NCBI GenBank assembly: GCA_937928595.1
Contig: CALGJV010000019.1
Coordinates: 1-64,000, forward strand
Direction of reading: 5' to 3'
Length of the DNA: 64,000 bases
Source: an uncultured Phycisphaerae bacterium
GTDB lineage: Bacteria; Planctomycetota; Phycisphaerae; UBA1845; Fen-1342
Under the pieces are notes generated by a model that saw only the letters and a list, made by a program, of their open reading frames with translations, searched no databases and had not been told where the DNA came from. Shown one piece after another: positions 1 to 64,000 of the stretch (within the stretch, counting starts at the first letter, position 1; each line of letters begins with the position of its first letter). The translations under genes were made by a program, and so were the position numbers.

Positions 1-191
1 GCGATGTTCGGTTTTTGTTGTCCGCCCATAACCCCGACAGTTGCAGCGCGAAACGGAGCGATTCAGCGCGACACGGCGACCAAACGCCCGAGTGTATCGG
101 CTTGCTGGCTGCACCGGGCGGCTCGCGTAACTCGTTGTCAATGCAAGAACAAAGCGACGTGAAGCAACGCGGCGCGAAAAGGGGAATAAAA

Positions 192-236
192 GCGGGCGAT
201 GGGATTCGAACCCACGACGTTCAGCTTGGAAGGCTG
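192..236 (-). tRNA. tRNA-Gly(TCC) 3' half, 5' half missing
   Basis: On the minus strand the 3' part of a tRNA is clear: a 4-bp anticodon stem CAGC/GCTG closing a seven-base loop CTTCCAA (anticodon TCC at 230-228), a short variable loop, a T arm GTGGG-TTCGAAT-CCCAT at 215-199, and the acceptor 3' strand CGCCCGC at 198-192. The matching acceptor 5' strand GCGGGCG and a D arm are not found within about 100 bases. Similarity to a normal tRNA-Gly stops at the first base of the anticodon stem (position 27, C facing A43). CCA is not encoded. It is probably a non-functional fragment such as an integration scar. An intron or a chimera cannot be excluded. Confidence 0.6.
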
Positions 237-346
237 GGCGGCGTTGAAGGGGACGCCGTCAGTCCGGTTAGGCAGCGGCGCTAGCAGTCTTAGAGTTATC
301 GGACTATTCGCCGGCCGCTTCATGCACACTCGCACGCTGGGCGGGG

Positions 347-374
347 TTGGCAGGCCCGTTTAAGCTGGTATACT
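347..374 (+). promoter_or_regulatory. sigma-70-type promoter of rpsL-rpsG
   Basis: A TTGGCA -35 box at 347-352 and a TATACT -10 box at 369-374 are separated by 16 bases. Both match the housekeeping consensus at 5 of 6 positions. The expected start site near 381 gives a leader of roughly 50 bases before rpsL. Confidence 0.7.
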
Positions 375-429
375 GGGAGGTCTGCCGGTTGTCCCGGCGC
401 TGTGCAACAGGGTCAGGAACGAGAGTCTT

Positions 430-822
430 ATGCCGACCATCAACCAACTGGTGCGGCGGCCGCGCCGTGCCGAGCTGCGCAAGAGCAAAGTGCGCGACCT
501 CGAACAATGCCCGCAGCGCCGCGGCGTGTGCCTGCTGGTCAAGACGCAGACGCCCAAGAAGCCCAACTCGGCCCTCCGCAAGGTGGCCCGCGTGCGGCTG
601 ACCAACGGGCGCGAGGTCACGGCCTACATCCCGGGCGTGGACCACAACCTCCAGGAGCACTCGATCGTGCTCGTGCGTGGCGGTCGTGTGCGGGACCTGC
701 CGGGCGTGCGGTACCACATCGTCCGTGGCAAGCTCGACTGTGCGGGCGTGGGGAACGACAAGGAAGGCAAGGCCCGGAACCGCGGCCGCAGCAAGTACGG
801 CGTGAAGCGGCGGACCAAGTAG
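430..822 (+). CDS. rpsL: 30S ribosomal protein S12
   Basis: S12 sits at the decoding centre of the small ribosomal subunit and controls tRNA selection accuracy. The 130-residue protein carries the conserved [11 protein letters not shown] segment at 41-51, HNLQEHS at 72-78 and LPGVRYH after residue 90. It ends in the usual KYGVKR tail, with a short extra insert ([14 protein letters not shown]) before it. Lys43 is present, but the second streptomycin-related lysine, residue 88, is arginine. Asp89, the residue methylthiolated by RimO in many bacteria, is kept. It is the first gene of a short ribosomal operon, followed 15 bases later by rpsG. Confidence 0.98.
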
Positions 823-837
823 GACGACGGGTGCAGC

Positions 838-1314
838 ATGGCGTTCAAGAAGTTCACGAAGTCCTCTGAGCAGCTCCGCGGCGACCCGCGCTACAACGAC
901 AAGGTCGTCGCCAAGTTCATCAACTGCATGATGTGGGACGGCAAGAAGTCCGTCGCACAGCGGGTGTTTTACCGCGCGATGGACCGCATCGCCGACAAGA
1001 TCAAGGACACGCCGCCGGTCGAGGTCTTTCACCAGGCGCTGGACAACGTCAAGCCGGAGATCGAGGTCCGGTCGAAGCGCGTGGGCGGGGCCAACTACCA
1101 GGTCCCCATGCAGGTCAACCCGCGCCGCCGCCAGTCGCTCGCGATTCGGTGGCTGTTGGCCGCCTCCCGCGGCAAGGCGGGCCGCCCCATGTCCGACCGT
1201 CTCGCCGACGAGCTGATGGCCGCGTTCCGCCGCGAGGGCGACGCGATGAGCCAGCGCGAAATGGTCCACCGTATGGCCGACGCCAACAAGGCGTTCGCGC
1301 ACTTCGCGTGGTGA
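838..1314 (+). CDS. rpsG: 30S ribosomal protein S7
   Basis: S7 is the primary 16S rRNA-binding protein that nucleates assembly of the 30S head. The 158-residue length is normal. The family core is plain: DPRYNDKVVAKFIN near the start, then EVRSKRVGGANYQVP and RRRQSLAIRWL at about 80-110, and the C-terminal region EMVHRMADANKAFAH. It is cotranscribed with rpsL. In the common str operon fusA and tuf would follow, but here the unit ends at a hairpin and unrelated genes come next. Confidence 0.98.
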   Translation: MAFKKFTKSSEQLRGDPRYNDKVVAKFINCMMWDGKKSVAQRVFYRAMDRIADKIKDTPPVEVFHQALDNVKPEIEVRSKRVGGANYQVPMQVNPRRRQSLAIRWLLAASRGKAGRPMSDRLADELMAAFRREGDAMSQREMVHRMADANKAFAHFAW

Positions 1315-1353
1315 GCCGCCGCCGTCGCCCCACGCTTTACTGAGGCAACCGCG

Positions 1354-1381
1354 AACGGCCGGGTCGGACGATCCGGCCGTT
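1354..1381 (+). terminator. hairpin ending the rpsL-rpsG unit
   Basis: AACGGCCGG (1354-1362) pairs perfectly with CCGGCCGTT (1373-1381) around a 10-base loop, about 40 bases after the rpsG stop. There is no real T tract, as often in very GC-rich genomes. Confidence 0.6.
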
Positions 1382-1521
1382 GTCGTGCGCGGACCGCGTG
1401 TCGCGCCGGCTCACCTCGGCGACGTCCCCGCCGACGCTGCGCCGCGGCTTACGTCCTCCGCCGCGCGGCCGCATAATGCGCGGGCCGTCCTCATGGGGGC
1501 GGGCGGCCGTCGGAGGCGCGT

Positions 1522-1926
1522 ATGCGTCACAAGACCACCGTGCGGCTCGCGCTGAAGGTGCTGGGCGTGTTCCTGATCGCGCAGGGACTGGTGGGACTGG
1601 GCTACGCTGCGGTGTATTTTGCCGGCCCGGCGATCGAGCTGCTGTTTCGGGGCAGCGGTTTGAGTCCCGGCGCCGGCGGCCTGCCGCGCGTCTGGGCGAT
1701 CGCTCCCGCCGTTCAGAACGGCCTCGAACTGCTCTTCGGGCTGTACCTGTTCTACGGCGGCCGCGGCCTCGTCGACCGCATCCTCCCATCGAACCGTCCC
1801 TACTGCGCCGAGTGCGGCTACGAACTCACGGGCCTGCCCCTGGACGGCATCTGCCCGGAGTGCGGTCAGCCGTTCCGCCGGCCGGCGCCGCGCTCTGCCA
1901 CCGGACCCTTCCCGGAGGTGCCGTGA
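1522..1926 (+). CDS. small membrane protein with C-terminal zinc ribbon
   Basis: The 134-residue protein has two hydrophobic segments, at about 8-35 (LGVFLIAQGLVGLGYAAVYF) and 65-85. They are followed by a cytosolic-looking zinc ribbon with two CxxCG knuckles (YCAECGYELTG and ICPECGQPF). Such two-helix plus zinc-ribbon proteins recur in planctomycete genomes, but their role is unknown. The start has GGAGG five bases upstream. Its stop overlaps the start of the next zinc-ribbon gene by one base, so the two are probably translated together. Confidence 0.75.
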   Translation: MRHKTTVRLALKVLGVFLIAQGLVGLGYAAVYFAGPAIELLFRGSGLSPGAGGLPRVWAIAPAVQNGLELLFGLYLFYGGRGLVDRILPSNRPYCAECGYELTGLPLDGICPECGQPFRRPAPRSATGPFPEVP

Positions 1927-2708
1927 TGAACCCTTGCATCATCCGCCGCGCGACCGGGTGCGTCGTGCTGGTCGCCGTCGGGCTCGCACCGGCCGCCTGC
2001 GAGCAGAAACTGGCGCCGCCTGCGCCGGCCAAACCGGCCGCCCCGGCGTCTGCCGGCGGCGACACGTCGCTGCCCGCGGGGCCGGTTCGCGCGGCGCAGG
2101 ACTTCGAGTTCGACGGCGACTGGCGCTGCCTGGCCTGCGGCCACACGCTGAGCGGCAAGGCCGGGACCGGTCCGCGCCCGTGCCCGCGGTGCGGAGAGCG
2201 GCAGCTGTGGGGTTACCTCGAGTATCACTGCCCGGATCACGGGGCAGTGCCCGTGGCCGTGCAATACGACGAGCAGGGCGACGCCAGCGACCTCAAGGTG
2301 GCCGACGGGCCGTGGCGGCCGGCGGTCGACCCGGCGACCGGTCAACTGGCGCAGCCGCAATGCCCGACGTGTGGGCGGCGCGTCACGATCCGGGCGGTGA
2401 CGCGCAGCGCGTTTGATTTCGACGTGAACTGGCGGTGCTTGGCCTGCGGCCACACGGAGCGCAAGCGCGCCGCGGTCGGCCCGCGTCCGTGCAGTGCCTG
2501 CGGCAAGGTAGAGGCGTGGGTGTGCATCAACTTCACCTGCAAGGAGCACGGGGACGTGCCGGTGTTGTTCCAGTACACGGAGGACGGAAAAATCCGCGAG
2601 GTGCGGGTGGGCGACGGCGGCTGGGTGCCGCAGATCGACACGGCCGCGCAGCGCTCGAACCTGCGCTGCCCGCGGTGCGACGGGCCGCTGAATCCGGCGG
2701 ACCGGTAG
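1926..2708 (+). CDS. probable lipoprotein with duplicated zinc-ribbon modules
   Basis: The 260-residue product starts with a hydrophobic export segment ending in APAAC, an imperfect lipobox that would place Cys25 at the lipid anchor. After a Pro/Ala linker it carries two tandem copies of one module, at about 58-150 and 158-250. Each begins FDxDWRCLACGHT or FDVNWRCLACGHT, has a PRPCPRCG-type knuckle, then a HGxVPV segment and a region ending in W(R/V)P. A last CPRCDGPL pair closes the protein. The repeated CxxC pairs suggest metal binding outside the cytoplasm. No family function is known to me. It overlaps the preceding zinc-ribbon gene by one base. Confidence 0.7.
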   Translation: MNPCIIRRATGCVVLVAVGLAPAACEQKLAPPAPAKPAAPASAGGDTSLPAGPVRAAQDFEFDGDWRCLACGHTLSGKAGTGPRPCPRCGERQLWGYLEYHCPDHGAVPVAVQYDEQGDASDLKVADGPWRPAVDPATGQLAQPQCPTCGRRVTIRAVTRSAFDFDVNWRCLACGHTERKRAAVGPRPCSACGKVEAWVCINFTCKEHGDVPVLFQYTEDGKIREVRVGDGGWVPQIDTAAQRSNLRCPRCDGPLNPADR

Positions 2709-2777
2709 ACGGGGCCTATCGAGCGGGGCCGGCGACGGACGCGGCCGCAGCGCGCGCCGCGGGGGAGCGCGGCGGGC

Positions 2778-3890
2778 TCAGGTACGCGTGCCGGCCTTCT
2801 GTTCGAGGCGGGGGAGCTGGTCGCGGAGAACACCGGCCTGCGGGGAATCGGGGTACTGGGCGATGATGGTTCGGGCGAGGTGGAGCGCTTCCTCGTAGCG
2901 GTGATCGCGCAGCAGGTCGCGGAACTCGTTCTCCATGCGGTGGCGCGTCTGGATCTCGACGTTCGAGCGGAGCGTTTCGAGCTGGGGACGGAGGTCGGCG
3001 GCCTCGGCGGAGTCGGGGTATTTCGAGAGCAGCGTCTCGACGCGGGCCAGCGCCGTCGCCCAGTCGCGGCTGCGGGTGGCTTCCTGGGCCTGGGCCATCA
3101 GGCGGGCCCGCTCCTCAGCCTCGGCCTTCTCGTGGGCCGCGGTCAGGCGGCGGGCGAGTTCGGCGACGCGCGGCGAGTCGGGGTGCCGCTGTTGCAGGGC
3201 TCGGAGCGTCTGGACGACGCGGTCCCACGCGCCGAGCGTCACGAGGTCGTTGAGCTCGCGACTGATGTTCTCGACGTCGCGTTCCTCGACGGCAGCCCGG
3301 GCCTGCTCGATCTGCTGCTCGAGCGCCTCCCAGCCGCCGAGCTTGGGGAAACGCTGGCGGGCGTATTGCACGCGGCGGTGGGCCTCGACCCAGTTGTGCT
3401 CGCGCAGCAGCGCGGGCACGTCGACCTGGAGCCGGCGAACCAGCTCGTCGCCTTCCTGCTGGAGGCGGGCGGCGCGCTCCTGCTCGCTGAGCAGCTCGAT
3501 GTCGCGCAGCTCGCGCGTCAGCTGGACAAGCTGCTCGAGCAGGCGCGTCTGCTTCTCCGGGTTGACCGTGTCGACCGGACGAGGGCGGGGCGCAGGCCGG
3601 CCCGGGCTGCCGTTGGACGCCGCCGTTTCGCCGCCGCGACGGAGCTGTTCCGCCACGGCCCACAGCAGAACGCCCGCGGCCCAGCCGGCGAGTAGCAGAG
3701 CCGCCGGCGCGGCAAAGGCCGAGGTTCCGGGCGGCTCGGGCGTGGCCGCGAGGGGCGTCAGCTCCCAGAGGCGTGCCACGGCCCAGACCGTGGTGGCGAC
3801 GGCGAGCAGTCCGCCGATCACGCGCAAGGCGATGAGAACGAGACGCGCGCTGCTGAGACCCGCGGCTTCGGTCGACTCTGTGTCCGCCAT
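2778..3890 (-). CDS. membrane protein with TPR-like repeats
   Basis: The 370-residue protein has two transmembrane helices at about 17-42 and 58-84. A charged helical linker follows (110-155), then TPR-like helix pairs to the end, recognisable by repeated (R/S)(Y/H)PDS(P/A) turns near residues 235, 295 and 352. TPR domains hold protein partners together, but the partner here is not evident. The start codon is preceded by GGAG ten bases upstream. It lies downstream of top6B on the same strand with about 210 bases between, so cotranscription is uncertain. Confidence 0.8.
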   Translation of the reverse strand: MADTESTEAAGLSSARLVLIALRVIGGLLAVATTVWAVARLWELTPLAATPEPPGTSAFAAPAALLLAGWAAGVLLWAVAEQLRRGGETAASNGSPGRPAPRPRPVDTVNPEKQTRLLEQLVQLTRELRDIELLSEQERAARLQQEGDELVRRLQVDVPALLREHNWVEAHRRVQYARQRFPKLGGWEALEQQIEQARAAVEERDVENISRELNDLVTLGAWDRVVQTLRALQQRHPDSPRVAELARRLTAAHEKAEAEERARLMAQAQEATRSRDWATALARVETLLSKYPDSAEAADLRPQLETLRSNVEIQTRHRMENEFRDLLRDHRYEEALHLARTIIAQYPDSPQAGVLRDQLPRLEQKAGTRT

Positions 3891-4101
3891 GATGATCGAT
3901 CTCCGTTTCGGAGCCTCATTCTATGGGCGTGGCGCGGGGCGGCCAAGGCAGCCGCGGTCGCTGAGGCAGTGACGCATAGCGAAGAGCGAGTGACGGGTTA
4001 CACACCGGGCCGAGGGCGCGCGGCCGGCGTGCCGGCCCGAGTCCTCGCTCCGCTCGAGATGAACCGTGCGACCGCGTCCCGCGCGGCCCGGTTCGCGCGG
4101 T

Positions 4102-6279
4102 CTACCGACGCTTCCGCGCGGGCGGCGGCGGCTCTTCCTCGAACAGTTCGGAGTGGGTGTCCGGGGCCTCGTTCTCCGGGACGATCACGACATCGTCGCC
4201 GGCGGCCAGCTCGTCGGCTTCCGCGCGCTCCGACCGGGCGATCGGCTTGCCGTTCTCGTCCAGCTCCACGTCCGCCTCGGCGGTCCGCGTCCGCGCGATC
4301 GCCTGGAGCTCCTTCAGCAGCCGCGCCTCGTCCTCCGCGGTGAGCGCGGCGAGCGCTTCGGCCACGTCGGGGATGTAGCGCTCGAAGATGCTCCGCCGCT
4401 CGCCCTCCAGCCGTTGCCGACGCCGGCGGCGGATGTAGGCGTTCAGCTTGCGGCCGCACTCCTGGAGCGCGAGCTTCATCTCCTTGCGGATCTCGTCGTA
4501 ATCGGCGACGGCTTCCTTGCTCTCGCTGGTGAACGGCACCCAGACGCTGGCCATGTGCACCATGACGACCAGCGGCCCGACCGGCAGGCTGCCGGACGGC
4601 TGCGACAGGCCGTAGTTGCGCCAGTCGACGTCGAGCACGCTCTTGAACGCGGCGCAGGCCGACTGCTGGTAGAGCAGCGGCACGCGGTTGGCGAAGCGGA
4701 TCACGCGCGCGGGCTGGTCGGCCGGCAGGCTGCCGCCGTAGGCCAGCGCGATCTCGATCTGGAAGGGGTTGCCGCGGTACACGGCCGGGTCGCGCGTCAC
4801 GGCGGTGAAGAACTCGGCCTTGACCTCCTTGAGCAGGCCGGCCAGCAGGTTCCGCACCCCGATCGGCGCGAGGCAGTCGGTCGGCGGCGCCATGATCCGC
4901 ACGCTCTGCATGGCCTGGTACAACTGCTCGACGTCGTGCGTGCCGATCTCGTGGGCGCGCGCGTCGGGTTTGAGCTTCGCGGCGGCGCAGATTTCGGCCG
5001 CCGTCCGCGGGCTGACCCGGCAGAAGCTCTGCTGGAGGAAGCTCGCCAGCCGGACGGCGCGCTCGCCCTTCTTCTGCGGCCGGGCATCCTTGAGCATCTT
5101 CATCAGGACGCCGAGCTCGATGCCGTGCGGGTGGGGCTGGATCTCGCGCGTCTCGGCGGGCAGGTCCTGCGTGCCGCGCGGGAACTCGCGGTGCTCGGGC
5201 ACGGGGGAGACGTAGTGCAGCAGCGCGTGCGGATTTGCGATGGCCGTCTGCTCGATGTACTCGTCGACCGACTGGCGGCCCTTGGCGTAGCTGGCCACCA
5301 GCTCGATCACGACCTCGGTGCCGCGCTCCCACGGCACCTCCACCTCTTCCTCCACGATGACGTCGGCCCGATTCTTGGCCGTGTCCATCTGGATCTGCAT
5401 GTGGTGCGCGGGCTTCTTCGGACCGGTGCGCGACGTGATGTGCACGCTCTTGCCGGTCGTCAGCAGCCCGTACATGCCGGCCGCGGAGATGCCGATGCCC
5501 TGCTGTCCGCGCGACATCTTCAGCCGGTGGAACTTCGAGCCGTACAGCAGCTTGCCGAAGATGTTCGCGATCTGCGCGCGGACGATGCCGGGGCCGTTGT
5601 CGCGGACCGTCACGCGGAAACGCTCCTCCGCGAGCTGGTCGATCTGCACCCAGATCTCGGGCAGGATCCCGGCTTCCTCGCACGCATCGAGGCTGTTGTC
5701 CACCGCCTCCTTCACGGTCGTCAGCAGCGCCTTGCGTTTGTTGTCGAAGCCGAGCAGGTGGCGGTTCTTGGCGAAAAACTCCGAGACCGAGATCTCGCGC
5801 TGGGCCGCGGCCATCGTCTCGGCCGTCACGACGCGCGTGCGCGCCTTGCGCGGGGCGGCAGCGATCGCGCCGGCGTCCGCCACGGGTGCGGGGGCGGGCG
5901 GCTCGGGCGGCAACGCGGCGGTGTGCGGTTCGGCTGGGGGGGACGCCGGTGTCGGGCGGCGGGGCGGTTCGGGAGCGGCCGGTGCGAACAAGTCGGCCTC
6001 GTCGGCCGCGCCGTGGCGGCCGCGCGGGGCCCGGCCGGCAGGCTTGGGGGCCGGGGGGCTCGGTCTCTTGCGGGGCTTGGGCTGGGCTGCTGCGCGGGGG
6101 CTCACCGCCGCGACCTCCTCGGGCTCTGCGAGTTCGACGCCGGGTTCGTGGGCGGAGACGCGAACCGTCCCGACGGGGATCGTCCGGGCGGGGCGCGGCG
6201 CGTCGAACAGCGTCGGGGTGTTGTTCGGGGTTGCAGCCGCATCGGCTGCGGTGGCCATCCCTGGCTCCGGCGTCGGCAT
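4102..6279 (-). CDS. top6B: DNA topoisomerase VI subunit B
   Basis: Topo VI B is the GHKL ATPase half of a type IIB topoisomerase that passes duplex DNA through a break made by subunit A. The ATP site is complete: N box EAVDNSLDAC near residue 190, G1 DNGPGI near 227, G2 GQQGIGIS near 256. The helix-two-turn-helix follows, then the transducer with RFANRVPLLYQQ near 525. The start at 6279 has GGAGGG six bases upstream and gives 725 residues. An in-frame start at 6366 lacks such a site. About 140 residues at the N-terminus are Pro/Ala-rich and absent from typical 530-660-residue relatives. No subunit A gene is in the window, although A and B are usually adjacent. Confidence 0.93.
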   Translation of the reverse strand: MPTPEPGMATAADAAATPNNTPTLFDAPRPARTIPVGTVRVSAHEPGVELAEPEEVAAVSPRAAAQPKPRKRPSPPAPKPAGRAPRGRHGAADEADLFAPAAPEPPRRPTPASPPAEPHTAALPPEPPAPAPVADAGAIAAAPRKARTRVVTAETMAAAQREISVSEFFAKNRHLLGFDNKRKALLTTVKEAVDNSLDACEEAGILPEIWVQIDQLAEERFRVTVRDNGPGIVRAQIANIFGKLLYGSKFHRLKMSRGQQGIGISAAGMYGLLTTGKSVHITSRTGPKKPAHHMQIQMDTAKNRADVIVEEEVEVPWERGTEVVIELVASYAKGRQSVDEYIEQTAIANPHALLHYVSPVPEHREFPRGTQDLPAETREIQPHPHGIELGVLMKMLKDARPQKKGERAVRLASFLQQSFCRVSPRTAAEICAAAKLKPDARAHEIGTHDVEQLYQAMQSVRIMAPPTDCLAPIGVRNLLAGLLKEVKAEFFTAVTRDPAVYRGNPFQIEIALAYGGSLPADQPARVIRFANRVPLLYQQSACAAFKSVLDVDWRNYGLSQPSGSLPVGPLVVMVHMASVWVPFTSESKEAVADYDEIRKEMKLALQECGRKLNAYIRRRRRQRLEGERRSIFERYIPDVAEALAALTAEDEARLLKELQAIARTRTAEADVELDENGKPIARSERAEADELAAGDDVVIVPENEAPDTHSELFEEEPPPPARKRR

Positions 6280-6614
6280 GCCGTGCCCTCCGTGGCGGTA
6301 CGCGGGGCGGCGCGACCGCCGCGCCAGCGGCTGCCCGCCCCGGGCACTATGGTAGCAACCCGGCAAGGCCTGTACAGCCGTCGAAGCCGTCAGGTCCGGG
6401 CGGGTACGTCGGTCGGCGTTGGAGCGGCGCGGGTGGTGATTACGGAGGTTATCGTAAGCGGTGTAGCACGGTTGGAACGGTCCGGGCGGTCAAGCGGGCC
6501 GGGTCGGCGCGAGACGCCGTCTATAATCGAAGCACCGGAGCCCGGTGGAAGTCGGTTGAGTACACGTCGCGCCGCCCGGGCGTCGAAACGTTTCAGTTGA
6601 AGAGAAAACAGGGC
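6280..6614. other. divergent intergenic region, top6B / phyH
   Basis: This 335-base gap lies between two divergently transcribed genes and must hold both promoters. A perfect TATAAT at 6522-6527 faces phyH, but the matching -35 (CCGGGT at 17 bases) is poor. I see no convincing promoter for top6B and no further gene. Confidence 0.5.
6522..6527 (+). promoter_or_regulatory. -10 box before phyH
   Basis: TATAAT is a perfect -10 consensus in very GC-rich surroundings and lies 87 bases before the phyH start. No good -35 is present, so activation may need another factor or the match may be chance. Confidence 0.4.
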
Positions 6615-7358
6615 ATGATTTCCGCCGAGAACCTCCGCCAGTATCGCGAAGAGGGGTACACCATCTGCCGCAACGTGCTGGAGCCGGCTGCGCTACGCGA
6701 GATGACCGCGTACATCGACCGGTTCATCGCCGAGACGTCGAAGTACATGCGGCCGGAACACCTCGACAAGCCGCACGTTTGGGACGGGCGGTTCCTGAAG
6801 TTCTGCTCAACGCCGTCGCTGCTGGATCACGTGGAGCCGCTCATCGGTCCGAACATCGTGCTCTTCTCGAGTCACATCATCAGCAAGGCGAAGGGCGACG
6901 GGCTGGCGGTGCCCTGGCACCAGGACGGGATTTACTGGGATCTCGAGCCGATGGACGTCGTGACGCTCTGGCTGGCGATCGATGAAGCCACGGTCGAGAA
7001 CGGGTGCATGCGGGTGATCCCGGGGACGCACACGCTCGGTCCGCTGGAGCACGTCAAGGACACGAGCCCGGATGGCAAGGTGCTCGATCGGGGGCTCAAG
7101 CCCGAGTTCGTGGACGAATCGAAGGCGGTCAACTGCGAGTTGAAGCCGGGCGACTGCTCGTTCCACGCGCCGTACCTGATTCACGGCTCGACGAAGAACA
7201 CGTCGCAGAAGCGCCGCTGTGGGTACACGATGCGGTTCATGCCGGCCACGACCAGGATGCTGCGGAACGGGCCGCTGTCGCAGTGGTTCGCGAACCACCC
7301 GCTGTTCCTGCTCCGAGGCAAGGATCCGGCCGGTGTGAACGTGTACGCCAACGCGTAG
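6615..7358 (+). CDS. phytanoyl-CoA dioxygenase (PhyH) family protein
   Basis: This 247-residue protein belongs to the Fe(II)/2-oxoglutarate oxygenases that hydroxylate small molecules. The iron ligands are visible as WHQDG near residues 102-106 and a distal histidine in LIHGST near 190. The oxoglutarate-binding arginine is in MRF near 207. The motif IPGTHTLG typical of PhyH proteins is also present. The substrate cannot be told from sequence and the neighbours give no pathway. The ATG at 6615 was chosen because similarity begins right there (SAENLRQYREEGY); longer in-frame starts run through non-coding sequence. Confidence 0.9.
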   Translation: MISAENLRQYREEGYTICRNVLEPAALREMTAYIDRFIAETSKYMRPEHLDKPHVWDGRFLKFCSTPSLLDHVEPLIGPNIVLFSSHIISKAKGDGLAVPWHQDGIYWDLEPMDVVTLWLAIDEATVENGCMRVIPGTHTLGPLEHVKDTSPDGKVLDRGLKPEFVDESKAVNCELKPGDCSFHAPYLIHGSTKNTSQKRRCGYTMRFMPATTRMLRNGPLSQWFANHPLFLLRGKDPAGVNVYANA

Positions 7359-7410
7359 ACCACGGCGGACGCTCGCCCCCGCCGCACGCGAACACGGCAT
7401 TAAGTCAGGA

Positions 7411-7439
7411 AGCCCGCCGGTGGGTCGCACCGGCGGGCT
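7411..7439. terminator. strong bidirectional terminator hairpin
   Basis: AGCCCGCCGGTG and CACCGGCGGGCT form a perfect 12-bp stem with a five-base loop GGTCG. On the plus strand it lies about 50 bases after phyH. On the minus strand it follows the possible small gene at 7506-7444 by only a few bases. Confidence 0.8.
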
Positions 7440-7443
7440 TATG

Positions 7444-7506
7444 TCATACCGGCTGCACGGATCGCAGCCACGTTCGCTGCAACTCCGGCAGCCTAGTGTT
7501 TACCAC
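7444..7506 (-). CDS. possible 20-residue small protein
   Basis: On the minus strand a Shine-Dalgarno AAAGGAGGTGATCC (7528-7515), complementary to essentially the whole 16S 3' tail, is followed by a frame opening with GTG at 7506. It reads VNTRLPELQRTWLRSVQPV after the start and stops at 7444, five bases before the 12-bp terminator stem. The spacing from GGAGG to this GTG is long (14 bases). A closer GTG at 7513 (7 bases) opens only a six-codon frame. The block of ribosome site, short frame and terminator looks like one transcription unit. Expression and function are unknown. Confidence 0.4.
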   Translation of the reverse strand: MVNTRLPELQRTWLRSVQPV

Positions 7507-7514
7507 CCTTCACT

Positions 7515-7528
7515 GGATCACCTCCTTT
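7515..7528 (-). promoter_or_regulatory. full-length Shine-Dalgarno sequence
   Basis: Read on the minus strand this is AAAGGAGGTGATCC, the exact complement of the 16S rRNA tail GGATCACCTCCTTT. Most genes in this window have only four to six matching bases. It is followed by GTG codons at 7513 and 7506. Confidence 0.6.
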
Positions 7529-7529
7529 C

Positions 7530-7826
7530 GCACGGGCCACTCCCCGCGCGACGCCCTGGTGGATCCGGGGGTCGCCGGGCCGGGTCCCGTCCGCCGGCCG
7601 TCGCCGGCGAACCCGCGAAGTCCGGGTCCGTCCCGGATTCGGTGAGGTGCCCGCCGCGGAGATGCCGCCGCCCGTCGATTGTTGGCGGGCCAGACCGCGT
7701 CGGCTGGTCTCACATCTGCATTATGCCGGTGCCAAACGCGGAATCAAGCTTTTTCTGCCGGGCCCGGCCGCCGACCTGCCAGTCGCGACGTTCTCGGTCG
7801 ACGGGGCCGCGATCCGACCGGCGCGG
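7530..7826. other. gene-free GC-rich spacer
   Basis: I see no coding similarity, repeat or hairpin of note here. The open frames in both directions are GC-driven and lack ribosome sites. Confidence 0.4.
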
Positions 7827-7856
7827 TTGCCGATGGCCCGGGGGGCGAAATACAAT
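7827..7856 (+). promoter_or_regulatory. promoter of the DUF1570 gene
   Basis: TTGCCG (7827-7832) and TACAAT (7851-7856) are spaced by 18 bases. The predicted start near 7863 leaves a leader of about 110 bases. Confidence 0.5.
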
Positions 7857-7971
7857 CGACCGGGTCGGAGCCGGCGAACTTCGGGGGAAGGCGCCGGCGA
7901 CCGGCCGCCAAGCGCGTGACGGGGTCGTGCCGCCCGTCGCGCCGTGCGGATGGGCACTGAGGGTCGCAGAA

Positions 7972-9396
7972 ATGAAACGCGCAATCCTTCTCTTCGTTAC
8001 GCTCGCCATCGCAGGGGTCGCGCTGGCCCAGTCGACCGCCGCCCCGCAGGGCAAGCTGGAGGGCAAGTACCGCATTCAGCTCATGAACGGGAAGTACGTC
8101 GAGGGCGACGTCAAGGAACTGGCCGACGGCTCGTACGAAGTGCGCACGAAACAGGGCGCGATCGTCACGGTCCGCAAGAACCAGGTCAAGGGCGTGATGC
8201 CGCTCGAGGACACCCGGGTCCGCAAGGGCGACGCGCCGGGCTCGGCCGGCGAGCGCCTGAAGACCTATCGGCGCGAGATCTCCAGGGAGGAGATCGAATC
8301 GGTCCTGGCCGGCATCTCGGCCGAGTACGAGGAGGGGGTGGCGCCCGGGATGGGCGGGCTTGCCGCGGAGCTGCCGCTGAACGAGGCCGGCCTGGCCGAG
8401 ATGAAGCGGCTGGTGGGCGCCGACGCGAAGGTGCTCCTGCGGCCGCACTTCGTGATGGTCTACACGGCGTCGGACGAATCGGCTCGGGCCCTGGGTTCGC
8501 GGCTCGAGTCGGTGTGGCGCAACAACATGAAGTTCATGAAGATCCTCGGACTCAAGCCGGTGCCGCCGGAGCACAAGCTTGAGGTGATTTTCTTCGGGAC
8601 TTACAAGGAGTTCGAGGCGTACTCGCTGAACGAGGCGACGGCGCTGCCGCCGGGCGTGCTCGGTTACTACTCGCACCTGAGCAACCGATCGCACTTCTTC
8701 GACCTGTGGGACATGCCCATGTTCCAGGGCGTCAAGGAGATGCTGAAGGAGCCGCGACTTCCGTACGAGCGGCGGCAGATCCTCCGCAACTGGATCAACC
8801 GTTGGGTCGAGTTCCACAACCTGGAAGTTATCCAGCACGAAGCCGGCCACCACATTCACTTCAATACGGGCGTTTTCCAGCGGCGGGGCGAGGACGGCGG
8901 GAGTGCTCCAACCTGGCTCGTCGAAGGCACCACGATGCTGTTCGAGGTGCCGCCGCCCACTTCCGGCCGCGGCGGATCGGGTCTCGGCGACCGGAACGAC
9001 GCGCGGCTCAACGAACTGCGGGAGCATTTCCCGAAGTTCACGGCCAGCGAGTTCAAGCACTTCGTGCTGAACAACATGGCCTGGTACCAGGGTTACAACT
9101 ATCCGCGCGGTTGGGCCATCGTGTACTACCTGTATACGAAGCACCGCAAGGGCTTCGGCGAGTACATCCGCCGGATCTACGAGCGCGAGCCGGGTGAGGA
9201 GCTGAGCTACACCGAGCTCGAGAAGGAGTTCGAGGACTGCTTCGGTCAGGTCAACGACAAGTGGATCGCCGACTTCTACAAGTTCCTCGACAGCCTTCCC
9301 GTCCGGCCCTCGCGCTTGCCGCCCGACCTGTCCGCGGGGCCGCCAAGCGGCGGGCGGGGGGGCAGCAGCGGTCGCAGCGGCCGCCCCCCGGGTTGA
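7972..9396 (+). CDS. secreted DUF1570-type gluzincin-like protein
   Basis: The 474-residue protein begins with a signal peptide cut after ALAQ. An SH3-like segment follows at about 30-75 (YRIQLMNGKYVEGDVKEL), and then a DUF1570 domain. Its zinc motif HEAGHH lies at 289-294 and is followed by TWLVEGTTMLFE, where a downstream glutamate completes a gluzincin-type site. This family is common in planctomycetes and is presumed to be peptidase-like, but no substrate is known. The last 40 residues are Pro/Gly/Ser-rich and probably disordered. The ATG at 7972 starts directly with the signal peptide. Confidence 0.82.
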   Translation: MKRAILLFVTLAIAGVALAQSTAAPQGKLEGKYRIQLMNGKYVEGDVKELADGSYEVRTKQGAIVTVRKNQVKGVMPLEDTRVRKGDAPGSAGERLKTYRREISREEIESVLAGISAEYEEGVAPGMGGLAAELPLNEAGLAEMKRLVGADAKVLLRPHFVMVYTASDESARALGSRLESVWRNNMKFMKILGLKPVPPEHKLEVIFFGTYKEFEAYSLNEATALPPGVLGYYSHLSNRSHFFDLWDMPMFQGVKEMLKEPRLPYERRQILRNWINRWVEFHNLEVIQHEAGHHIHFNTGVFQRRGEDGGSAPTWLVEGTTMLFEVPPPTSGRGGSGLGDRNDARLNELREHFPKFTASEFKHFVLNNMAWYQGYNYPRGWAIVYYLYTKHRKGFGEYIRRIYEREPGEELSYTELEKEFEDCFGQVNDKWIADFYKFLDSLPVRPSRLPPDLSAGPPSGGRGGSSGRSGRPPG

Positions 9397-9429
9397 GCCC
9401 GGTGACTGTCCGGCGGGCATCCGGTCCGC

Positions 9430-9435
9430 GATAAT
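9430..9435 (+). promoter_or_regulatory. -10 box placing the transcript start on the start codon
   Basis: GATAAT ends seven bases before the GTG at 9442, so the mRNA would begin with the start codon. The -35 region is weak (GTGACTG near 9402-9408, spacing too long). Confidence 0.35.
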
Positions 9436-9441
9436 CGCGGC

Positions 9442-10203
9442 GTGGACCCGACTTCACCATCCCGCCCCACGCTCGCCTCGTGGGCGGTGCTCTTGCCGTT
9501 GTGGGATCGCTATGCGCGCGAATCGCGCCGACCGCTCGCGGCGCTGCTGTTCCTGTTGCCATGGGTGGTCTCGTACGAACTCTGGGCGCTCGGGGCGGCT
9601 CGCGCGCCCGGCCCCGGTCGGGAGCTGCTGGCCCACAGCGTCATCCACGGCCTGCTGAGCTGGTTCGGGCTCGTGGGTTTCTGGGTGCCGCCGGCGGTGC
9701 TCCTGACCGCGCTGCTGGTGTGGCACGTGCGGCTGCGCCACCCGTGGCGCGTCACCGGCTGGGTCCTGCCGGTCATGCTGATCGAGAGTGCCGTGCTGGC
9801 GGTGCCGCTGCTGCTGGTGGCCGGGCTGTTCAGCCCGCCCCGCCCGCTGGACGATGGGAGCTTGCGGGTGCGAGACCAGCTGCTCAGCGCCCTCGGCGCG
9901 GGCATCTACGAGGAGCTGGTCTTTCGCCTGCTGCTGGTGGCTGGGCTGCTCGCGCTGCTGGCGCGCCTGCGCTGGCTTCAGCGCCGCCCGGCACGGTGGG
10001 TGGCCGTGGCGCTCGCGGCCCTGGTCTTCGCGGCCTGCCATTTCAGCCCGATCGGCGCCGAGGCCCCCGACGGCCGCCTGTTCGTCTTCCTGATCGCCGC
10101 GGGCGGCTATCTCGGAACGGTCTTCCTGCGACGGGGCCTGGGCGTCACGGCCGGCGCCCACGCGGCGTACAACGTGGCCGTGGCGTGGTTCGCCGGGGGG
10201 TAA
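9442..10203 (+). CDS. CPBP family intramembrane metalloprotease
   Basis: This 253-residue polytopic membrane protein belongs to the CPBP (Rce1/Abi) family of intramembrane proteases. All three signature motifs are present: EExxxR as EELVFR near 157-162, FxxxH as FAACH near 200, and HxxxN as HAAYN near 240. Six or more hydrophobic helices can be traced. Family members cleave prenylated proteins or peptides, or mature bacteriocins; the target here is unknown. The GTG start has no ribosome site and may be leaderless. The gene converges on the next one, with a GC hairpin between them. Confidence 0.88.
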   Translation: MDPTSPSRPTLASWAVLLPLWDRYARESRRPLAALLFLLPWVVSYELWALGAARAPGPGRELLAHSVIHGLLSWFGLVGFWVPPAVLLTALLVWHVRLRHPWRVTGWVLPVMLIESAVLAVPLLLVAGLFSPPRPLDDGSLRVRDQLLSALGAGIYEELVFRLLLVAGLLALLARLRWLQRRPARWVAVALAALVFAACHFSPIGAEAPDGRLFVFLIAAGGYLGTVFLRRGLGVTAGAHAAYNVAVAWFAGG

Positions 10204-10205
10204 GG

Positions 10206-10242
10206 GGGGGCCCGGCGCGCGGGATTGCCCGCCGCGGGCCCC
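10206..10242. terminator. GC-rich hairpin between convergent genes
   Basis: The run GGGGCCCG pairs with CGGGCCCC, and inside it GCGGG-ATTG-CCCGC forms the apical stem. It lies immediately after the CPBP stop and can serve both convergent genes. Confidence 0.55.
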
Positions 10243-10258
10243 TCCGGGGCGCGTCGGC

Positions 10259-11374
10259 TCAGCGTCGCCGGGGCGCCAGTCCGCCGAGCAGCGCCAGCAG
10301 CGCCAGCGAGCCGGGCTCGGGGATCAGGACGAACGCCCGCGTGACGCCGTTGAGCGTGCCGTAGCCGGTAATCCAGCCCTGCTCATTGATGCCCTCCGCA
10401 GACCGGAGGACCCAGCCGGAGTTCGCCGGCAGCAGGTCGTTCAGGTCCCGCATCACGCCGTTTTCCCACAGGAACGCGCGTTGCGGCAGGCCGCTGATGT
10501 TGGTCACGAACCCGACGATCTGGCCGGCGTCGTTGACATCCAGAGCTTCCGCGAAGGTGTACCCGAGCGAACCCAGGTCCTGGATGGCCGGCGTGGGGCC
10601 GCTCAGGTCCCAGCAGACCGCGCGGCGGATCGACGTGCCCCCGGGCGTCGTGCCGGAGACCGCCGTGCCGACCGCCACGTTGGCGTCGTTGATCGCGAAT
10701 GCCTCGCTGAACGAATCCGGCAGAAGCGAGCCCAGATTGACGACCCCTCCGTTGCGCCAGAGCGTGGCCTGCGACACGCTGACGGGGCTCGATTGCCGCC
10801 GCGAGAAACCGACGACGTCGCCGGCCTCGTTGAGGCCCCAGGCGCGACCGAAGGTGTTCGTCTGCCCGTCGAGGGAGCCGAGGTCGGAGGCCACGCCGTT
10901 CACCCAGCGCGTCGGCCGGCTGGTCTGACCGTTGCTGGAGATCCCGACGATGACGCCGGCGTTGTTGATGTCGTGCGCCACGCCACCGCTCGTGCCCGCG
11001 ATGCTGAGCAGTTCCGTCATCCCGCTGGCCGCGTCCCAACGGAAGGCCCGCGAGTTGTTGTTATCGCTCTCACCCACGATCACGCCGGCATCGTTGATCG
11101 CGTACCCGCGGCTGAAGTTGTTGCTGCCGGGCAGAACGCCGATGTTCTGCGCCGCCCCGGACCCTGACCAGAAGTAGGCGTTCAGCGGCAATGAGGACGA
11201 TGTGGTGCGCGAGTTGCCCGTCACCGCCCCGACGTTGTTGATGTCCAGCGCAAAGTTCTGCGTGCCGCCGGCAATCGTATCGACGGCCAGTACCTGGTAG
11301 GCGGCCGAGGCGCTCGGAGCGAGCAGCACCACGCCCACGAGTCGCACGCACAACGGACCGAACCTGCTTTTCAT
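10259..11374 (-). CDS. HAF-repeat extracellular protein with PEP-CTERM tail
   Basis: The 371-residue product has a signal peptide (about 1-24) and a series of roughly 45-residue HAF-type repeats. The repeat hallmark is DINN or IND/LNE followed by A-x-x-V-G-F/E/T, as in DINNVGAVTG, INDAGVIVGES, DINNAGVIVGIS and VNDAGQIVGF. Each alternates with a predicted strand such as RAFRWD or AFLWENG. The C-terminus is a PEP-CTERM signal: PEP, a hydrophobic helix, then Arg-Arg-Arg. PEP-CTERM proteins are exported and processed by exosortase, but no exosortase is in this window. GGAGGA lies six bases before the ATG. Confidence 0.88.
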   Translation of the reverse strand: MKSRFGPLCVRLVGVVLLAPSASAAYQVLAVDTIAGGTQNFALDINNVGAVTGNSRTTSSSLPLNAYFWSGSGAAQNIGVLPGSNNFSRGYAINDAGVIVGESDNNNSRAFRWDAASGMTELLSIAGTSGGVAHDINNAGVIVGISSNGQTSRPTRWVNGVASDLGSLDGQTNTFGRAWGLNEAGDVVGFSRRQSSPVSVSQATLWRNGGVVNLGSLLPDSFSEAFAINDANVAVGTAVSGTTPGGTSIRRAVCWDLSGPTPAIQDLGSLGYTFAEALDVNDAGQIVGFVTNISGLPQRAFLWENGVMRDLNDLLPANSGWVLRSAEGINEQGWITGYGTLNGVTRAFVLIPEPGSLALLALLGGLAPRRR

Positions 11375-11980
11375 TCATTCTCCTCCAGAAAAACGATCAG
11401 ACGACGCGTCGGGACCATGCCCGTCGGCGACGACCGCCGTCGCCGAGCGCATCCGCCCGTCGCGGTCCAGCACCCAGAATGTCGGTGGCGGCTCGGCTTG
11501 GACGGTGTGGTTGGGGCGCCACGCCCCGCGCGGCGTTTCCGGCCGGGCGACGCCTCGCGCGCGGATCAGCCGGCCCAACACCCGCAGCCACAGCCGCGGC
11601 CGTGTGATTATATGCGATTGCATGTGCAGGTGCAACATCCGGCGACGCGAGCCGCCGGCTTGCCCCGGCCGGGCCGCGACGCCGTACGCTGCGGCGTGTC
11701 GGGACGGGCGGCCGGGGGCGACTGCGGAGGTTTTTGGAGGGGCGCGGGCGGGTGCGCCGTTCACCGACCGGTCGCCCCCGCGTCACCGGGGCGAAGCGGG
11801 GAGATTCGCCGCCCCGTCGGTCCCTGGCGGTCGCTGACGCGCGCGGCAGCCCGCGGGCAACCGGTCAACAAGCCGACCCGGCGGCGCGCTGTGCCACCGG
11901 GTCGCCGGGAGACTCGTCTGCGTCACACGCCCGCAGCGCCGCGCCGGTTGGAGCGGCGGCGCCGGCGGACGCGCAGTTGC
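11375..11980. other. 606-base region without a convincing gene
   Basis: The region lies between two minus-strand secreted-protein genes. A minus-strand frame at 11764-11375 stays open, but its product is Arg/Pro-rich and low in order and I do not accept it. No clear terminator or repeat is visible. Confidence 0.4.
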
Positions 11981-14900
11981 TCAGTTGCCGCTCAGGGCGG
12001 CGACGAACGCGTCGATGTCGTCGAAGTCGACGGCCCCGTCGCCGTTCACATCGGCGTACCAGTACACGCAGTCGGGGTACTGGGCGCCGTAGGCGGCCTC
12101 GCCGCTGAGCGCCAGCACAAAGGGATCGATGTCGTCGAAGTCCAAGACGCCGTCGCAGTTCATGTCACCCAGAACCGGCGACTGGTCGGCCCAGATCTCG
12201 ATGTCGTCGATGTTCCAGCCCGGGTACGTGACGGAGCTGTCCGTCGGGCCCATCGTCCAGCGCAGGTACACCGTCGGCTGGTGGTCGGCCACCGCCGCGA
12301 TGCCGTACGATTGTCGGCTCCAGGCGTTCTCGGAGATCGCCACGCCGGTGTGGTTCCAAATTGTTGTCCAGGTGGTTCCGTTGTTGGACACCTGCACCGA
12401 AGCGTGGTCGTACGTGGCCGACTCGATGCCCAGCCACCGCCAGAATTTCAGCGTGCAGCCCGACAGCGTCGAGCAATCGATCGGCGTCGACGTCAAGCTG
12501 TGGATCGGCATGTTGTTCGGGTAGTCGCCCGCCAGGTTGTATCCGTAAACGTTCAGGCCGGTGTAACCACTGGTCGGGTCGAGATTGTGCGACCCGCCGC
12601 CGGTCGGCTGGCCGAACGCCCACTGGCCCTCGGTCGTCCAACCGGGGTTCGTGTCGAGCGGGAAGCTCACCGCGACGGCGGGCTGGCCCGCCACCACGTT
12701 GATCGTGATCGTGGCCGTGGCCGACGGCCCGCCGTCCGGTGGCGTACCGCCGTCGTCGGCGTAGAACAGGAGCGTATGCGTTCCGACGAACGTACTGTAC
12801 GGCCGGTAGATCACCTGCGTCCCGCCGGGGGCCAGCGTGTACGGCAGGTCGGCCGGCGCAATCACGTGCCCGTTGCCGGCATCCTTGACCTCGGCCTGCC
12901 CGACGGGCAGTTGCGTGATCACATAGCTCAGCGTTGCCGGCGGATTGGGCAGGCCGTCGTCGTCGGCTCCCAGCGTGATCGCGATCGGCTGGGCCCTCAG
13001 CGTGGTGACCGTCCCGCTGCGGGCGGTCGGAGGCCGCGGTCCGCACGTACCGTAACCGGACAGGTCGCTGGGCAGGAAGTCCGGCGAGAGGCCGGCGCCG
13101 TTCGACAGGCCGGCGATGTAATCGTTCGTGTCCACCCGCAGCCAGGTGATCTGGATGCGGCCGTCGAAGTACAGCTCGATCTGGAACGAGTTGCGGCTGT
13201 TGGAGTTGCCATACTCGATGACGTTCAGCCAGGTGACCACCGCCCGGTCGGCGAACTGCTGGAACTTGACGGTGCCGCCGCTGGCGATGTTCAGATCATC
13301 GAACACCGCCGCCACGCGCTTCTTGCCGAAGTGCGCCGTGTATGACTCCGAGAAGGCGGTGTCGAAGGTGTCGAAGGTGATGTAGCCGTTCGTCCCGACA
13401 TAGAACGTCGAGTAGGCCGTGCCGTACAGCGACACCCGGGCGCCGCCCGTGAGGTTGATCGTCGCGTACCCGTCGTCCGTCGTTGCGCTGCCCGAGGAGT
13501 TCACGAACGACAGCGTCGTTCCGGCCGTCGGGTCCGTCGGGAACTCCGTCACCGGGTAGCCGCACGCGGCGTAGAAGTCCACCGAGCCGTTCGGGGTGAA
13601 CAGCAGGGTGCGATAGTCCATGTCCGCCGCGCCCGAGAAGAGCTCGGTGAAGAAGTCCGGCACCTCCGGCGTCGCGAACGTGAAGCACGTGCCGCCGTTG
13701 TCGGCCGTGGCCGCGTTGCCGGCCTCGTCTACGCCGTCGATCACGAAATAGTACGGGGTGTTGTCGATCAGGCCGCTGAGCGTCACCGAGTGCGACTGGT
13801 GCACGCCCATCGCGGCCACGCTCATGTTGAGATCGTCGCAGGCCGTGCCGTAGCGGACGGTCGCCGTGATGTTCTCGTTGGCGGAGAACGCGATCGTCGC
13901 CGAGCGCGGCTGCAAGTCCGTCATCTGCACGTTGCCAATCACCGGGCCCTGGCAGTCGACCACGGCGGTGTCGAGCGCGGTCGCGGGCGCCCCGCTGCCG
14001 TCGTCGGCGTCCTGATAGGTCATCGTGATCGTGTCGCCGTCAGCGACGAGCAGTACGCCGGGGGCGTCCGTCGTGCTGATGGGCAGCGTCGCCTGGAAAG
14101 CGGCCGCCTCGGGGGCGGTCTCCGTCAGGACGATTCTCTCGCCGGCCGGCTCCGAGGTGGAGGTGACGAGGACGGTCACGGTGTCCACGACGGCGTCACT
14201 CGTGTTGAGGTCGCAGTCGACGACGCGCAGCACGGCGCTGCCGTTGCACGGGTACTTGGCCCGGTCGAGGTTGGCGGTTCCCTGGGAGGAGCAGTTCACC
14301 AGCAGCGGGGTGGCGGCCAGCGAGAAGGGCTGCGGGCCCTGCGGGACGGCGTAGCCCCGCACCTGAACGCGGTACGCGCCGGGCGTCGGGTTGTCGATCA
14401 CGACCTGCTCGATGTTGTCCACGCGGTTCGGCGCCGTCCGCACGGCGGGAGCGTCGGGATTCGCCACGCCGCCCAGCGTCCAGGGGTAGTACGCGTTGTT
14501 GGCCGCGTCGTAAACGACCAGATCGAGATCGTTGACCAGCACGGGAATGACGGCCGGGTTGCCCGGCGGATCGTCCCACGCCAGCGTGGCCTTCAGCGGG
14601 CTCTGACCGGGGTTGACGATGATGATCGCTTCGAACGTCTCACCCTGGGCGACCTGGTTCTCGAGGAAGTTGCCGGAGCGGAGCAGGTCGACGGCGGCCG
14701 GCGCCCGCACCGAGCCGTACCCGAACTTGTAGTCCGGGCCGACGTTGCCCAGGTCCACCGCGGTGTGGGCCAGGAGAATCTTGAGCGTCGAGTTGCGGAA
14801 GTCCGGCTCGCCGGGGTACTGCTGCCGGAAGTCCTGGATCAGCAGCGCGCCGATGCCCGCCACGGTCGGGCAGGCCATCGACGTGCCGCACAGCGACGTG

Positions 14901-16390
14901 TAGCCGCTCGACGTGTTGCACGACGTGACGCCGTTGTCATCGTTGCTCTGACAGCCGGGGGCGCTGATGTCCGGCTTCAGCCGGTTGTCGTCCGCCGGGC
15001 CCCAGCTCGAGAAACTCGTCATCGAGTCGTCGTTCGAGTTCAGCGCGCCCACCGTGATGTGGTTCTTGCCGCAGGCCGGCGGGGCCGTCGTGCGGAACGT
15101 CGTGCCGCACCGGCCGCTGCTGCGCTCGTTGCCGTTGGCCCACACGACCCGGAACGGCGCGCCGAGGCTGCCGCGGACGATCGCGTCGATCACGGTGTCC
15201 GTGATGCCGTAGTTGCCTTCCCAGTCGCAGGGGTAGCCGTTCGAGGCCGTGTTGGTGCCGATCGAGTTGGTCGCGATGTCGGCGCCGTACGTGTTGATCG
15301 CCTGGTTGTAGTCGGCCTCGATGTCGCCGGGGTAGGTGTACAGGAAGCCCTGCTGGAGACCGCCGGGCATTTCGAAGCCGTAGGCCTGAAACGTGACCTG
15401 CGGCGCCATGCCGCGGTACAGCGGGTTGACCACGCCGCCGCCGCCCACCGTGCCGGCCACGTGCGATGAGTGGTAGTGGGTCCCGGACGTGTCGCGCACG
15501 AACAGGCGGCCCTGGAAATCGGGGTGGCTCGCCTGGCCCGTGCCGGCGTCGTACACCAGCACGCTGACGCCGGCGCCGGTCAGCCCGTACGGCGGGCTCT
15601 GGGCCGTGTCGGCTCCGACCCGCGCGCGGTTGCTGTTGTTGTTCACCGTGAACTGCGGCAGCGGAGGCTCGATCCATTGCACGGCGTCCTGGGCGGCCAG
15701 CGCCTCGAACTGCGCCACCGGCAGCTCGATCACCGCCGCGTTGACGGAGTGCAGCAGGCCGACGACCCGGCCGCCGTGCGCCAGCACGAGCGACACGGCG
15801 TTTGTCGCCAGCGGCACGTCCGCGTGGAAGAGCACGTACGCCGCGGCGACCGCGTCGGCCGCCGGCAGAGTGCCGGCCTTGGCCTCCGGGTCCGGCTTCG
15901 CGTCACGCGTCAGCGGCGGGCCTCCAGCCACGTACGCGTAGGCCGGGATGCGTCCCGCGAGGAGGTCCGGGTGCATCTTCCAGGCGAGCTGGATCGGCAG
16001 CACACAGCGCACGTTGCCCAGCGCGCTGACGCGCTCCAGCGTGAACTCGGCCGCGTCCACGCGCGCAAAGTAGGCATTGTCGTGAATGTAGCCCAGCAGT
16101 GTCACGCCCGCCGCCGGCAGCGCCGCGCGCTGCGCGGCGGTCAGCGGCGCTTCGAACTGCAACACGACCCGCGCGTCCCCGCGGGCCGCCGCGTTCAGCG
16201 CCGTCGCGACGACGGTCGCCGCGTCCTGCGGGAACGTCTCGACGCTCCCGCTCTGCCATTGAATCAGCCCGCGCGTCGCCGCCCCGCCGGCCGGCGCCGG
16301 CGCCGCTACCGCGTTCGCCGCCAAAGCGATCACGGTTGCGACCGCGCCGAGGCGGACCACCGCGCTCCAGGATACCGTGCGTCCCAACAT
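11981..16390 (-). CDS. large secreted subtilisin-like protease with dockerin-like tail
   Basis: This 1469-residue protein is built as signal peptide (1-35), a propeptide-like region to about 270, and an S8 peptidase domain. The triad is Asp281 (VYDAGTG), His310 (SSHVAGT) and Ser504 (CGTSMACP). Asn in WANGNE is the oxyanion residue. After it come beta-sandwich domains: a PPC/P-like region near 600-760, fibronectin-like segments, a nidogen-like stretch, a cadherin/Ig-like unit and a jelly-roll-like unit near 1280-1400. The last 63 residues hold two dockerin-like calcium loops (MNCDGVLDFDDID and VNGDGAVDFDDID). AGGAG stands eight bases before the chosen ATG. It probably degrades extracellular protein or matures surface proteins. 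Confidence 0.92.
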   Translation of the reverse strand: MLGRTVSWSAVVRLGAVATVIALAANAVAAPAPAGGAATRGLIQWQSGSVETFPQDAATVVATALNAAARGDARVVLQFEAPLTAAQRAALPAAGVTLLGYIHDNAYFARVDAAEFTLERVSALGNVRCVLPIQLAWKMHPDLLAGRIPAYAYVAGGPPLTRDAKPDPEAKAGTLPAADAVAAAYVLFHADVPLATNAVSLVLAHGGRVVGLLHSVNAAVIELPVAQFEALAAQDAVQWIEPPLPQFTVNNNSNRARVGADTAQSPPYGLTGAGVSVLVYDAGTGQASHPDFQGRLFVRDTSGTHYHSSHVAGTVGGGGVVNPLYRGMAPQVTFQAYGFEMPGGLQQGFLYTYPGDIEADYNQAINTYGADIATNSIGTNTASNGYPCDWEGNYGITDTVIDAIVRGSLGAPFRVVWANGNERSSGRCGTTFRTTAPPACGKNHITVGALNSNDDSMTSFSSWGPADDNRLKPDISAPGCQSNDDNGVTSCNTSSGYTSLCGTSMACPTVAGIGALLIQDFRQQYPGEPDFRNSTLKILLAHTAVDLGNVGPDYKFGYGSVRAPAAVDLLRSGNFLENQVAQGETFEAIIIVNPGQSPLKATLAWDDPPGNPAVIPVLVNDLDLVVYDAANNAYYPWTLGGVANPDAPAVRTAPNRVDNIEQVVIDNPTPGAYRVQVRGYAVPQGPQPFSLAATPLLVNCSSQGTANLDRAKYPCNGSAVLRVVDCDLNTSDAVVDTVTVLVTSTSEPAGERIVLTETAPEAAAFQATLPISTTDAPGVLLVADGDTITMTYQDADDGSGAPATALDTAVVDCQGPVIGNVQMTDLQPRSATIAFSANENITATVRYGTACDDLNMSVAAMGVHQSHSVTLSGLIDNTPYYFVIDGVDEAGNAATADNGGTCFTFATPEVPDFFTELFSGAADMDYRTLLFTPNGSVDFYAACGYPVTEFPTDPTAGTTLSFVNSSGSATTDDGYATINLTGGARVSLYGTAYSTFYVGTNGYITFDTFDTAFSESYTAHFGKKRVAAVFDDLNIASGGTVKFQQFADRAVVTWLNVIEYGNSNSRNSFQIELYFDGRIQITWLRVDTNDYIAGLSNGAGLSPDFLPSDLSGYGTCGPRPPTARSGTVTTLRAQPIAITLGADDDGLPNPPATLSYVITQLPVGQAEVKDAGNGHVIAPADLPYTLAPGGTQVIYRPYSTFVGTHTLLFYADDGGTPPDGGPSATATITINVVAGQPAVAVSFPLDTNPGWTTEGQWAFGQPTGGGSHNLDPTSGYTGLNVYGYNLAGDYPNNMPIHSLTSTPIDCSTLSGCTLKFWRWLGIESATYDHASVQVSNNGTTWTTIWNHTGVAISENAWSRQSYGIAAVADHQPTVYLRWTMGPTDSSVTYPGWNIDDIEIWADQSPVLGDMNCDGVLDFDDIDPFVLALSGEAAYGAQYPDCVYWYADVNGDGAVDFDDIDAFVAALSGN

Positions 16391-16859
16391 GCTCTCTGCT
16401 CCTGTGCTGAACGGAAAAGGCCTCCGGTCCCTCGGCGATCGCCGCTGCGACGTCCTACCGCCGGTGGGTGCGCGTGGCCGGGCGCGCAGCAACGTTTCGG
16501 GCCCCGCGCGCAGTGGTTGGTCCGGCCCGTGACTCAGACGGCTGTGTCCCAGTGCAAAGATCCTCGTCGTGGCCGAGGGGCGTCGCCACCCGGCCGTTCC
16601 AGCGCAATCACCAAGGGTACATCGTAATCGACCGACCCGGCCTTTCCAATCAATTCTCGCGGGGCGCTCGCTCCCGGCGTGGCGCGTCGGCCGGAGGCGA
16701 AGCGGGGCGCCGAGGGCCCGGTGTTTGGCCCGGTGCGCTCCCGCGCGGCGGCGCCGGCGCTTGACCGCCGCCCCGCGGGCGGCGACGCTGATGCTCAGGT
16801 TCGGCCGGGGGACGCGCCCGGCGCCGGCCGGAGCGACCGGATAATGGAGAGGAACGCCC
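16391..16859. other. 469-base divergent intergenic region
   Basis: The gap separates the minus-strand subtilase from a plus-strand metabolic operon. GATAAT at 16840-16845 might act as a -10 for the latter, but the start would fall inside its Shine-Dalgarno. No gene is visible. Confidence 0.4.
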
Positions 16860-18041
16860 GTGGAACCACGCTCGCGATCCAGCGACCCGCTGACGGACGG
16901 CGGTTTTGAAACCCTGTGTGCGCACTACGGCGAGCACCGTCTCGCGCACGGCGGGGCGGTCGCTCCGCCGCTGTATCAGACCTCAACGTTCCTGTTCCCC
17001 GACGCCGAGGCGTTCGACCGGCGCGAGCTGCCGCAGAGCCCGTATTACAGCTACACGCGGATCGGCAACCCGACAACCGCGTTGCTGGAGGCGAAGTTGG
17101 CCCAGCTCGAACACGGGACCTGGGCCCGGGCGTTCGCGTCCGGCATGGGGGCGATCACGGCTGCCATCAACGCCACGATCCGCAGCGGCGACCACGTCGT
17201 CTGCGTCGCGCACTGCTACAGCCCGACCCGCCGCTACCTCGAACAGTACCTCGACCGCTTCGGCGTCACGGCCACGTACGTCGCGGGGCTGGAACCGGCG
17301 GACTTCGAGGCGGCGCTGCGCCCCAACACGCGGCTGCTGTACCTCGAGAGCCCGACCAGCGGCTACTGCGAGGTGCTCGACGTGCCGGCCGTCGCGGCCC
17401 TGGCCCGGGCGCGTGGCGTCGTGACCGTCCTCGACAACTCCTGGGCCAGCCCGTATTTCCAGCAGCCGCTCGACCACGGGGTCGATCTCGTTCTGCACAG
17501 CGCGACCAAGTACATCGGCGGCCACAGCGACACCTTGGGCGGCGTCATCGTCGGTCGCGACGCCGTGCTGGGGCGGCGGATCGCGGCGGATGCGGAGCTG
17601 CTGGGCGCGACGCTCGATCCGTTCGCGGCCTGGCTCCTGCTGCGCAGCCTGCGCACGCTCGCGGTGCGGATGGAGCGGCACCAGGCCAACGGGCTGGCGG
17701 TGGCGGAGATGCTCGCCGCGCACCCGAAGGTGCGGCGCGTGTTTCACCCCGGGCTGCCGTCGCACCCGCAGCACGCGCTGGCCCGGCGGCAGCTCCGCGG
17801 GTTTTCGAGCCTGTTCAGCTTCATGCTGGTGGAGCAGACGCAGGAGGCGGTGCACCGCTTTCTGAACCGGCTGCGCGTGGTCGGGATCGGTGTGAGCTGG
17901 GGCGGCTACGAGAGCCTGGCGGTCGGCGGCGTGCTGTTCAACAGCGGCGGCGACGGGGGCCAGTGGCTGATCCGCCTGCACGTGGGCCTCGAACACGTGG
18001 ACGACATCCGGGCCGACGTGCGCCAGGCGCTGGAGGACTGA
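16860..18041 (+). CDS. Cys/Met metabolism PLP-dependent enzyme
   Basis: The 393-residue protein is a member of the cystathionine gamma-synthase/beta-lyase family, which acts on sulfur amino acids by beta- or gamma-elimination or replacement. Lys217 in SATKYIGGHSD binds pyridoxal phosphate. YSYTRIGNPT near residue 62 and LDNSWASPYFQQP near 192 are the other family landmarks. The sequence resembles cystathionine beta-lyase type enzymes most, but gamma-synthase or methionine gamma-lyase cannot be separated by eye. The GTG start has GGAGAGG eight bases upstream. purB follows after four bases, so the two genes are cotranscribed. Confidence 0.9.
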   Translation: MEPRSRSSDPLTDGGFETLCAHYGEHRLAHGGAVAPPLYQTSTFLFPDAEAFDRRELPQSPYYSYTRIGNPTTALLEAKLAQLEHGTWARAFASGMGAITAAINATIRSGDHVVCVAHCYSPTRRYLEQYLDRFGVTATYVAGLEPADFEAALRPNTRLLYLESPTSGYCEVLDVPAVAALARARGVVTVLDNSWASPYFQQPLDHGVDLVLHSATKYIGGHSDTLGGVIVGRDAVLGRRIAADAELLGATLDPFAAWLLLRSLRTLAVRMERHQANGLAVAEMLAAHPKVRRVFHPGLPSHPQHALARRQLRGFSSLFSFMLVEQTQEAVHRFLNRLRVVGIGVSWGGYESLAVGGVLFNSGGDGGQWLIRLHVGLEHVDDIRADVRQALED

Positions 18042-18045
18042 GCCG

Positions 18046-19509
18046 ATGGCCCGCGCGCGCCGCCTGCGTCCCGCCGCGCCCGCCGCCGACGCGCCTCCCT
18101 TCGAGCACCCGCTCGCGGCGCGCTACGCCTCGCGCGAGATGGTCGCGCTGTGGAGCCCGCAGCGGCGCTACGCGACCTGGCGCCGCGTGTGGGTCGCGCT
18201 GGCCGAGGCCGAGCGGGCGCTCGGGCTGCCCGTGTCCGCCCGCCAGGTCGCCCAGCTCCGCGCGGCGGTTGACCGTGTGGACTTCGCCGCGGCCGCCCGC
18301 TACGAGGCCCAGACCCGCCACGACGTCATGGCGCACATCCACGCCTACGGCGACGCCGCCCCCGCCGCCCGCGGCATCATCCACCTCGGCGCGACGAGCA
18401 TGGACATCGTCGACAACGCCGACCTGCTTCTGACCCGCGATGCCTTGGTGCTGCTGCGGGGCCGCGTGGCCGCCGCCGTCGGCGTGCTAGCCGACTTCGC
18501 CGCCCGGTACGCCGATCTGCCGACGCTCGGGTACACGCATCTCCAGCCGGCGCAGCTCACGACGGTCGGCAAACGGGCCTGCCTGTGGCTGGCGGACCTG
18601 CTGACGGACCTGGAGCGGCTCGATGCGCTCGCCCGCGGCCTGCCTTGTCGCGGGCTGCGCGGCGCGACGGGCACGCAGGCCTCGTTCCTGGCGCTGCTGG
18701 GCAGCGCCGCCCGCGTGCGCCGCCTCGAACAGCTCTTCGCCCGCCAACTCGGCTTCGCCGCGTGCGTGCCGGTCTGCGGCCAGACGTACTCCCGCAAGAT
18801 CGACGCCGACATCATCGCGGCTCTGGCTTCGCTGGCCGCGGGCGTCCACAAGATCTGCAACGATCTGCGGCTGCTGGCGATGCTCAAGGAGATCGAGGAG
18901 CCGTTCGGCCGGACGCAGGTCGGCAGCTCGGCCATGCCGTACAAGCGCAATCCGATGAAGTGCGAGCGCGCGACCGGCCTGGCCCGCTACCTGCTGAGTC
19001 TCGCCACGTCGCCCTTCCAGACCCATGCGGCGCAGATGTTCGAGCGCACGCTCGACGATTCGAGCAACAAGCGGCTGGTCTTCCCCGAGGCGTTTCTCGC
19101 GGCCGACGCGCTGCTCGTGCTGCTGCGCGACATCGGCGACGGGCTGGTCGTCTATCCGGCCACGATCGCGGCGCACGTGGCCGCCGAGCTGCCGTTCATC
19201 GCGACCGAGGACATCTTGATGGCCGCGGCGCGGCGCGGCGGTGACCGGCAGGACCTGCACGAGCGCATCCGCCGGCACGCGCAGGCGGCCGGACAGCGCG
19301 TCAAACAGGCGGCCGCGCCGAACGATCTGCTCGAGCGGTTGCGGGCGGACCCGGCCTTCCGCGGCCTGCCCTGGGAGCGGGTGCTCGACCCGCGCCGCTA
19401 CGTGGGGCTCGCGCCGCAGCAGACGCGGGAGTTCCTGCGGGAGCACGTCCGGCCGGCCCTGCGACGGCACGCCAAGGACATCCGGGGGGCGAGCACGCCG
19501 GCGGTGTAG
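18046..19509 (+). CDS. purB: adenylosuccinate lyase
   Basis: PurB carries out two fumarate-releasing steps in purine synthesis: SAICAR to AICAR and adenylosuccinate to AMP. The 487-residue protein has the fumarase/aspartase superfamily signature SSAMPYKRNP near 295-304. Upstream are the motifs HDVMAHIHAY and HLGATSMDIVDNAD near 90-125, and an active-site region TLGYTHLQPAQ near 163. Length is at the upper end for the family because of a short basic N-terminal extension. It appears translationally coupled to the preceding PLP-enzyme gene. Confidence 0.93.
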   Translation: MARARRLRPAAPAADAPPFEHPLAARYASREMVALWSPQRRYATWRRVWVALAEAERALGLPVSARQVAQLRAAVDRVDFAAAARYEAQTRHDVMAHIHAYGDAAPAARGIIHLGATSMDIVDNADLLLTRDALVLLRGRVAAAVGVLADFAARYADLPTLGYTHLQPAQLTTVGKRACLWLADLLTDLERLDALARGLPCRGLRGATGTQASFLALLGSAARVRRLEQLFARQLGFAACVPVCGQTYSRKIDADIIAALASLAAGVHKICNDLRLLAMLKEIEEPFGRTQVGSSAMPYKRNPMKCERATGLARYLLSLATSPFQTHAAQMFERTLDDSSNKRLVFPEAFLAADALLVLLRDIGDGLVVYPATIAAHVAAELPFIATEDILMAAARRGGDRQDLHERIRRHAQAAGQRVKQAAAPNDLLERLRADPAFRGLPWERVLDPRRYVGLAPQQTREFLREHVRPALRRHAKDIRGASTPAV

Positions 19510-19571
19510 GGGGCGGTGGCATGGGTGGGCGGGCGCGCTTGCCGGCGGTTCGCGTGCGGGGGCGCGGGATC

Positions 19572-19640
19572 AGCGAATAGCAAGTTGCGAGTTGCGAATG
19601 GCGAGTAGCGAATGGCGAGTTGCGAGTAGCGAGTTGGCGA
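19572..19640. repeat. degenerate short tandem repeat (GCGAGTAGCGAATG type)
   Basis: About 68 bases consist of variants of GCGAGTT, GCGAATG and GCGAGTA following one another. The tract lies between the convergent purB and M16 genes. It has no coding role that I can see and may arise by slippage. Confidence 0.75.
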
Positions 19641-19662
19641 ACGCGGGTCCGGGTTCATCCTG

Positions 19663-19699
19663 ATCTCTCGCTCTCTTGCTCTCTCGATCCCTCGCTTGC
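19663..19699. repeat. CTCTCGCT octamer repeat
   Basis: Around four to five degenerate copies of CTCTCGCT/CTCTTGCT/CTCTCGAT follow one another, close to the first repeat tract but with an unrelated unit. Confidence 0.65.
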
Positions 19700-19754
19700 C
19701 TGATGCGTCTCCCGGCTTCGCACGGCCGGCGGGGTGCGGATGCGGCCGTCCGCG

Positions 19755-21005
19755 TTACAGGGTCGCCGGGCCCAGCGTGGCGACGCAGAGTTCGTCCAGC
19801 CGCAGGGCGCGCGCCTCGGCCACCACGGCGGGGAGGTCCACCGCCCGCAGCGCCGCGAGTTTCGGCCCCGGGCCGACCGGCCGGCCGAAATAGAACAGAT
19901 CGTCGCTGAGGCTGCCGGCCCGCGCCCGCGTCAGGTCGTCCTCGGTCTCGAACTGGGCGATGAGGCCGTCGCGGGCCCGCACGACTTCGGCCTCGGTCAG
20001 GTCCTCGCCCAGTCGGCGCAGCTCGCGCAGGAGGGTGTCGTAAGTCTGCCGGCAGCGCTGCGGTGTCGTGCTGGCTCCCAACTGGATGAGGCCGCCGCCG
20101 CGCGGCTGGCTGTGCCACGCCCCGACCCAGTACACCAGGCCCTGCTTCTCGCGGACCTCGGTGAACAGCCGACCGCTCATGCCGCCCGACAGCACGCCGA
20201 GCAGGACCTGCTCGGTGGCGAAGCGCGGATCGTCGCGCGGCCGCCCGGACAGGGCCAGCGCGATGTGCTGCTGCTCGAGCTCCTTGGCGCGGTGCTCGCG
20301 GCCGGCCCGCAGCGCCCACGGGACGCCGGCGCGGCCGCGGCGGGTGGCGTCGCCGAATTCCGCGAAGCACTCCTCGAGGCGCTTGATCAGGGGGCGGGGC
20401 TCGACGGGGCCCGCGACGGCGACCTGCAGACGCCCGGCGGAGTAGCAGCGCTGCCAATGCTGCCGGACGGTTTCCGGCGTGATCCGGGCGAGGCTCTCGG
20501 GAGTGCCGCCGAGGTGACGCCCGAGCTGCGGCCCGAGCGCAAGCCGGTGGATCATGATCCCGACCAGCTCGTGCGGCTCGTCCTCGAGGTGCCGGAGTTC
20601 CTGTTGCGCAAGCTCGACCGCCACGCGGCAGGCTTCGTCCGGGAACGTCGGGCGGACCAGCAGCTCCGCGACCAGCTCAACCGCCTCGAGCACGTACTCG
20701 GGCAGGCACAGGACGCGGACGATCATCGACTGGCGGCCGGCGGCCGTGCCCCACTGCGCGCCGAGGCGGTCGAAGGCGTCGGCCAGGCCGCGGCCGTCGA
20801 AGCGTTGCGTGCCCTTGGCCAGCGTGCGCTCGACGATGGCGTGCAGGCCGGCCAGCTCGGCGGGTTCGTCGGTGACGCCGGTCAGGACGCGGAAGGTGAG
20901 GGCGACGGTGCGGCGATCGGGGAGCAGGTCGGCGGCGAATTCGACGCCGCAGGCGAGATCCTCGTGGACGAACGTGCTCCGGAGCGTGTCGAGGGTTGCG
21001 GACAT
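19755..21005 (-). CDS. M16 peptidase homologue without zinc-binding histidines
   Basis: The 416-residue protein has the two-half M16 (insulinase/processing-peptidase) fold. At the zinc site, where active members read HxxEH, this one reads A56-I-V-E59-R60, so both histidines are gone while the glutamate and the later ELRHLEDEP segment remain. The second half has the R/Y-containing stretch REKQGLVYWVG typical of the family. It resembles the non-catalytic partner that pairs with an active subunit in bacterial and mitochondrial heterodimers; no active subunit is nearby. The start at 21005 was chosen over 21113 because the upstream extension is proline-rich and unlike the family. Confidence 0.85.
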   Translation of the reverse strand: MSATLDTLRSTFVHEDLACGVEFAADLLPDRRTVALTFRVLTGVTDEPAELAGLHAIVERTLAKGTQRFDGRGLADAFDRLGAQWGTAAGRQSMIVRVLCLPEYVLEAVELVAELLVRPTFPDEACRVAVELAQQELRHLEDEPHELVGIMIHRLALGPQLGRHLGGTPESLARITPETVRQHWQRCYSAGRLQVAVAGPVEPRPLIKRLEECFAEFGDATRRGRAGVPWALRAGREHRAKELEQQHIALALSGRPRDDPRFATEQVLLGVLSGGMSGRLFTEVREKQGLVYWVGAWHSQPRGGGLIQLGASTTPQRCRQTYDTLLRELRRLGEDLTEAEVVRARDGLIAQFETEDDLTRARAGSLSDDLFYFGRPVGPGPKLAALRAVDLPAVVAEARALRLDELCVATLGPATL

Positions 21006-21173
21006 GGGGTCCTGCGGGTTCTCGGGGGTCGGTCGTACTCGGCACCGGCCGTTGGTCGGTGCCCCACCGGGCATCGGGGGCGGCTTACTTACCGCGGGCT
21101 GCGCACGAATCACCGGCCGTCGGCCGGCGCGAATCGCGGAGTCCGGGCCGGTTTCCGGCGCCGGGCGAAGCCG

Positions 21174-22772
21174 TCAGTGCTCGACCGGCGTGCCGAGCAG
21201 CGGCGTCAGCTCGGCGAGCTTCTGCTCGAGCAGCTCCGCGGTGCGGGCTTCCATGTTCAAACGCAGGAGCGGCTCCGTGTTCGAGGCCCGCACGTTGAAC
21301 CACCATTCGGGGTACTGCACGGTCACGCCGTCGAGGTGGTCGATCTCGGCGTCGCGGTAACGGTCGGCGATGCGGCGGAACGTGCCCTCCTTGTCCTCAT
21401 TCTGGAAGTTGCGCTCGCCGCTGCTGGCGTAGATGTCCAGCGGCGCGATGAGCTCGGCGAGCGGGCGGCCCGCGCGGGTCAGGATGTTGACGATCGCGAT
21501 GAACGCCAGCAGGCCCGAATCGCAGTAGTGGAAGTCGCGGAAGTAGAAGTGCCCGGACAGCTCGCCGCCGAAGACCGCGTTCTTCTCGGCCATGGTGCGC
21601 TTCATGAAAACGTGCCCGACGCGCTCGCGCCGCGGCACGCCCCCGAAGCGTTCGATCGTCTCCGGGACGACGCGGCTGGAGCGCAGGTCGTACACGACGG
21701 CCGCGCCGGGCCGGTCGCGCAGATACTCCTGCGCCAGCAGGGCGGTGATGATGTCGCAGCGGATGATGTTCGTGTCGGCATCGACGAACATGCAGCGGTC
21801 GGCGTCGCCGTCGAAGCAGGCCCCGAAGTCGGCCCGGTGCTCCCGCACCGCGGCGCGGAGCTGGGCGAGGTTCGCCGGGACCAGCGGGTTGGGCGGATGC
21901 ACGAAGTCGCCGTCGTGCTCGAAGTTCAGCGGCACGATGTGCAGATTCGGCACGCCGGTGAACACGATCGGGAACCAGCGCCCGGCCATGCCGTTCGACG
22001 CGTCGATCACGACCTTCAGCGGGCGCGGCTCGCGCAGGAACTTGTGCAGGAACGCCCGGTAAGGCTCCGACAGGTCGACCGTGCGGATCTGGCCGCTGAC
22101 GTCGCCGACCTGATGCCGCGAGATCGCCTTCGCGATCCGCTCGATCTCCTTGAGGCCGGTCTCGGCCCCGATCGGCTTGCCCTTGACGCCGCAGATCTTG
22201 AAACCGTTGTACTCGGCCGGGTTGTGGCTGGCGGTGGTCTGCACGCCGCCGCAGCAGGGCATGTAGTTCGTGGCAAAGTAGATCTGCGGCGTGTCGATCA
22301 TGCCGATGTCGATCACCGGGGTGCCGACCGCGGCGGCGCCCTCGATGAACGCCCGCGCCAGCCGCGGACTGTGCTTGCGCATGTCGCGGCCGACGATCAG
22401 CGTGTTCATCTTCGAATCGCTGCGGTCGTAGCCGACCAGCGTGGTCCGCAGGAACTGCGCGGTCGCGTTGCCGATCCGCCAGGCCACGTCCTCGTTGAGC
22501 GGCTCGGGCACCGTCGCCCGCACGTCGTACGCCTTGAAAACTTTCTCGATCATGTCGCGTTTGTCCGTTTCGAGCACGGCGTTGGTCACGTTCCGACCGG
22601 CGGTCGAGGCCGTCGCGTACATCATGGCGCGGCCCTGTTCGTCGTCATTGAACGGGCACCCCGGGCACTTGCGGAAATTGGCCCGCCGCCGGCCGTAGCA
22701 GATCGCGTTCGAGATGCGAATCTGCTCCTCGCCGGGGCAGAACCGGAAGTAGTCACGCTCCTCGTCAGCCAC
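21174..22772 (-). CDS. phosphomannomutase/phosphoglucomutase with N-terminal Cys cluster
   Basis: This alpha-D-phosphohexomutase interconverts hexose 1- and 6-phosphates for nucleotide-sugar supply. All four active-site loops are present: phosphoserine loop TTASHNPAEYNG, magnesium loop DGDADR, sugar loop GGELSGHFYF and phosphate loop VRASNTEPLLRL. The first 60 residues are unusual: four cysteines in the pattern C-x13-C-x10-C-x2-C (CPGEEQ, AICYG, KCPGCPF), suggesting a zinc or iron-sulfur site. The GTG start at 22772 (532 residues) has GGAG nine bases upstream. An open frame extends further, but its sequence looks non-coding. Mannose versus glucose preference is not decidable here. Confidence 0.92.
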   Translation of the reverse strand: MADEERDYFRFCPGEEQIRISNAICYGRRRANFRKCPGCPFNDDEQGRAMMYATASTAGRNVTNAVLETDKRDMIEKVFKAYDVRATVPEPLNEDVAWRIGNATAQFLRTTLVGYDRSDSKMNTLIVGRDMRKHSPRLARAFIEGAAAVGTPVIDIGMIDTPQIYFATNYMPCCGGVQTTASHNPAEYNGFKICGVKGKPIGAETGLKEIERIAKAISRHQVGDVSGQIRTVDLSEPYRAFLHKFLREPRPLKVVIDASNGMAGRWFPIVFTGVPNLHIVPLNFEHDGDFVHPPNPLVPANLAQLRAAVREHRADFGACFDGDADRCMFVDADTNIIRCDIITALLAQEYLRDRPGAAVVYDLRSSRVVPETIERFGGVPRRERVGHVFMKRTMAEKNAVFGGELSGHFYFRDFHYCDSGLLAFIAIVNILTRAGRPLAELIAPLDIYASSGERNFQNEDKEGTFRRIADRYRDAEIDHLDGVTVQYPEWWFNVRASNTEPLLRLNMEARTAELLEQKLAELTPLLGTPVEH

Positions 22773-22878
22773 GTCCGGGGGCTCCGCTGGAGATCGCGAG
22801 GATGCTAGCCGATCCCCGCCGGATCGGCTACTCTCGCGGAGCGCGGGCGATGGCCAGACGCTCGCGGAACGGTGAGGC

Positions 22879-23967
22879 ATGCGGACGCGTTTCGGCCTGG
22901 TTCTGCCACCCTGGAGCTTTGCCGCGGCGGGCCTGGACCGGCTGGACGTGCTGGCGGGCGAAATCGGCGCCGACGAGCTCGTCGTGCCCGCCATTACCGG
23001 GCCGATTCACAGCCTCCGCCTCGCGTGGCCCGACCCGGCACCGCTCTTTGCCTCCCCCGGCGGATGGCACTACCCCGCGGACCCGCGGGCCTACGTCGCG
23101 GCCGGGCTGCGGCCGGTGCGGGCCCGCTGGTTCGGCACGACCGACGAGCTCGCACGGATGATCGAGCACGCCAGGCGGCTCGGTCTCGATGTGGTGCTGC
23201 GGGCGGGGTTCCGGGAGATTCCGGCGCTGGCCGATGCGGAGCCGCACCTGGTGGCGCAAAACGCCTGGGGCCAGGCGGACGCGACCGGCGGGCTCTGCAT
23301 CAGTCAGCCGCAGGTGCGGGAACTGCTGCGGGCCGTTTGGACCGACCTGGCGCGGTTTGGGCCGCGGCGGGTGGAAATCGCGGGATGGGAACTGGACGCC
23401 GGGCCGGGTCCGCTGAGCTGGCACCCCATCGCCCGGCGCGTGACGGCGGCATGCTTCTGTCCGGCCTGTCGGCAAATCGCGGGGCGGGCCGGCGTCGCGG
23501 CCGACGCGCTGGCTCAGACCGTGCGCACGAACCTGGCGGCGATCGTGGCGGGTACGGCCGACCCCGCCGCCCTCGAGCGCGAGCTGGCGGCGTACGGTGC
23601 GGTCCGGCGGGCGGACGCCGGGAGCTGGCTCGAACGGGTCGTGGCGGAGGCCGGGTGCGAAGCGGCCTTCGAGGTGGTCGAGCCGGGGCGGGGCGGCGAG
23701 TTGGGCGGGGTGCCGCGGTATTGGCGGGCGAAACGCGGCCCCGGCGATGCGGCGGCCGCGCCCGCCGGGACGGCGGGTTGGACGCTCGCGGCCGGGCGAC
23801 CGGCGGTGGAATCCGGGGCGGAGCTCGTGCGGCGGACGCAGGCGGCGGTGGCGGCGGGGGTGGGGTGGATCTCGTACGAAGGGGTCGATGAAGCGCCGCC
23901 GGACGGTGTCACCTGGGTCAAACAGGCGGTGCGGTACGGGCGGCGATCGGCGACGGACGCGGTGTAG
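22879..23967 (+). CDS. hypothetical protein, possible TIM-barrel glycosidase-like
   Basis: I do not recognise this 362-residue protein with certainty. It has no signal peptide. Alternating strands and helices, such as ADELVVPAITGPIH, GLDVVLRAGFREIP and GVGWISYEGVDEAP at the end, suggest a TIM barrel like that of uncharacterised glycoside-hydrolase-like proteins. The tripeptide-spaced cysteines in ACFCPACRQIAG near 193-204 resemble the small metal or structural motif seen in some such barrels. It is transcribed divergently from the phosphohexomutase, with about 106 bases between. No catalytic acid pair can be assigned. Confidence 0.6.
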   Translation: MRTRFGLVLPPWSFAAAGLDRLDVLAGEIGADELVVPAITGPIHSLRLAWPDPAPLFASPGGWHYPADPRAYVAAGLRPVRARWFGTTDELARMIEHARRLGLDVVLRAGFREIPALADAEPHLVAQNAWGQADATGGLCISQPQVRELLRAVWTDLARFGPRRVEIAGWELDAGPGPLSWHPIARRVTAACFCPACRQIAGRAGVAADALAQTVRTNLAAIVAGTADPAALERELAAYGAVRRADAGSWLERVVAEAGCEAAFEVVEPGRGGELGGVPRYWRAKRGPGDAAAAPAGTAGWTLAAGRPAVESGAELVRRTQAAVAAGVGWISYEGVDEAPPDGVTWVKQAVRYGRRSATDAV

Positions 23968-24062
23968 GGGGTCGGCCGGTCGGGCCCTTGCGTCGCACCC
24001 GGTCGGCTGCGTAGCATCCCAGCGCCGGGCGAGTGAGCGCGCCCGGGAACCTCGGGACAGCC

Positions 24063-24518
24063 ATGCACGGACCGACGCAGACCGCACCGACGGCCGGGAG
24101 GCGAGCGCCCGTGGTGTACTGGGTGATCGCCGGGCTGCTGGCGGTCAACGCGGGAGTGTTGTGGCTGCGGCCGGGGGGCGGCGGCCTGCCGGAGGCCCTG
24201 GCCCAGAATCCGCCGCTGGCGGGGGCGCGGGGCGTGTACGCGTTCACGGGGCCGCTGGATCGGGACCAGTACGGGCTGTTCATGCTGGACATCGACCAGG
24301 GCACGCTCTGGTGCTACGCGTTCGAGAACGCGGCGGGGACGCGCAAGCTGCGTCTCGTCGCCGCGCGCAGTTGGGTTTATGATCGCTACCTGCAGGACTT
24401 CAACTCGGCGCCGCCCGACTTCCGGGCGGTGCAGAAGCTCGTGAGTCAGCAGCGGGCCCGGCCGGCACCGGAAGAAGAGAACCCGCCGGTGACGGCTCCG
24501 CCGGGTCCGTCGGACTGA
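24063..24518 (+). CDS. conserved planctomycete-type membrane-anchored protein
   Basis: The 151-residue protein has one N-terminal transmembrane helix (about 16-34). A short globular part follows, with strands around RGVYAFTGPLD, YGLFMLDIDQGTLWCYAF and LRLVAARSWVYDRYL. The tail is Pro/Glu-rich. I know of similar small anchored proteins in planctomycetes but no function. An in-frame GTG at 24033 would add ten residues. It is followed after 32 bases by the HTH-membrane protein gene and may form an operon with it and the OmpA-like gene. Confidence 0.65.
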   Translation: MHGPTQTAPTAGRRAPVVYWVIAGLLAVNAGVLWLRPGGGGLPEALAQNPPLAGARGVYAFTGPLDRDQYGLFMLDIDQGTLWCYAFENAAGTRKLRLVAARSWVYDRYLQDFNSAPPDFRAVQKLVSQQRARPAPEEENPPVTAPPGPSD

Positions 24519-24550
24519 GGCCGCGCGGGACCGCGCGACAGGAGTGTGAG

Positions 24551-25459
24551 ATGCCCGGCAAGCCGTTCTACTCGATGGAAGAGGTTTGCGAGAAGCTCGG
24601 CAAGACCCAGGACCAGGTGAAGAGCCTCGTCCGGGAGGGTGCGCTCCGCGAGTTTCGCGACGCGGGCAAGGTGTTCTTCAAGGCCGAGGACATCGACAAG
24701 CTGGCCGCGTCGCGCGGCGGCCTGAGCAGCGAGGACACGGGCGAGATTCTGCTCGAAGCCGCGCCGGAGCCCGAGCCGGAACTCCCTTCGCTGGCGGACT
24801 CCTCCGGCGGTACGAGCATCATCGGGCTCGAGCCCCTGCCCGAGGACGAGCCCGAGGAACAGAAGAAGAAGAAGGAAGATACGGTCATCACGGCCAGCGG
24901 CATCGGCGTGTTTGACGACGACGAGCTCGAGATCGACGCCGATCCGATGGCCAAGACGCAGATCACGTCGGGCGCCGTCGACGATCAGGTAACGCTGGAA
25001 AGCGCGGGCAGCGGCTCGGGGCTACTCGACCTGGCGCGCGAAGCGGACGACACGGCCTTGGGCGCCGACCTGCTGGATGAGATCTACCCCGGCGAGGAGG
25101 AAGCGGCGGCCCCGGCGGCCCGCGCTCCGGCGGCGGCGGAAGAAGCGGCCGAAGAAGAAGCGGCCGAGCCGGCGCTCGAGGCGGCCGAGGGCGGCGAGGT
25201 CGTGCTGCCGGCGCTGACGTCGGCGGCGGACCCGGCCGAGGGGATGATGGCGGGCCTGCTGGTGGGCGGCCTGGTCGTCATGGCGGCGGCGAGCACGGTC
25301 ATCGCCGGTGTGTTGCAGGGCTTCCTGCCGGACTACGGCCGGTACTTCGCGGACGGGGCGCGGTTCTTCTACTTCCTGGGCGGCGCCGTGGGGGTGGTGG
25401 TGCTCGCGCTGCTCGGGGGCTGGCTGACGGGCCGGGCCCTGACGCCCAAGCGCCGCTAG
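24551..25459 (+). CDS. MerR-like HTH domain fused to acidic linker and two membrane helices
   Basis: Residues 5-55 form an excisionase/MerR-type winged helix (FYSMEEVCEKLGKTQDQVKS). Then comes a long, strongly acidic and Ala-rich region (60-215) with a KKKKED cluster. Two transmembrane helices lie near 228-250 and 272-296. The layout would put a DNA-binding-type domain in the cytoplasm on a membrane anchor. Whether it binds DNA or another protein is unknown; such chimeras occur in planctomycetes. The start has AGGAG six bases upstream. The neighbouring OmpA-like gene suggests an envelope role. Confidence 0.75.
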   Translation: MPGKPFYSMEEVCEKLGKTQDQVKSLVREGALREFRDAGKVFFKAEDIDKLAASRGGLSSEDTGEILLEAAPEPEPELPSLADSSGGTSIIGLEPLPEDEPEEQKKKKEDTVITASGIGVFDDDELEIDADPMAKTQITSGAVDDQVTLESAGSGSGLLDLAREADDTALGADLLDEIYPGEEEAAAPAARAPAAAEEAAEEEAAEPALEAAEGGEVVLPALTSAADPAEGMMAGLLVGGLVVMAAASTVIAGVLQGFLPDYGRYFADGARFFYFLGGAVGVVVLALLGGWLTGRALTPKRR

Positions 25460-25544
25460 AACTGAACCGCGCGCAACAGACGGCGGACTGCGGCGCGGCA
25501 CGCCGCCGCGCCGCCGACGCCGGCGTCGACACAGGGAGTCGGAC

Positions 25545-26345
25545 ATGACACGCCTCGGACTGGTGGTGCTCGCGCTGCTCGCGGCGGGCTGCACGACGCA
25601 GCAATCGGACCTCGAATTTCGCTTGAAGAAAGCGGAGACGGATCGCGACCAGTGCCGCGCCCAGCTGGAGCGCGAGCAGGCCCGCGCCGCCGCGCAACAA
25701 AAACGGATCGAGACCGAGCAGGATCAGTGGAACGCGGCCCGCGCCGAAGTCAGCCTGCTCAGCGAGCGCGTCGCCCGTCTCACCCAGCAGAACAAGGAGC
25801 TGGCCGACCTCGTCGAGCAGTTCAAGAACCGGCCGACGACGCGGCCGGCCTCGCCGGCCTCGCCGCTGCCGCCCGACCTCGACACGGCGCTCCAGGAGTT
25901 CGCACGCAAGTTCCCGGAGCGCGTCTGGTACGACCGCGGCAAGGGCGCGATCAGCTTCGCCAACGACCGCCTGTTCGACCCCGGCAGCGATGTCGTCAAG
26001 CCGGAAGCCGCGGCCACGCTCACCGAGCTGGCCGGACTGCTGGCGCGGGCCCCGGCCGCGGAGTTCGAGATCATCATCGTCGGCCACACCGACGACAGCC
26101 CGATCGCGCGCGAGGAAACGCGGGCGCGGCATCCGACCAACTGGCACCTCGCGGTGCATCGCGCGATCGGCGTCCGCGACGTGCTGGACCGCGCCGGTCT
26201 GCCGGCGGAGCGGTTCGCGGTCATGGGCTACGCCGAGTACCGGCCGCTGGGCGGCGACCCGGCGCGCAACCGGCGGGTCGAGATCTTCATCGCCCGCAAG
26301 GGCAGCCCGCAGCCTCTGGCGCCGGTCTCCGCGGGCGGGCGCTGA
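25545..26345 (+). CDS. OmpA-family peptidoglycan-binding lipoprotein
   Basis: The 266-residue protein is an envelope lipoprotein: the signal peptide ends in the lipobox LLAAGC, with Cys16 as the acylated residue. Residues 20-88 form a coiled coil. The C-terminal half is an OmpA/MotB domain with IIIVGHTDDSPI near 182 and NRRVEIFI near 245, the region that grips diaminopimelate in peptidoglycan. The order of lipid anchor, coiled coil and OmpA domain resembles proteins that tether the outer membrane to the cell wall. GGGAG lies six bases before the ATG. Confidence 0.88.
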   Translation: MTRLGLVVLALLAAGCTTQQSDLEFRLKKAETDRDQCRAQLEREQARAAAQQKRIETEQDQWNAARAEVSLLSERVARLTQQNKELADLVEQFKNRPTTRPASPASPLPPDLDTALQEFARKFPERVWYDRGKGAISFANDRLFDPGSDVVKPEAAATLTELAGLLARAPAAEFEIIIVGHTDDSPIAREETRARHPTNWHLAVHRAIGVRDVLDRAGLPAERFAVMGYAEYRPLGGDPARNRRVEIFIARKGSPQPLAPVSAGGR

Positions 26346-26402
26346 GCGGCGGGGGTGGTCCGGGGCAAGGATGCAGGCGGGGCCGATGCGAGGTGCGCGC
26401 CC

Positions 26403-27179
26403 GTGATCCACGAATGGGACTTGTCCGGTACCAACCTGCACCGTTTGAGCGGGCGTCGGATCGAGGTCGCGGTGCTGCCCATCGGCGCGACCGAGGCCCA
26501 CAACCGCCACCTGCCGGAAGGGCAGGACGTGCGGGCCACGCTGCACGTCGCGCAGCGCTGCTGTGCCGCGGCCTGGGCGCAGGAGCCGGCGATCATCTGT
26601 CTGCCGCCGCTGCCGTACGGCGTCGATTGCAACCTGCTCGGCTTTCCGCTCAGCATCCACGTCTCGCAGGCCGCGCTGGATGCCGTCGTGCGGGACATCC
26701 TCGCCGCGCTCGAGCACCACGGCATCCGCAAGACGGTGATCCTCAACGGGCATGGCGGCAACGACTTCACGCCGCTCGTGCGGCAGGTGCAAGCCGACCG
26801 GCCGATCCACGTGTTCGTCTGCAACTGGTGGACGGTCGGCCGGGACCGCTACGGGGAGATCTTCAGCGCGGCTGACGACCACGCCGGCGAAATGGAAACG
26901 TCGGTGGCGCTAGCGCTGTATCCGGAGCTGGTCGAACCCGGCGTGGCGGGGCCCGGCCGGCCGCGGCCGTTCCGCTTCGAGGCGCTGGAACGGGGGTGGG
27001 TGCAGACCAGCCGCGACTTCGCGCGGCTGAACGACCATTGCGGCGTGGGCGACCCGACGCAGGCCAGCGCTGAGAAGGGGCGGCGGTATCTCGACGTGGT
27101 CTGCGAGCGGATCACGCGCTTCCTGGTCGAGCTGGCCCGTACGCCGATCGACAACTGCTTCCCGCATGTCCCGGACTGA
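26403..27179 (+). CDS. creatininase-family amidohydrolase
   Basis: Creatininase-type proteins are metal-dependent amidohydrolases acting on creatinine or on pathway-specific cyclic amides and ketones. The 258-residue protein keeps the metal-binding signatures PIGATEAHNRHLPEGQD near residues 23-39, LNGHGGN near 117 and DDHAGEMETS near 160. The HGxHLP motif of classical members reads HNRHLP here. The substrate is unknown and neighbours do not help. The GTG at 26403 fits the start of family similarity; an in-frame GTG at 26355 is possible. Confidence 0.85.
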   Translation: MIHEWDLSGTNLHRLSGRRIEVAVLPIGATEAHNRHLPEGQDVRATLHVAQRCCAAAWAQEPAIICLPPLPYGVDCNLLGFPLSIHVSQAALDAVVRDILAALEHHGIRKTVILNGHGGNDFTPLVRQVQADRPIHVFVCNWWTVGRDRYGEIFSAADDHAGEMETSVALALYPELVEPGVAGPGRPRPFRFEALERGWVQTSRDFARLNDHCGVGDPTQASAEKGRRYLDVVCERITRFLVELARTPIDNCFPHVPD

Positions 27180-27215
27180 CGCCCGCGTTTGGATCGGGCG
27201 CGGGGGGCTGGGACG

Positions 27216-28100
27216 CTACTCCAGCACCTCAGACCGTACCGGGCCGGGCACATGCTGTGGAAAGAGCCGGGCGAACACGGCGCCCACCAGCGAGAGGTCG
27301 GCCGGGCGGGGCTCGGCGGCAGGCACATCGAGCCGCGAGATCGGCACGAGCTGCGCCGTCGTGATGCGCAGCAGGGCGACGGCCCGCGCCACCAGTTCGT
27401 AACGCGAGAGCCGTTCCGGCCCGGTGATGTGGATGACACCCTCGAAGTCGCTGCGGGCCAGGGCGAGCAATGCGTCGGCCGCGTCCGGCAGCGCCACGGG
27501 CGTGCGGTACTCATCCGTGAACAGGCGCAGCGGCGTGCCGGCGCGGGCGGCGGCGAGCTGCTGCACGAACGTCGTCGGCCGGTCGCTCAGCGGCCGGCCG
27601 TACATCAGCGGCACGCGGGCGACGACCATCCCCGGCCGACCCGCGACGGCCTCCTCCGCCGCCCGTTTCGTGCGGCCGTAGACGCTGAGCGGCCGGGGCG
27701 TCGCCGACTCGTCGTAGGGCGCCGCGGTCCCGTCGAACACCATGTCGGTCGAGCACAGGACGAAGCGAGCGGGCACCTGGGCCGCCGCGTCGGCCAGCGC
27801 GGCGGTCGCGCCGTGGTTCAGCAGGGCGGCCCGCTCGGGTTGCGCGTGGCAGTCGCTGACCGCGGTCATGGCGGCGAGATGGAGCACGTGGGTGGGGCAG
27901 TACGTTTCGACGGCGGCCCGCAGCGCGGCGAAATCACCGAGGTCGAGGCGCGCCACGCTCACGCCGTCGGTGCCGATGTCGCGCGTGCCCGCCAGCGCGA
28001 GCACGGCCGCGTCGTTCCCGGCGGAGACGAGTTGCCGCACGACGTGGCTGCCGAGCTGACCGGACGCGCCGGTGACGATCCAGCGTTCGCGAGGCGGCAT
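27216..28100 (-). CDS. RmlD-like NAD-dependent sugar epimerase/reductase
   Basis: This 294-residue short-chain dehydrogenase begins with the dinucleotide-binding GASGQLGSHV. It contains the catalytic tyrosine and lysine in YGRTK near 140 and the active-site threonine region LCSTDMVFDG. It resembles dTDP-4-dehydrorhamnose reductase (RmlD/SDR) proteins, but no other rhamnose genes are near, so the substrate stays open. Its end converges with the creatininase-like gene, 36 bases apart. GGGAG stands seven bases before the chosen ATG. Confidence 0.85.
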   Translation of the reverse strand: MPPRERWIVTGASGQLGSHVVRQLVSAGNDAAVLALAGTRDIGTDGVSVARLDLGDFAALRAAVETYCPTHVLHLAAMTAVSDCHAQPERAALLNHGATAALADAAAQVPARFVLCSTDMVFDGTAAPYDESATPRPLSVYGRTKRAAEEAVAGRPGMVVARVPLMYGRPLSDRPTTFVQQLAAARAGTPLRLFTDEYRTPVALPDAADALLALARSDFEGVIHITGPERLSRYELVARAVALLRITTAQLVPISRLDVPAAEPRPADLSLVGAVFARLFPQHVPGPVRSEVLE

Positions 28101-28292
28101 CGCAGCGCTCCCGGAAATCGGACGGACCGCCCCCACGGGGGGCGGCGCGGTTCGTCACACGCCGGTTCGCCGTAGAATACCCGGCGGTCGGCGGTGTCCC
28201 AAGAACCGCGGCCTTCCGGGCGGGCGCACGGCCGCGACCGCCCGGACGAACCGCGTTGCCCGCCACCGTCCCGCACGACTGGAGGATGCCCC

Positions 28293-30470
28293 ATGCGTCC
28301 CGCCTGTCTCTTGTCTGTGCTCCTGCTGGCGACGACCGCGACGACGGCCGCGGATGCCCGCCGACCGATTCGCGAAGCCCGGTCCGACAATGGCGCGTTC
28401 TGCCTGCGGATCGATCCGGGACGGCCCGGCCGGCCGACCGGTCGCTGCGAGGCGACGTTGGAAGGCCGCGGCGACGGCGGCGGGCCGCGGCGCTGGTCGC
28501 GCCCGCTGGTCAACGAGGTCGGCCCGATGCAGGCCTTCGTCCGCAACGACGGGCGGTATGTGGTGACGCTGGACGAGGCCGGGTACGGGGGCGCGCGGCA
28601 CGCGCTGGTGATCTACGGCCCGCAGGGCGAGCTCCTGCGGCACTTCCTGCTGACGGATTTGCTGGCCAAGAGCGATTGGCGGCATGTGCAGGTCCGCGGG
28701 CGCGAGCTGGTGTGGCTCCGGGGGGCGCGCTGCACGTTCGACTCCCCGGCTGACCACTTCGAGATCGAGCTCCGCTGGGGCCGTGCCATCCGGATCGACC
28801 TGAGAACACTCGCGGTCATCGCCGAGGACCGGGCTGCGGCCGCGGGCGACGATGTGCCGCCGGCCGTTGCGGAGGCGCTGTTTACGCTGGATGCCGCGGA
28901 CGAGCCGGTGGAGGCCGGCGCCGCCAGCCGGCCGCCGGGCTCGGAGCTGGGCACGCTGACCCCGGACGACGAGGAGCGGGCGCGCGCGGTGCAGGCGGAA
29001 CTGGCCGGCGAGGCGACGCCCGTCGGCCGCGAGTCGGGTGACGTTCGCACCGAGCTGCCCGGGGCCGAGCCGGTTGTCGCGGAGGCCGAACCTGCGCACG
29101 CCGAAGGGGCGCCGGGGGAAATGTCGGGCGACGCGGGCCAGGCAGAGCCGGCATCCGGCGCCACGGACGCGGGTCTGACGCCGGTGGTCGCCGATCCGGA
29201 AGCCGCGGAGCTCACGGGCATCGCGGTGCCGCTGCCGAACCCGGCGGCCAGGACCGACTACCTTGCCTGGCTGAACGCCCTCGCCAACGTCACGGAGTCG
29301 AACGCGGCGACCCTGTACGAGCAGGCGTTCGCGCGGTTCGTACCCTTCGAGGGAGATGGCGACCTGCTGCGCGCGGCGCAGCGCGGCGACCCGACCGCAC
29401 TCGCCGCGCCCGAGATCCAGGCGTGGATCGCGGCCAACGCCGGCGCACTGGAGGCTTTCCGGGCGGGCGCGTTGCAGGATGCATGCGGGTGGACCTACCA
29501 CAGCGAGGACGGCACCATGCTGGGGGTGCTGGTACCGAACCCCGCGCACCTCCGCAGCCTGGCGCAGGCCGAGCTCATCGACGGGCGCGCACTCGCGCAG
29601 CAGGGCGAGGCCGCGGCGGCCGCGGAGCGGTACCTGAACGTCGCCGCGGCGGGCCGCCACTTGGGGAGCGGCATGACGGTCATCGAGAACCTCGTGGGCG
29701 CGGTGCTCCAGGCGCAGGCGGCCGACGCGCTGCTGGACCTGCAAAGCGACCCGACGGCGGGCGCGCAGCTCGATTACGCGGCGCTGGTCCGCGAAGCGCG
29801 CGCCGCGTACCAGCCGCTGCGGAGCCTGGCCGAGGTGGTGCAGACCGAGCGGGCGGCGTTACTCGACGTGGCACAGCGCTTGTGGAGTCCCGACCCGCAG
29901 ACCGGCGCGTGGCAGGTCGACCGCGCGCGGCTCGCCGAACTCCTGCAAATGAACGCGGGCGACGCCACGACAGGAAGCGACCCGACACGGGGGGAGGAGT
30001 TCGCAGCCGCGCTCGAGCGGGCCGGGTTCGAGGCCACGGTCGCGGCCGCCAACGCGCTGTACGACCGGGTGACGCGCACCCTGCAGCAGCCGTACGCGGA
30101 GGGGCGGCGCGAGCTCGCCGCGCTCGAGTCGGAGCTCGAGCACGAGTCGGCCAATCCGCTGCTGCGCACCTTGGTGCCCAGCATGGAGCGCTACCACTTC
30201 CTCATGACCCGGAGCGAAGCGCAGCGCCGGGCCGCGCTCGTCGTGACGGAACTCAACGCCTACCGCCAGCGGACGGGCCGCTACCCGGCGTCGCTCGACG
30301 TGCTTGCGACGGATGCGCTCGACCCGTTCACGGGCCGGCCGTTCGTCTTCCGCGGGACCGCCGACGGGTTCACGCTGTATTCCGTCGGCGGCAACGGCGT
30401 GGACGATGCCGGGCGCCACGACCCGCAATCGCCCGATGCGGACATTGTGTTCTGGCCGCGGCCGCGGTAG
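28293..30470 (+). CDS. secreted protein of unknown function with pseudopilin-like C-terminus
   Basis: The 725-residue protein has a signal peptide (about 1-20). An N-terminal globular region follows (30-185), then an acidic low-complexity linker (195-300) and a long mostly helical region (310-640). The last 80 residues (ELNAYRQRTGRYPASLDVL, then DPFTGRPFVFR and TLYSVGGNGVDDAG) match the C-terminal part of GspG-like major pseudopilins, without the N-terminal helix. This pattern recurs in secreted planctomycete proteins. GGAGG stands seven bases before the ATG. It converges with tatC, 22 bases away. Confidence 0.75.
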   Translation: MRPACLLSVLLLATTATTAADARRPIREARSDNGAFCLRIDPGRPGRPTGRCEATLEGRGDGGGPRRWSRPLVNEVGPMQAFVRNDGRYVVTLDEAGYGGARHALVIYGPQGELLRHFLLTDLLAKSDWRHVQVRGRELVWLRGARCTFDSPADHFEIELRWGRAIRIDLRTLAVIAEDRAAAAGDDVPPAVAEALFTLDAADEPVEAGAASRPPGSELGTLTPDDEERARAVQAELAGEATPVGRESGDVRTELPGAEPVVAEAEPAHAEGAPGEMSGDAGQAEPASGATDAGLTPVVADPEAAELTGIAVPLPNPAARTDYLAWLNALANVTESNAATLYEQAFARFVPFEGDGDLLRAAQRGDPTALAAPEIQAWIAANAGALEAFRAGALQDACGWTYHSEDGTMLGVLVPNPAHLRSLAQAELIDGRALAQQGEAAAAAERYLNVAAAGRHLGSGMTVIENLVGAVLQAQAADALLDLQSDPTAGAQLDYAALVREARAAYQPLRSLAEVVQTERAALLDVAQRLWSPDPQTGAWQVDRARLAELLQMNAGDATTGSDPTRGEEFAAALERAGFEATVAAANALYDRVTRTLQQPYAEGRRELAALESELEHESANPLLRTLVPSMERYHFLMTRSEAQRRAALVVTELNAYRQRTGRYPASLDVLATDALDPFTGRPFVFRGTADGFTLYSVGGNGVDDAGRHDPQSPDADIVFWPRPR

Positions 30471-30492
30471 CGCGCCGTGTCGCGCGCAGGGG

Positions 30493-31521
30493 CTACGGGG
30501 GGTGGGTGTCGGCCGGGGCGGGCGTGCGGCGCGGGAAGCGCTTGGCCAGCAGCAGGCCCAGCTCGAACAGCAGGATCATCGGGCCGGACAGCAGGAGGTG
30601 GCTGAAGAGGTCGGGCGGGGCCAGGATGCCGGCCACGATCACGATGAGCAGGATCACGACCTTGCGGTAGCGGCGCAGCGTTTCGACGCGCACGATGCCC
30701 GACCAGGTCAGGAACAGCACGACGAGCGGCATCTGGAAGGCGAGGCCGAATGCGATCGTGAGGATCAGGACGAACGACAGGTACTCGCCGATGCGGAAGT
30801 GCGTCGTCACGAGGTTTCGCCGGTCGTCCCGCAAGAGCTGCACCGAGTGCGTCTCGTCGACCCAGCGGATCTTGAGCTTGCCCTCGGGCAGGTTCACCCA
30901 GGCGGCGCCGACGGGCGGGTCGGGCGGATCGGCCGGCAGCAATGGCAGGACCGGGGCCTGGCCGATCGCGGGCTGCGTGGCCGGCACCTTCTCGGGCGGC
31001 ATGTGCAGCACGGCGCGCTCGAAGGCGTTGGGCGTCGCCGTCGGCAGCGGCAGCCAGCCGCTGAAGCCGACCAGGAAGTTCAGGCTCACGACCAGCGCGA
31101 ACACGTACATGAACGCCACGCCGGTCACGAACAGGCCGACGCTGGCCGGCACGAGACGGAGCGCCCATTTCTTCTCGTGCGGGTAGAGCCCGGCCCCGAC
31201 AAACTGCCAGACTTGATAGAGGATGTACGGCCCGGCCAGGACGAGGCCGAAAACCAGCACGACCTTGATGTAGACGAGGATGTTCTCGACCGGGCTCGTC
31301 GCGAGAAAGCTGTCGGGCTGGCCGTGCCGCCGAAGGGCCAGCACGACCGGCCGGGCGAGCCATTCGAGCAGGTAGCGGGCCGGCCAGATGCAGAGCAGGC
31401 ACGCGACGAGGAGCGCGACCAGGCTGCGGACCAGGCAGCCGCGCAGTTCCTCGAGATGCTCGCCGATCGTCATGCGGCGGCTGTCGGGGTCCGGCGCGCG
31501 CGGGGGCTCGCTGGTGGGCAT
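30493..31521 (-). CDS. tatC: Sec-independent protein translocase TatC with periplasmic insert
   Basis: TatC is the membrane receptor for twin-arginine signal peptides. The N-terminal motif GEHLEELRGCLVRSL near 19-33 and YQVWQFVGAGLYPHEKKW near 104-121 mark the family. Six membrane helices can be followed, ending with AGILAPPDLFSHLLL. At 342 residues it is about 90 longer than usual. The excess lies between helix 3 and helix 4 (about 150-240), a Pro-rich insert that would be periplasmic. No tatA/tatB gene is in the window. A TATCAT -10 ends seven bases before the ATG. A second in-frame ATG at 31473 is possible. Confidence 0.93.
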   Translation of the reverse strand: MPTSEPPRAPDPDSRRMTIGEHLEELRGCLVRSLVALLVACLLCIWPARYLLEWLARPVVLALRRHGQPDSFLATSPVENILVYIKVVLVFGLVLAGPYILYQVWQFVGAGLYPHEKKWALRLVPASVGLFVTGVAFMYVFALVVSLNFLVGFSGWLPLPTATPNAFERAVLHMPPEKVPATQPAIGQAPVLPLLPADPPDPPVGAAWVNLPEGKLKIRWVDETHSVQLLRDDRRNLVTTHFRIGEYLSFVLILTIAFGLAFQMPLVVLFLTWSGIVRVETLRRYRKVVILLIVIVAGILAPPDLFSHLLLSGPMILLFELGLLLAKRFPRRTPAPADTHPP

Positions 31522-31527
31522 GCCGCG

Positions 31528-31533
31528 ATGATA
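31528..31533 (-). promoter_or_regulatory. -10 box implying a leaderless tatC transcript
   Basis: On the minus strand TATCAT occupies 31533-31528, with GTGACG 16 bases further upstream. The start site would be 31521, the first base of the tatC start codon, which has no Shine-Dalgarno. Confidence 0.4.
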
Positions 31534-31709
31534 CCCGCGCGTCCGCAGGCGTCACCACGCCGTGGGCGGCGGGGGGCACGCGCGATCCTCACGGCGATTT
31601 CGCGCGGCCCGCCTTGACGTGCCGGAGGGTCGGAGCGAACCTCTTGCGGTGCCCAGGTTGTGCTTTGCCTGGGCCGCTCCTGGAGGCTCTTGACCGAGGT
31701 GCGAGGAAA

Positions 31710-32120
31710 ATGAGCGCCGCGCGGCGGAAATGGGCCATCGTGATCGGTGCGGGCGCGGTACTGGTGGCCGCCGGCGTGTGGCGGGCCGTCGTCTGGGCGC
31801 AGCCGCGCGCGTACGAGCTGAAGAGCGCCGTCGTGACCCGGCTCGACGTTTCGGCTCGCAGCGGCGAAATCCAGTTCGTCCATCCGAAAAGCGGGCGCAC
31901 GACGTACGTGGGCGCCGACCGCATCCCCGAGGACTGTGAGATCCGGATCAACGGTGAATCGGCTACGTTGGCGGACGTGCAAGTGGGGGACACGGTGGCC
32001 GTCCGCGGGCTGGTTTATCCGCTCAGTCGAACGGTCCAGCCGCAGCAGATTCTCGTCACACGCGGGTCCAACGGTCCGGATGCCTCCGGTAACCCGTTGA
32101 CGCTTCAGAGAGCTCCGTAG
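31710..32120 (+). CDS. membrane-anchored small OB-like protein
   Basis: The 136-residue protein has one N-terminal helix (about 9-31). A compact beta-rich domain follows, with segments such as GEIQFVHPKSGRTTYVGA, LADVQVGDTVAVRGLVY and QQILVTR. The layout is like DUF5666-type small OB folds that sit outside the membrane. Function is unknown. The glycosyltransferase gene begins four bases after its stop, so they are likely cotranscribed. Confidence 0.65.
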   Translation: MSAARRKWAIVIGAGAVLVAAGVWRAVVWAQPRAYELKSAVVTRLDVSARSGEIQFVHPKSGRTTYVGADRIPEDCEIRINGESATLADVQVGDTVAVRGLVYPLSRTVQPQQILVTRGSNGPDASGNPLTLQRAP

Positions 32121-32123
32121 TCG

Positions 32124-33815
32124 ATGGACACTGCCGGTACGGCCTCCAGCGCACCCGCCTGGAGCTCGAGGTGGACGTGGGGGGCCCTGGCGCTGCTGGT
32201 CGCGGGCGGAGCGGTTCATTTCGCGTATCTGGTCGGCCCCGCGGCATTAGACCTTTCCGGAGACGAAGCCCACTATTGGGAGTGGTCGCGCCGACCGGAC
32301 TGGAGCTACTACAGCAAAGGGCCGCTGGTGGCGTGGCTGATCGCCGCGTCCCGAGCGGTTCTGTCCGACTGGTCGCAGCGCCTGGTGGGCAGCGACGCGC
32401 TGGCAGTGCGCATCCCTGCGGTGCTTCTGTCCGTCGGCACGGGCTGCGGCCTGTTCGTGCTGGCGCACACGGTCACGCGGTCCGGCCGACTCGCTTTCGC
32501 CGCCGTCGCCTGCACGTTCACGGTCCCGCTGTTCGCGGTCGGGGCGATCCTGATGACGATCGACGCGCCGCTGGCCTTCTTCTACGCGTGGACGCTGGTG
32601 GCGGTCGAGCGCGGACTCCGCACCTCGGGCATCGCCCCGTGGCTTGTCGCCGGCGTTCTCACCGCGCTGGGAATCCTGGCCAAGTACACGATGGTGCTGA
32701 TCTTTCCGACGGTCTTGCTCGCGCTGCTCGCCGAACCGCGCTTTCGGGGCGTGCTGCGCCGCCCCGGGCCCTGCGTCGGCGCCCTCATCGGGGTGTCGGG
32801 CTTCCTGCCGATCCTGATCTGGAACGCCCAGCACGACTGGGTGAGTTTCCGGCACGTCGCCGGCCAGGCGGGGCTGGTCTCCGCGGCACGGTTTCAGCCG
32901 CTCGGCCCGCTCGATTTCCTGGGCGGACAGCTCGCCGTCGTGGGACCGATCTGGTTCGGCGCGATGGTCGTCGCGCTCGTCGCGCTGGCACGCGCGCCCC
33001 AGCCGCGACCGCCGGAAACGCACGACCCGGGCGCTCTGCGGCTGCTTCTGGCGGCGGCCGCGGTGCCCTGGGCAATATTTCTGGCTTTCAGCCTCCGCAC
33101 CAAGCCGCAGCCGAACTGGCCGATGCCGGCCCTGCTGCCGGGGGTCGTCCTCATGGTCTGCGGGCTGGCCCGCCTCTGGCGGTCGTCCCACGCCGGCGCG
33201 CGGCGCTGGGCGCGGGTGCTGGTGGCGGCGGGCGTCGTGTGGGGCGGCGCGTTGGTGGTCGTGATGCACCGTACGGAGTGGGTGCTGCCCGTGTTCCACT
33301 GGCTGGCCCGCCGGGAGCCACCTTGGAATCTCACCCCGATCGCGAAGTACGACCCGACGGCGCGGCTGCGCGGCTGGTCGGAGCTCGGGCGAGCCGTGGG
33401 CGCCGTCTGGGCGGAGGCGCGGGCCGGCGGACGCGACCCCTTCATCGTGACCGACGACTACCAGACCGCGAGCCAGATCGCCTTTTACACCCCGGGGCGG
33501 CCGACGGTGTACTGCCTTCAGGCGGCACTGGGCGACCGGCAGAGCCAATACGACATCTGGCGGCCGAATCCGCTGCGCGACTCCGAGCGGTTCGTCGGTC
33601 GGCCCTGCGTATACGTCGGGTCGCGCAAAACGCAACTCTTCGAGCCGGACTCGTCGGGGCACGTGGCGCTACCGGACGCGCGGCTGGCGCGGACCGTCGA
33701 GCACGCGGTGGCGGGCTGGGGCCTTCGCGCGGTCGTGCAGGTCTGGTCGATCTACGTGTGCGACGGGTTTGCCGGCTTAGCCTGGGACCCCGCGCGCGCG
33801 GCCCCGCGCTTCTAG
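32124..33815 (+). CDS. GT39/GT83-type membrane glycosyltransferase (ArnT-like)
   Basis: The 563-residue protein is a GT-C fold transferase using polyprenyl-phosphate sugars, related to ArnT and protein O-mannosyltransferases. The catalytic acidic motif GDEAHYWEWS lies near 48-57 in the first periplasmic loop, followed by SYYSKGPLVAW. About ten to twelve hydrophobic helices cover residues 15-390. The rest (395-563) forms a soluble periplasmic domain. It may add a sugar to lipid A, another lipid or protein. A PAP2-like gene follows after 10 bases, consistent with recycling of polyprenyl phosphates. Confidence 0.88.
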   Translation: MDTAGTASSAPAWSSRWTWGALALLVAGGAVHFAYLVGPAALDLSGDEAHYWEWSRRPDWSYYSKGPLVAWLIAASRAVLSDWSQRLVGSDALAVRIPAVLLSVGTGCGLFVLAHTVTRSGRLAFAAVACTFTVPLFAVGAILMTIDAPLAFFYAWTLVAVERGLRTSGIAPWLVAGVLTALGILAKYTMVLIFPTVLLALLAEPRFRGVLRRPGPCVGALIGVSGFLPILIWNAQHDWVSFRHVAGQAGLVSAARFQPLGPLDFLGGQLAVVGPIWFGAMVVALVALARAPQPRPPETHDPGALRLLLAAAAVPWAIFLAFSLRTKPQPNWPMPALLPGVVLMVCGLARLWRSSHAGARRWARVLVAAGVVWGGALVVVMHRTEWVLPVFHWLARREPPWNLTPIAKYDPTARLRGWSELGRAVGAVWAEARAGGRDPFIVTDDYQTASQIAFYTPGRPTVYCLQAALGDRQSQYDIWRPNPLRDSERFVGRPCVYVGSRKTQLFEPDSSGHVALPDARLARTVEHAVAGWGLRAVVQVWSIYVCDGFAGLAWDPARAAPRF

Positions 33816-33825
33816 GAGTGCTCCC

Positions 33826-34521
33826 GTGGCGGCGTCCTCACCGCAACCCGACATCCTGCCGGAAAACGGTCCCGACATCGGCGGACGCCGCACACTCGGG
33901 GTGGTGCTGAGCGGCGCGGCGCTGCTGGTGGTGATCGGTTGGGCGGGCCTGGACCGGTGGTTCTACGAACACGTATCGTGCGTGCTCAACACGGAGGAGG
34001 TCCGCCCGCTGCAACACTGCTTTTACTCCCTGACCAAGCCGTTCTGGCTCGCGTGCCGGCTCGCGTTCGGCCACGTGCTCGGCGGGGCCGTCATTTACGG
34101 GCTCATCGTCACGCGGCATCGCCGCCAGTGGGCGGCCGCCACGGTCGGGCTGGTCGCCGTCGTGACGGCGGCGCTGCTGGCGAACGCGTTGCAGGGCGCG
34201 ATCGGGCGTCTGCGGCCGAACCGCGCGGAGAGCCATCTCGCCTTCACACAGCCGGCCGTGGGGCTGTTCGAGAGAGCGGCGGTTTCGTTTCCATCGGGCG
34301 AGGCCGCGACGGCATTCGCGCTGGCCTATGTGCTGATGCGGCTGTTCCCGCGGTGGTGTGGGGCGTTCCTCGCGCTCGCCGTGCTGACCGCCGGGGCGCG
34401 CCTGGTGAACGGGGCCCACTACCTCAGCGACGTCGCTGCGGGGGCGATCCTTGGCGCGGTCGTGGCGTGGGCGCTGCTGCGCTCGACCCGTCGATACTGG
34501 TGGGGCCCACCCGCGCCCTGA
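33826..34521 (+). CDS. PAP2 superfamily membrane protein with altered active site
   Basis: PAP2 proteins dephosphorylate lipid phosphates such as undecaprenyl pyrophosphate. The 231-residue protein has six hydrophobic helices and the three signature regions: GRLRPN near 127, FPSGE near 155-159, and ARLVNGAHYLSD near 188-199. The second normally reads PSGH; here residue 159 is Glu. The lysine seven residues before the RP pair is Gln. The nucleophilic His and Asp of the third motif remain. Activity is therefore doubtful. AGGAG stands seven bases before the GTG start. Confidence 0.82.
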   Translation: MAASSPQPDILPENGPDIGGRRTLGVVLSGAALLVVIGWAGLDRWFYEHVSCVLNTEEVRPLQHCFYSLTKPFWLACRLAFGHVLGGAVIYGLIVTRHRRQWAAATVGLVAVVTAALLANALQGAIGRLRPNRAESHLAFTQPAVGLFERAAVSFPSGEAATAFALAYVLMRLFPRWCGAFLALAVLTAGARLVNGAHYLSDVAAGAILGAVVAWALLRSTRRYWWGPPAP

Positions 34522-34596
34522 GCGGCGGGAAACGCGCGGGCGGCCGGCGGCGGACGGGCGGAGTTCGGAGCTGTTGGGCGGCCGGCAGCGCGCAAC

Positions 34597-34629
34597 CCGG
34601 GCGGCGCGGGAAAGCCCCACGCCGCCCGG
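34597..34629. terminator. bidirectional hairpin between convergent genes
   Basis: CCGGGCGGCG (34597-34606) pairs perfectly with CGCCGCCCGG (34620-34629). It lies between the ends of the PAP2-like gene and the minus-strand PEP-CTERM gene. Confidence 0.65.
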
Positions 34630-34655
34630 ATACGAACGGGTTCAACCCGAGTGGC

Positions 34656-35429
34656 TCAGCCGCGGCGACGCAGCAGCAGGCCGCCCAGCGCCACGATCAG
34701 AAGCGACGCGGGCTCCGGGACGTTCAGGCTGCCGGGGGTGAGGTAGAACCCCTCCAGGTAGGCGGGGTACGCCTCGGCCGGATCCATCGTGTACGGCCCG
34801 GGATTGGTCCCCAGGACATCGAACGCGTAGAGCGTGCTGCCGACGCGGGCGAACGCGTCCGGCGTCCACTCCTGCTGCGGGAAGAACGGCAGGCCCAGCT
34901 GCAGGGCGTAGGTGGCCCCCAGCGGATTCGGCGTGTCCTCCGAGTAGCCGAACCCGTCGAGCACGCTGGCCCACGGGAACGAATCGAGCAGGTCGTCGTT
35001 GTCGGCGTCGAGGTCCTGCCCCACCGTCCCGGTGAAACCCGAAACGATGAGGAACGTGCTTCCGCCGTTCTCGAGATCGGGCACGAAGTCCTGAATCCGG
35101 ATCGTGGTTTCCGGAGCCGGCGGCGGGTTCAGCACCAGCGCGCTGTCACGCCACAGGAATAGACCGTTGCTGCCCGTGGAGTAGCCGCCCAACGGCAGCG
35201 CCACGTCAATCGTGCCGCGGATCCCGCTGGTGCCATCCCCCTCGATCACGATCAGGTGCAGGCCGCTCATGTCGAAGTTCGGGACGGTGCTGCGCAGCTC
35301 GATGAACTCCAGGCCGTTGTCGGTCCCCGGCGGGTTCAACAGGATTTCGTTGAAAAACAGCGACGCGTGGGCCGACGCGCTCAGCACCGCCGCGCCCAGA
35401 AACAGACTCCCCACATGCCGAATCTTCAT
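34656..35429 (-). CDS. PEP-CTERM protein with lamin-tail-like domain
   Basis: The 257-residue protein has a signal peptide ending AHA and then FFNEILLNPPGTDNGLEF. This resembles the opening strand of the lamin-tail domain (LTD) found in many secreted bacterial proteins. The rest is beta-rich and acidic. It ends with VPEPASLLI, a hydrophobic helix and Arg-Arg-Arg-Gly, the exosortase-processed PEP-CTERM signal. GGAGGA stands seven bases before the ATG. It is the most promoter-distal of three minus-strand genes for exported proteins in this block. Confidence 0.85.
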   Translation of the reverse strand: MKIRHVGSLFLGAAVLSASAHASLFFNEILLNPPGTDNGLEFIELRSTVPNFDMSGLHLIVIEGDGTSGIRGTIDVALPLGGYSTGSNGLFLWRDSALVLNPPPAPETTIRIQDFVPDLENGGSTFLIVSGFTGTVGQDLDADNDDLLDSFPWASVLDGFGYSEDTPNPLGATYALQLGLPFFPQQEWTPDAFARVGSTLYAFDVLGTNPGPYTMDPAEAYPAYLEGFYLTPGSLNVPEPASLLIVALGGLLLRRRG

Positions 35430-35593
35430 CTCACGCTCCTCCTTCTCTGACGTTACATCGGAATCGGACTCCCGGGGCAACCGACCGCCGGGACCGTCCA
35501 CAACTGAAAAACGTCACTCCGCCGCCCATTACCAGCGGATGGATGCCCGCCTTGTCGCAAAACACAGCTTCGCCCGCCCGCCGAAGCCGGACG

Positions 35594-36856
35594 TCACGGG
35601 CAAGTCGAGCCGAGGGCCGTCACGAGCGGATCGATGTCGTCGAAATCCACGTCGCCGTCCTGGTCGACGTCCGCCGCCTGCCACGGGCACGGTCCATCGC
35701 AGTCCGCGCCCGCGGGGCAGCCGATCCGGGTGATGAAACGGTCGATGTCGTCGAAGTCCACGTCGCCGTCGCAGTCGGCGTCCCCGGGGCATACGCCCGG
35801 GGCGACCGGCGTCAGCACCCAGAGGTAATCCCCCAGCAGGTCGTCCTGGCCCTGGTTGATCAGGAAAATCCGGCCGGTGGCGGGATCCACCGCCAGAGCC
35901 TCGATCTGGAGCAGACCGCCGTCCGGCACCTCGAGCTTGGGCGGCCCCGAGGGCAGACCGTTCGTCGTCAGCGGCTCGAAAGCCAGGAACTGCCCATTCA
36001 AGGTACGGGCCTGCAGCGCCGGGCCGTTGTCATCCTGGCTGATCAGAAACGTGCCGATGCCGTCGGAGATCGCCGCTGGAAACTTGCCGTTGTTCGGCAC
36101 GAAGGCGATTCCTTTGGTCTCCCCGAAGCCGAACAGCGGGATGTCGAAAGACTCGTCCGGCAGGTAGGTGCCGCTGGTCGTGAACGTCACCACGCGGTAA
36201 ACGTTGTCGGCGACCGTGTAGAAGCGGTCGGTCGCGGCCACGTAGACCACGTCCTCCACGTCCAGATTGTGCGGTTCCAGCGACATTTCGCAGAACTTGC
36301 CGTCGTTGATGCTGAGACAATTGGAATCCGGCGGCCAGGGCAGTTGCTGCCCGGTGGTCAGGTTGTAACCGCGCAGGGCCGAAAAGGTGCCGTCGTCGCT
36401 CTCCGTGTCGGCGACCACCAGGTTTCCGCCGGCCGCCAGGCCGTTCGCGCTGGAGTTGATGGTGATGCCGCTGGGGTTCAGGCCCCAACCGCCGAGGAAG
36501 TAGAATGTCTCGTCCTGGGTGAGCACCAGACGCTCGAAGAACAGGCCCGTGACGAGGCCGGTCCCGGGGTCGCGCGGGATGCGGACCTCGACCACGGCGT
36601 TCTCGGGAATCGTCGGTAGCAGGCCGTTCTGGTCGGCTTCCTCGGTCGAAAGCAGCAGCCGGTCGTTGCCGAGCCAGACCACGCCCTCGACGGAGTGCAG
36701 CGGCACGGTCTGGCTGTCCCACGTCCACGAGATGCTGTCAAAGTAGTTAAACCGCTGAACCGTGTACTCCTGGCCGAAGAGCGTGATCGACGACTGGGCC
36801 GCCGCGCCAGCGACGCACAGGCCGAGCACGGCTCCGCTGATCCATACGCGTTGCAT
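35594..36856 (-). CDS. secreted beta-propeller-like protein with dockerin-like tail
   Basis: The 420-residue protein starts with a signal peptide (to about residue 20). A beta-rich body follows (25-340) with repeated motifs such as SVEGVVWLGNDRLLLS, VVYVAATDRFYTV and LQIEALAVDPATGRIFLI, as in six-bladed propellers of the esterase-like/SdiA-regulated type. The last 65 residues hold two dockerin-like loops, DADCDGDVDFDDID and VDQDGDVDFDDID, separated by a Cys-containing segment. Its role and ligand are unknown. GGAGG stands eight bases before the ATG. The pseudopilin gene ends 43 bases upstream on the same strand. Confidence 0.82.
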   Translation of the reverse strand: MQRVWISGAVLGLCVAGAAAQSSITLFGQEYTVQRFNYFDSISWTWDSQTVPLHSVEGVVWLGNDRLLLSTEEADQNGLLPTIPENAVVEVRIPRDPGTGLVTGLFFERLVLTQDETFYFLGGWGLNPSGITINSSANGLAAGGNLVVADTESDDGTFSALRGYNLTTGQQLPWPPDSNCLSINDGKFCEMSLEPHNLDVEDVVYVAATDRFYTVADNVYRVVTFTTSGTYLPDESFDIPLFGFGETKGIAFVPNNGKFPAAISDGIGTFLISQDDNGPALQARTLNGQFLAFEPLTTNGLPSGPPKLEVPDGGLLQIEALAVDPATGRIFLINQGQDDLLGDYLWVLTPVAPGVCPGDADCDGDVDFDDIDRFITRIGCPAGADCDGPCPWQAADVDQDGDVDFDDIDPLVTALGSTCP

Positions 36857-36899
36857 CCTTCGATCCTCCCGGCGGGTCCACCGCCCGCCGCCGTACGCT

Positions 36900-38078
36900 T
36901 TACTGCGGCTGCATCGGGCTGGCACTGCGCCGGCCCAGGCTGAGCAACCCGTCGAAAACACGGCCGTCCAGATCGGCGGAGTCGAGCACCCCGTCCGGTG
37001 TGTTGAGCACGCCCTGCCCCACCCGCAGCGTCAGCCGATCATGCAGGAACTCCACATGCCCGTCGGCGAACAGGATGCCGCCGACGGTGAAGGAGTGCCG
37101 CCGCTCCCCGCCGCTATCCTGCCGCAACACCAGCGAGCGCGTGCCATGGGCGGTGCCGAAATCCTCGAAGTCCTGCGAGCCGAAACGGGCCCCGTTCTGG
37201 TCCGCCCGATACCAGATCCCCTCGTGAAAGAAGAAGCGCGGGCCGTCGGTGGCCACTTCGGACGTCAGCAGTCGCGGTCCGTCGATCACCTGGAAAAAGT
37301 CGTTGGAATCCTGCCGCCCGTCGCCCAACAGGGGCACGCGGCCGGGGTTCGCCCGCCGGGTATCGGTCAGCCGCAGGGGGCCCACGTCCCAACGCGGAAA
37401 GCCCGGGCCGCGATAACTCTTGTGCAGGTCGCTCATCGGCAGCGGCGGGAAGCGCGCCTCCGTGTGCACCATGTACCAGCTCTGGGTGTAGTTCGTGTTG
37501 ATGCCCTCGCGGATCAGCGTTTCGAACCGCGCGAGCGTCAGCGGCTCGGCGCCGCTCTTACCGAATTCCTCGAAGGCTTCCGTGTGCCGCGCCGTGTTCG
37601 ACGGGCACAGCAGGTCGCCCGGCCGCACCGTCAGCCGCGCGAGGTCGGCCAACCAGCCCACCCGGTCGATGCTGATGATGTTTGGGTCCGTCACCTCCGC
37701 GGGGTAGTTGTAACCGGGGCGCGGATCCGCCTGCCCGCTGCACAGGAATTCCTGATTTTCCGCGGCGTAACTGTGAAAGCCACGTCCCAGCTGACTCAGC
37801 GACGCTCCGCACTTGACCCGCTTGGCCTGATCACGCGCCTGACTGAGCGCCGGCAAGAGTATGCTCATCAGGATGCCGATGATCGCCACAACGACGAGCA
37901 GCTCGAGCAGCGTAAAGCCGCGCCGGCCGGCGGTACGGCTATGTGGAGGACCTGCCTGGGAAGCTCGCAAGCCGTGCCTCCGCGCCTTCAACCCGTACAC
38001 GACGCGCAGGAAGAGAACGTCCGCGCGCGAAGAAGGGTTTCGAACCCGAAACGGCCAGAGTGTCACGCAATATCGCAA
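36900..38078 (-). CDS. DUF1559-type pseudopilin
   Basis: The protein has a prepilin cleavage site [10 protein letters not shown] followed by a hydrophobic helix to [11 protein letters not shown], so PilD-type processing should release a mature form starting at Phe. The large C-terminal domain and the FADGHVEFL motif near the end are those of the DUF1559 (H-x-DG type) pseudopilins abundant in planctomycetes. These are presumed minor parts of a type II secretion-like or pilus system. The start is uncertain: TTG at 38078 gives 392 residues with a 53-residue leader, while GTG at 38066 or 38000 is equally possible. Confidence 0.85.
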
Positions 38079-38135
38079 GCGTTCTACAAAGATAGCGTTA
38101 GTTTTTCGTGTGGCGTTCTCGCCGGGATTCCCCCC

Positions 38136-38164
38136 TTGACCTGCGGTATGTCAATCGGCATCAT
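38136..38164 (+). promoter_or_regulatory. possible promoter of the phytase-like gene
   Basis: TTGACC at 38136-38141 is followed after 17 bases by CATCAT. The -35 is good and the -10 weak. The predicted start lies about 30 bases before the gene. Confidence 0.35.
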
Positions 38165-38202
38165 CCCTGCGTGTTGCGGGCCACTTCACGGGAGAATCGC
38201 GC

Positions 38203-39237
38203 ATGATTCGCCGTTCCTATGTCGTCTCTATGATCGTCGCTCTGGGCATCGGGTCGGCGTCCGCCACCGAGCCCGCCAGGGTAACGCGGGCGTGGGCGTC
38301 CGACGGCCAAGCCTACGCCAACACGGACTCGCTCGCCGCAGTGACCATGGCGGATGGGAAGGTTCGAGTTTACGCCACCTCCAAGGATGGCCATCGGCTG
38401 GACATTATCGACGCTGCAACCGGCAAGCACCTCGGGACGTGGGGCAAGCCCGGCACCGCTCCTGGTGAGCTGCGTTATCCCAATGGGATCGCTACCGTCA
38501 TTTTCGAATCGGGAGACTCCGCGAAGCCGCGCGGTCGCGCCGCGCTCGCGGTGGTCGAGCGGGACAACCGGCGGGTGCAGCTTATTTGGCCTGATTCGGG
38601 CGCGTCCGCCGGGATCTTCGGCTCGGAGCACCTGAACCGCCCGTACGGCGTCGCGTTCGCGACCGTCGCGGGGCGCCCCACGCTGTTCGTCACCGATACA
38701 CAGGTCGCGCCGGAAAAAACGGTCCACGTCTTCGAGCTGGCACTGCGCGACCAGGAGGTCACGGCCCGGCACGTGCGCAGTTTCGGCGACGCGACCGGTC
38801 CAGGGGCGCTCCAGGAGGCCGAGTCCGTGCTCGTGGACGAGGCCAACCGGCGCGTGCTCCTCTGCGATGAAGCCGCACGCAACGTCAAAGTGTACGACCT
38901 GACCGGCCGCTTCACCGGACGCACGTTCGGCGACGGCATCGTGGTTGGCGATCCCGAGGGGCTCGTGCTGGTCGAGCAGCGCGGCCGGCGCTGCGTGATT
39001 TTGACGGATCAGCGCAAGGACCTGTCGGTCTGGCACGTGTTCGACGCGGACGATTACCAGTACCTGCGCTCCTGGACCGGTGAACCGCGGATCGCCAACA
39101 CGGACGGCATCGCCGTATACCCGCGCGGGTTCGAAAACTTCCCGAACGGGGCGTTCTTCGCCGTGGACGACGATTTCGAGGTACACGCGTACCGGCTCGA
39201 GGACATCTTCGACGCCGTGGCCCTGACCACGCGCTGA
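38203..39237 (+). CDS. secreted beta-propeller phytase-like protein
   Basis: The 344-residue protein has a signal peptide cut near SASA and a six-blade propeller. The segment RVYATSKDGHRLDIIDAATG at about 55-75 and later RNVKVYDLTG, GDPEGLVLV and FFAVDDDFEVHAYRLEDI are the hallmarks of beta-propeller phytases, which release phosphate from inositol phosphates using calcium. Activity is likely but not proven, since substrate residues were not checked one by one. GGGAGA stands seven bases before the ATG. It is transcribed divergently from the pseudopilin gene. Confidence 0.82.
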   Translation: MIRRSYVVSMIVALGIGSASATEPARVTRAWASDGQAYANTDSLAAVTMADGKVRVYATSKDGHRLDIIDAATGKHLGTWGKPGTAPGELRYPNGIATVIFESGDSAKPRGRAALAVVERDNRRVQLIWPDSGASAGIFGSEHLNRPYGVAFATVAGRPTLFVTDTQVAPEKTVHVFELALRDQEVTARHVRSFGDATGPGALQEAESVLVDEANRRVLLCDEAARNVKVYDLTGRFTGRTFGDGIVVGDPEGLVLVEQRGRRCVILTDQRKDLSVWHVFDADDYQYLRSWTGEPRIANTDGIAVYPRGFENFPNGAFFAVDDDFEVHAYRLEDIFDAVALTTR

Positions 39238-39382
39238 ACGCCGACCGAAACCCCTTTGCGCAAGACCTACCCTTCCGCCCCGCCGTTGCCCCGCGGCCGC
39301 AGGCGCGGCCCGCCGTTGGTGCGTAGGCGGCGGCCGGCCCCCGCGCGACGGCCGGTGCCACCGACCGACCGGGGGCGGGCGG

Positions 39383-40342
39383 CTACACCACCGCGTTGGG
39401 CGGCTCGCGGCCGTCCAGAACGCCCAGCACGTTATCCGCCACCATCGCGGACATGCGCTGTCGCGTCGTGACCGTCGCGCTGCCCAGGTGCGGCAACAGG
39501 ACGACGTTGGGCAGTTCGGCGAGCCCCGGGGCCAGCCGCGGCTCTTCCTCGTAGACGTCGAGACCCGCGGCGGCGAGGCGCCCGGCCCTTAGCGCCGCCA
39601 CCAGCGCCCGCTCATCGATGACCGGCCCGCGTGCGGTGTTGATGAGGAGCGCGGTGGGCTTGAGCTGCGCCAGTTCGCGGGCCCCGATCAGGTGCCGGGT
39701 CTGCGGCGTGAGCGGCACGTGCAGCGAGAGCACATCGACCTGCGGCAGCAGCTCCGATAGCGGCACCCGCTGCGCCCGCAACGGGCCGTCGAGCTCGGCG
39801 CGCGGCTGCGGGTCGGTGTACAGGATCCGCATCCCGAAGCCGGCCGCGCGGCGCGCAACGGCCGCGCCGATCCGCCCGGCCCCCACCAGTCCGAGCACGG
39901 CACCGTGCAGCTCGAGCCCCAGCAGTTGCTGCGGCTGCCAGCCGGACCAGGTGCCCGTGCGCATCAGCCGATCGCCCTCGACGACGCGGCGGGCCGCGGC
40001 CAGCAGCAGCGCCCAGGTCAGATCGGCGGTGGCCTCGGTCAGCACCCCCGGCGTGTTGGTCACGCGCACGCCGCGAACGCGACAGGCGTCGAGATCGATG
40101 TTGTTGTAGCCGACGGCGTAGTTGGCCACCACGCGCAGCGGCGATCCGGCCGCGTCCAGCAGCTCGGCGTCGACGCGCTCGCTGAGCATCGTGATAAGGG
40201 CGGCGCAGCCGCGGGCGCGTTCGAGCAGCACCGCTCGCGGCGGCGGGTCGTCCTGATCGACGAGATCGACGGTCAGGCCGGCTTGCACGAGCCGTTCGGC
40301 GGCGGGCGGCGGCAGGCGACGGGTGATGAGCACGCGCGGCAT
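39383..40342 (-). CDS. D-2-hydroxyacid dehydrogenase (glyoxylate reductase-like)
   Basis: This 319-residue NAD(P)-dependent dehydrogenase reduces 2-keto acids such as glyoxylate or hydroxypyruvate. The Rossmann motif is GLVGAGRIGAAVA near 150. The catalytic arginine is in INTARGPV near 232, the acidic partner in DVYEEEP near 262, and the histidine in LLPHLGSAT near 283. Of the family, glyoxylate/hydroxypyruvate reductases fit best, but phosphoglycerate dehydrogenase-like substrates cannot be excluded. AGGAGGA stands five bases before the ATG. Confidence 0.9.
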   Translation of the reverse strand: MPRVLITRRLPPPAAERLVQAGLTVDLVDQDDPPPRAVLLERARGCAALITMLSERVDAELLDAAGSPLRVVANYAVGYNNIDLDACRVRGVRVTNTPGVLTEATADLTWALLLAAARRVVEGDRLMRTGTWSGWQPQQLLGLELHGAVLGLVGAGRIGAAVARRAAGFGMRILYTDPQPRAELDGPLRAQRVPLSELLPQVDVLSLHVPLTPQTRHLIGARELAQLKPTALLINTARGPVIDERALVAALRAGRLAAAGLDVYEEEPRLAPGLAELPNVVLLPHLGSATVTTRQRMSAMVADNVLGVLDGREPPNAVV

Positions 40343-40484
40343 GGGCTTCCTCCTGGGCCGCCATTGTAGTCGCCGAGGGCGGGCCGCGCCGCCGGTCCGC
40401 GTGTCGTCGTCGCGCCGGCGCGGCGCCGGTAGAATCCGCGGCCCGGAACGGGCCCGCTGCCCGGCCCGGACCAAGGAGGCCCCC

Positions 40485-42794
40485 GTGTCGATCACCGACA
40501 CCTGGATGTTGGTCGAGTCGCCGTTCGATGTCCGCCTGAACCGCCACTACGAGGGCCTGCTGGCCATCGGCAGCGGGCCGCTGCAACAGCGCGCCGCGCT
40601 GGAGGAGGGTTTCGCGGACGATCCGCAGGACGTGGAGTTCCTGCGGATCATGGGCAACGTGACGGTCGAGAAGTTTCCCGACTTCAAGAGCCGCGTCGGC
40701 ACCTACCTGCCGGGCGTCAGCGGCCCGCACCCGACTTGCCTGACGCAGATGATCAACCTGCCGGCGCTGCACGGTCTGATCCTGTACATCGGCGGCCAGC
40801 GTCTCGATATGCGGAGCCCCGCCGTGTGCGACTACCGGCGCTGGCTCGACCTGCGCACCGGCCGACTCGGCCGCGAGTTCACCTGGCACGCGGCCGGCGG
40901 CGCGGTCCTGCGTCTGCGGTACGAGCGCTTCATCAGCGCGGCCCGGCGGCACGTCCAGGCACTGCGCTGCCACGTGCAGCACCTGTCCGGGCCGCCGGTC
41001 GAGATCCGCGTGCAGGGCACGCTCGACGCACAGGTCCGCACGAACGGGTACGACCACTTCCGGGCGGTGGACATCACCGGCGGCCACGAGCCGATTACGC
41101 TGGCCGTCCGGACCGACTCGGGCGTTGATGTCGCCGCGGCCGCGGTCATGATCAGCAGCGGCGGCGTGCCGTGGAGCATCGTCGAGCAGGAGCGCTGGGT
41201 GGCGTTGACGGGCACGACCACGCTCGACCCGGGCCGCACGCTGCGGCTCGACAAGTTCGCCGCGCTCACGTCCTCGCACCACGTGGGCGGGCCGCCGCTG
41301 GATCACGCCCGACGGCTGGCGTGGGACGCGGCCGCGACCGGGTTCGACCGGCTCGCGCAGGAATCGGACGCCGTGTGGCAGGAGCGCTGGCAGCGCACCG
41401 ATGTGCTCGTCGACGGCGATCCGCGCAGCCAGCTCGCGCTGCGCGTGTCGCTGTATCACATGCTGCGCGCGGCCGTCGACGACGACCCGCGCTGCGCGAT
41501 CGACGCGAAGGGCGCTGCGGGCGAGGCGTACTGCGGCCGGTATTTCTGGGACACCGAGTTGTTCATGCTGCCGTTGTTCCTCTACACGCGGCCGGAAGTC
41601 GGCAAGACGCTGGCGCGGTTCCGGATCACGTCGCTGCCGGGAGCGCGGCGGAACGCGCAGCGCTACGGCTACCCCGGGGCGAAGTACGCGTGGGAGAGCG
41701 CCCCCAGCGGCGACGAAAACTGCCCCAACTGGCAGTACGCCGACCACGAGATCCACATCACGGCCGATGTGGCGTACGGGCTGTGGCACGCGCACCTGTG
41801 CAACCCCGACGACACGCGGTTTCTGCGGGATCTGAGCGAGGTCCTGGTGGAAACGGCGCGCTACTGGTGCGCCCGCGTGTACTGGAACGCCGAGCGCGGC
41901 GAGCACGAGCTGCTGATGGTCATGGGGCCGGACGAGTACACGCCGTTCAGCCGCAACAACGCCTACACCAACCGCATGGCCGCGCTGGCGCTGACGCTGA
42001 CGGGCCGGGCCCTGGCGCGGCTCGCGGAGCGCGACGCGGCGGCGGCCGCGGCGCTGCGGGCCGAGCTGGGCGTGACGGACGCGGAGACGGCGCGCTGGGC
42101 GGAGGTCGCGCGGACGCTGCGGCGGCCGTACGACGCGGCCCGCGGGCTGGTGCTCCAGTCCGACGATTTCTTTGATTACGAGCCGCTCGATTTCGCGCGC
42201 TGGTGGCCGGACCGGTCGCGGCGGATCGCGGCGGTGGTGAGCCAGGAGCGGTTGTACCGCAGCCAGGTGCTCAAGCAGGGCGACGTGGTGCAGCTCCTGG
42301 CCGTGTTCCCGCACGAGTTCACGGCGGACCAAATGCGCACGGCGTACGAGACGTACGAGCCGCTGACGTCGCACGATTCGAGCCTGAGCAAGTCGATGCA
42401 CGCGATCGTCGCGGCGTGGCTGGGGCGTGACGCGGACGCGTGGCGCTTCTGGCAGGAGTCGGTCGGGCTGGATCTCGAGCCGGGCGAGGCGGCCGAGGGC
42501 ATCCACGCGGCGTGCGCCGGGGCGAACTGGCAGGTGGCGGTGCTGGGTTTCGCCGGGCTGCGGACGCGCATGCAGTCCGACGTGCTGCGGCTGGATCCGC
42601 GCCTGCCCGCGGCGTGGCACGCGCTGCGCTTTCCGCTGGTCTGGGACGGGCAGCCGCTGTACGTCACGATCGAGCCGCACCATGTGACACTGGAGCACCG
42701 CGGCACGCGGCCGCTGGAAGTGGACATCGCCGGCCGCCGCGGGACGCTCGCGGCGGGCGCGACGGAGGGGTACGACCTGCCGCGGCGCGGTTGA
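40485..42794 (+). CDS. glycoside hydrolase family 65 (disaccharide phosphorylase type)
   Basis: GH65 enzymes cleave or phosphorolyse alpha-glucosidic disaccharides such as maltose, trehalose or kojibiose. The 769-residue protein has the usual N-terminal beta-sandwich (to about 270), a helical linker and an (alpha/alpha)6 barrel. YFWDTELFMLPLFLY near 348 and YAWESAPSGDE near 400 mark the barrel. Glu484 in MGPDEYTPFSRNNAYTN is the general acid. A C-terminal beta cap ends at YDLPRRG. The exact disaccharide cannot be told. AAGGAGG stands before the GTG start. A GAPDH gene on the same strand follows after about 265 bases. Confidence 0.92.
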   Translation: MSITDTWMLVESPFDVRLNRHYEGLLAIGSGPLQQRAALEEGFADDPQDVEFLRIMGNVTVEKFPDFKSRVGTYLPGVSGPHPTCLTQMINLPALHGLILYIGGQRLDMRSPAVCDYRRWLDLRTGRLGREFTWHAAGGAVLRLRYERFISAARRHVQALRCHVQHLSGPPVEIRVQGTLDAQVRTNGYDHFRAVDITGGHEPITLAVRTDSGVDVAAAAVMISSGGVPWSIVEQERWVALTGTTTLDPGRTLRLDKFAALTSSHHVGGPPLDHARRLAWDAAATGFDRLAQESDAVWQERWQRTDVLVDGDPRSQLALRVSLYHMLRAAVDDDPRCAIDAKGAAGEAYCGRYFWDTELFMLPLFLYTRPEVGKTLARFRITSLPGARRNAQRYGYPGAKYAWESAPSGDENCPNWQYADHEIHITADVAYGLWHAHLCNPDDTRFLRDLSEVLVETARYWCARVYWNAERGEHELLMVMGPDEYTPFSRNNAYTNRMAALALTLTGRALARLAERDAAAAAALRAELGVTDAETARWAEVARTLRRPYDAARGLVLQSDDFFDYEPLDFARWWPDRSRRIAAVVSQERLYRSQVLKQGDVVQLLAVFPHEFTADQMRTAYETYEPLTSHDSSLSKSMHAIVAAWLGRDADAWRFWQESVGLDLEPGEAAEGIHAACAGANWQVAVLGFAGLRTRMQSDVLRLDPRLPAAWHALRFPLVWDGQPLYVTIEPHHVTLEHRGTRPLEVDIAGRRGTLAAGATEGYDLPRRG

Positions 42795-42904
42795 GGGATC
42801 GCGCGCCATCCCGCGCGCATCTCGGACAGTCCGGGGGCGGACGGGCGGCGGTCCCGGCCGACAGGGGCGTCGGCCGCTACCCGGCGCGGGACCTTGGTGC
42901 GTGG

Positions 42905-42926
42905 CCTTTGTCACCTTGTCACCTTT
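42905..42926. repeat. short direct repeat TTGTCACC
   Basis: The intergenic stretch reads TTTGTCACCTTGTCACCTTTTT, two tandem copies of a ten-base unit. Together with the tract near 19.6 kb it shows that intergenic word repeats recur here. Confidence 0.5.
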
Positions 42927-43060
42927 TTACCCCGCGAGGACGATCGCGCCCGCTCGAGCGCGGACGGCGGTCGGCAGGGGGATCACGTGGCGCGTTACGG
43001 CCCGCGACCCGCGTGCTACACTGCGTGCTGAACAAACGTGCCTGCTGTCTGGAGTGAGCG

Positions 43061-44692
43061 ATGCCCACGCGTGTCCGCCAGCCCGCGCCCGTGTTTCCCG
43101 CGACGCTCGAAGCCGTGCCCGCCGAGATGCGGGTGGAGTACTACCACGCCTGGGCCCGATACCTCATTGACGGCCGCGTACGCACGTGGGACGGGCCGTG
43201 TCAGGAGGTGTGCTCGCCGGTGTGCGTCGGGCCCGCGGGAGAGGCCCGCCCGCTGCCGCTGGGGCACTATCCGCTGATGACCGCGGCGGAGTCGGAGGCG
43301 GCGCTGGCCGCGGCGCAGCGGGCGTACGACCGCGGCTGCGGGGCCTGGCCGACGATGGCGGTGGCCGACCGGATCCGCCACGTCGAGGCCTTCATCCCGC
43401 GGATGGCGGCGGTGCGCGACGAGGTCGTGCGGCTGCTGATGTGGGAGATCGGCAAGACGCTGCCGGACGCCCGCAAGGAATTCGATCGCACGGTCGAGTA
43501 CATCCGCGACACGGTGCAGGCGCTGAAGGAACTCGACCGGGCCGGCGCGCGGTTCGCCGTCGAGCAGGGTTTCGTCGCGCAGATCCGCCGCAGCCCCCTG
43601 GGCGTCGTGTTGTGCATGGGGCCGTACAACTATCCGCTCAACGAGACGTTCACGACGCTGATTCCGGCGCTGATCATGGGCAACACCGTGATCTTCAAGC
43701 CCCCCAAGCACGGCGTGCTGCTGCACGCGCCGCTGCTGGAGGCGTTCGCGGAGTCGTTCCCACCGGGGGTCGTCAACACCGTGTACGGCGACGGCGCGAC
43801 GGTGGTCGGGCCGCTGATGTCCGGCGGCGGCATCGACGTCCTCGCGTTCATCGGGTCCGCCCGCGTGGCCGCCTTGCTCAAGCATCAGCACCCGCGGCCG
43901 AACCGGCTGCGCTGCGTGCTCGGTCTGGAGGCGAAGAACCCGGCGGTGATCCTGCCGGACGCGGACCTCGACCTGGCGGTGAAGGAGTGCGTGCTGGGGG
44001 CGCTGTCGTACAACGGACAGCGTTGCACCGCGCTGAAGGTTCTGTTCGTGCACCGCAGCATCGCCGCCGCCTTCGTCGAACGGCTGGCGGCGGCGGTCGG
44101 CGACCTGCTCGTGGGGATGCCGTGGGAGGAGGGCGTGCAGATCACGCCGCTGCCGGAGGAGGGCAAGTGCGCGTGGCTGACGAAGCTCGTCGCCGAGGCG
44201 ACCGGCGGCGGGGCGCGCATCGCGAACCCCGGCGGCGGCCACGTGGACCAGAGCCTTTTCTACCCGACCGTGCTCTACCCGACGACGCCGGCGATGGAGG
44301 TGAACCGGGTCGAGCAGTTCGGGCCGGTCGTGCCGGTCGTGCCGTACGACGACGAGCGCGCGGTGCTCGACTGGATCGTGCAGTCGCCGGTCGGGCAGCA
44401 GGCCGCGCTATTCGGGCGCGATCCGCGGCGGCTGGCGGCGCTGATCGACCCGCTGGTCAACCAGGTGTGCCGCGTGAACCTGAACAGCCAGTGCCAGCGC
44501 GGGCCGGACACGTTCCCGTTCACCGGGCGCAAGGATTCGGCCGAAGGGACGCTGTCGGTCTCGGACGCCCTGCGGGTCTTCTCGATCCGCAGCGTGTTCG
44601 CGTGCAAGGCGACTCCCGAGAACGAGGCGATCGTTTCGGAGATCGTGCGCGGGCGGCTGTCGCGGTTCGTCTCGACGGACTTCGTGTTCTAG
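43061..44692 (+). CDS. gapN: non-phosphorylating glyceraldehyde-3-phosphate dehydrogenase
   Basis: GapN-type aldehyde dehydrogenases oxidise glyceraldehyde 3-phosphate straight to 3-phosphoglycerate, usually making NADPH and bypassing ATP formation. The 543-residue protein has the ALDH core: GPYNYPLNE near 188 with the catalytic Asn, Glu290 in LGLEAKNP and the nucleophile Cys322 in NGQRCTA. The N-terminal segment with RYLIDGRVRTW and the C-terminal RGPDTFPFTGRKDSAEGTLS are typical of the GapN subgroup. GGAG stands six bases before the ATG. Confidence 0.87.
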   Translation: MPTRVRQPAPVFPATLEAVPAEMRVEYYHAWARYLIDGRVRTWDGPCQEVCSPVCVGPAGEARPLPLGHYPLMTAAESEAALAAAQRAYDRGCGAWPTMAVADRIRHVEAFIPRMAAVRDEVVRLLMWEIGKTLPDARKEFDRTVEYIRDTVQALKELDRAGARFAVEQGFVAQIRRSPLGVVLCMGPYNYPLNETFTTLIPALIMGNTVIFKPPKHGVLLHAPLLEAFAESFPPGVVNTVYGDGATVVGPLMSGGGIDVLAFIGSARVAALLKHQHPRPNRLRCVLGLEAKNPAVILPDADLDLAVKECVLGALSYNGQRCTALKVLFVHRSIAAAFVERLAAAVGDLLVGMPWEEGVQITPLPEEGKCAWLTKLVAEATGGGARIANPGGGHVDQSLFYPTVLYPTTPAMEVNRVEQFGPVVPVVPYDDERAVLDWIVQSPVGQQAALFGRDPRRLAALIDPLVNQVCRVNLNSQCQRGPDTFPFTGRKDSAEGTLSVSDALRVFSIRSVFACKATPENEAIVSEIVRGRLSRFVSTDFVF

Positions 44693-44874
44693 CGGGCCGC
44701 GCAAGAGGCGGCACGTCCGATAGGTGCTTGTGAGGCGGTTTCGCGGCGCGTGCGGCGGGGACGCAACGGTTCGCCGTTCACGTCGCCGGCCCGCTGCGCC
44801 GATGAAACGGTGCCGGCTGTTCTTCTCCGCGGGGCGGTGCTGCGCCCGGCCGGAGGGCCGCGCGGGACTGGCCG

Positions 44875-47736
44875 ATGCACGACCTCGACATCTTCAACGC
44901 GACGAGTGACGCGCTGCTCGTGCTGGACGCCGACGGGCGGGTGCTGGACGTCAACGAGCGCTTCTGTGCGCTGTTCGGCTACGACCGGGCGGAGGCGGCG
45001 GGCCTGTCGCTGGGGAACCTGGACGCGGGCGCGGCAGCGGGCACGGCGCAGGCCATGATCGGACGCGCGCTGGCCGGGGGACCGCAGGTTTTCGAGTGGC
45101 GCACGCGGCGCGCCGACGGCACACCCTTCTGGTGCGAGATGGCGCTGCGGGCCGCGGGCGGAGGGACCCGCCTGATCGCCGCGGGGCGCGACATCACGGC
45201 GCGGAAGGCGGCGGATGACGCCCTGCGGGCCAGTGAACAGCGCCTGGAGCTGGCCCTCGAAGTCGCCGGGGCGGCGGTGTGGGAGTACGACCCGTGCGCG
45301 CAGCGGCTGCGGATCGATCCGCGCTTCCTGCGCGCGCTGGGCTACCCGGAGACTCGGACGGTCTGGACGTTCGCGGACTGGGCCACCCTGAAGCACCCGG
45401 ACGACCAGCCGCGGGCTCACGCGGCGTTCGAGGCGGTCGTTCGCGGTACGACCGACGTCTATGCGGTCGAGCACCGCATTCGGAAGAGTGACGGCGCATG
45501 GCTGTGGGTGGATGCGCGCGGCCGCGTGGTCGAGCGGGCGCCGGACGGCACCCCGCTGCGGATACTGGGCACGCACGTCGACATCACGGAGCGGAAGCTG
45601 GCGGAACAGGCTTTGCGGGCGTCGCGCGAAATGCTGCAACTTGTGCTGGATACGATTCCGGCGCGCGTGTTCTGGAAGGACCGTCAGGGCGTGTATCTCG
45701 GCTGCAACCGGCTGTTTGCGCAGGACGCGGGCCGCACCGCGCCGGAGGAGGTGGTCGGCCGCACGGACTGGGATTTCAACTGGGCGCCGGAGGCTGCGGC
45801 CTACCAGGCCGACGACCGGGCCGTCATGGACAGCGGAGTGCCGAAGCTCGACTACGAGGAACTGCAAACGACGCCCACGGGCCGGCGCCTCTGGCTGCGG
45901 ACGAGCAAGGTGCCGCTGCGGGGCCCGGACGGGACCATCGTGGGCGTGCTGGGCACGTACGCGGACGTCACGGAGCGGAAGCTGGCGGACCGGGCTCTCG
46001 CGGAGACGGCCGCCCGCTTCCGGCTGGTCTTCAACCAGACGTTCCAGTTCATGGGGTTGCTGGACCCGGACGGAACCGTGCGGGATGTCAACGAGGCAGC
46101 ACTGGCGTTTATCGGTGCGCGGCGGGCGGACGTGGTCGGCCGACCGTTCTGGGAGACGCGCTGGTGGACGCACTCGGCGGAGCAGCAGGCCCGGCTGCGG
46201 GACGCGATCCGACGGGCGGTGGCGGGCGAGTTCGTTCGGATGGAGACCACGCACCGCAACGCGCGAGGGGAGCTGCGCAGCGTCGATTTCTCGCTCAAGC
46301 CGGCGACGGACGCCGACGGGCGGGTCGTGATGCTGATTCCGGAAGGGCGCGACGTCACGGAGCAGAGGCGCGCGGAGGCGGCCCAGCGGGCGCAGGCCGA
46401 GTCCCTGCGGGCCGCGAACCGGCAACTGGGAGTGCACTGGCAGCAGTTGCGGGCGCAACAACAGGACCTGATGGCGATCAATGAGGAGTTGCAGCGCGCC
46501 AAGACGGCGGCGGAAGCCGCCGACCGGGCCAAGAGCGAGTTCCTGGCGAACATGAGCCACGAACTGCGAACGCCGCTCACCGCGATTCTCGGCTATGCCG
46601 AGGAGCTCGAGAGTGCTCTCGCGGTTGCGCCCGATTCGGAGCAGCAGGCCGCGATCGCAACGATCCGCCGCAACGGCGAAAGCCTTCTGGGGATCCTCAA
46701 CAGCATTCTCGACCTGTCGCGCATCGAAGCCGGCGCCATGCAGGTCGAGTGCGTCCCGTGCGACCCGGTCCAGATCGTGGGGGAAGTCCGCGCGCTGCTG
46801 GCGCTGCGCGCCCAGCGGAAGGGGGTCGCGCTGCACGTCACCGTTGACACGGACGTTCCACGACAGACCTACTCCGACCCCACGCGCGTGCGGCAGGTGA
46901 TTATCAACCTCGTGGACAACGCACTGAAGTTCACGGCGGTGGGCGAGGTGCGGGTGAGCGTCCGGCGGCGGGCCGCCGCGCCGGCCGGCGAGCACCTAGA
47001 AATCGCGGTGCGCGACACCGGTCCCGGCCTGGCGCCAGAGCAGCTCGAGCGCCTGTTTCAGCCGTTCACCCAAGGCGATGCGTCCACGGCCCGCCAGTTC
47101 GGTGGCACCGGCCTTGGACTGGCGATCAGCCGGCACTTCTGCCGCGCGCTCGGGGGGGACCTGACCGTCACAAGCACGCCCGGCCGGGGCAGCGAGTTCG
47201 TCGCGACCTTTGCCACAGGTGCGCCCGTTGCGCGCGGCTTCGTCGCGGGCGAAGCGCCGGCGGCGGCGTCCGCGCCCGCGCCGCCGACCACCGGCCCGGC
47301 TGTCGCGCTCACGCTCCCGCCCTGTCGCGTACTGATCGTGGAGGACGGCGTGGACAATCAGCGTCTCATTGCCGCGCTGCTGCGAAAGGCGGGCGCCGAG
47401 GTGGACCTGGCCGAGAACGGGGCCGCGGCGCTGGAAGCCGTGGCGGCCGCGGAGCACGCCGGGCGTCCACACGACTTGGTCCTGATGGACATGCAGATGC
47501 CGGTGCTGGACGGATACGCGGCGACGCGCGAGCTGCGGCGGCGGGGCTTCGAGCGACCGATCGTGGCGCTGACGGCGTCCAGCATGGTGGGCGACCGGGA
47601 GCGCTGCCTGGCCGCGGGCTGCTCGGGCTACGCCACCAAGCCGATTCGGCGGCCGGAGCTGCTGGCGACGCTGCGGGCGGCGCTGGTCCGCGGCACGGCG
47701 ACCGCGCCGGCATCCGGAGGGCGGACGGTGGCTTGA
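44875..47736 (+). CDS. hybrid sensor histidine kinase with four PAS domains and a receiver
   Basis: The 953-residue protein is soluble. Four PAS domains run at about 1-115, 120-245, 250-370 and 375-500. Several end in a PAC-type DITERK or DVTERK segment. A coiled coil (500-545) leads to HisKA with His562 in MSHELRTPLTA. The HATPase domain has N box NLVDNALKF, G1 DTGPGLAPEQ and G2 GTGLGLAI. A C-terminal receiver carries phospho-acceptor Asp872 (LMDMQMPVLDG) and the lysine of TKPI. The design predicts multi-step phosphorelay. No separate regulator or Hpt gene is adjacent, and the PAS ligands are unknown. Confidence 0.93.
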   Translation: MHDLDIFNATSDALLVLDADGRVLDVNERFCALFGYDRAEAAGLSLGNLDAGAAAGTAQAMIGRALAGGPQVFEWRTRRADGTPFWCEMALRAAGGGTRLIAAGRDITARKAADDALRASEQRLELALEVAGAAVWEYDPCAQRLRIDPRFLRALGYPETRTVWTFADWATLKHPDDQPRAHAAFEAVVRGTTDVYAVEHRIRKSDGAWLWVDARGRVVERAPDGTPLRILGTHVDITERKLAEQALRASREMLQLVLDTIPARVFWKDRQGVYLGCNRLFAQDAGRTAPEEVVGRTDWDFNWAPEAAAYQADDRAVMDSGVPKLDYEELQTTPTGRRLWLRTSKVPLRGPDGTIVGVLGTYADVTERKLADRALAETAARFRLVFNQTFQFMGLLDPDGTVRDVNEAALAFIGARRADVVGRPFWETRWWTHSAEQQARLRDAIRRAVAGEFVRMETTHRNARGELRSVDFSLKPATDADGRVVMLIPEGRDVTEQRRAEAAQRAQAESLRAANRQLGVHWQQLRAQQQDLMAINEELQRAKTAAEAADRAKSEFLANMSHELRTPLTAILGYAEELESALAVAPDSEQQAAIATIRRNGESLLGILNSILDLSRIEAGAMQVECVPCDPVQIVGEVRALLALRAQRKGVALHVTVDTDVPRQTYSDPTRVRQVIINLVDNALKFTAVGEVRVSVRRRAAAPAGEHLEIAVRDTGPGLAPEQLERLFQPFTQGDASTARQFGGTGLGLAISRHFCRALGGDLTVTSTPGRGSEFVATFATGAPVARGFVAGEAPAAASAPAPPTTGPAVALTLPPCRVLIVEDGVDNQRLIAALLRKAGAEVDLAENGAAALEAVAAAEHAGRPHDLVLMDMQMPVLDGYAATRELRRRGFERPIVALTASSMVGDRERCLAAGCSGYATKPIRRPELLATLRAALVRGTATAPASGGRTVA

Positions 47737-47762
47737 GACACGGCCCCCGCGCCCGGTACGAT
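47733..47762 (+). promoter_or_regulatory. promoter of the secreted EEP gene
   Basis: TTGAGA (47733-47738) and TACGAT (47757-47762) are spaced by 18 bases. The -10 covers the ATG at 47761, which argues that translation starts later, at the TTG at 47800. Confidence 0.5.
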
Positions 47763-47799
47763 GCCGCCTGAAGAGCGCGAGGGAGAAGGAGTCTGCCGC

Positions 47800-49044
47800 T
47801 TGGTACGCCCGCGAATCCTGACGCTGGCCCTGTGCGCAGGGCTGGGTCTGTTCCCCGTCCACACGACCGCCGACACGCTGCGCATCGCCAACTGGAACGT
47901 CACGAATTACGCCGGCGGCCGCGTGCCTGAGTTCCAGACCGCGCTGTACGCCGAGTTCGACGGCCGGGCGCTGCGGCCGGACGTGCTGATTGGGCAGGAA
48001 TTCACGAGCGCGGCGGCCGTGGCGAGCTTCGTACAGCTCCTGAACACGGCGCCGGGCACCCCGGGCGACTGGACGGCAGCGATGTTCGTGGACGGACCGG
48101 ACACGGACAGCGCGCTGTTCTACCGCACGACGCGTGTGCAGCCGGCGACGGAGCTGTCGCCCAGCGGCGTAACGATCGTCGCGGTCGGCGGACCGGCTCC
48201 GAACCATCCCCGGAACATCATGCGGTATGACCTCGTGCTGGCCGGCGGGACGTCCGCCGAGTGCCGGCTGGCGGTGTACAGCACGCACATGAAGGCCGGC
48301 ACGACGGCGTCGGACCTGGACCGGCGGCTGCTCGAAGCCCAGCGCATCCGGGCCGACGCGGGAAGGCTGCCGCCCGATTGGTGCTTCCTGCTCGGCGGCG
48401 ACCTCAACATCCAGACGTCGGCACAGGCCGCGTACGTCGCGCTGGTCGGCCCGCAGGCGAGCGACGCCGGGCGGTTCCACGATCCGATCGCGACCCCCGG
48501 AAGCTGGAACAACAACAGCGCGTTCCGGTTCGTGCACACGCAGGACCCGGTCGGCGCCGGCGGCATGGACGACCGCCACGACCAGTTGCTCTTGTGCGCT
48601 GCGCTGCTCGACGGCGTTGGGCTGGACTACCTGGGCAACCCGGCCGTCCCCTACAGCACGACCAGTTGGAACGACCCGAACCACTCGTATCGCGCGTGGG
48701 GCAACGACGGCACGAGCTTCAACCTGACGTTGACGATCACCGGCAACACGATGGTCGGGCCGGTGATCGCGCAGGCCCTGGTGACCGCGGCCGCGGGGGC
48801 GGGGCACCTGCCGGTGTTCCTCGACCTGCGGGTGCCGCCGTGCCGTTTCGACGTCGCGTGCGACGGACGCGTCGATCCCGCCGATGGCGTGCAGGGTATG
48901 GCGTGCCTGAGCGGTCCGGCCGGCGGCCCGGGGTGGGTGAATCCGTCACAGTTCTGCCGCGACTACTTCGATGCGGACGCGGACGGCGCCGTTGATCTGT
49001 TCGATTTGGCGGCATTGCAGGCCGCGTGCGGCGCGCTTCCGTAG
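47800..49044 (+). CDS. secreted endonuclease/exonuclease/phosphatase-fold protein with dockerin-like tail
   Basis: The start chosen is TTG at 47800: GAGAAGGAG lies eight bases upstream and a signal peptide (ILTLALCAGLGLFPV) follows at once. An ATG at 47761 is the alternative. The 414-residue protein has the EEP (DNase I-like) fold: RIANWNV near 30, IGQEF with the metal-binding Glu, YSTHMKAG, GGDLN and the late His of GHLPVFLDL. The tail (about 355-414) holds two looser dockerin-like loops, DVACDGRVDPADG and DADADGAVDLFDL. It may act on nucleic acid or phosphate esters outside the cell. Confidence 0.8.
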   Translation: MVRPRILTLALCAGLGLFPVHTTADTLRIANWNVTNYAGGRVPEFQTALYAEFDGRALRPDVLIGQEFTSAAAVASFVQLLNTAPGTPGDWTAAMFVDGPDTDSALFYRTTRVQPATELSPSGVTIVAVGGPAPNHPRNIMRYDLVLAGGTSAECRLAVYSTHMKAGTTASDLDRRLLEAQRIRADAGRLPPDWCFLLGGDLNIQTSAQAAYVALVGPQASDAGRFHDPIATPGSWNNNSAFRFVHTQDPVGAGGMDDRHDQLLLCAALLDGVGLDYLGNPAVPYSTTSWNDPNHSYRAWGNDGTSFNLTLTITGNTMVGPVIAQALVTAAAGAGHLPVFLDLRVPPCRFDVACDGRVDPADGVQGMACLSGPAGGPGWVNPSQFCRDYFDADADGAVDLFDLAALQAACGALP

Positions 49045-49152
49045 CGGCCGGGGTTGCCGTTCGCACGGGCCGCCAACGCAGCGGATGGGGGGCGAGGTGC
49101 GGCCCGCGCCGATGTCGGGCCGCGGCACGCGATCGCAATCGCAGTTCGTTGT

Positions 49153-50157
49153 TCAATGCGCCGGCGGGCGGGCCGCGGCCGCCTGCATCACGGCCCGCAG
49201 CTTCCGTCCCACATCCTCGATGCCCCGCTGCGTCTCCGCCCGCACGAGCTCCGCCAGGTGCGGCGCGCCGCGGGCCGACTCGGCCGCCCACTCGTCCGCG
49301 AACGCGCCGCTGCGGATCTCGTCCAGGAGGGTCCGCAGCGCCGCCCGCACCGGTGGCCCGATCACCCGCGGTCCGCGGGTCAGCCCGCCGTATTGCGCCG
49401 TCGTGCTCGTGCGGGACCGCATCCCCGCCAGTCCCTCGGTGTGCAGCAGGTCCACGATGAACTTGACCTCGTGCACGCACGCGAAGTACGCCATCTCCGG
49501 GGGATAGCCCGCGTCCGTCAGCGTCTCGTACGCCGTCGCCAGCAGCTCCGTCAGCCCGCCGCACAGCACCGCCTGCTCGGCGAACAGGTCCGTCTCCGTC
49601 TCCTCGCGGAACGTCGTCTCGAACACGCCTGCGCGCCCGCCGCCGATCGCGGCCGCGTACGCCAGCGCCAGCCGCCGCGTCTGCCCGGTCGCGTCCTGCT
49701 GCACCGCCACGAGGCAGGGCACGCCGCCGCCCGCCGCGAACTGCGCCCGCACCTGCGGCCCGATGCCGTGCGGCGACACGAGAAACACGCCCAGCCCGGC
49801 GGGCGGCACGATCCGCCGGTAGTGCACCGCGAACCCGTGCGCGAAGCCGAGATAGGACCCCGGTTGCAGGTGCGGCGCGACATCCGCCGCGAAGACGGCC
49901 GGCTGAGCCTCGTCTGGCACCAGCAGCATCACCACGCTGCTGGCCCGCACCGCCTCGGCCACCGGCCGCACGCACAGCTCCGCCGCCGCGGCGGCTTCCC
50001 ACGAAGGGCGGCCGGGCCGCAGCCCGACGCAGACGTCGTACCCGCCATCGCGCAAGTTCAGCGCGTGCGCCCGTCCCTGCGAGCCGAAACCGATAATGGC
50101 GATGCGGTGCGGCCGGAGCGGCGCGGTGTCGATGTCTGGGTCGCGCAGGATGTTCAT
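49153..50157 (-). CDS. ketol-acid reductoisomerase-like protein lacking key residues
   Basis: KARI (IlvC) makes dihydroxy acids for valine and isoleucine using NADPH and two magnesium ions. This 334-residue protein aligns along the whole short class I form: GFGSQGRAHALNLRD for the cofactor, TDLFAEQAVLCGG with two metal ligands, and YFACVHE. Residue 226, normally a metal-binding Glu, is Ala. Residue 130, the catalytic Lys of PKGPGH, is His in PHGIGP. The AEYG motif reads AQYG. It is therefore probably not a normal KARI; a new activity or loss of function are both possible. No other branched-chain genes are near. Confidence 0.85.
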   Translation of the reverse strand: MNILRDPDIDTAPLRPHRIAIIGFGSQGRAHALNLRDGGYDVCVGLRPGRPSWEAAAAAELCVRPVAEAVRASSVVMLLVPDEAQPAVFAADVAPHLQPGSYLGFAHGFAVHYRRIVPPAGLGVFLVSPHGIGPQVRAQFAAGGGVPCLVAVQQDATGQTRRLALAYAAAIGGGRAGVFETTFREETETDLFAEQAVLCGGLTELLATAYETLTDAGYPPEMAYFACVHEVKFIVDLLHTEGLAGMRSRTSTTAQYGGLTRGPRVIGPPVRAALRTLLDEIRSGAFADEWAAESARGAPHLAELVRAETQRGIEDVGRKLRAVMQAAAARPPAH

Positions 50158-50239
50158 GGCAGCGCCTCGCCGGGGGTTGGGGGGCGTCGGGCGTGGACAT
50201 CATCCGCGAGCGGCGCGGGCGTGGCAATCGGAGCCGCGG

Positions 50240-51442
50240 CTACGCACCGAGCCGCGTAAGGAACGCGTCGATATCCTCGAACTCGATGCGTCCGCTGCAA
50301 TCGCAGTCGGCGTTGCGGGCATCGCACCCCGGGTACGCCGCGGCGTAGCCCGCCGGGTCGGCCAGCGCGAGAATGAGGGCGTCGATGTCGTCGAAGTCCA
50401 CGCGGCCGTCGCAGTTGGTGTCGCCGGCGCGGCGGCGGTCCAGAATGTTGCGGACCCGTGCCTGGACCTCGACGAGCGGCGGGCACACGTCCGCGGGGGT
50501 CTCGGCGACGAAGATGCCGACCAGCCCCCGGCGGCGGTCGAGCCACGGAATCAGACCCTGTTCGCTGGGGCAGGTGCTTTCGACCGTTCGGTCGGCGTCA
50601 TCGACGGCCAGCACCCAGTTGCCCAGACCGTATCCGCGGAACGCGCCGGGGCAGGTGGGCGGCACGACCGGCAGCGCGCCGCGGGTCTGATCGGTCAGCA
50701 TCTCCGCCACGGACTGTTGTGACAACACGCGTACGCCCCTGAAGGCCCCGCCCCCCAGGAGCATCTCGCAGAAGCGGGCGTAGTCGTGCGCGGTCGTCAC
50801 GGCCCCATCCCCCGCCTGTGGGTTCGTGGCGGTGGCGTACCGCGTGTCGGCCAGTTGCAGCGGCCTGCGGACCAGTTGTTCGTACAGCTCGACGAACGGC
50901 TGGCCAGCCGCCACTTCGCACATCCGCGCCGCGACCTGGAACGCATGGCTGCCGGGATGAAACGCCGTACCCGGCGCGGCCGCCAGCGGCAACGTGTAGA
51001 TCGACTCCACGCATTCGGCCAGCGTGGCGTCGGGGTTGCGCGGGCACGGGGCGTCCCCGCCCGGGAGGCCGGACGTGTGCGAGAGCAGCTGCCGCAGCGT
51101 GATCGTGCCCTTCTCGCCCGTCCAGCCGAGCCAGTCCGCCGTGGTGTCGTCCGGATGGAGCAAACGCTGGTCCACGAGCACCATCGCGACGGTGGCCGTG
51201 ATCCAGCCCGTTGCCGCGCCTGCGGGCACGACTTCCGCGCCGGTGTAAACGCCGAGGGAGCGCGCGTGGATCGTCTCGCCGCCTTGGATGAGCCGAAGCG
51301 AACAACCCGACAACGCGTAGTCGTCGACGATCTGGGCGAGCAGCGCGTCGATTTCGTCGAACGCGGCGGGACAGGGGGACTGGGCCGCACCCGCGCCGGC
51401 GGCGGCCGCCAGACCGATCAGTATGCGCGCCGCGAGGCGCAT
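50240..51442 (-). CDS. secreted class C beta-lactamase-like protein without SxxK, dockerin-like tail
   Basis: The 400-residue protein has a signal peptide, a serine beta-lactamase/PBP-fold domain (about 22-330) and a dockerin-like tail (339-400). The tail has TNCDGRVDFDDID and DCDCSGRIEFEDID loops. Family landmarks are kept: LRQLLSHTSGLPGG near 118 and the position of YxN. But the catalytic SxxK reads T78-G-W-I81 in GAATGWITATVAMVL, and the YxN region reads PGSHAF. Without the serine nucleophile and lysine it cannot acylate in the known way. It may bind a ligand or act structurally. GAGGA stands six bases before the ATG. Confidence 0.82.
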   Translation of the reverse strand: MRLAARILIGLAAAAGAGAAQSPCPAAFDEIDALLAQIVDDYALSGCSLRLIQGGETIHARSLGVYTGAEVVPAGAATGWITATVAMVLVDQRLLHPDDTTADWLGWTGEKGTITLRQLLSHTSGLPGGDAPCPRNPDATLAECVESIYTLPLAAAPGTAFHPGSHAFQVAARMCEVAAGQPFVELYEQLVRRPLQLADTRYATATNPQAGDGAVTTAHDYARFCEMLLGGGAFRGVRVLSQQSVAEMLTDQTRGALPVVPPTCPGAFRGYGLGNWVLAVDDADRTVESTCPSEQGLIPWLDRRRGLVGIFVAETPADVCPPLVEVQARVRNILDRRRAGDTNCDGRVDFDDIDALILALADPAGYAAAYPGCDARNADCDCSGRIEFEDIDAFLTRLGA

Positions 51443-51744
51443 CCGCGGTCCTCGTCGCGGGTTACGTTTGCAGGGCGCCGCGCGCCTCGCTGCCCGGGGA
51501 CACGCACACGGACGGTCCCGGGGCAGGGGAGCCGTTCTGTAAGGGCGAACGCTTCGCCCGTTCGCTTATTCCCGGCTTGACCGGCGGATTTGCACAAATC
51601 TCGGCGGCGGCGCGGTTTCGGAGCCTCAGGCGGCTCGGGCGATACCTAGACATCGGGAGGGGGGACGTGCGAGAAATCGGTAACGGGGGCGGGTTCACCA
51701 CCGCCGGCGGCCGAGTTTCGGCCTACTGGGCCCGCTGGGGCATT
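51443..51744. other. spacer before the orphan dockerin fragment
   Basis: About 300 bases upstream of the dockerin fragment show no recognisable coding sequence. A plus-strand frame is open from 51577, but its first 55 residues match nothing I know. Confidence 0.35.
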
Positions 51745-51942
51745 CCGGCCGGTTGCGGCGCGTGCTGCCTGGCCGACGCCGACTGCCCGTGGGCGAGCGC
51801 CGACTGCAACGCCGACGGCGCGGTGAACTTCGACGACATCGAGCCGTTCGTGGCCCGCATCGGCGCGCAATGCCCGGAAGGCACGGGAGATGGAAACGCG
51901 GACCGCGGGCATGCCGCCTGCGGTCCCGGCGCGGGCCGGTGA
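51745..51942 (+). pseudogene. orphan dockerin-like fragment
   Basis: In frame, this stretch encodes CGACCLADADCPWASADC followed by the calcium loop NADGAVNFDDIEPF and an Arg/Gly tail, ending at a stop at 51942. The pattern of Cys-Pro-Trp then an FDDI(D/E) loop is that of the second dockerin half in the minus-strand gene at 35.6-36.9 kb. There is no signal peptide, no body and no ribosome site, so it is most likely the remnant of a lost dockerin-tailed gene. A short expressed peptide is the alternative. Confidence 0.5.
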
Positions 51943-52142
51943 GGGCGCTCGCCGGCCGGCGTTTCGCCAACGGGGCCGGTTGACGGTCTGCACCGCGCAA
52001 AAAGCCGTTTTCGGCCGATTCGAAAACCGGGACCGGATCCGAATCGCCCGGCCGTCGCGGCGCCCATGGTTGCGGTATACGATGCGTTGGGACCTGGCCG
52101 GGGAGACGGGGGGCACGCGGCGGGGTCCGACGAGAGCGTCTC

Positions 52143-54506
52143 ATGCTGCGCAGGGTGTGGCTGTTTGTTGCGGCGACGTGGGTCGTCGCGAGCGGTGCCG
52201 CCGGGCAGCCGGTGCAGGGGGACGTGGTGCAGGCCGGCTTTCCCGTGGGGCCGGTCTCGACATTCCGCATCGGTCAGTGGTTTCCGATCCAGGTGCGGCT
52301 GACGGTGCAGGGCAGCCTGCCGTTCGCGGGGCTGCTGCGGGCACAGGGGGTCGACCTCGACGGCGACCTGGTCGCGTATACGGAGAACATCACGCTTGGG
52401 CCGGAGACCCCGCTGAAGCGCTTCTGGCTGCTGGCGACCGCCAATTCGCCAGACGAGCTCTGGACGACGGTGGACGTGCTCGGCGGCGAGCGCGTGCTCG
52501 TCACGCGTCTGCCGATGCCTTCTCAGGCGCTCGTTCCGCTCCTGTCCGAGGATCTGCTGATCCTGGACATCAGCTACCCCGCCGTCGCGGCCCTCGACCA
52601 GCTCGCGACCCGCGGCTGGAGCCCCGGCCAGCGGACGGCCGGCGACCGCGCGTTCTACCGCAACATCGTCGTGTCGCGTCTCAGTCCGGCCGACTTGCCC
52701 GACATGTGGTTCGGGCTCGAGGCGGTGAACGTGGTGGTTTGGGACCGGCCGGATCCGACCGCGCTCAGTATCGCCCAAGTCGATGCGCTGGTGGAGTGGG
52801 TGCGGGCGGGCGGCCAGCTCGTGCTCGGCATCGGGCCGAACTGGGCGGCGCTGCGCGGCCACAAGAGCGGACTGCCGGGGATTCTGCCGCTCCAGGGGGA
52901 GGGGCGAACCGTGGAGGTGGACCGGCTGCCGGTCTTCACGGCGCGGGCGGCGCCCCCCGGCGCGCGGGACGTGCCGTTCGAAAGGCCGATTCCGGTCGTG
53001 GTCGCCGACCTCGCCCCGGGCGCCCTGCGCACGTTGGGTGATGCGTGGTCCGGCGGAGCGCTGCACCTGATCAGCATGCGGCTGGTCGATTCGGGCCGCG
53101 TCGTGGCGTCGGCCGCGAGTTTGCGCGACCTGCTGGCCGTGACGCGCGGCGACCTGCGCCTGTTCCGCGAAGTGCTCGACCTGAACGCGTTTACGCCGAA
53201 GTATCGCGAGAATCAGAACGAGCAGACGATGACGTGGGCCGGCGCCCTGCCCCGCGAGGCGTACGACGACGTGGTCAGCGTGGTCGGCTTCACGACGACC
53301 ACGACGCTCAGTGCGCTGGTGATCTTCCTGTTCGTGGTGGCGTACGTTCTGCTGGCCACGCTGGCGACCTGGGCGTGGCTGACGCGACGCCAGCGCGCGC
53401 ACCTGAGCTGGGCGGTTTTCGCCGGCTGGGCCGTGGTCGGCAGCGCGGCCAGCCTCGCAACGGTCGCGGGCATCCGCGGGGTCCTGTCGCGCGGCCTCCA
53501 GTCGCTGTGCGTGCTGGACTTGGAGGCCGGGCAGCGCGCGGCCCGCGGCCCCGTCCTGTTCGGGTTCAGCTCACCGGTGCGGCAGGAGGTCGACCTGTCG
53601 CTGCCGGGGCCCGGGCACTACCTCCGACCGCTGCCGCGCCCGCCGGGCCCGCGTTCCAGCTATGTGACGCCGGACCGATACGAGGCGGATGCGGGGCGGG
53701 CGCGGCTGACGGACGTGCTGGTGCGGGCGACCCTGAAGCAGTTTGCCGGATACTGGCGCGGCGAGCTGGGCGGCACGATCCGCGGTGAGCTCACCGTGGA
53801 CCGCGCCACGGGGCGGCTCACCCCGACGAGCTTCATCGCGAACGACCTGGACGTGCCGCTGGACGGGGGCTACCTGCTGTTCATCGACCCGCGGCACGAG
53901 GACGCGGGCGTGCCGTGCCGCGCGGCCGGACTGGACCTGCTGTACGACCGGCCGACGTCGGTCGAGCGGCCGCAGGTGCCGCCGGCGTACAACATCCTGG
54001 CGGTGCCGGTGCCGCGGCTGGGCGCGGGCGCGGTCGCGCGTGAGCTGGGTGCAGCCCAGTACAAGGCGGTGGACGAAGCGGTGGCGGCGTGGCGCCGCGA
54101 GCGGGAGCGCAAGCGCGGCGAGCTCATCAAGCACGACCTGCCCACGCTGTGGCGTGAGCAGCAGAGCTGGCTGGGCGGGCTGCTGTCGGCGTACCTGACG
54201 GGCCTGGGGCCGCGCGAGCGGGCGCTGCTGCTGGCGTCGACCCGCGGGTTCTTGCTGCCCAACGAGCGCGAGAACTTCGACGTGGCGGGGCCGCCGCTCT
54301 CCACCGAGGGTCTGCCCGAGCTGGACTGCACGCACTGGCTGCTGCGCGACACGGCGGTGCTGCTCGGCTGGTCGGCGCGCCCCGGGCCGGTGTCGCTGCA
54401 ACGCGGCACGACGACGGTGCGGGCCGACAGCGGGCTGACGTTGTACCGGGTGCGCCTGCCGCTGACGTATACGGGAACGCCGCCCGCGCCGGGGAGTCTG
54501 CCGTGA
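52143..54506 (+). CDS. large membrane protein of an ABC export system
   Basis: The 787-residue protein has a signal peptide (1-20) and a periplasmic part with a glutamine-amidotransferase-like alpha/beta domain (ISYPAVAALDQL to VEWVRAGGQLVLG). Two membrane helices follow near 385-412 and 422-445, then a C-terminal soluble part. The arrangement resembles the auxiliary membrane proteins (GldG- or DUF4350-like) encoded with ABC-2 exporters. Its stop overlaps the start of the ATPase gene by four bases (GTGA), strong evidence that they form one operon and probably one complex. Confidence 0.75.
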   Translation: MLRRVWLFVAATWVVASGAAGQPVQGDVVQAGFPVGPVSTFRIGQWFPIQVRLTVQGSLPFAGLLRAQGVDLDGDLVAYTENITLGPETPLKRFWLLATANSPDELWTTVDVLGGERVLVTRLPMPSQALVPLLSEDLLILDISYPAVAALDQLATRGWSPGQRTAGDRAFYRNIVVSRLSPADLPDMWFGLEAVNVVVWDRPDPTALSIAQVDALVEWVRAGGQLVLGIGPNWAALRGHKSGLPGILPLQGEGRTVEVDRLPVFTARAAPPGARDVPFERPIPVVVADLAPGALRTLGDAWSGGALHLISMRLVDSGRVVASAASLRDLLAVTRGDLRLFREVLDLNAFTPKYRENQNEQTMTWAGALPREAYDDVVSVVGFTTTTTLSALVIFLFVVAYVLLATLATWAWLTRRQRAHLSWAVFAGWAVVGSAASLATVAGIRGVLSRGLQSLCVLDLEAGQRAARGPVLFGFSSPVRQEVDLSLPGPGHYLRPLPRPPGPRSSYVTPDRYEADAGRARLTDVLVRATLKQFAGYWRGELGGTIRGELTVDRATGRLTPTSFIANDLDVPLDGGYLLFIDPRHEDAGVPCRAAGLDLLYDRPTSVERPQVPPAYNILAVPVPRLGAGAVARELGAAQYKAVDEAVAAWRRERERKRGELIKHDLPTLWREQQSWLGGLLSAYLTGLGPRERALLLASTRGFLLPNERENFDVAGPPLSTEGLPELDCTHWLLRDTAVLLGWSARPGPVSLQRGTTTVRADSGLTLYRVRLPLTYTGTPPAPGSLP

Positions 54507-55432
54507 TCATCCAGACGATCAACCTGACCAAGCGCTACGGCCAGCTGGTGGCTTTGAACAACCTGCACCTCAACATCGAGGAAGGCGACTGCTTCGGGTA
54601 CATCGGGCCGAACGGCGCCGGCAAGACGACCACCATCCGCATCCTCGCGACGCTGCTCCAGCCCACCTGGGGCGAGGCCCGCGTGTGCGGCCACGTCGTC
54701 GGCTACGAGTCCCGCAAGATCCGCCCGCTGATCGGGTACGTGCCGGACTTCTTCGGCGCGTACGAGGACATGTGCGTGCAGGAGTACCTGGAGTTCTTCG
54801 CGGCCGCGTACGACCTGCACGGGCACAAGCGCACGCAGATCGTGGGCGACGTGCTGGAGCTGACCGACCTGACGTACAAGCGCGACGCGCTGGTGGACTC
54901 GCTCTCGCGCGGCATGAAGCAGCGTCTCAGCATCGCGCGGGTGCTCCTGCACGATCCGAAGCTGCTGCTGCTGGACGAACCGGCCAGCGGGCTCGATCCG
55001 CGGGCCCGCATCGAGATCCGGGAGCTGCTCAAGGAGCTGCACCGGATGGGCAAGACGATCCTGATCAGCTCGCACATCCTGCCGGAACTGGCCGACCTGT
55101 GCACCAGCATCGGCATCCTGGAGCAAGGCGAGCTGGTCTTCCAGGGCTCGGTGCGCGAGGCGGTCCGCCGCGCGCAGCTCGGCACCGTCGTGCACGTCGT
55201 CACGCCGGACGACCAGGCCCGCGCGCTGGACGTCCTGGGCCGGCTGCCGCCGGTGCACAGCGCCGTCGTCCGCGACGGAGCGGTCGTGCTGACGCTCAAG
55301 AGCGACTCCACGGATTTCGGGTTCATTGCCGAGGCGATGCTGGCGAACCGACTGCGGATCCTGGAGATCAAGGCGGAGGAAGTCAACCTCGAGACGGCGT
55401 TCATGCGGCTGACCCAGGGGGTCGTGCAGTAG
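54503..55432 (+). CDS. ABC transporter ATP-binding protein
   Basis: This 309-residue ATPase powers the exporter formed with its neighbours. Walker A is GPNGAGKTTT near 35-44, the signature is LSRGMKQRLSI near 134-144, Walker B with the catalytic Glu is LLLLDEPASGLD near 154-165, and the switch His is in ISSHILPELAD. A DUF4162-like C-terminal part (200-309) is typical of ABC-2 type drug, Gld and Nat exporters. It starts within the preceding stop codon and is directly followed by the permease. Confidence 0.93.
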   Translation: MIIQTINLTKRYGQLVALNNLHLNIEEGDCFGYIGPNGAGKTTTIRILATLLQPTWGEARVCGHVVGYESRKIRPLIGYVPDFFGAYEDMCVQEYLEFFAAAYDLHGHKRTQIVGDVLELTDLTYKRDALVDSLSRGMKQRLSIARVLLHDPKLLLLDEPASGLDPRARIEIRELLKELHRMGKTILISSHILPELADLCTSIGILEQGELVFQGSVREAVRRAQLGTVVHVVTPDDQARALDVLGRLPPVHSAVVRDGAVVLTLKSDSTDFGFIAEAMLANRLRILEIKAEEVNLETAFMRLTQGVVQ

Positions 55433-57325
55433 GTGGCGGACGTGACGGCGCTGAACGACATCGGCCGCTGGCTGTGGCGCCTGCTTCCGGGCAATCCGAT
55501 CCTGCTGCGCGTCGTGGCGGTCGGGTCGAAGCGCCCGCGGCACCTGCTGGCCCGCGTGGCCTACCTCGTCGCGTTGCTGGCCGTGTTCCTTCTGGGCGGC
55601 GGGCTGCTGCTCGGCGGCTCCGGGCAGACGCTGGCCGACCTGGCCAAGCAGGCCACGCGCTCGTTCATGAACGTCAGCATCGTCCAGCTCTTTCTGATGA
55701 GTTTCATCGCGCCGGTGTTCTGCGCCGGCGCGATCACGCAGGAGAAGGACGCGAACACGTACCACATCCTGCTCACCACGCCGCTCACCAACGGTCAGAT
55801 CGTGCTCGGCACGCTGTTCAGCCGCCTGTTCTTCGTCTGGGCGCTGCTGCTGGCGGGGCTGCCCATCTTCTGCGTCACCATGGTCTACGGCGGCGTGACC
55901 ACGGCCGAGATCTTCGAGAGCTTCGGCCTGGCGGCCTGCACGGGACTCATCACCGGCTCGATCGCGATCACCCTCAGCTTTCTGCGCATCGGCACGCCGC
56001 GGACCCTCTTCGCGTTCTTCGCCGGCGTGGCGATCTACCTGCTGGGCGTCGGGCTCGCGGGCCTGTCGTCCGGCACGCGCCTGCCCGAGGCCCCGCCGGG
56101 CACGGGCGGCTGGACGCTCTCCAGCCGCGTCCCGCCGCAGATGAGCTGGCTCGCGCCCCTGCATCCGCTCCTGGCGCTGCTGGTCGTCACCGGCCAGACC
56201 CCCGCGCCGCCGCTGTCCGACGTGTATCACTACGGCTGGCCGGCGCGCTGGCTGCTGGCCTACCCGCAGTACGGCTACATGGCGCTCACGACGCTGGCCT
56301 CGGCGGCGATGGTGGTCGTCAGCCTTTTCTTTGTCCGCCGCGGGGCCCGCGAGGGCGAGAACCGCCTCTGGAACTGGCTGGCCCGCCACCTGCCCCGGCG
56401 GTCCGGCGAGCGCCGCCGCAAGGTGCGCCGCGTCTGGCGCAATCCGATCGCCTGGCGGGAGGCCCAAACCCGGGCCTCGGCCGGCGGACGCTCGCTGTTG
56501 CGCCCGGTATTCGTCGTCGCCGGCGTGCTGGCCGGCGGGACGCTGTTTCTCGGGCACTACGGCGGCTGGTGGGGTCTGGGCGCGGCCAATCCCGGCGAGA
56601 CGCGCTTCCTGCTCACGGTGTTCGTGTGGCTCGAGCTGGCCGTCATCCTGCTGGTCGTGACCAACACCGCCGCGACGACGCTCACCCGCGAGAAGGAAGC
56701 GCAGACGATGGAGCTGCTGCTCGCGACGCCGCTGACGAGTCGCTACATCGTGGCCGGCATGCTCCAGGGGCTCGTGCGGCTCGCCCTGCCGCTCATTGCC
56801 GTGCCGACGGGGGTGATCCTCGCGTTCGCGGCGGCCGGGCTGCTCGCCGCGTCGCCGCCCGTCGCGCCGCCCGAGGCGGTCATCGGCGTGCCGCTGCTGA
56901 TGACCAGCTTCGCGGCGCTGGCCGCAATGATCGGCCTGCACTTCTCGCTCGTTTCGCGGAAGACGGTGAAGGCGGTGATGACCGCCACGGCCGTCGTGCT
57001 GGGGGCGGCGGGACTGCTGAGCGCCTGCGGCGCGTTTCTATCCGATCAAAACAGCCTCCTGGCGGCGGTGCTGCTGCCGTTCACGCCATTCCCCGCCGTG
57101 CAGGCGGTGCTGGACCCGTGGAGTGTGCTCGGACGCCACGTGACGAGGAACGCGTGGGGCGGCGGCCCGGCCCCGGCGCCGTCCGTCGCGGCCATCAACT
57201 CGTTTCGGACGGTCGCGTTCACCTTCAGTCTCGTCGGCAGCGCCGTCTACCTCGGCATCACATACGCATTCCACAAAGGCATGGTGCGGAACTTCGACAT
57301 GATCGTGCGGCGCCAGGCGCTGTAA
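55433..57325 (+). CDS. ABC-2 type permease
   Basis: The 630-residue protein is a polytopic permease with twelve or so hydrophobic helices arranged as two related halves. Both halves contain the motif ITxEKDANTYHILLTTPL or LTREKEAQTMELLLATPL, which marks ABC-2 family coupling helices. It looks like an internally fused pair of half permeases, about twice the usual length. The GTG start follows the ATPase stop with no spacer, indicating coupled translation. The substrate of the exporter is unknown. Confidence 0.87.
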   Translation: MADVTALNDIGRWLWRLLPGNPILLRVVAVGSKRPRHLLARVAYLVALLAVFLLGGGLLLGGSGQTLADLAKQATRSFMNVSIVQLFLMSFIAPVFCAGAITQEKDANTYHILLTTPLTNGQIVLGTLFSRLFFVWALLLAGLPIFCVTMVYGGVTTAEIFESFGLAACTGLITGSIAITLSFLRIGTPRTLFAFFAGVAIYLLGVGLAGLSSGTRLPEAPPGTGGWTLSSRVPPQMSWLAPLHPLLALLVVTGQTPAPPLSDVYHYGWPARWLLAYPQYGYMALTTLASAAMVVVSLFFVRRGAREGENRLWNWLARHLPRRSGERRRKVRRVWRNPIAWREAQTRASAGGRSLLRPVFVVAGVLAGGTLFLGHYGGWWGLGAANPGETRFLLTVFVWLELAVILLVVTNTAATTLTREKEAQTMELLLATPLTSRYIVAGMLQGLVRLALPLIAVPTGVILAFAAAGLLAASPPVAPPEAVIGVPLLMTSFAALAAMIGLHFSLVSRKTVKAVMTATAVVLGAAGLLSACGAFLSDQNSLLAAVLLPFTPFPAVQAVLDPWSVLGRHVTRNAWGGGPAPAPSVAAINSFRTVAFTFSLVGSAVYLGITYAFHKGMVRNFDMIVRRQAL

Positions 57326-57339
57326 TGCCCGGCGCGCGC

Positions 57340-57375
57340 CGGCGGCCGGCCGCGCGGAGCGCCGACCGGCCGCCG
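57340..57375. terminator. bidirectional terminator hairpin
   Basis: CGGCGGCCGG (57340-57349) pairs perfectly with CCGGCCGCCG (57366-57375) around a 16-base loop. It lies between the ends of the convergent permease and met-zincin genes. Confidence 0.65.
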
Positions 57376-57395
57376 GGGACGCGGGACGGTCGTCG

Positions 57396-60152
57396 TCAGG
57401 GCGCGATGTACTGGGCCTCGAGGACGCGGTCGATGCGCGACTTGCACTCGGTCAGGTGCGCGCGGGACGCGAAGTCGACCGGGCTGCCGAGGGCCTTGCC
57501 GATCTGCTCGCTCTTGCGCCGCAGCTCGTAGCGCAGCATGGACTGCACGTCGGCCGGCAGCACGCCGCCCGGGGCGGTGCGCGCCAGGGCGATGAGCACG
57601 TCCAGGTGCGCGAGCTGGAGGCTGCGCGCGATCAGCGGAATCATGGGCTGCGCGTCGGTGAAGGGGCCGGCGCCGGGCTGGGTGAGCTGCGGCCAGATCG
57701 CCGCGCTGAGCGTCTGGAGCAGCTCGGCGACGGTGAAGCGTTCGGGCCCCTCGGCCTTCAGTTCGGCGTCGTGCAGCCGCTCGAGCACCGGCGGGGCCAG
57801 CAGGTCGAGCAGGGACGACGTCTGCATCGCGAGGATGCGGTCGGACACCGGGTAGTCCAGACGCGTCGGAGCGCGGACGCCCCAGTGCGACCAGCGCGTC
57901 GGGGCGAGCTGGTTGAGCAGGGCCGGGGGCACGCGGAAGAAATCCGCGTTGAACACGGTGCTTCCGAGGTACTGGAGCGCGGCGCGCTGCTGCTCGGCCG
58001 GCACGAGCACGAACGGAGCGCGGGCGTCCGGGTCCCCCTGCTGGTCCCGGTGGAAGTACTGCCCGCTGACGAGCCGCGCGACGTACTGGAGGTTGCGGTG
58101 ACGCTCGGACCAGAGCACATCGAAGGCCCGCGTCAGGTAGTAGCGCGGCTCGCCGGGCTGGAGGGCCCATTCGGTGATCGTGGCGAGCAGCTCGTCGACC
58201 AGCGCGATGCGGGCCGCGGCGTAGTCGATCGGGCTGGTGGACAGATCGTACCGGTTCACCAGCGGGTCGGGCGAGTACACCCACTCCGTGTCTTCGTCCG
58301 TGGCGTACTGAAGCTCGGGCTTCGTGCCGCGGCTGGCGATCTCCCGGAGGAACTCCTCCTCGGACTTGCCGGTCGGCGAGGCGTAGCCGTACTCGATGGC
58401 CCACTCGTCGTAGGGGCCGATCGTCGGCGTGACGAAGTGCCGCACGGACTCGAGCTTGTCGCCGGCGAAGAACAGCAGCGGGTTGTAGTCCATGACCGAC
58501 GCGGTGGTGGGCTCGCTGGTCTCGTTGCGGCGGCGGCGGATCTCGTCCAGCGGCAGCCAGGCCGAGGCCTTGAAGTTGTGCCGCAGGCCGAGCGTGTGGC
58601 CGACCTCGTGCGTGACGACTTCCCGGATCGCCTCGCCGATGGCCCGCTCGGGCAGCCGTTTCGACCCGCCGCCCGTCGCCAGCAGCGCGGCGTGCGCCAG
58701 CGCGAGTTGGTGCTGCATCCCGCGGCCGTAGGTGCACGTGCAGCGACCCTGCCGGTGCAGCTCCGCCTCCAGCGCGCTCCACGCCTGGAGCGCCGGGTCC
58801 GCTTGCTCGCGCGCATGCCACGCCTTCAGGAAGGGCGGCACCGCCTCCGGCTGCGTGCGCAGCCAGTGCTCGAAGGCGGGCCCTCGGACGTCCGCCATGG
58901 CCGCGGGCCCGTACAGGTCGAACTCGTACGTCCAGGCCCGCACGAACGCGTCGTCGAACAGAATGTCGGCGTCGAGGATCTGCCCCGTCCGCGGATCGGT
59001 CCGCGACGGCCCGACCGCGAACGCCCGGCCCGACACGCCCCAGCGGAAGAAGTTGTAACGCGCGTCTTCGGGGTCGTAGCTCGCGTACTCGTTGTCGTCG
59101 GTCTGCTGCTGCACGACGATCGCGTCGACGTACCCGATGCGCTCGAACGCGCGGTTCCACTCCAGGATCCCGTCGCGCACCCAGCGGCGCCACTGGATCG
59201 GCACCGTCTTCTCAATGATGAAGACGATCGGCTCCTTCGGCGGCGACAGTTCCAGTGACGGGTCGCGCTTCTCGAGCTTCCAGCGGTTGATGTAGCGGTC
59301 GAACGTCTCGCGCTCGCTCGGCTTCTTCGACCAGTCGAGCTGGACCGTCAGGAAGTACCCCACCCGCGGGTCCGCCACCCGCGGCTTGTAACTGCCCAGC
59401 TTGGGCAGACGCCGAAAAGCGTACGAAACCCCCACGTACCGCCCCCCCTGACCGCCGGACACCGCCAGGTCCGCGTCGATCAGGATGTTGTCGGGAAACA
59501 CCTTGACCTTCGACCACGTGCTGAGCTCGCCCCGGACCTGCCCGCCCCCCAGCGCCCCCACCCGTGCCAGGTCGGACTTGAGCAGCGGCCCCAGGTCGAT
59601 CAGCACGTCGCCCTGCGGCGACATGCCGATGATGGGCACCGCCGCCAGGTAGCTCTCGGGGTACGTCCGGTTCACCGCGTCCGTGATCGGCGCGTTCTGC
59701 GGACGCACGTAGCGCGTGTCCGGCACCGTCAGCTTGAGCTGGTTGCCGGCGATCTCCCAGCGGAACAGCTCGTCGTTCCACATCCACCCCGCCAGCGCCC
59801 CGCGCGAAATGCTCGTTGCGAACAGCAGGTCTTCGCCGATTAGGTTCTTCGGGATCTTCGCCAGCAGCCGCTCGGGGTCGCGCTGCCGATCGCTCGGCTC
59901 GAACCGGTACAGCGTGAACAGCCCCTCGAGAGCCTGCATGTCCTTCGTGGCCTCATCGATCGTCGGGAAGCGTTTCGGCTTTTCCTTCTCCCCGCTCTCG
60001 ACGCTGGATTTGGCGGGGGCGGGAGGCGTCGGCTGCGCCACCTCCGGCGTCACGGGCTCCGGGTTCGACTGCGCCGCCGCCGGCGCTCCGAAGGCGACGA
60101 GCACCGCCAGTGCCGCCGCGCAGACGGCTTCACGCCGCATCGTCCTGCTCAT
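57396..60152 (-). CDS. secreted zinc metalloprotease of the DUF5117/DUF4953 type
   Basis: The 918-residue protein has a signal peptide cut near AAAQ and a Pro/Glu linker. The N-terminal domain is of DUF5117/5118 type, and the catalytic domain is a met-zincin with HEVGHTLGLRH (His515, Glu516, His519, His525) and downstream SVMDYNP, which supplies the Met-turn. The C-terminal 300 residues are helical. Relatives are large extracellular or periplasmic proteases of Bacteroidota and planctomycetes. The ATG at 60152 has GGAG six bases upstream; an earlier in-frame start at 60206 lacks a site. Confidence 0.9.
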   Translation of the reverse strand: MSRTMRREAVCAAALAVLVAFGAPAAAQSNPEPVTPEVAQPTPPAPAKSSVESGEKEKPKRFPTIDEATKDMQALEGLFTLYRFEPSDRQRDPERLLAKIPKNLIGEDLLFATSISRGALAGWMWNDELFRWEIAGNQLKLTVPDTRYVRPQNAPITDAVNRTYPESYLAAVPIIGMSPQGDVLIDLGPLLKSDLARVGALGGGQVRGELSTWSKVKVFPDNILIDADLAVSGGQGGRYVGVSYAFRRLPKLGSYKPRVADPRVGYFLTVQLDWSKKPSERETFDRYINRWKLEKRDPSLELSPPKEPIVFIIEKTVPIQWRRWVRDGILEWNRAFERIGYVDAIVVQQQTDDNEYASYDPEDARYNFFRWGVSGRAFAVGPSRTDPRTGQILDADILFDDAFVRAWTYEFDLYGPAAMADVRGPAFEHWLRTQPEAVPPFLKAWHAREQADPALQAWSALEAELHRQGRCTCTYGRGMQHQLALAHAALLATGGGSKRLPERAIGEAIREVVTHEVGHTLGLRHNFKASAWLPLDEIRRRRNETSEPTTASVMDYNPLLFFAGDKLESVRHFVTPTIGPYDEWAIEYGYASPTGKSEEEFLREIASRGTKPELQYATDEDTEWVYSPDPLVNRYDLSTSPIDYAAARIALVDELLATITEWALQPGEPRYYLTRAFDVLWSERHRNLQYVARLVSGQYFHRDQQGDPDARAPFVLVPAEQQRAALQYLGSTVFNADFFRVPPALLNQLAPTRWSHWGVRAPTRLDYPVSDRILAMQTSSLLDLLAPPVLERLHDAELKAEGPERFTVAELLQTLSAAIWPQLTQPGAGPFTDAQPMIPLIARSLQLAHLDVLIALARTAPGGVLPADVQSMLRYELRRKSEQIGKALGSPVDFASRAHLTECKSRIDRVLEAQYIAP

Positions 60153-60269
60153 GCCAGTCTCCATTCCTGACGGATCCGCACACGCCCAAAGCGCGGGCGA
60201 CCGCACCCGGGTCGCCCGCCCCTCGTCAAGTCTAGCCGTGCCGCCGGGGGTTGGCGACGCGCGCCGCCG

Positions 60270-60938
60270 TCACCGGTACGCTTCGCGCGCGACGAAACGC
60301 GACCGCGCGTGCTCGGCCACCACGGCCGGCACCCCCGCCGCCAGCCGGTTCGGGGGTACGTCCCGAATGACCACGGTGCCGGCCTCGACATGTGCGCCGG
60401 CGCCGATCGTCCGGCCGGGGATCACCGTCGCCCCGATCTCCAGGCGCGCGAAGTCGCCGACCTGCACGCCGCCCGCCAGCCGCACCGCCGGCCCCAGGAA
60501 CACGCCGCAACCCAGCACGTTGTCGTGCTCCGCGATCGCGCCCGCGCCCATCACGACGTGCGGGCCGAGGCGCGCATGCACGCAGATCGTCGCCCGCGGG
60601 CCGATGATGGCGTGCGGCCCGACCTCGGCCGAGCGGGCTCGGCTTGCGAGCGGGTGAATGGCCGACACCAGTTCGAACCCCAGCCGCGCCAGCGTCTCGG
60701 CCAGGGCTACCCGCGTGACGTTGTCGCCGATCGCGACGATCGCCCGCGACAAACCGGCCTGACGCAGCGGCTCCAGCTGCTCGAGACCACCGCGCACCGG
60801 CAGACCGCCGATCTCCGTCCGCGCCAGCGCGGGATTGGAATCGAGGAAACAGACCGGGCGGTAGTGCCCTGCCTGTTGCAGGATGTCCAGCACCTGGCGA
60901 CCCAGCCCGCCGGCGCCGAAGATGAGCGTATCGTACAT
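60270..60938 (-). CDS. NeuD/PglD-family sugar O- or N-acyltransferase
   Basis: The 222-residue protein has an N-terminal Rossmann-like domain (TLIFGAGGLGRQVLDIL) and a C-terminal left-handed beta helix of hexapeptide repeats (VGPHAIIGPRATICVHA onward to the GVPAVVAE cap). This is the layout of NeuD and PglD, acetyl-CoA-dependent acyltransferases that modify amino sugars in surface glycans. The probable catalytic His lies in AIAEHDNVLG. No other glycan genes are adjacent, so the sugar is unknown. GGGAG lies six bases before the ATG. Confidence 0.9.
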   Translation of the reverse strand: MYDTLIFGAGGLGRQVLDILQQAGHYRPVCFLDSNPALARTEIGGLPVRGGLEQLEPLRQAGLSRAIVAIGDNVTRVALAETLARLGFELVSAIHPLASRARSAEVGPHAIIGPRATICVHARLGPHVVMGAGAIAEHDNVLGCGVFLGPAVRLAGGVQVGDFARLEIGATVIPGRTIGAGAHVEAGTVVIRDVPPNRLAAGVPAVVAEHARSRFVAREAYR

Positions 60939-61135
60939 GCCGCGCTCCCGCAGGCACTTTCTATCGGCCGATTCGACGCCGCGACTGGGTCGCTATACGC
61001 TATGACGCGGGGTGTCCGCCGCGTCCGACGGAATCCAGCATGGCGGCACCGCCCGCGGCCGATTGGGAATTGCGGGACTCGTGCGGCGCACGGCCTTATA
61101 CCGGTCGGCGCCGGCTTCGTTGCGGAGGCCTCACG

Positions 61136-61672
61136 ATGTTTCACCGTACCTGGGCACTGGCGGCGTTCGGCGTGCTGATTCTCGGCCAGACGGCGGCCTC
61201 GCCGGGACCTCAGAAGCCGGCGGACTCGCAGCCTGCGGCCCGCCCCGGCGAGAGCGCGGCAGGCGGCCGCCGTCCCCAGCAGTCGGACGTGTTGCGGGAC
61301 CTGCTGCTGCAACAGGGACGCAACCGGCCGGTTCCGGCGAGGGCTCCTGAAACGACCGCGGCTGGCGGGCCGCGACTCGGCCCGGACGGGCAACCGCTCC
61401 TGCTGGAAGGCACGTTCCTGATCGAGCGTCCCGGCCGACTCGTGTACGATGGCGGTCGCCCGCGCTTCGAGTTCCTGCTGGACGACGGCGCTACGGCGCC
61501 GCGAATCGTCGAGTTGCTTCCGAACCAACTCCTCGAAACGCTCGAGCAAGAAGCCAGACTCGGCTTCTCGGAGTTTGTCATCTCAGCGGAAGTGACGCAG
61601 TACCACGGGGCCAACTATCTCATTCTGCGCAAGGTGTTGCGGCGCGTGTCGAACGGGAATTTGGGTCCCTGA
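61136..61672 (+). CDS. small exported protein, planctomycete type
   Basis: The 178-residue protein has a signal peptide or anchor (about 5-22) and a disordered Pro/Ala/Arg linker to residue 85. A compact beta domain follows, with LLLEGTFLIERPGRLVYDGG, RPRFEFLLDDG and ISAEVTQYHGANYLILRKVL. The last motif, a conserved YxGxNYLxLRKV, is one I associate with small envelope proteins of planctomycetes whose function is unknown. GGAGG stands seven bases before the ATG. It is transcribed divergently from the acyltransferase gene. Confidence 0.65.
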   Translation: MFHRTWALAAFGVLILGQTAASPGPQKPADSQPAARPGESAAGGRRPQQSDVLRDLLLQQGRNRPVPARAPETTAAGGPRLGPDGQPLLLEGTFLIERPGRLVYDGGRPRFEFLLDDGATAPRIVELLPNQLLETLEQEARLGFSEFVISAEVTQYHGANYLILRKVLRRVSNGNLGP

Positions 61673-61851
61673 GTGAGCGACAGGAACTCATCTTCTTTCA
61701 CTATAAAAAGTTAGAACAATGATGGCCCTGGGGTGCGCGCCGTGATGGCGGGGGCCGTGGGTGGGCTTTGAGCTTTGATGGGGCGACGAGAGGCTGCTGG
61801 CAAGACCTCTCCGGGAGAAAAATCCACTCAGGTTTCGATAAAATAGAGAAT

Positions 61852-61868
61852 ATCAATCTAAGATTGAT
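61852..61868. repeat. palindrome ATCAATC-TAA-GATTGAT
   Basis: Seven-base arms are perfect around a three-base centre. The size and AT-richness suit a binding site of a dimeric regulator or integrase, but no partner gene is adjacent. Confidence 0.55.
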
Positions 61869-62156
61869 TAATGGCTGAGGACCATACTTGTTCTGCGACG
61901 CTGCGCGATATCGCAATCTGTAGTACTAATGACGTTTCACATCTAGCGGGTGCCGTTCATTTGTCCCCATCCGGGCGATAATCGGGAGAACTGCGCCACG
62001 ACATCAGAGTGGAGTCTGTGGTAGACTTCGGACGTCACGAGAGGAAGATAATGGGGAACTGAGCAGCGGAGTCCGATCGCGACCCTTCGGAGGGTCCAGA
62101 CTCTTGTGGATCCCGGTCGGCAGTACCGTTCAGGGATGAGCGGCCAGCGACCGAAC

Positions 62157-62190
62157 CGCATCGACCGAACACGGACGGTCTGTCGATGCG
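62157..62190. repeat. inverted repeat CGCATCGAC / GTCGATGCG
   Basis: Nine-base arms at 62157-62165 and 62182-62190 enclose 16 bases. It lies in the gene-free region and is not followed by a T tract in either direction. Confidence 0.45.
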
Positions 62191-62363
62191 ACTTATCTCC
62201 TCCGTGACGACAACTTGGCTTGGCGGGTGGCCGGCAGGCGACTACGTCCTTCGGCCTTCGAGGTGGACCGGGCCCGGCCCGGATCCAGCCTTGGTGGCCC
62301 CCTCGCTCGAAACCCAACCCCCTCCTGAGGACAAACTGCCGCCACCCTCTTTTTTGCGCCCGC

Positions 62364-64000
62364 CTACTCGCCCAGCAGCTCGGTAACGCGATACTCGCCG
62401 CTCCCACGGCTCCCATCGAGGCCACGTCCCCACCGCAGCCGCGCCGCCGGGAAACCGTCCGCGTCGTCGTCGACGTAGTGCACCGCGATTCGGAGCCGCT
62501 CGCCGCCCCGGAGCGCGCCCGCGCCGAACGCCGCCGCCGGAATTCGCACGCGGTAGGTCCGCGGGCCGGAACTCGCGATCTCGCCCGCGCACGACCAGCC
62601 TTCCAGAGCAGCCGAAGGCGTGCCGGCGAGGGCCTCCGCCGTCGGGTTCGCGGCGCTGGGATCAAACCGGACCTCCACCGCGTTTCCGCCCTGCGGGCCG
62701 GCCACCCCGATGAGCAACTGGTCCCCGGTCGCGACACCGCCGGGGCTTACGCGCAGCGGCACCAGGCGTTCGTCTTCGATGACCACGGTGAGCCGCAGCC
62801 CCGTATCGTCGTAGCGAGCGGCGAGCGTGCCTTTCGCCGTCACGCGCTGCCCATCCGGCGGCATGAGCTCGCCAATGCGGTCCGCCGGTCCGGGATCACC
62901 CGCGCCGCGGGCCACACGCGCGAGCGGCCGCACGACCACCGGCACCTCGAGCACCGCGTCTTCGATGCCCAGCTTGAGCAGCAGCTCCACTTGCTCGAAC
63001 TCTCGTCCGGCGGCGCGCCGCAGCGTGATCTCCTGGCGGATGGTCTCGCCGGCTTCGGCCTGCAAGGCGGTCGCCGTGAGCGACGATTCGAGCGGGCCGC
63101 CTCTGGGCAGGGCGATTTGCAGGTAGCTGCGTCGCAAAGCCGCCGGGGCGTCAAGCTCCATGGCGAACGTCGCACTTTCGGCGCACAGCACGAGCCCGGG
63201 GATCCGCAGCCACGGCCGTTCCAGAGTGAGTTGCGGCCGCGATTCGGCAACCTTCATTCGGAGCGTCAGGAACAGCGGGCGGGGCAGCGTCAGGACCAGC
63301 GGTGCGCCCGGGCCGCCCAGGATCGGACGCTCCCGCCGCTCGAAGTCCTGCGCGCTCAGTTCACCCGGCACGCCCCGCCCGGGAGCCAGCACGGCCGGCA
63401 GTGTCGCCCCGGGCCGGGGCAGCAGCACCGCGATCTGTCGATCCGACCCGATGAACAGGCCGGATGCGAACTCGTCGCCCGCGCCGGGTACCGGTCCGAT
63501 GCAGCGGAATCCGGTGAGCTGGCCGGCCGCGGCGGCATAACCCAGCAGCGACGCCTTGGGTGAGAAATCACGGCGAACCAGCCCGCGGAACAGGTCGCTG
63601 TGCGCCGGGTCGTTCTCGTCGTCGCGCAGTTCGGACCAGATCAGCCCGCCCACGCCGGCGGTCGCGGCCCGCACGTAGAAACCGAGCACATCCTCCGCGT
63701 CGGCATAGGAGCCGCTGCCGAGGATGGGGTCGGCCTGGTGCAGCCAGGCGTGAGTCGGCTGCCATTCGAATCCCGCGGCGCGGCGGTACTCATCGAGCCG
63801 GACGACCGCGTCCGCCACCGGGCCGGAGGTCGCGAACAGCAGCGGCAACCCCGGATGCCCGGCGACGAAACGGCCTACCGCGGCCGCCTCGGCCGGCTGA
63901 GCCACCGTCACCGCGGGCGGCCAGAGATCGAGCCGTGGGTGCGACTGGGTGAGGCGCGTGCGCAGCGCGTCGGCGGCGGTCAGCTGTTCCACGGTCGTGT
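62364..64000 (-). CDS. glycoside-hydrolase-like protein, 5' end beyond the window
   Basis: The minus-strand frame is open to the right edge, so only the C-terminal 545 or so residues are seen. The first 170 visible residues read as the end of a TIM barrel: LPLLFATSGPVADAVVRLDE, then GVGGLIWSELRDDEND and FSPKASLLGYAAAAGQLTG, as in GH42/GH39-like proteins. Beta-rich domains follow. The last 130 residues (AARYDDTGLRLTVVIEDERL, RLRIAVHYVDDDADG) resemble a family 9 carbohydrate-binding domain. A GTG at 63992 is in frame but is probably internal. Confidence 0.7.
   Translation of the reverse strand, partial: TTVEQLTAADALRTRLTQSHPRLDLWPPAVTVAQPAEAAAVGRFVAGHPGLPLLFATSGPVADAVVRLDEYRRAAGFEWQPTHAWLHQADPILGSGSYADAEDVLGFYVRAATAGVGGLIWSELRDDENDPAHSDLFRGLVRRDFSPKASLLGYAAAAGQLTGFRCIGPVPGAGDEFASGLFIGSDRQIAVLLPRPGATLPAVLAPGRGVPGELSAQDFERRERPILGGPGAPLVLTLPRPLFLTLRMKVAESRPQLTLERPWLRIPGLVLCAESATFAMELDAPAALRRSYLQIALPRGGPLESSLTATALQAEAGETIRQEITLRRAAGREFEQVELLLKLGIEDAVLEVPVVVRPLARVARGAGDPGPADRIGELMPPDGQRVTAKGTLAARYDDTGLRLTVVIEDERLVPLRVSPGGVATGDQLLIGVAGPQGGNAVEVRFDPSAANPTAEALAGTPSAALEGWSCAGEIASSGPRTYRVRIPAAAFGAGALRGGERLRIAVHYVDDDADGFPAARLRWGRGLDGSRGSGEYRVTELLGE

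Follow-up and report, generated by a model that had tools for sequence, protein, structure and literature searches.

The window, i.e. the whole stretch of 64,000 nucleotides analysed here, almost certainly carries on its minus strand the gene of a structured RNA, which is previously unnamed and lies outside Rfam. An earlier note had described a possible small gene, which corresponds to the 3' portion of this predicted stand-alone RNA of ~300 nt. Its description of the block as a dedicated small transcription unit, coding or regulatory, agreed well with the promoter, hairpins and terminator found here. Its limits (7411-7528) were drawn too narrowly, conservation, structure and promoter reaching to ~7750, and in place of a small coding gene there was a structured RNA of ~300 nt with a frame of six codons, whose peptide displayed no detectable selection in three out of four groups of ORFs. 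As deduced from the homologues, the parts follow one another as a sigma70-type promoter, hairpins P1-P5 (~190 nt), an extended Shine-Dalgarno (SD) sequence, a micro-ORF, hairpin P6 and a terminator:

7742..7747, minus strand: -35 element TTGATT (consensus of relatives TTGACC), from the flank alignment of homologues
7720..7725, minus strand: -10 element CATAAT (ATAAT kept in close relatives), from the flank alignment of homologues
7410..7713, minus strand: predicted transcript of ~300 nt, its start placed from the -10 element and its end from the terminator
7642..7713, minus strand: 5' domain with P1 (GUGAG 7709-7713 / CUCAC 7642-7646) enclosing P2, from local folding in homologues
7621..7638, minus strand: hairpin P3, from local folding
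7589..7613, minus strand: hairpin P4 with loop GCGACGG (GRYGACGG in relatives), from covariation
7532..7590, minus strand: hairpin P5, whose outer and inner helices covary
7558..7566, minus strand: P5 loop GGAUCCACC, similar to the anti-SD sequence GGAUCACC; possible pairing with the downstream SD, in family f1 only
7513..7529, minus strand: extended SD GAAAGGAGGUGAUCCAG, a 17-nt complement of the 16S tail
7493..7513, minus strand: micro-ORF GTG AAG GGT GGT AAA CAC TAG (VKGGKH*), start and early stop kept in homologues
7451..7493, minus strand: hairpin P6, GGCUGC..GCAGC GAACGUG GCUGC..GCAGCC, beginning at the stop codon, from covariation
7410..7440, minus strand: terminator, a perfect inverted repeat with a stem of 13 bp and a loop of 5 nt

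The promoter encountered in relatives was sigma70-like, with TTGACC and an ATAAT-like element separated by 16-18 nt. Promoter-like pairs scored high in 67 out of 113 homologues versus 1.4 % of shuffles, and were mostly located 180-200 nt upstream of the SD; the length of the 5' domain was near-constant among homologues. At the other end, the perfect terminator stem previously reported as 12 bp was found at 7410-7440 and counted 13 bp. Its U-tract was weak in the home genome (CUUCCUGACUU), while an equivalent stem followed by a U-tract was present in most close homologues, the tract being U4 or longer in most. Among homologues, the P4 loop repeatedly contained the sequence GACGG, which recurred in the P6 loop of members not belonging to family f1.

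Covariation covered P4-P6, the helices P1-P3 being predicted from folding. In an alignment of 23 sequences prepared with no structural information, 90 % of the cells paired and 11 pairs displayed two-sided changes; sliding this alignment by one to three columns reduced the paired cells to 28-53 %. The alignment of 88 sequences was fitted to the model, and its 91.5 % of pairing cells and two-sided changes in 27 out of 30 pairs (385 cells) are accordingly biased towards the structure, the 23-sequence alignment providing independent support. None of 500 shuffles of the 88-sequence alignment matched any of the covariation measures. For hairpin P4, two-sided changes were encountered in six out of nine pairs in the unfitted alignment and in all nine with 88 sequences.

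The full complement of the 16S tail announced for the minus strand was present, and it was longer than the 14 bases initially counted. Positions 7513-7529 (GAAAGGAGGTGATCCAG / GAAAGGAGGUGAUCCAG) form a perfect 17-nt complement to the 3' tail of the genome's own 16S rRNA, which ends with GGCTGGATCACCTCCTTTCT. In the home genome, the core 14-mer GAAAGGAGGTGATC was encountered at two sites only, the present one and antisense to the end of the 16S; each of 31 related genomes contained zero to two copies (total matches, not all of which were sorted by site). The reversed control of this 14-mer displayed no copy in the home genome or in the 31 related genomes. These counts, together with the 13-bp stem, indicated that the block is real and not due to chance.

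The coding part required more revision. The proposed frame of 20 codons (VNTRLPELQRTWLRSVQPV, stop at 7444-7446) runs through the downstream hairpin, is not conserved in homologues and is the wrong frame; the conserved start is the GTG at 7511-7513, which opens a frame of six codons. No other start codon is normally spaced from the SD. A start codon six to ten nt (mostly six to seven) after GGAGG, followed by an early stop, was displayed by 87 out of 88 homologues, and by 114 out of 115 when more distant ones were added; since the homologues are related, these counts are not independent trials. Of the shuffled sequences, 46 % displayed an equally early stop and 13 % a start at two offsets. Start codons of the homologues were mostly GTG, followed by ATG and TTG, and stops were TAG (73), TAA (27) and TGA (14), located at or inside P6 after frames of six to 18 codons. 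This pattern makes it likely that the micro-ORF is translated.

The peptide behaved differently from the frame. Three groups of ORFs displayed pN/pS ratios of 1.18, 1.01 and 1.02, with variation about equal over the three codon positions, while a fourth group, composed of four f51 sequences, displayed 0.50. The codons ATA GGT were nearly invariant, third positions included. An internal [AG]GGNGG was located six to ten nt before the stop in 45 % of the ORFs versus 9 % of shuffled ones, and was read in frame 0 in 27 homologues and in frame 2 in 24. Ratios close to one in three out of four groups and a motif read in two frames imply that initiation and termination are conserved rather than the peptide. 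Comparative sequence data of this kind indicate that evolution has preserved the sequence of the RNA and its translation as such, but for the most part not the peptide. At f7 loci such as L021 (GTGGACATAGGTAAACGCAGGAGGCTGCCGTAA), the micro-ORF ends with AGGAGG-CTG-CCG-TAA, with the spacing encountered in the prfB frameshift site. Programmed +1 frameshifting at this sequence, which was present in a few f7 members, was rejected: the +1 frame after the stop was two to 64 codons long and yielded no conserved product.

An SD that is maximal and unique in its genome, a micro-ORF without conserved product, a stop codon in a hairpin and a large 5' domain fit together in a ribosome-capturing RNA. That this would be a regulatory RNA whose purpose is to capture or dock ribosomes was given about an even chance. 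A 30S subunit would bind with unusual affinity through the SD of 14-17 nt; the ribosome would then initiate, read about ten codons, open P6 and halt at the stop codon, which in ~45 % of the homologues lies six to ten nt past a second SD-like AGGNGG. Re-pairing of the SD, together with P6, would delay release, allowing the RNA to retain the ribosome, and the 5' domain would be held there. The aim would be to sense or sequester free ribosomes in trans, or to bring the 5' domain to them, translation being the conserved trait and the peptide a by-product. The suggestion in the earlier note that such an extended match could sequester ribosomes suits this proposal well. A more specific form is put forward tentatively, with somewhat more doubt than belief: a phylum-wide, housekeeping-like ribosome trap or tether, which would combine the only complete anti-16S-tail of the genome with a micro-ORF of irrelevant product and a stop located within a hairpin and next to a second SD, translation itself being the signal. 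The AGGNGG overlaps the foot of P6, may have a role in the helix alone, and was absent from 63 out of 114 ORFs; a very strong SD can also simply signal efficient initiation. An extended helix between SD and anti-SD was seen by cryo-EM in Staphylococcus aureus (PMC13009471), although, according to the same authors, bS21 would hinder such a helix in Escherichia coli. Extended SD-anti-SD helices are physically possible.

Alternatively, the effector of a trans-acting regulatory RNA could be the 5' domain, through base pairing or protein binding, in which case translation of the micro-ORF would merely gate a switch in stability, folding or processing and ribosome capture would not be the aim. We regard this as rather unlikely, yet it has several points in its favour: most of the RNA consists of a 5' domain of near-constant length, the translated start and stop are conserved, and members of family f1 have a P5 loop capable of pairing with the SD, a feature that a switch would be expected to display. 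The pairing of this GAUCACC-like loop with the SD was significant (p<0.05) in four out of 15 f1 members and occupied a common position in about ten out of 15, which hints at a clade-specific off-state. Outside f1 it was found in only two out of 99 homologues, so the P5 loop was rejected as a general sequestrator of the SD, and this anti-SD is restricted to a single family. Nor would it be explained why the SD is a complete complement of the 16S tail, which no other RNA of the home genome carries.

A dual-function RNA or short mRNA with the micropeptide as its product was considered improbable. Start, stop and spacing are conserved, C-terminal sequences of similar look recur within clades (IGxLP, CTRWL, SQRGG) and the four f51 sequences displayed the low ratio given above. 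The three larger groups, however, displayed ratios close to one; ATA GGT was kept down to its third positions, and the same nucleotides were read in two frames across lineages, in products varying from six to 18 residues.

A structured 5' domain, a short ORF and a terminator also look attenuator-like, and a cis-acting leader or riboswitch-attenuator of a neighbouring gene was judged highly improbable. Neighbouring genes differed among genera and were common only to close relatives. In the window, the RNA gene is flanked by PhyH, which is convergent and downstream, and by a divergent DUF1570 gene. The downstream gene differed by genus and was often in opposite orientation, no conserved gene in the same orientation being found, and no Rfam riboswitch matched. 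A cis leader was rejected on the basis of these unconserved neighbours. Elsewhere in the window, positions 10262-11374 of the minus strand encode a DUF3466 protein (Pfam match) with a C-terminus that appeared PEP-CTERM-like by eye.

The 17 nt identical to the antisense strand of the 16S end speak for a 16S rRNA remnant or a chance match. This reading has a negligible probability and was rejected, as the likeness to 16S stops at the end of the 17-nt tail while the RNA keeps its structure, promoter and terminator throughout the phylum. Two outcomes had been named beforehand that would speak against the small gene, namely a lack of conservation in relatives and conservation of the plus strand as a 16S remnant. 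Neither applies: the element was strongly kept in relatives, as an RNA read from the minus strand that has its promoter, hairpins and terminator, and not as a 16S remnant on the plus strand.

A DNA search detected the element in 23 out of 61 genomes, home genome counted. Covariance model R1, which covers P4-P6, matched 85 out of 114 order genomes and 66 out of 248 class genomes. The element was nearly always found once per genome, a few genomes displaying a second, weak match. The broadened model R2, rebuilt from 88 homologues, matched 86 out of 392 genomes sampled across the phylum, complete genomes of 5-9 Mb among them, and among class genomes selected more strictly for near-completeness, 16 out of 41 displayed a match. 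For the 29 out of 114 order genomes and for most class and phylum genomes lacking a match, absence, divergence, detection failure and incomplete assembly are indistinguishable. The RNA is nearly always single-copy and spread across the whole phylum, which is apparently planctomycete, as judged from the earlier note and from gene content (the adjacent DUF1570 gene). A pattern scan of public genome contigs with the 22-mer GAAAGGAGGTGATCCAGTGAAG yielded one exact match, on contig L026 of a Candidatus Binatia MAG. On the minus strand of this contig (~2849-2985), GAAAGGAGGTGATCCAGTGAAG is followed by a frame of 14 codons, VKSTDSVICEVVAT*, with GAGGTGGTGGCCACC, and the R2 score was 18 bits. A distant relative of the family from another phylum is one possible reading of this locus, a mis-binned contig another.

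Structured RNAs that are deeply conserved, nearly always single-copy and outside Rfam are rare. That the present one occurs in many families of the phylum and has covarying helices points to a basic role in the cell, and the conservation of initiation and termination without that of a peptide suggests that translation is used to signal or to anchor. In planctomycetes many genes have no SD, so an RNA carrying the strongest SD that is possible allows a direct test of what the 16S tail does in this group.

Among known systems, tmRNA (RF00023) is likewise a structured RNA with a short ORF that is recruited to the ribosome; it has no SD and carries a tRNA-like domain. Identity with tmRNA was rejected, the genome's own tmRNA being located at C11:48497-48847 (169 bits). 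Dual-function sRNAs (RNAIII, SgrS, PhrS) and the yfr6 and Downstream-peptide RNAs are stable structured RNAs with a small ORF. Their peptides are conserved, in contrast to the RNA described here, whose peptide is not conserved and displayed no consistent selection, and whose SD is a full 16S complement. RNA yfr6 appears in PMC2864571 as an RNA with a small ORF. The Rhodopirellula-1 motif, a candidate RNA from Planctomycetes and Proteobacteria, was described in the same study as probably cis-regulatory and is listed in its table without Rfam accession (PMC2864571); its comparison with the present RNA is based on this published description. No prior description was found in the open-access literature, to which the search was confined.

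No Rfam family reached its threshold for the window or for the homologues. The recurring best sub-threshold match was CC2171 (RF01867), with 20-37 bits (26.9 for the window, 37.2 for the best homologue) against a gathering threshold of 75. Like the RNA described here, this Caulobacter sRNA displays GAAAGGAGGUGAUCCAGUG near its 5' end, a short frame starting from GUG and a terminator hairpin. In contrast, the helices between start codon and terminator were mispaired or unmatched in alignments, the consensus frame counts ~22 codons, and the model lacks a P1-P5 domain. Ms_IGR-5 (RF02471), a terminated sRNA from Actinobacteria, carries GGAAGGAGGUGGUCCGAG at its 5' end; it gave one weak match (23 bits versus a cut-off of 45) and its consensus lacks a start codon at the same spacing. 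Both may be analogues. These two unrelated-looking sRNAs of other phyla also start with a near-complete complement of the 16S tail, and sRNAs complementary to the tail of the ribosome may be more widespread.
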